Shown here: piece after piece, positions 1 through 12,633 of the stretch
Layout of the letters: each line of letters starts with the position of its first letter
Position numbering within the stretch: the first letter of the stretch is position 1
Assembly: GCA_946482295.1 (NCBI GenBank)
Contig: CAMLRB010000101.1
Coordinates: 1 to 12,633, forward strand
DNA: 12,633 nt
Source of the DNA: an uncultured Bacteriovorax sp.
GTDB lineage: Bacteria > Bdellovibrionota > Bacteriovoracia > Bacteriovoracales > Bacteriovoracaceae
Direction of reading: 5' to 3'
Position numbers and translations under genes: made by a program
Notes under the pieces: model-generated
The model's database searches: none
The model's input: only the letters and a program-made list of their open reading frames with translations
What the model was told of the DNA's origin: nothing

Positions 1-49
1 CATGACAATCATAAAACCCGTGAGCTTTGAAGCTTTCATAGGGGGATTT

Positions 50-418
50 ATGAAAAAGCAAATTATCGTTCTTGCAGCAATCATGTTCTCATCTGTTTCG
101 TTTGCCGGGAGTTCGGCCTGTAAAGGCAAAACTGAACATCATACGATTACATGGACTCAAACTGCTGACGGAGTTGAGTCCGTCTTGGAAAACACAAAAC
201 CATTCAAACTAAGACCCCTTGGCGGATTTAAACAATCAGGCAAACTCATCACCAAACATACCCTTGAAAAGGCCACGATTGAAGAATTGATGAAAAACAG
301 AGACGCCTCTCTCGAATTCATGGTGGGAATGCTTTTTGGGAGGGATGATTTTAGAGGAGATGAGGATATTTTCTATTCCTACGGAAGCCAATTCCTTTCA
401 TCGTTAAAGTGTGAGTAG
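50..418 (+). CDS. Small secreted protein of unknown function, two cysteines
   Basis: This 122-aa protein begins with a clear Sec signal peptide: two lysines, a hydrophobic core, and a likely cut after residue 19 in the context SVSFA-GSSAC. The mature protein of about 103 residues should be periplasmic or secreted. It has only two cysteines, C24 near the mature N-terminus and C121 as the penultimate residue, so a disulfide joining the ends is plausible. I recognise no domain or catalytic motif. The frame is open upstream to position 2, but the ATG at 50 is preferred because a purine-rich AGGGGG lies 4 nt upstream and the signal peptide starts exactly there. The next gene starts 2 nt after the stop, suggesting co-transcription with the solute-binding protein. 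Function unknown. Confidence 0.8.
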   Translation: MKKQIIVLAAIMFSSVSFAGSSACKGKTEHHTITWTQTADGVESVLENTKPFKLRPLGGFKQSGKLITKHTLEKATIEELMKNRDASLEFMVGMLFGRDDFRGDEDIFYSYGSQFLSSLKCE

Positions 419-420
419 GC

Positions 421-1158
421 GTGATTTGTCTTATCCTCCACTTCTTTTTAACAGCTACTTTTGCTGCTGATTTAAAAATCAATGCTCACGACTATCCTCC
501 TTTTAGTTATCTAGAAAATAATAAGTTGAAAGGAGCGATGGTCGAAATCATTCAAGAGATTTGTAAAATCACTAAAGATAATTGCATCATTGAATATGTT
601 CCACTAAAGCGAAACCTTCAGTATCTAGAAGCAGGAACAATTCACGGAGTAATGAGTCTCGTTCAAAGCGATACGAGAGATAAATTTGCCACTTTTTCAG
701 ATCCTATTATTTATTCTGATTTAATCTATGCTTCGACAATAAATAGCCCTGTTCTTACATCGGAAAAAGATTTGAACGGATATAGGGTAGGAGCTGTTTT
801 AGGATCAGCTTCCTCAGCAATGGCTGAACAACAATTAAAAAATGTTGGAGGTAAAGGAGTCGTAGAAATCGAAGTTAACCCAAATATTATGGTTAAAAAA
901 ATTTCTAGTGGAAAATATGGGGAGAAGGGGGCTATCGCTGGAAGCGAAGATGTCATTAGCTATTACTCTAAACTGAATGGACTACCACCTTTAATTAGAA
1001 TATTCACACTTCGAAAAGATGCCTTTGGGGTTTATTTTTCAAAAAAAGTTGTTAGTCAAAAAAGCATTGATAATTTCAATTCCGCCATCAAACAACTAAG
1101 AGAACAAAATAAAATTCAACCTATCTTAAAAAAATACAACATTATCAAAACATATTAA
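421..1158 (+). CDS. Periplasmic solute-binding protein, family 3 (amino-acid type), orphan
   Basis: This 245-aa protein has the layout of bacterial extracellular solute-binding proteins of family 3 (SBP_bac_3), which bind amino acids or similar small molecules for ABC transporters or act as free sensors. A short signal peptide (residues 1-15, cut near TFA-AD) is followed by the hallmark start of the domain, INAHDYPPFSY, then KGAMVEIIQEI, a GVMSL...RDKFATFSDPI segment and the second-lobe start GYRVGAVLGSAS. The length matches a single SBP domain with no fused enzyme. No permease or ATPase gene is adjacent, so it is an orphan; the ligand cannot be inferred. The start is GTG at 421, 2 nt after the previous stop, with only a weak GTGAG ribosome site inside that gene, so translation is probably coupled. 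It ends convergently with the next gene, overlapping by 4 nt. Confidence 0.88.
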   Translation: MICLILHFFLTATFAADLKINAHDYPPFSYLENNKLKGAMVEIIQEICKITKDNCIIEYVPLKRNLQYLEAGTIHGVMSLVQSDTRDKFATFSDPIIYSDLIYASTINSPVLTSEKDLNGYRVGAVLGSASSAMAEQQLKNVGGKGVVEIEVNPNIMVKKISSGKYGEKGAIAGSEDVISYYSKLNGLPPLIRIFTLRKDAFGVYFSKKVVSQKSIDNFNSAIKQLREQNKIQPILKKYNIIKTY

Positions 1159-1170
1159 GAAGACTTAATA
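1153..1170. other. Small inverted repeat over convergent stop codons
   Basis: A perfect 7-bp inverted repeat (TATTAAG / CTTAATA) with a 4-nt AAGA loop covers the TAA stops of both converging genes. It is AT-rich and no clear T-run follows in either direction, so a terminator role is only a possibility. Confidence 0.3.
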
Positions 1171-1592
1171 GACGTTAAAATTATTTTATGGGCCGGAATG
1201 TTTTTATAATGTTTGCACCAATATAGAAGACTCTTATTTTTATAGTTCAAGCGTGCAAGCTTAGGTTCTTTTTCTAAAATTTCTGATAAAGATTGATTGC
1301 GTTTCATCTTAATATAATAAATTAATGTACCTAGATTTCGCTCATGATGATTGAGATATTCCTCCTCTTTTTTTATATAAACTCTGTATAGAACCATCAA
1401 TACGAGTAAGAAAAATCCTTTAGGATAAAAGAAAGAAAGGATTAATACGATGACGAGAGAGTAAGAATTATCGATAAAGACATAACTCTGTGGAGAATAG
1501 AGAAAAACTAGATATTGCATCCAATTGTCACCATTAGGTGCGCTCCTAGGTTCAAATCCCAGACTCTTTATAAGACGTTTATATAAAGACAT
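1155..1592 (-). CDS. Hypothetical membrane protein with ankyrin-like C-terminal tail
   Basis: The protein has 145 aa from the ATG at 1592; a GTG at 1598 would add two residues and neither start has a strong ribosome site. An N-terminal polar stretch containing SAPNGDNW is followed by a hydrophobic region at residues 44-72, broken by YPKG, that could be one long helix or a tight two-helix hairpin. After a charged segment (KKEEEYLNHHERN), the C-terminus carries LNYKNKSLLYWCKHYKN and then HKIIL. This matches the spacing of a single ankyrin-type helix pair (xxGxTxLxxAxxxxxxxxxxLL) but lacks the usual glycine and alanine, so it may be a degenerate or capping repeat. I do not recognise the family. 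It converges on the solute-binding gene and is separated from the kinase operon by a hairpin, so it is probably its own transcription unit. Confidence 0.65.
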   Translation of the reverse strand: MSLYKRLIKSLGFEPRSAPNGDNWMQYLVFLYSPQSYVFIDNSYSLVIVLILSFFYPKGFFLLVLMVLYRVYIKKEEEYLNHHERNLGTLIYYIKMKRNQSLSEILEKEPKLARLNYKNKSLLYWCKHYKNIPAHKIILTSIKSS

Positions 1593-1687
1593 ACCCACTA
1601 TCTTAAAGGTATCTAATTAAATCTCTAAAGTTTTACGTCTTTTAATAGAGTTATACAGTTCCAGCTTTTTTCACTGCCTTGAAATCT

Positions 1688-1733
1688 ATGCATGTCGAAG
1701 AACAATCTCATGCACGACATGCATGAGATTGTT
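1688..1733 (-). terminator. 14-bp hairpin ending the kinase operon, with competing fold
   Basis: Positions 1701-1714 and 1720-1733 form a perfect 14-bp inverted repeat around a 5-nt loop, touching the stop codon of the last operon gene (1733-1735). A second perfect 10-bp inverted repeat, 1688-1697 with 1715-1724, shares part of the right arm and the loop, so the two folds exclude each other. No proper T-run follows on the minus strand (CTTCGACATG), so this is an atypical terminator; it may instead be an mRNA 3'-end stabilising or processing element. Confidence 0.5.
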
Positions 1734-2092
1734 TATTCACCTGGTTTGTTAAGCTTGTCTCCTTCATGAAGTTTTTCTCGCCCTTTTAAGTAGTGCAGAA
1801 GTCCGTTTTCTTCTTGTTCATTTTTTTGTTCAGATTTATCTCCGCCTTCTCCTTCCATGGCCTCTTTTTCCCATTCTTTGTTATGTTCTTTATACGGTTC
1901 ATTGTCTTCATCTTCTGCAGCTGCGTGTAGAGCATAATAGTTGAAAGGGCTTCCCGCTAAATGTGGGTACAGGGCTGTTCTATGGGCCATGCGGTCTTGT
2001 TTAATAACGGCAATGAAAATGCCAATAGGAAAGGCGAGCCACAAACTCATTCCAAATATTGCGATAATTCGTTCCCAAATAATGTCGCTCAT
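1733..2092 (-). CDS. Single-pass membrane protein with acidic, highly charged tail
   Basis: This 119-aa protein starts with a short segment (MSDIIWER) followed by one hydrophobic helix at about residues 9-30. Then comes KQDRMAHR, whose positive charges would place the rest in the cytoplasm by the positive-inside rule. Residues 58-97 are dominated by Glu, Asp and Lys (EDEDNEPYKEHNKEWEKE), and the low-complexity tail ends in a Lys-rich stretch. No family is recognised. The start at 2092 is fixed by a near-ideal ribosome site at 2097-2108; a longer frame reaching 2119 would bury that site. It is the last gene of the minus-strand kinase run, 90 bp after the membrane kinase, with a hairpin at its stop. 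A role as a small membrane partner of the kinases is guesswork from position. Confidence 0.72.
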   Translation of the reverse strand: MSDIIWERIIAIFGMSLWLAFPIGIFIAVIKQDRMAHRTALYPHLAGSPFNYYALHAAAEDEDNEPYKEHNKEWEKEAMEGEGGDKSEQKNEQEENGLLHYLKGREKLHEGDKLNKPGE

Positions 2093-2096
2093 AAGT

Positions 2097-2108
2097 ACCT
2101 CCTCCCTT
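2097..2108 (-). promoter_or_regulatory. Strong ribosome binding site deciding the start at 2092
   Basis: On the minus strand the sequence reads AAGGGAGGAGGT, containing the full AGGAGG core, with a 5-nt spacer to the ATG at 2092. It is the strongest ribosome site in the window and implies high translation of the small membrane protein compared with the kinases upstream. Confidence 0.8.
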
Positions 2109-2182
2109 AAAAATATCACCGAAGAGATGAGGAAGGCAGAGTCTTAAGAAATATTGATTCTCAGAATGACGAATTGAAAGCG

Positions 2183-3655
2183 TTATCTTGGTAGGGGTAA
2201 TTCAATGGTGAAGCAAGTCGTGGAAAACTTCTCATTATAATAAATGTCACCACCATGATCAGTGATCATGCGATGAACGAGACTGAGTCCTAAACCAGTT
2301 CCTTTCCCAATATCTTTAGTAGTAAAGAACGGTAAGAATATTTTTTGTCGGAGATCTGGAGATATCCCACCACCAGAATCAATAACATTTACTACCAACC
2401 GATCGTTTTTTACAAATGCCTCAATTTTAATCCATTTTTCCTTTTGATCAAGGATGGCATCAAATGAGTTATTGAGTAGATTTAAAAAAACCTGGGAGAG
2501 TTGAACTTGTCTACAATGAATTTTTTCACTAAATGCTGGATGATCTAAATCGCAAATGAGTTTAATGTCATGACTTTTAAATCTCTCATCACATAATGAT
2601 AAAACATCCGTTAAAATAGTTTTTAGTGTAACGAAATCAGGTTTTTCACTAGTAGCATCGCGAGAAATATTTTTTAGACCTTTAACAATATTTTTAATTC
2701 TCTCTACGGTTGTAGAAATGGCCTTTGTCGATTTGATGAATTGTTCTTGATTGGTTGATCCTTTTTCAACCATGCGTTCAAGCAATTGTGTATGAGAATG
2801 AATGATAGCTAGTGGATTGTTAATTTCATGTGCAACACCACCCGCCATTTCCCCTAAAGCGACAAGCTTTGAGTTGTTGATGGCATTCATCTGTTGCATT
2901 TCAATTTTCTTTTCTTGTTCAGATATCTTGCTTTCTTTTTCGATATTGAGTGTATTGATCTGCTCGATCATTTTATTAATTGCATCTTGAAGAATGTCGA
3001 ACTCGTCACGAGTCATCGATTTTCTTTTGATTGAAAGATATTTATTGTTTACAGAGTCGAGATCAAAAATCTTAGTGAATGAAATTATCTGTTCAATATT
3101 TTTGTTAATGTAATGGTGGAAAATGAGCAAGATGATCCATGAAAGTAGAAATGTTTTGAAGAATTGAGCTATAACAAAGTAAATGATTCTATTGTAGAGA
3201 GCAGATTTAATTTCAGTGGTACTAGCTACAATTTCGACATTTCCTATATATTCCATTTTTGCACTGTTATAGTGCTGATGATGTAGGGGATACTCGTAAA
3301 ACATTAAATCATTTTGATCTGAGCCATCTGTTTCTGGGTTTGTTCTTTCGATGATGACGCGTTTCTTTGGATCTGTGACTTTAACTGAAACAATGTCTTT
3401 GATTTTAACAATACTTTCGACAAGGACTGTTAGGTAGACTTTATCCACATTCCAAACAGCGCTGTTAATGGCCGGAACTGAAGATTCGTTGATCTGTTGG
3501 AGCTTGACTCTTAAAGATCCTATTTCAGAATTATATTCGATGTAAAAATTGAGGAAAATAACAAGTGATGTGAGTACAGTACTGATAATGAGTACTGCAA
3601 ACAAGAGTTTAGCCTTTATGGGCCTAAATATTTTCTTGTCTGCCATATTCTCCAT
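2183..3655 (-). CDS. Membrane histidine kinase with periplasmic sensor domain
   Basis: This 490-aa sensor kinase has a first membrane helix at about residues 17-38, a periplasmic domain at 39-155, a second helix at about 157-180, and a cytoplasmic linker with a coiled coil (235-262). The periplasmic part contains [16 protein letters not shown], then a helix and KDIVSVKV, resembling the small Cache/CHASE-like sensors where a conserved Trp precedes an acidic residue (hedged match). The kinase core has the H box [15 protein letters not shown] with H276 as the phosphoacceptor, the N box around NLLNNSFDA (392-400), the D-box DSGGGI (426-431), the F-box FLPFF and the G2 box GKGTGLGL (450-457). There is no receiver domain, so it needs an external partner. 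It starts 13 bp after the preceding kinase gene. ATG 3655 is chosen because GAGG lies 11 nt upstream; ATG 3646 is possible but its GGAG is only 3 nt away. Confidence 0.93.
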
Positions 3656-3668
3656 TTACCAGATTGCC

Positions 3669-5741
3669 TCATGTTTGCATTTCGAGCTCTGCCTTTTTTG
3701 GTAATGTTACACTGAAGCATGAGCCTTCCCCTACTTCTGACACTATTCCAATTGTTCCTCGATGACCTTCAATGATTTGTTTTACAATGAACAGACCGAG
3801 GCCTAAGCCGCCGATGCTATTATTATTACTTACTCTTTCAAAACGGTCAAAGATTGTGTCCAATTTATTGGCCGGAATTCCCTTGCCAAAATCTTTCACT
3901 GAAATTCTAACATTTGGACCATCATCCATGACCTTTAATTCAATTTTTCCAGGTGCATATTTGATGGCATTAGTGATGAGATTGATGAAAACCTGTTCTA
4001 TCCGCGTTTTATCCCAATTGGCCAGTATACCAGGTGCGATATCAGCCTTCAAAGTACATTCGTATGTCGCCAGGAGTTCAGAATGGCGTTCCACGATTTC
4101 ATTTGCCATATCAGACACATTTACTGGACCATAGTTGAATACAAATTTCCCCGATTGGATGTGAGAGACATCCAGAAGAACTTGAATGAGCGTTATAAGG
4201 CGATTGACTTGGCTTATTGATGCATCAATTGATTTACGAAATTTCCCAAGAGCTGCTGAATTCTCTTTAGTCGATTGAAGAGATTTGCCAATTAACTGCA
4301 AGTGCAATTTTAATGAAGTTATAGGTGTATTGAGTTCATGTGAAGCAATCGAAAGAAATTGATTGCGAGTTTCGATAGCTTGCTGTGAAAGAAGGTAATG
4401 TTTAGCATTGAGAAATGACATCGCTAAACGGCGACCAATTTCTTTTCCAAGCTCTGTGTAATGATTATCGAATTTTCTTCCTGATTCAAAACTATAAAAT
4501 GTCAGTACTCCCACGAGATCGCCATGGGCATAGAGCGGAAGAACGAGTGAAGAGGTTTCTGAAAGCTCTTCTGCTAAATCATTTTGTTCTTCATCGAGGT
4601 CAGAATTTTTCTTAATGGCAGATCCAATTTTTTCAAAAACGTTTTCCTTTTTTCCATCTAGAGCTTTTTTCTGAGGCTGCAGACTGTTTGGATGACCTTT
4701 AATTAATCGATCAAGTTTTTTTATCCTTTCATTGTTTTTTTCCTCTCGATGATAGCAAATAACATTCTCTAATTGTCCGTTTGGCAAAACATTATCAAAT
4801 GTGCACCAGTCGCCCATGAACGGAATGGCATCGCGAACGAAATTTTCAAGCAAAGTTTTCTGATCGAGTGTCGTGATAAGTGTTTCACCAATTGTCGCAA
4901 GAAATTTATTAGTCTCTTCAGTTTGTTTTCTTTCTTGAATATCAGTCGCAGTACCTAACCACGTCATAATGCCCATATTCCCATAATTCTCAGGATGAAT
5001 TCGAATGAGATGCCAGCGAAATGTTCCATTCCTATCGAGAAGTCGGCACTCAACTTCTTGAGGAAGATGACTATTATTTTTTTCGAACAGCTCTAAAACC
5101 TGACGATGATCACCAGGATGAATAATCATTGTCCAGTCTTGAATGACGTTTTCTTCTAGCCCAGTATATTCGTACCAAATCTTGTTGAAATAGAGTCCTG
5201 CTCCGTTGGCATCTACACGAAAGACGATTTGGGGAATGGAGTCTGCAAGGTAACGGTAACGTTTTAAACTTTCGATTTCCAAATTGGCCATCGCCATTGC
5301 GTGGAGACTCAATTCGTTCTCAATAAGTTTTTGGCCCTGCTGCTTAATTAAAAGTTTCTTGCGATAGATATCAACAAAGACAGCAACTTTAGATTTTAGA
5401 ATATAAGGATCAAAAGGTTTGAGAAGATAATCAACGGCTCCAGCGTCATAGCCTTGATAAACATACATTTCATCTTGGTTAATGGCAGACATGAAGATGA
5501 TAGGGATGTCTCGAGACTTTTCACGCGTCTTTATAATCGCAGCTGTCTCAAAGCCATTAATAATCGGCATCTGTACGTCGAGCAAAATGACGGCAAAATC
5601 CATAGAAAGAAGATGCCTTAAGGCCTCCTGTCCTGAAAATGCCGTCACCAGATTATAGTCCGGAGAGTCGAGGACCGCTCGAACTGCCAAAAGGCCTTCC
5701 TCACGATCATCGACGACTAGAATGTTTATTTTATCAGTCAC
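3669..5741 (-). CDS. REC-PAS-GAF hybrid histidine kinase
   Basis: This 690-aa protein lacks membrane helices and should be cytoplasmic. Residues 4-125 form a receiver domain with acidic pair D11/D12, phosphoacceptor D55 (LLDVQMP) and K108 (LLKPF). A PAS domain follows at about 158-272 (YLADSIPQIVFRVD ... GTATDIQERK, with its PAC end), then a GAF-like domain at about 278-447 with a charged insertion around 335-395. The HisKA segment starts near 458, with H468 in IASHELNTPI, and HATPase_c spans about 570-682, with N587/N591 (NLITNAIKYA), DFGKGIP at 617 and GGLGLGL at 644. All catalytic residues look intact. An N-terminal receiver suggests kinase activity controlled by phosphorylation from another kinase, plausibly the upstream poly-HAMP kinase. 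The start is GTG; its G is also the last base of the preceding TAG stop, so translation is probably coupled. Confidence 0.94.
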   Translation of the reverse strand: MTDKINILVVDDREEGLLAVRAVLDSPDYNLVTAFSGQEALRHLLSMDFAVILLDVQMPIINGFETAAIIKTREKSRDIPIIFMSAINQDEMYVYQGYDAGAVDYLLKPFDPYILKSKVAVFVDIYRKKLLIKQQGQKLIENELSLHAMAMANLEIESLKRYRYLADSIPQIVFRVDANGAGLYFNKIWYEYTGLEENVIQDWTMIIHPGDHRQVLELFEKNNSHLPQEVECRLLDRNGTFRWHLIRIHPENYGNMGIMTWLGTATDIQERKQTEETNKFLATIGETLITTLDQKTLLENFVRDAIPFMGDWCTFDNVLPNGQLENVICYHREEKNNERIKKLDRLIKGHPNSLQPQKKALDGKKENVFEKIGSAIKKNSDLDEEQNDLAEELSETSSLVLPLYAHGDLVGVLTFYSFESGRKFDNHYTELGKEIGRRLAMSFLNAKHYLLSQQAIETRNQFLSIASHELNTPITSLKLHLQLIGKSLQSTKENSAALGKFRKSIDASISQVNRLITLIQVLLDVSHIQSGKFVFNYGPVNVSDMANEIVERHSELLATYECTLKADIAPGILANWDKTRIEQVFINLITNAIKYAPGKIELKVMDDGPNVRISVKDFGKGIPANKLDTIFDRFERVSNNNSIGGLGLGLFIVKQIIEGHRGTIGIVSEVGEGSCFSVTLPKKAELEMQT

Positions 5742-5743
5742 TA
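5739..5743 (-). other. TAGTG stop/start overlap between two kinase genes
   Basis: Read on the minus strand, the TAG stop of the poly-HAMP kinase (5743-5741) shares its last G with the GTG start of the next kinase (5741-5739). Only a weak GGA lies upstream, so reinitiation by the terminating ribosome is the likely mode of translation. Confidence 0.8.
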
Positions 5744-8700
5744 TTGAAGTTCCGTTTGATCAGGGTTCATCCATTTATGCATTGTCGCAAGAAGATAATC
5801 ATTATCCACTGGTTTCGTGATATAATCAGAAGCACCAGCAGCTAGAGATTTCTCTTTGTCACCTTTCATCGCTTTAGCGGTTAAAGTAATGATTGGAAGA
5901 TCTTTGAACTGCTCCATCTTTCTGATTTCCTGTGTAGCTTCAATACCACCCATTTCTGGCATCATAACGTCCATTAGGATCATATCGACATCAGGATTTT
6001 CTTTTAGTTTGTCGATTCCTTGTTTTCCGTTTTCTGCATAAATGACTTCCATTCCTTGTCTTTCAAGAATAACTGTCGTTGCAAAGATATTTCTCATGTC
6101 ATCATCAATGAGGAGTACTTTTTTCGATTTAAAATCCGCATTTCGTGGAAGGGGAGTATAGTCCACATCGTTTTCTGGTGCTGATTCAATAACACCTTCC
6201 TGACTGACGTAACGAAGTGGAAGGTTGAGAATGAATGTTGAGCCTTGGCCAGGTGATGACACAACTTCAATGCTACCACCAAGAAGTTTGGCAATCTGAC
6301 GAGAAATTGTAAGGCCAAGTCCAGTTCCTCCGTATTTTCTGTTTGTCGTACCATCTGCTTGTTGAAAGGCTTCGAAAATCATCTGCTGTTTTTCTTTCGG
6401 TATTCCGATACCAGTATCGATGACTGAGAAGACAATTGATTTTTCATCGCGGATTTTACCAGCACTAATTTTCAGAGTGACTTTACCTTTCTCTGTGAAC
6501 TTGAATGCATTTGAAAGAAGATTTTTTAAGATCTGTTGAACTCGATTTACGTCTGTGTTGATCATATTGTTTGCAATTTCTGAATCTGATTCAATCACAA
6601 ATTGCAATCCTTTATGAGAAGCGACTGGACGGAAACTGTGTTCTAAGTATTCACAAATTTCTGGAACTTTCACGTCGCGAGGGATGATCGGCATTTTACC
6701 AGCTTCAACTTTAGAGAGATCGAGAATCTCATTGATAAGAGCTAGTAGGTCACACCCTGATGAGTAAATCGTTTGCGCAAACTTAGTTTGTTCTTTTGTA
6801 AGGTTTTGTTCTTTATTTTCAGAAAGCATTTTCGAAAGAATCAACAAGCTATTAAGTGGAGTTCTAAGTTCGTGTGACATGTTTGCAAGGAACTCTGACT
6901 TATATTTCGAAATGAGTGAAAGCTGTTCTGCTTTTTCTTCAACGGAGTGGGAAGCAAGCTCGACTTCTTGGTTTTTAATCTCAAGAAGTTTTGCTTTTTC
7001 TTCAAGCTCTTTTGCTTGTGCTTCAAGTTCAGCGTTCGATTTTTTTAGTTCTTGAAGAAGTTCTTCTGTTCGCATTGTAGAGGCGATCATGTTGAGTACA
7101 ACTCCAATCGATGTCATTAGCTGATCAAGAAAGTTCAGGTAGTTCGGAGTGAAGGCGTGAATTGAAGCAAGTTCGATAACGGCCTTAACTTTACCTTCGA
7201 AGATAATTGGAAGGACAATAATGTTTACCGGTTTAACCTCTCCAAGGCTCGAAGCAACAGCAACGTAATCAGACGGAGCATTTGTAAGCAAAATACGTTT
7301 TTTCTCGAATGCTGCCTGACCAATCAAACTTTCCTTTAGACGATATGAGTTTTTGAAATTTTTTCTTTCAGTGAATGCGTAACTTGCAAGAAGCGAAAGT
7401 ACTGGCTCATCAAATTCATGGTCCATGATGAAGAATGTACCTTGTTGAGCACCAATCAACGGAGTTAACTCCGACATGATCATTTGAGCAACTGATGTAA
7501 TTGAACGCTGACCTTGCATCATGTTCGCAAATTTCGCGAGGTTGGTCTTTAACCAGTCCTGCTCATGGTTTTTATCAGTGGTATCTTTTAAGTTTCCAAT
7601 CATCTGGTTGATGTTGTCTTTTAGAGCGGCAACCTCTCCTTGCGCTTCTACCTGAATAGACTGAGAAAGATCTCCGCGTGTAACCGCAGTCGAAACTTCC
7701 GCAATCGCTCGGATCTGAGTTGTAAGGTTACCTGCGAGCTGGTTTACGTTATCAGTTAAGTCTTTCCATGTACCAGCAGCACCCGGAACCTTTGCCTGAC
7801 CACCCAGCTTACCTTCGATACCTACCTCTCTCGCAGTAGTTGTTACCTGATCCGCGAAAGTTCTTAGTGTATCGGTCATCGAGTTAATTGTTTCTGCAAG
7901 GGCCGCAACCTCTCCCTTTGCTTCTAGGACGAATTTCTGATTCAAGTCACCGTTTGCAACCGCGGTAACAACTTTAACGATACCACGTACCTGAGTCGTA
8001 AGATTTGAGGCCATGAAGTTTACGTTGTCGGTTAGATCTTTCCACGTACCAGCAACCCCCGGAACGTGTGCCTGAGCTCCTAGTTTTCCTTCGATACCTA
8101 CCTCGCGAGCAACGGTTGATACCTGATCCGCGAATGTTCTTAGTGTGTCTGTCATCGAGTTAATTGTTTCTGCCAGAGCAGCAACCTCACCCTTAGACTC
8201 AATTACGAATTTTTGATTCAAGTCACCGTTTGCTACCGCGGTTACGACTTTAACGATACCACGTACCTGCTTAGTTAAGTTACCGGCCATGAAATTTACG
8301 TTGTCGGTTAGATCTTTCCACGTACCCGAAACACCTTTTACATCTGCCTGACCACCTAGCTTTCCTTCGGTACCTACTTCCTTCGCAACACGAGTAACCT
8401 CGGCAGCAAATGAGTTCAGCTGATCCACCATGACGTTGATCGTATTTTTTAGTTCAAGGATCTCTCCCTTTGCATCTACGGTAATTTTTTGTGACAAGTC
8501 TCCCTTCGCAACGGCCGTTGTAACCTTTGCAATGTTACGAACCTGATCCGTTAAGTTTCCGGCGAGAACGTTTACGTTATCAGTTAGATCTTTCCACGTA
8601 CCAGAAACACCCTTTACATCTGCCTGACCACCAAGTTTACCTTCAGTACCTACCTCTTTCGCAACACGAGTAACCTCCGCCGCAAATGAGTTCAGCTGAT

Positions 8701-11194
8701 CCACCATGATGTTGATTGTTTGTTTTAGTTCAAGGATCTCTCCCTTTGCATCTACGGTAATTTTCTGTGACAAGTCTCCCTTTGCAACGGCAGTTGTAAC
8801 TTTAGCGATGTTACGAACCTGATCCGTTAAGTTTCCAGCGAGACCGTTTACGTTATCGGTTAGATCCTTCCAAGTTCCAGAAACACCTTTTACATCGGCC
8901 TGACCACCAAGTTTTCCTTCTGTACCTACCTCTTTCGCAACACGGGTAACCTCCGCCGCAAATGAGTTCAGCTGATCCACCATGACGTTGATCGTATTTT
9001 TTAGTTCGTAAATTTCTCCACGAGCATCTACGGTAATTTTCTGTGACAAGTCTCCGTTGGCAACCGCAGTTGTAACTTTAGCGATGTTACGTACCTGGTC
9101 CGTTAAGTTTCCGGCGAGAACGTTTACGTTATCAGTTAGATCTTTCCACGTACCAGAAACACCCTTTACATCTGCCTGACCACCAAGTTTACCTTCAGTA
9201 CCTACCTCTTTCGCAACACGAGTAACCTCCGCCGCAAATGAGTTCAGCTGATCCACCATGATGTTGATCGTATTTTTTAATTCAAGGATCTCTCCCTTAG
9301 CATCGACGGTAATTTTCTGTGACAAGTCTCCCTTCGCAACGGCAGTTGTTACCTTGGCGATGTTACGTACCTGCGCGGTTAGATTTCCAGCGAGGCCATT
9401 TACGTTGTCGGTTAGATCTTTCCACGTACCCGAAACCCCTTTTACATCTGCCTGACCACCTAGTTTTCCTTCTGTACCTACTTCCTTCGCAACACGAGTT
9501 ACCTCGGCAGCGAATGAGTTCAGCTGATCCACCATGATGTTGATCGTATTTTTAAGCTCAAAGATTTCTCCCTTCGCATCTACCGTAATTTTTTGTGACA
9601 AGTCTCCGTTGGCTACCGCTGTTGTAACTTTAGCAATGTTACGTACCTGCGCGGTTAGATTTCCAGCTAGACCATTTACGTTGTCGGTTAGATCTTTCCA
9701 CGTACCCGAAACACCCTTAACCTCGGCCTGACCACCTAGTTTTCCTTCAGTACCTACTTCCTTCGCAACACGGGTAACCTCCGCCGCAAATGAGTTCAGC
9801 TGATCCACCATGATGTTGATTGTGTTTTTAAGCTCCAGGATCTCTCCCTTAGCATCTACTGTAATTTTCTGTGACAAGTCTCCCTTCGCAACTGCCGTCG
9901 TAACCTTGGCGATGTTACGTACCTGTGCGGTTAGATTTCCGGCGAGACCGTTTACGTTATCGGTTAGATCTTTCCACGTACCAGAAACCCCTTTAACATC
10001 GGCTTGACCGCCCAGCTTACCTTCGGAACCTACCTCCTTCGCAACACGGGTAACCTCCGCTGAGAATGAACGGAGGGTATCAACCATCGTGTTGATCGTT
10101 TGTTTTAGTTCAAGGATCTCTCCGCGGGCATCAACCGTAATTTTTTGTGACAAGTCTCCGTTGGCTACCGCTGTTGTAACTTTAGCAATGTTACGTACCT
10201 GAGCTGTTAGATTGTTCGCTAGTCCGTTTACGTTGTCGGTTAGATCTTTCCAAGTACCCGAAACACCCTTTACATCCGCCTGACCACCTAGACGTCCTTC
10301 TGTACCTACTTCCTTCGCAACACGGGTAACCTCAGCAGCGAACGACGAAAGCTGATCCACCATGACGTTAATCGTAGTTTTTAGTTCGTAAATTTCACCT
10401 TTGGCATCTACGGTAATTTTCTGAGACAAGTCTCCCTTTGCAACGGCAGTTGTAACTTTAGCAATGTTACGTACCTGATCCGTTAAGTTACCAGCGAGAA
10501 CGTTTACGTTATCTGTGAGATCTTTCCACGTTCCACTAACTCCCTTTACATCGGCCTGACCACCAAGCTTTCCTTCTGTACCTACCTCTTTCGCCACACG
10601 AGTTACCTCGGAAGCAAATGAGTTCAGCTGATCAACCATCGTATTTACCGTCATACCGATACGAGCAAATTCCCCGTTGAGCTGACGCCCATCAATCTCA
10701 AGAGTCATCTTTTGAGAAAGGTCACCTTTCGCAACCGATGTGATAACTCGGGCAGCTTCTGTAATTGGCTGAACTAGATCGGATATAACGGTGTTAACTG
10801 AATCAACGTTTGTGAGCCACGCACCTTTAACAGATCCGATGGAAACACGTTCGTTCATCTTTCCTTCTTTACCTACGATGCGACCAACGCGAGTAAACTC
10901 ATTGGCCATATTAAGATTGAGTTCATTTATGTCGTTGAGAACTTCAGCGATATCACCAATGACTGAATCGTTTTCCATATTTAAACGAACAGTAAAATCA
11001 CCACTACGAATGGCCTTAACCATAAGGAGAATTTCTTTTAGCTGTTCTTTCTCACTCACCAATTTTGGCGTACGTGTAGTTGTTGAAGGAATTTTACTCT
11101 TAACTTTTTTCTCCAGAGTAGGAGTCGGTGTATTCATTCCAGGCGTAATCGCGAGAGGCTTTGCTTTTCGTGATCCAGTCGATTTTGTCTTCAC
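5741..11194 (-). CDS. Giant soluble poly-HAMP hybrid histidine kinase (Nik1/group III-like)
   Basis: This protein has 1817 aa from the GTG at 11194 (a TTG at 11236 would add 14 but has no ribosome site). After a basic Thr/Pro-rich leader (1-46) comes a poly-HAMP region (about 48-1201): two diverged units, then eleven copies of a 92-aa repeat carrying [11 protein letters not shown] and GDLSQKI. Then follow a GAF-like domain (1226-1376), a coiled coil (1380-1428), HisKA with H1441 ([11 protein letters not shown]), HATPase_c (1541-1661; N1562, DTGIGIP at 1593, GGTGLGL at 1622) and a C-terminal receiver (1691-1811; D1697/D1698, phosphoacceptor D1742, K1794). No membrane helix is seen. The repeat matches the poly-HAMP of fungal group III hybrid kinases (Nik1/Os-1), which signal osmotic and related stress, but those have about five or six repeats. 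The stimulus here is unknown. It is first gene of the kinase operon. Confidence 0.95.
7592..11053 (-). repeat. Tandem poly-HAMP array, exact 276-bp period
   Basis: The codons for the GTWKDL motif end on the plus strand at 10534, 10258, 9982, 9706, 9430, 9154, 8878, 8602, 8326, 8050 and 7774: eleven copies exactly 276 bp (92 aa) apart. Each unit pairs a canonical HAMP (GDLSQK type) with a diverged one ([11 protein letters not shown] type). Two diverged units precede them; the nearer (KGAWLTNV) lies 97 aa upstream because of a 5-residue insertion near DGRQLNGEF. Three zones are visible: units 1-8 (8327-10534) are nearly identical; units 9-10 (7775-8326) carry FMAxNLT, GIVKVV and [23 protein letters not shown]; unit 11 ([11 protein letters not shown]) leads into the GAF domain. 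Confidence 0.95.
9582..10201 (-). repeat. 68-bp identical blocks 552 bp apart (units 2 and 4)
   Basis: Positions 9582-9649 and 10134-10201 are identical over 68 bp and lie exactly two repeat units (552 bp) apart. The corresponding block of the unit between them (from about 9858) differs at many positions, most of them silent. Both identical blocks encode the VANGDLSQK version of the motif, the middle one VAKGDLSQK. Confidence 0.9.
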
Positions 11195-11203
11195 TCGTTT
11201 TTT

Positions 11204-11210
11204 CTCCTTT
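11204..11210 (-). promoter_or_regulatory. Ribosome binding site supporting the GTG start at 11194
   Basis: The minus strand reads AAAGGAG with a 9-nt spacer (AAAAAACGA) before the GTG at 11194. The alternative upstream TTG at 11236 has nothing similar, and using it would place this ribosome site inside the coding region. Confidence 0.75.
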
Positions 11211-11258
11211 AAAGAAATCAGAAAATTTTTTTGCAATTGGCTTTATGAGTGCGGCGAT

Positions 11259-11287
11259 ATTTAGCATGCGCTTAGAATGTTTTTCAA
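11259..11287 (-). promoter_or_regulatory. Candidate sigma-70-type promoter of the kinase operon
   Basis: On the minus strand TTGAAA (11287-11282, one change from TTGACA) is followed after 17 nt by CTAAAT (11264-11259), a poor -10 hexamer preceded by TG. This would give a 5' leader of roughly 55-60 nt before the GTG at 11194. The -35 and spacing are good, the -10 weak. Confidence 0.35.
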
Positions 11288-11317
11288 TAGAACGAAAATC
11301 GCGATGAAGCGCAAAGT

Positions 11318-11332
11318 TGGCACGCGGTTTGA
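11318..11332 (+). promoter_or_regulatory. Sigma-54-like promoter element facing away from the operon
   Basis: TGGCACG, 4 nt, then TTGA matches the sigma-54 consensus TGGCACG-N4-TTGC except for the last base (GA instead of the usual GC at -12). It would transcribe rightward into the non-coding region, where no plus-strand gene is apparent, so it is either a chance match or the promoter of an untranslated RNA. Confidence 0.25.
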
Positions 11333-11496
11333 TTAGATAAAAAGGAATTTCAAAAAAAGTTTGTAAGAAAAAAATGTATGAAGGTGTTTAAAGTGTGAAT
11401 TTAGCTAGAAATAGATCAGTGATTCAAATGAGTTCGTAAAGGATCTCTATGAATATGAACTGAAGAGAGAATCAAAAACTGCTGTAATACTCCTTT

Positions 11497-11589
11497 ATTT
11501 CCCCAAAAGTCTGGGAAAGTTACCCCGTCGCGACTATTTTTTCACCCTGTTTTAAAATCAAAAAAAAACTTACTTTTCATTGGGGAAAT
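11497..11589. repeat. Inverted pair of 10-nt ATTTCCCCAA motifs
   Basis: ATTTCCCCAA at 11497-11506 recurs in reverse complement at 11580-11589, 73 nt apart. A related TTGCCCCAA lies at about 11636-11644 and TTACCCCG at about 11520. They could be operator sites or a long-range stem; no regulator is recognised. Confidence 0.35.
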
Positions 11590-11642
11590 GACTTTTTTTC
11601 AAGCTAAAAACTGGAAGGGAAAAACGAGTCCCAATTTGCCCC

Positions 11643-11665
11643 AAAAAGGATGCAGGATCATTTTT
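11643..11665 (-). terminator. Weak terminator-like hairpin after the membrane kinase gene
   Basis: Directly after the TGA (11666-11668), the minus strand reads A5, a mismatch, GAT, a 5-nt loop, ATC, a mismatch, T5. It is a short AT-rich stem with a T-run within the right arm and could stop transcription weakly in either direction. Confidence 0.3.
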
Positions 11666-12633
11666 TCATAGGTGCTTTTTTAGTTTAAGAACAAATGAAA
11701 TTTTGTTTTCGTAAGGCTCATAGTAGAGGCTTCCACCATTTGCTTGAGCGAGAGTTTGAGAAATAGAGAGTCCTAAACCAGTGCCTTTTCCCAATGATTT
11801 TGTAGAAAAGAATGGCTCAAAAATACGTTTCACAATGTCCTGAGGCAGTAGCTGTCCAGAGTTTACCACTCGAATTTCTACCCAAGATTCTCTTTCTTTC
11901 ACAATGAGACATAGAATTTTCTCTTCGGATCGATCGCTCGCGAGTGCATCGAGAGCATTGCTCATCAAATTAATAATAATCTGTGAAATCTGCAACGGAT
12001 TACAAAAGACGTGAGGATTATAATTATTTTCGATCCTGAATTGAACTTTTTCAGTCTTAATTCGTTCTTCAAAAAGCCCAAGACTAATCTCAAGAATTTT
12101 TTCAACAGTTATGAGTTCACTTTCTAATTTATCATCTCTTCGTGAAACTAGTTTCATACTCCGGACAATCTTCGCAATCCTTTCACTAGCAGAGTGTATT
12201 TTGGCAAGTTTGTTAAGTGTGGCTTCGTCTAGTTTTTCATTGTTTTTCAAAAGAAGTGTGTTCGACAAACCTTGAATAATTGTGAGGGGATTATTGATTT
12301 CATGGGCCACGCCGCTCGCCATTTCTCCAAGCGAGGAGAGGCGAGAGGCGTGAAATGTTTTAATACTTTCTTCTTCAAGATTTTTTTTGCTTTGTGCGAG
12401 TTCCCCTAGCGATTTCTTGAGTTCGTACTCAACACCAATTCTTCTCTTTAGTTCATTGTAAACAGTGGAAGATTGTTTGAGGGTGTATATAAAATTAACA
12501 ACACTTAATGCAATTAAGAAAAGTGCATCGGTAGATTGTTGAGTTGCAGACAATCTCATAGCGAAGGAAATAATCGGCGCCAGCATCATTAGGTTAAAAG
12601 CAATGAGGACGATTCGTTTAGAGGATACTGTGA
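11666..12633 (-). CDS. Membrane histidine kinase, N-terminus beyond window edge
   Basis: At least 321 codons are visible. An internal ATG at 12589 could be taken as a start, but the frame is open to the window edge (TVSSKRIVLIAFNL precedes that Met) and a hydrophobic helix spans it, so the gene very probably begins outside. Two membrane helices are visible, about 12545-12615 and 12470-12530, then a coiled coil (YELKKSLGELAQSKKNLEEE). The core has [18 protein letters not shown] with the phosphoacceptor His codon at 12302-12304, the N box NLMSNALDAL, a D-box in the variant form NSGQLLP (Asp replaced by Asn, GxG lost), the F-box IFEPFFSTK and the G2 box GKGTGLGLS. No receiver domain is present. 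The core resembles that of the membrane kinase at 2183-3655. It is upstream of the poly-HAMP operon on the same strand but separated by about 470 bp. Confidence 0.9.
   Translation of the reverse strand, partial: TVSSKRIVLIAFNLMMLAPIISFAMRLSATQQSTDALFLIALSVVNFIYTLKQSSTVYNELKRRIGVEYELKKSLGELAQSKKNLEEESIKTFHASRLSSLGEMASGVAHEINNPLTIIQGLSNTLLLKNNEKLDEATLNKLAKIHSASERIAKIVRSMKLVSRRDDKLESELITVEKILEISLGLFEERIKTEKVQFRIENNYNPHVFCNPLQISQIIINLMSNALDALASDRSEEKILCLIVKERESWVEIRVVNSGQLLPQDIVKRIFEPFFSTKSLGKGTGLGLSISQTLAQANGGSLYYEPYENKISFVLKLKKHL

Follow-up and report, generated by a model that had tools for sequence, protein, structure and literature searches.

The window, meaning the whole stretch of 12,633 nucleotides analysed, carries on its minus strand a long gene for a poly-HAMP hybrid histidine kinase and, directly downstream, a gene for a second kinase, whose GTG start shares one base with the stop of the first. 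The principal features, with the basis for each, are as follows.

5741..11194, minus strand: poly-HAMP hybrid histidine kinase gene, 1817 aa (single open frame, array plus output domains)
11048..11194, minus strand: basic N-terminal tail, 49 residues, 12 K/R, net +10, no Pfam domain (composition, Pfam)
7574..11047, minus strand: HAMP array, residues 50-1207, 13 profile units, 25 HAMPs (unit profile, connector motifs)
10529..10813, minus strand: second unit, 97 aa, HAMP connector 5 residues longer (conserved landmark)
8321..10528, minus strand: eight near-identical 92-aa di-HAMP units (86-99% aa identity)
7574..8320, minus strand: two mutually alike units (90%), then the truncated last unit (identity, unit profile)
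7094..7507, minus strand: GAF domain, GAF_2 (Pfam)
6698..6901, minus strand: HisKA, with its His in SHELRTP (Pfam, motif)
6212..6553, minus strand: HATPase_c (Pfam)
5783..6118, minus strand: receiver domain, with its Asp in ILMDVMMP (Pfam, motif)
3669..5741, minus strand: partner REC-PAS-GAF-HisKA-HATPase protein, 690 aa (GTG start, Pfam, His and Asp motifs)

The GTG at 11194, preceded by AAAGGAG, is probably the start of the poly-HAMP gene, giving the 1817-aa product; a possible alternative is the TTG at 11236, which would lengthen the protein. The 25 alternating HAMPs, arranged as 13 repeat units, are followed by GAF, HisKA, HATPase and REC domains. Pfam recognised 12 HAMP and 12 HAMP_2 stretches plus GAF_2, HisKA, HATPase_c and Response_reg in the kinase, and no HPt or DNA-binding output within the window. 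By hydropathy the kinase has no clear membrane segment: a single 19-residue segment, within the GAF domain, reaches 1.6, with a maximum of 1.70, while the neighbouring CHASE5 kinase, employed as positive control, yields 20. With its tandem di-HAMPs of about 92 aa, its HisKA-HATPase-REC output bearing the His and Asp motifs and its lack of transmembrane segments by this measure, the protein has the characteristics of a soluble, group III-like kinase. DNA binding through HTH-like fragments was considered and ruled out, HTH_6 scoring 36.5 bits over the whole protein with no stretch passing alone; the best match starts at unit position 51 and falls on a helix that, in the modelled units, is predicted to be HAMP.

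Inspection of the connector motifs assigns 13 HAMPs to the canonical type and 12 to the divergent type. There are 11 copies of GTWKDL, and the 10 intervals between successive copies each measure 92 aa, or 276 bp. An earlier sequence-only reading had described a long, exactly spaced array of alternating canonical and diverged HAMPs in a soluble hybrid kinase, and domains, connectors and hydropathy agree with that description; a unit-profile search of the kind it had proposed finds the 13 units at 7574-11047, near the 7592-11053 originally given. Its further description of the array as free of indels holds for the 92-aa spacing, repeated ten times running, and gives way at one point, the 97-aa second unit. 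The eight core units share 76-93% identity as DNA and 86-99% as protein. The two units that follow are 90% identical to each other as protein and 63-65% identical to the core, and the last unit of the array falls to 41-43%.

The same register is found across the family. Unit number was compared in two sets, the first comprising the best 120 of 7995 database matches by score, a ranking that favours long arrays and was restricted to proteins 0.55-1.75 times the query length. Steps between units in this set measure 92 aa in 1544 of 1668 cases, and the conserved 97 aa accounts for another 120. Of 80 loci, 49 were counted, those left out being 17 that lacked an ORF with at least three units, 13 truncated where the contig begins, and L014, which is split; for L036, with 16 units in one count and 15 in another, 15 was used. 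The second set was drawn from Bdellovibrionota, where 46 genomes matched and 31 were fetched, the first 20 mostly by score. Together with L002, L005 and the window these gave 34 rows, and removal of three split or cut entries (L138, L146 and L147) left 31 genes. Here the first step is 92 aa in 29 genes and 93 aa in two, the second is 97 aa in all 31, and every later step is 92 aa (273/273), the window being included throughout. An order-level search around G001, covering five genomes only, returned nothing at E 1e-100.

Unit number is less constant, ranging from 5 to 17 over the 31 genes, and the units are partly homogenised inside genes whose lengths differ only by whole units. The proposal that length or phase matters is supported in part, phase being near invariant and length variable. 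Nor is the array unusually long, as had been claimed, because relatives commonly carry the same or a greater number of units: exactly 13, the commonest number, is seen in 18 of the 31 countable Bdellovibrionota genes, and among the best 120 of the 7995 matches, a ranking that favours long arrays, one unit profile counts at least 13 units in 111 and more than 13 in 89. The long regular repeat is most likely the ordinary helical rod, typical in length, that is shared by a widespread family of bacterial signalling kinases, all soluble.

These counts also bear on the notion that the rod is exceptionally long and its exact unit number specially tuned in the source organism. The predominance of 13 is in its favour, as is the finding that none of the 30 genes with short output exceeds 13 even though the units of a gene are partly homogenised, which means that unit number may not drift freely. 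Against it stand the many longer arrays already mentioned and a tree of the output domains, on which the number 13 requires at least eight gains or losses, ruling out a single clade; this is not clearly below the expectation from shuffled labels (mean 10.2 changes, with values as low as 8 in 57 of 500 shuffles). On the same tree a 9-unit gene groups with two 13-unit genes (support 89/93). We therefore regard special tuning as unlikely. Still more improbable is that the repeat number is an artefact of assembly. Short-read assembly easily collapses near-identical 276-bp repeats, and three of the fetched relatives are, as noted, split or cut; however, the core units can be told apart by their DNA, and five of the six relatives on contigs of more than 3 Mb have 13 units (the sixth has 7), making an artefact unlikely for this number. 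Where the assembly is fragmented, arrays of fewer than 13 units may still have been collapsed.

Structural comparison is consistent with a rod. A modest model (pLDDT 68.8, monomer only, with the last 130 residues at about 50-60) contains predicted helices of 31-33 residues, one starting every 45-50 residues. The three structures closest to it in fold are crystals of the Aer2 poly-HAMP (4i3m, 4i44 and 3lnr); the matches are weak, with E 6.9e-3 for the best and no value under 1e-3. By sequence, PDB entries 9trk and 9trj, named 'histidine kinase,Gcn4p', match the first units of the kinase at residues 47-329 and 42-237, respectively, a stretch that includes the 97-aa unit, though both are N-terminal fragments only. 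Neither was among the fold-search matches (library to April 2026), and a search of literature listings found no publication for them and no source organism. Most likely, the 25 HAMPs stack as one dimeric helical rod, in which each 92-residue unit would comprise a canonical and a divergent HAMP whose helices run directly into the next unit; given such continuity, an insertion or deletion of anything other than whole units would break the helical phase. If each HAMP adds about 2.4 nm, the rod would measure some 60 nm.

The overlapping downstream gene, whose product begins with its receiver (REC-first), recurs beside the poly-HAMP gene. Of 20 fetched relatives, 19 have a REC-first gene downstream (L133 showing none), as do 29 of 61 further loci, mostly from other phyla; upstream, such a gene is present in none of the 20 relatives and in one of 47 further loci. 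Of the 61, a downstream CheR gene is present in ten, and 22 have neither neighbour, two of these (L014 and L020) having split arrays. The pairing is not obligatory. The CHASE5 kinase at 2183-3655 was rejected as a third member of the module, because it was not the best match of any ORF in the nine relative loci examined. With a probability of roughly three in four, we consider the two overlapping genes to specify a phosphosignalling module of two cytoplasmic proteins, the poly-HAMP rod kinase and the REC-PAS-GAF kinase. By analogy with fungal Nik1, the rod would bias the GAF-kinase-receiver output, and the partner may dock or exchange phosphate through its receiver.

The window protein belongs to an already known kind of poly-HAMP hybrid kinase, of which OsaA, AskA and AskB are published members, and downstream pairing is itself published for AskB/AskC and OsaA/OsaB. 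OsaA of Streptomyces coelicolor, encoded with OsaB by SCO5748/49, is a soluble 1829-aa protein in which over ten HAMPs are combined with a REC domain (PMC9739842); like the window kinase it is a hybrid kinase, and its gene adjoins one for a response regulator. However, OsaB combines a receiver with a coiled coil and is expressed from a promoter of its own, whereas the partner here is a 690-aa REC-PAS-GAF kinase whose gene start overlaps the preceding stop. In Myxococcus xanthus, as here, an extended poly-HAMP hybrid kinase, AskB, has a gene for a receiver-containing hybrid kinase, AskC, directly downstream; AskC is reported to bind AskA and AskB in vitro, and the AskA and AskC receivers to interact in a two-hybrid test (PMC7643160). 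AskA/AskB have been suggested to be DNA-binding HTH proteins. Such pairs occur in the Myxococcus loci L009, L012 and L013, which are not tied to MXAN locus tags; the L012 protein has three receivers compared to one in the window kinase, and ambruticin sensing belongs to the Ask system of Myxococcus.

Fungal group III kinases such as CaNik1 and TcsC share the 92-aa HAMP pairs placed before HisKA-HATPase-REC. They have five to six repeats with the output directly after the array and feed the HOG pathway, whereas the window kinase has 13 units and an intervening GAF domain; it resembles Nik1 but is not filed as Nik1 proper. As had been supposed, the bacterial array is the longer, CaNik1 having nine HAMPs in 92-aa pairs; removal of all of them activates Hog1, leaving the downstream pathway on without stimulus (PMC3848655). 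The Aer2 poly-HAMP and FrzCD di-HAMP chemoreceptors also concatenate HAMPs in a soluble protein, but have few of them and a chemoreceptor signalling output. The literature examined contained no experiment on a Bdellovibrionota poly-HAMP kinase. How a soluble kinase receives a signal when its N-terminal half is stacked HAMPs only is a question that also touches the fungal kinases that mediate the action of several fungicides; near-invariant phase and whole-unit length differences make parts of it testable, and the recurring REC-first neighbour is a concrete partner candidate in a protein class with mostly undescribed outputs.

Besides the overlapping partner and the whole-unit length changes with partial homogenisation, the present analysis adds to the earlier reading a basic tail whose charge is kept. 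Its net charge is positive in 30 of the 31 Bdellovibrionota genes although the letters vary, and the first 50 residues carry at least +5 in 25 of 31 poly-HAMP genes against 11 of 115 other ORFs from 21 of the loci; start codons were picked by a simple rule, and for some rows (L012, L009) this rule fails. The tail could be a targeting part, its charge holding the kinase on DNA with the rod acting as spacer and switch. Precedents are the basic tail of FrzCD, which lies beside a di-HAMP and binds DNA by charge (PMC12077210), and AskB, which binds promoter DNA in vitro (PMC7643160). The AskB binding is, however, reported as specific, and charge alone gives no specificity; membrane, RNA or a protein would be equally possible targets of a basic tail; and most listed members of other phyla, including the paired Microvirga L019, L022 and L027, have short, neutral or acidic tails. 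DNA tethering is accordingly a tentative suggestion, rather doubtful on balance. In fungal TcsC, an N-terminal portion with basic clusters is needed for the osmotic response and for nuclear targeting (PMC11253588).

More speculative again, and improbable as a whole, is a two-kinase switch tethered to the nucleoid or another polyanion, in which the tail would anchor a rod held near 13 units in this lineage while its units overwrite each other by copying, and the far end would present the GAF kinase to the co-encoded receiver kinase. The 97-aa unit would then be a candidate input switch, since it is the sole shift of rhythm and lies near the anchored end; it breaks the rhythm near the N-terminus throughout the counted proteins.

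The poly-HAMP kinase encoded in the window is real, well built and ordinary for its family. It occupies a single large open frame, listed here with three other genes of the window.

5741-11236, minus strand: single large open reading frame of the poly-HAMP kinase
2183-3655, minus strand: membrane histidine kinase with CHASE5, 13 bp downstream of the partner gene
11666-12631, minus strand: histidine kinase with a hydrophobic N-terminus, truncated at the window end
421-1158, plus strand, opposite to the poly-HAMP gene: family 3 solute-binding protein gene (Pfam)

The likelier start of the gene is a GTG at 11194, preceded by AAAGGAG, giving a product of 1817 amino acids. Pfam finds 12 HAMP and 12 HAMP_2 stretches, GAF_2, HisKA, HATPase_c and one receiver, and the output part has its His, N-box and Asp motifs. 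GTWKDL occurs 11 times, with all ten spacings equal to 92 residues; a profile built from ten units places 13 units at residues 50-1207, and connector counts indicate 13 canonical-type and 12 divergent-type HAMPs. On this evidence the domains, repeat count and 92-residue spacing described in the sequence-only reading are correct, save for the second unit, which measures 97 residues.

The AlphaFold2 monomer model of residues 30-326 (mean pLDDT 68.8, second half weak) contains helices of 31-33 residues, one starting every 45-50 residues. Its top three fold matches are Aer2 poly-HAMP crystal structures (best E 6.9e-3, probability 1.00), and two PDB chains with the entry name 'histidine kinase,Gcn4p' match by sequence, 9trk_A to residues 47-329 and 9trj_A to residues 42-237, so the array fold is already known. 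Deletion of HAMP domains from the fungal kinase CaNik1 is reported to activate Hog1 without stimulus [PMC3848655] and, by analogy, the HAMP rod probably biases output between two activity states.

The array had also been considered unusually long, a view that comparison with homologues overturns. By the same unit profile, 111 of the best 120 of 7995 database matches, a score ranking that favours long arrays, have at least 13 units and 89 have more; in a second set of 80 loci picked by output domains, 49 had a countable array (range 3 to 17 units), with at least 13 units in 18 and more than 13 in 13. The 92-residue register is a property of the family: among the same best 120 matches, 1544 of 1668 unit-to-unit steps are 92 residues, the remainder being 97 (120), 93 (three) and 95 (one).

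Closer relatives were sought among 339 genomes drawn from the phylum to which G002, a Bdellovibrionaceae MAG, belongs; 46 match at E ≤ 1e-150. Genes were taken from 33 of these 46, and 31 genes, including that of the window, were countable: 18 have 13 units, four have 11, three have 9, two have 12, and 5, 7, 8 and 17 units occur in one gene apiece. Unit number varies by whole units, because the second step is 97 residues in 31/31 genes and every later one is 92 (273/273). On contigs above 3 Mb, five of six genes have 13 units and the sixth has 7. The 17-unit gene, L143, has 973 residues C-terminal to the array; the other 30 have 606-639 and at most 13 units. On the output-domain tree the 13-unit state requires at least 8 gains or losses, compared with a mean of 10.2 for shuffled labels; clustering by descent is thus weak, a value as low arising in 57 of 500 shuffles. 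Split or shortened poly-HAMP frames, through assembly error or a broken gene, were seen at L138 (4077-9298) and L147 (3863-6481).

Scored only at sites with identical amino acids, codon agreement among the eight core units in the window's gene is 0.673, where the codon usage of that gene predicts 0.415; between these and same-position units of relatives it is 0.651 (L117), 0.608 (L118) and 0.520 (L119). For each of the 17 relatives that have 13 units, agreement within the gene exceeds that with the window's same-position unit. A unit tree (12 genes, 94 core units) places the nearest neighbour within the same gene for 68 units, at the same position in another gene for 19 and elsewhere for 7; for the window's gene, four of eight core units are nearest to another of its own. 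Codon agreement and tree neighbours together indicate that units have been partly copied within genes. Some positional memory remains, since same-position agreement between L117 and the window (0.651) is higher than that over all unit pairs (0.617). The sharing of 13 units by 18 genes would fit gene conversion under some length constraint.

The stop codon of the poly-HAMP gene, TAG, shares one base with the GTG that starts the next gene, whose product is REC-PAS-GAF-HisKA-HATPase (Pfam). A REC-first gene lies directly downstream in 19 of 20 fetched relatives and upstream in none of the 20. Where output-domain loci had downstream room, such a gene was found in 29 of 61 (26 long and 3 short; L002 and L005 among them come from genomes of the same phylum set as G002), against 1 of 47 upstream; a further 10 have CheR and 22 neither. 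According to Pfam, REC-first kinases with PAS or GAF occur at loci of Myxococcus, Hyalangium, Microvirga, Ramlibacter and an Acidobacteriaceae bacterium, the Nonomuraea partner is a receiver only, and CheR is the neighbour in a Myxococcaceae MAG and a Nostoc. The REC-PAS half seems the best conserved end of the partner, since in distant relatives the best-scoring segment lies there. The arrangement resembles that reported in Myxococcus, where askC is directly downstream of the poly-HAMP kinase gene askB and AskC binds both AskA and AskB, with an interaction between its receiver and one AskA receiver [PMC7643160], and in Streptomyces, where osaB likewise adjoins the poly-HAMP kinase gene osaA [PMC9739842]. 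No published statement of this pairing as a general family feature was found in a literature search not devoted to that question alone and thin in its coverage of subscription journals. The partner gene is a worthwhile target for assay. The CheR-like neighbours (L028, L031, L036, L039, L049, L051, L056, L058, L064 and L069) raise the question of whether HAMP arrays are methylated.

The 49 residues N-terminal to the window's array include 12 Lys/Arg and carry a net charge of +10. Thirty of the 31 phylum genes encode a tail of net positive charge, the exception being L143 (5138-12778, minus strand), a long family member of the same phylum set as G002. The first 50 residues have a charge of at least +5 in 25/31 genes, compared with 11/115 for other ORFs at 21 of the loci. 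With starts set by a simple rule, which misplaced that of L012, tails at the loci compared from other phyla are mostly short, neutral or acidic, basic ones occurring in Myxococcota (L013, +10; L011, +7), Steroidobacter (L075, +9) and, weakly, L007 (+3). Because FrzCD is reported to bind DNA through a basic tail [PMC12077210], similar tethering of the kinase is no more than a fair hypothesis. HTH-like fragments of the type suggested for AskA and AskB score here too, but DNA binding through them was rejected for this protein: they do so only when summed over repeats, on a stretch belonging to HAMP units.

As for the flanking genes, no ORF of the nine relative loci examined had the CHASE5 kinase as its best match. 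In L117 and L118 a relative (53-56%) of the kinase cut by the window end lies upstream, at a distance of one ORF.
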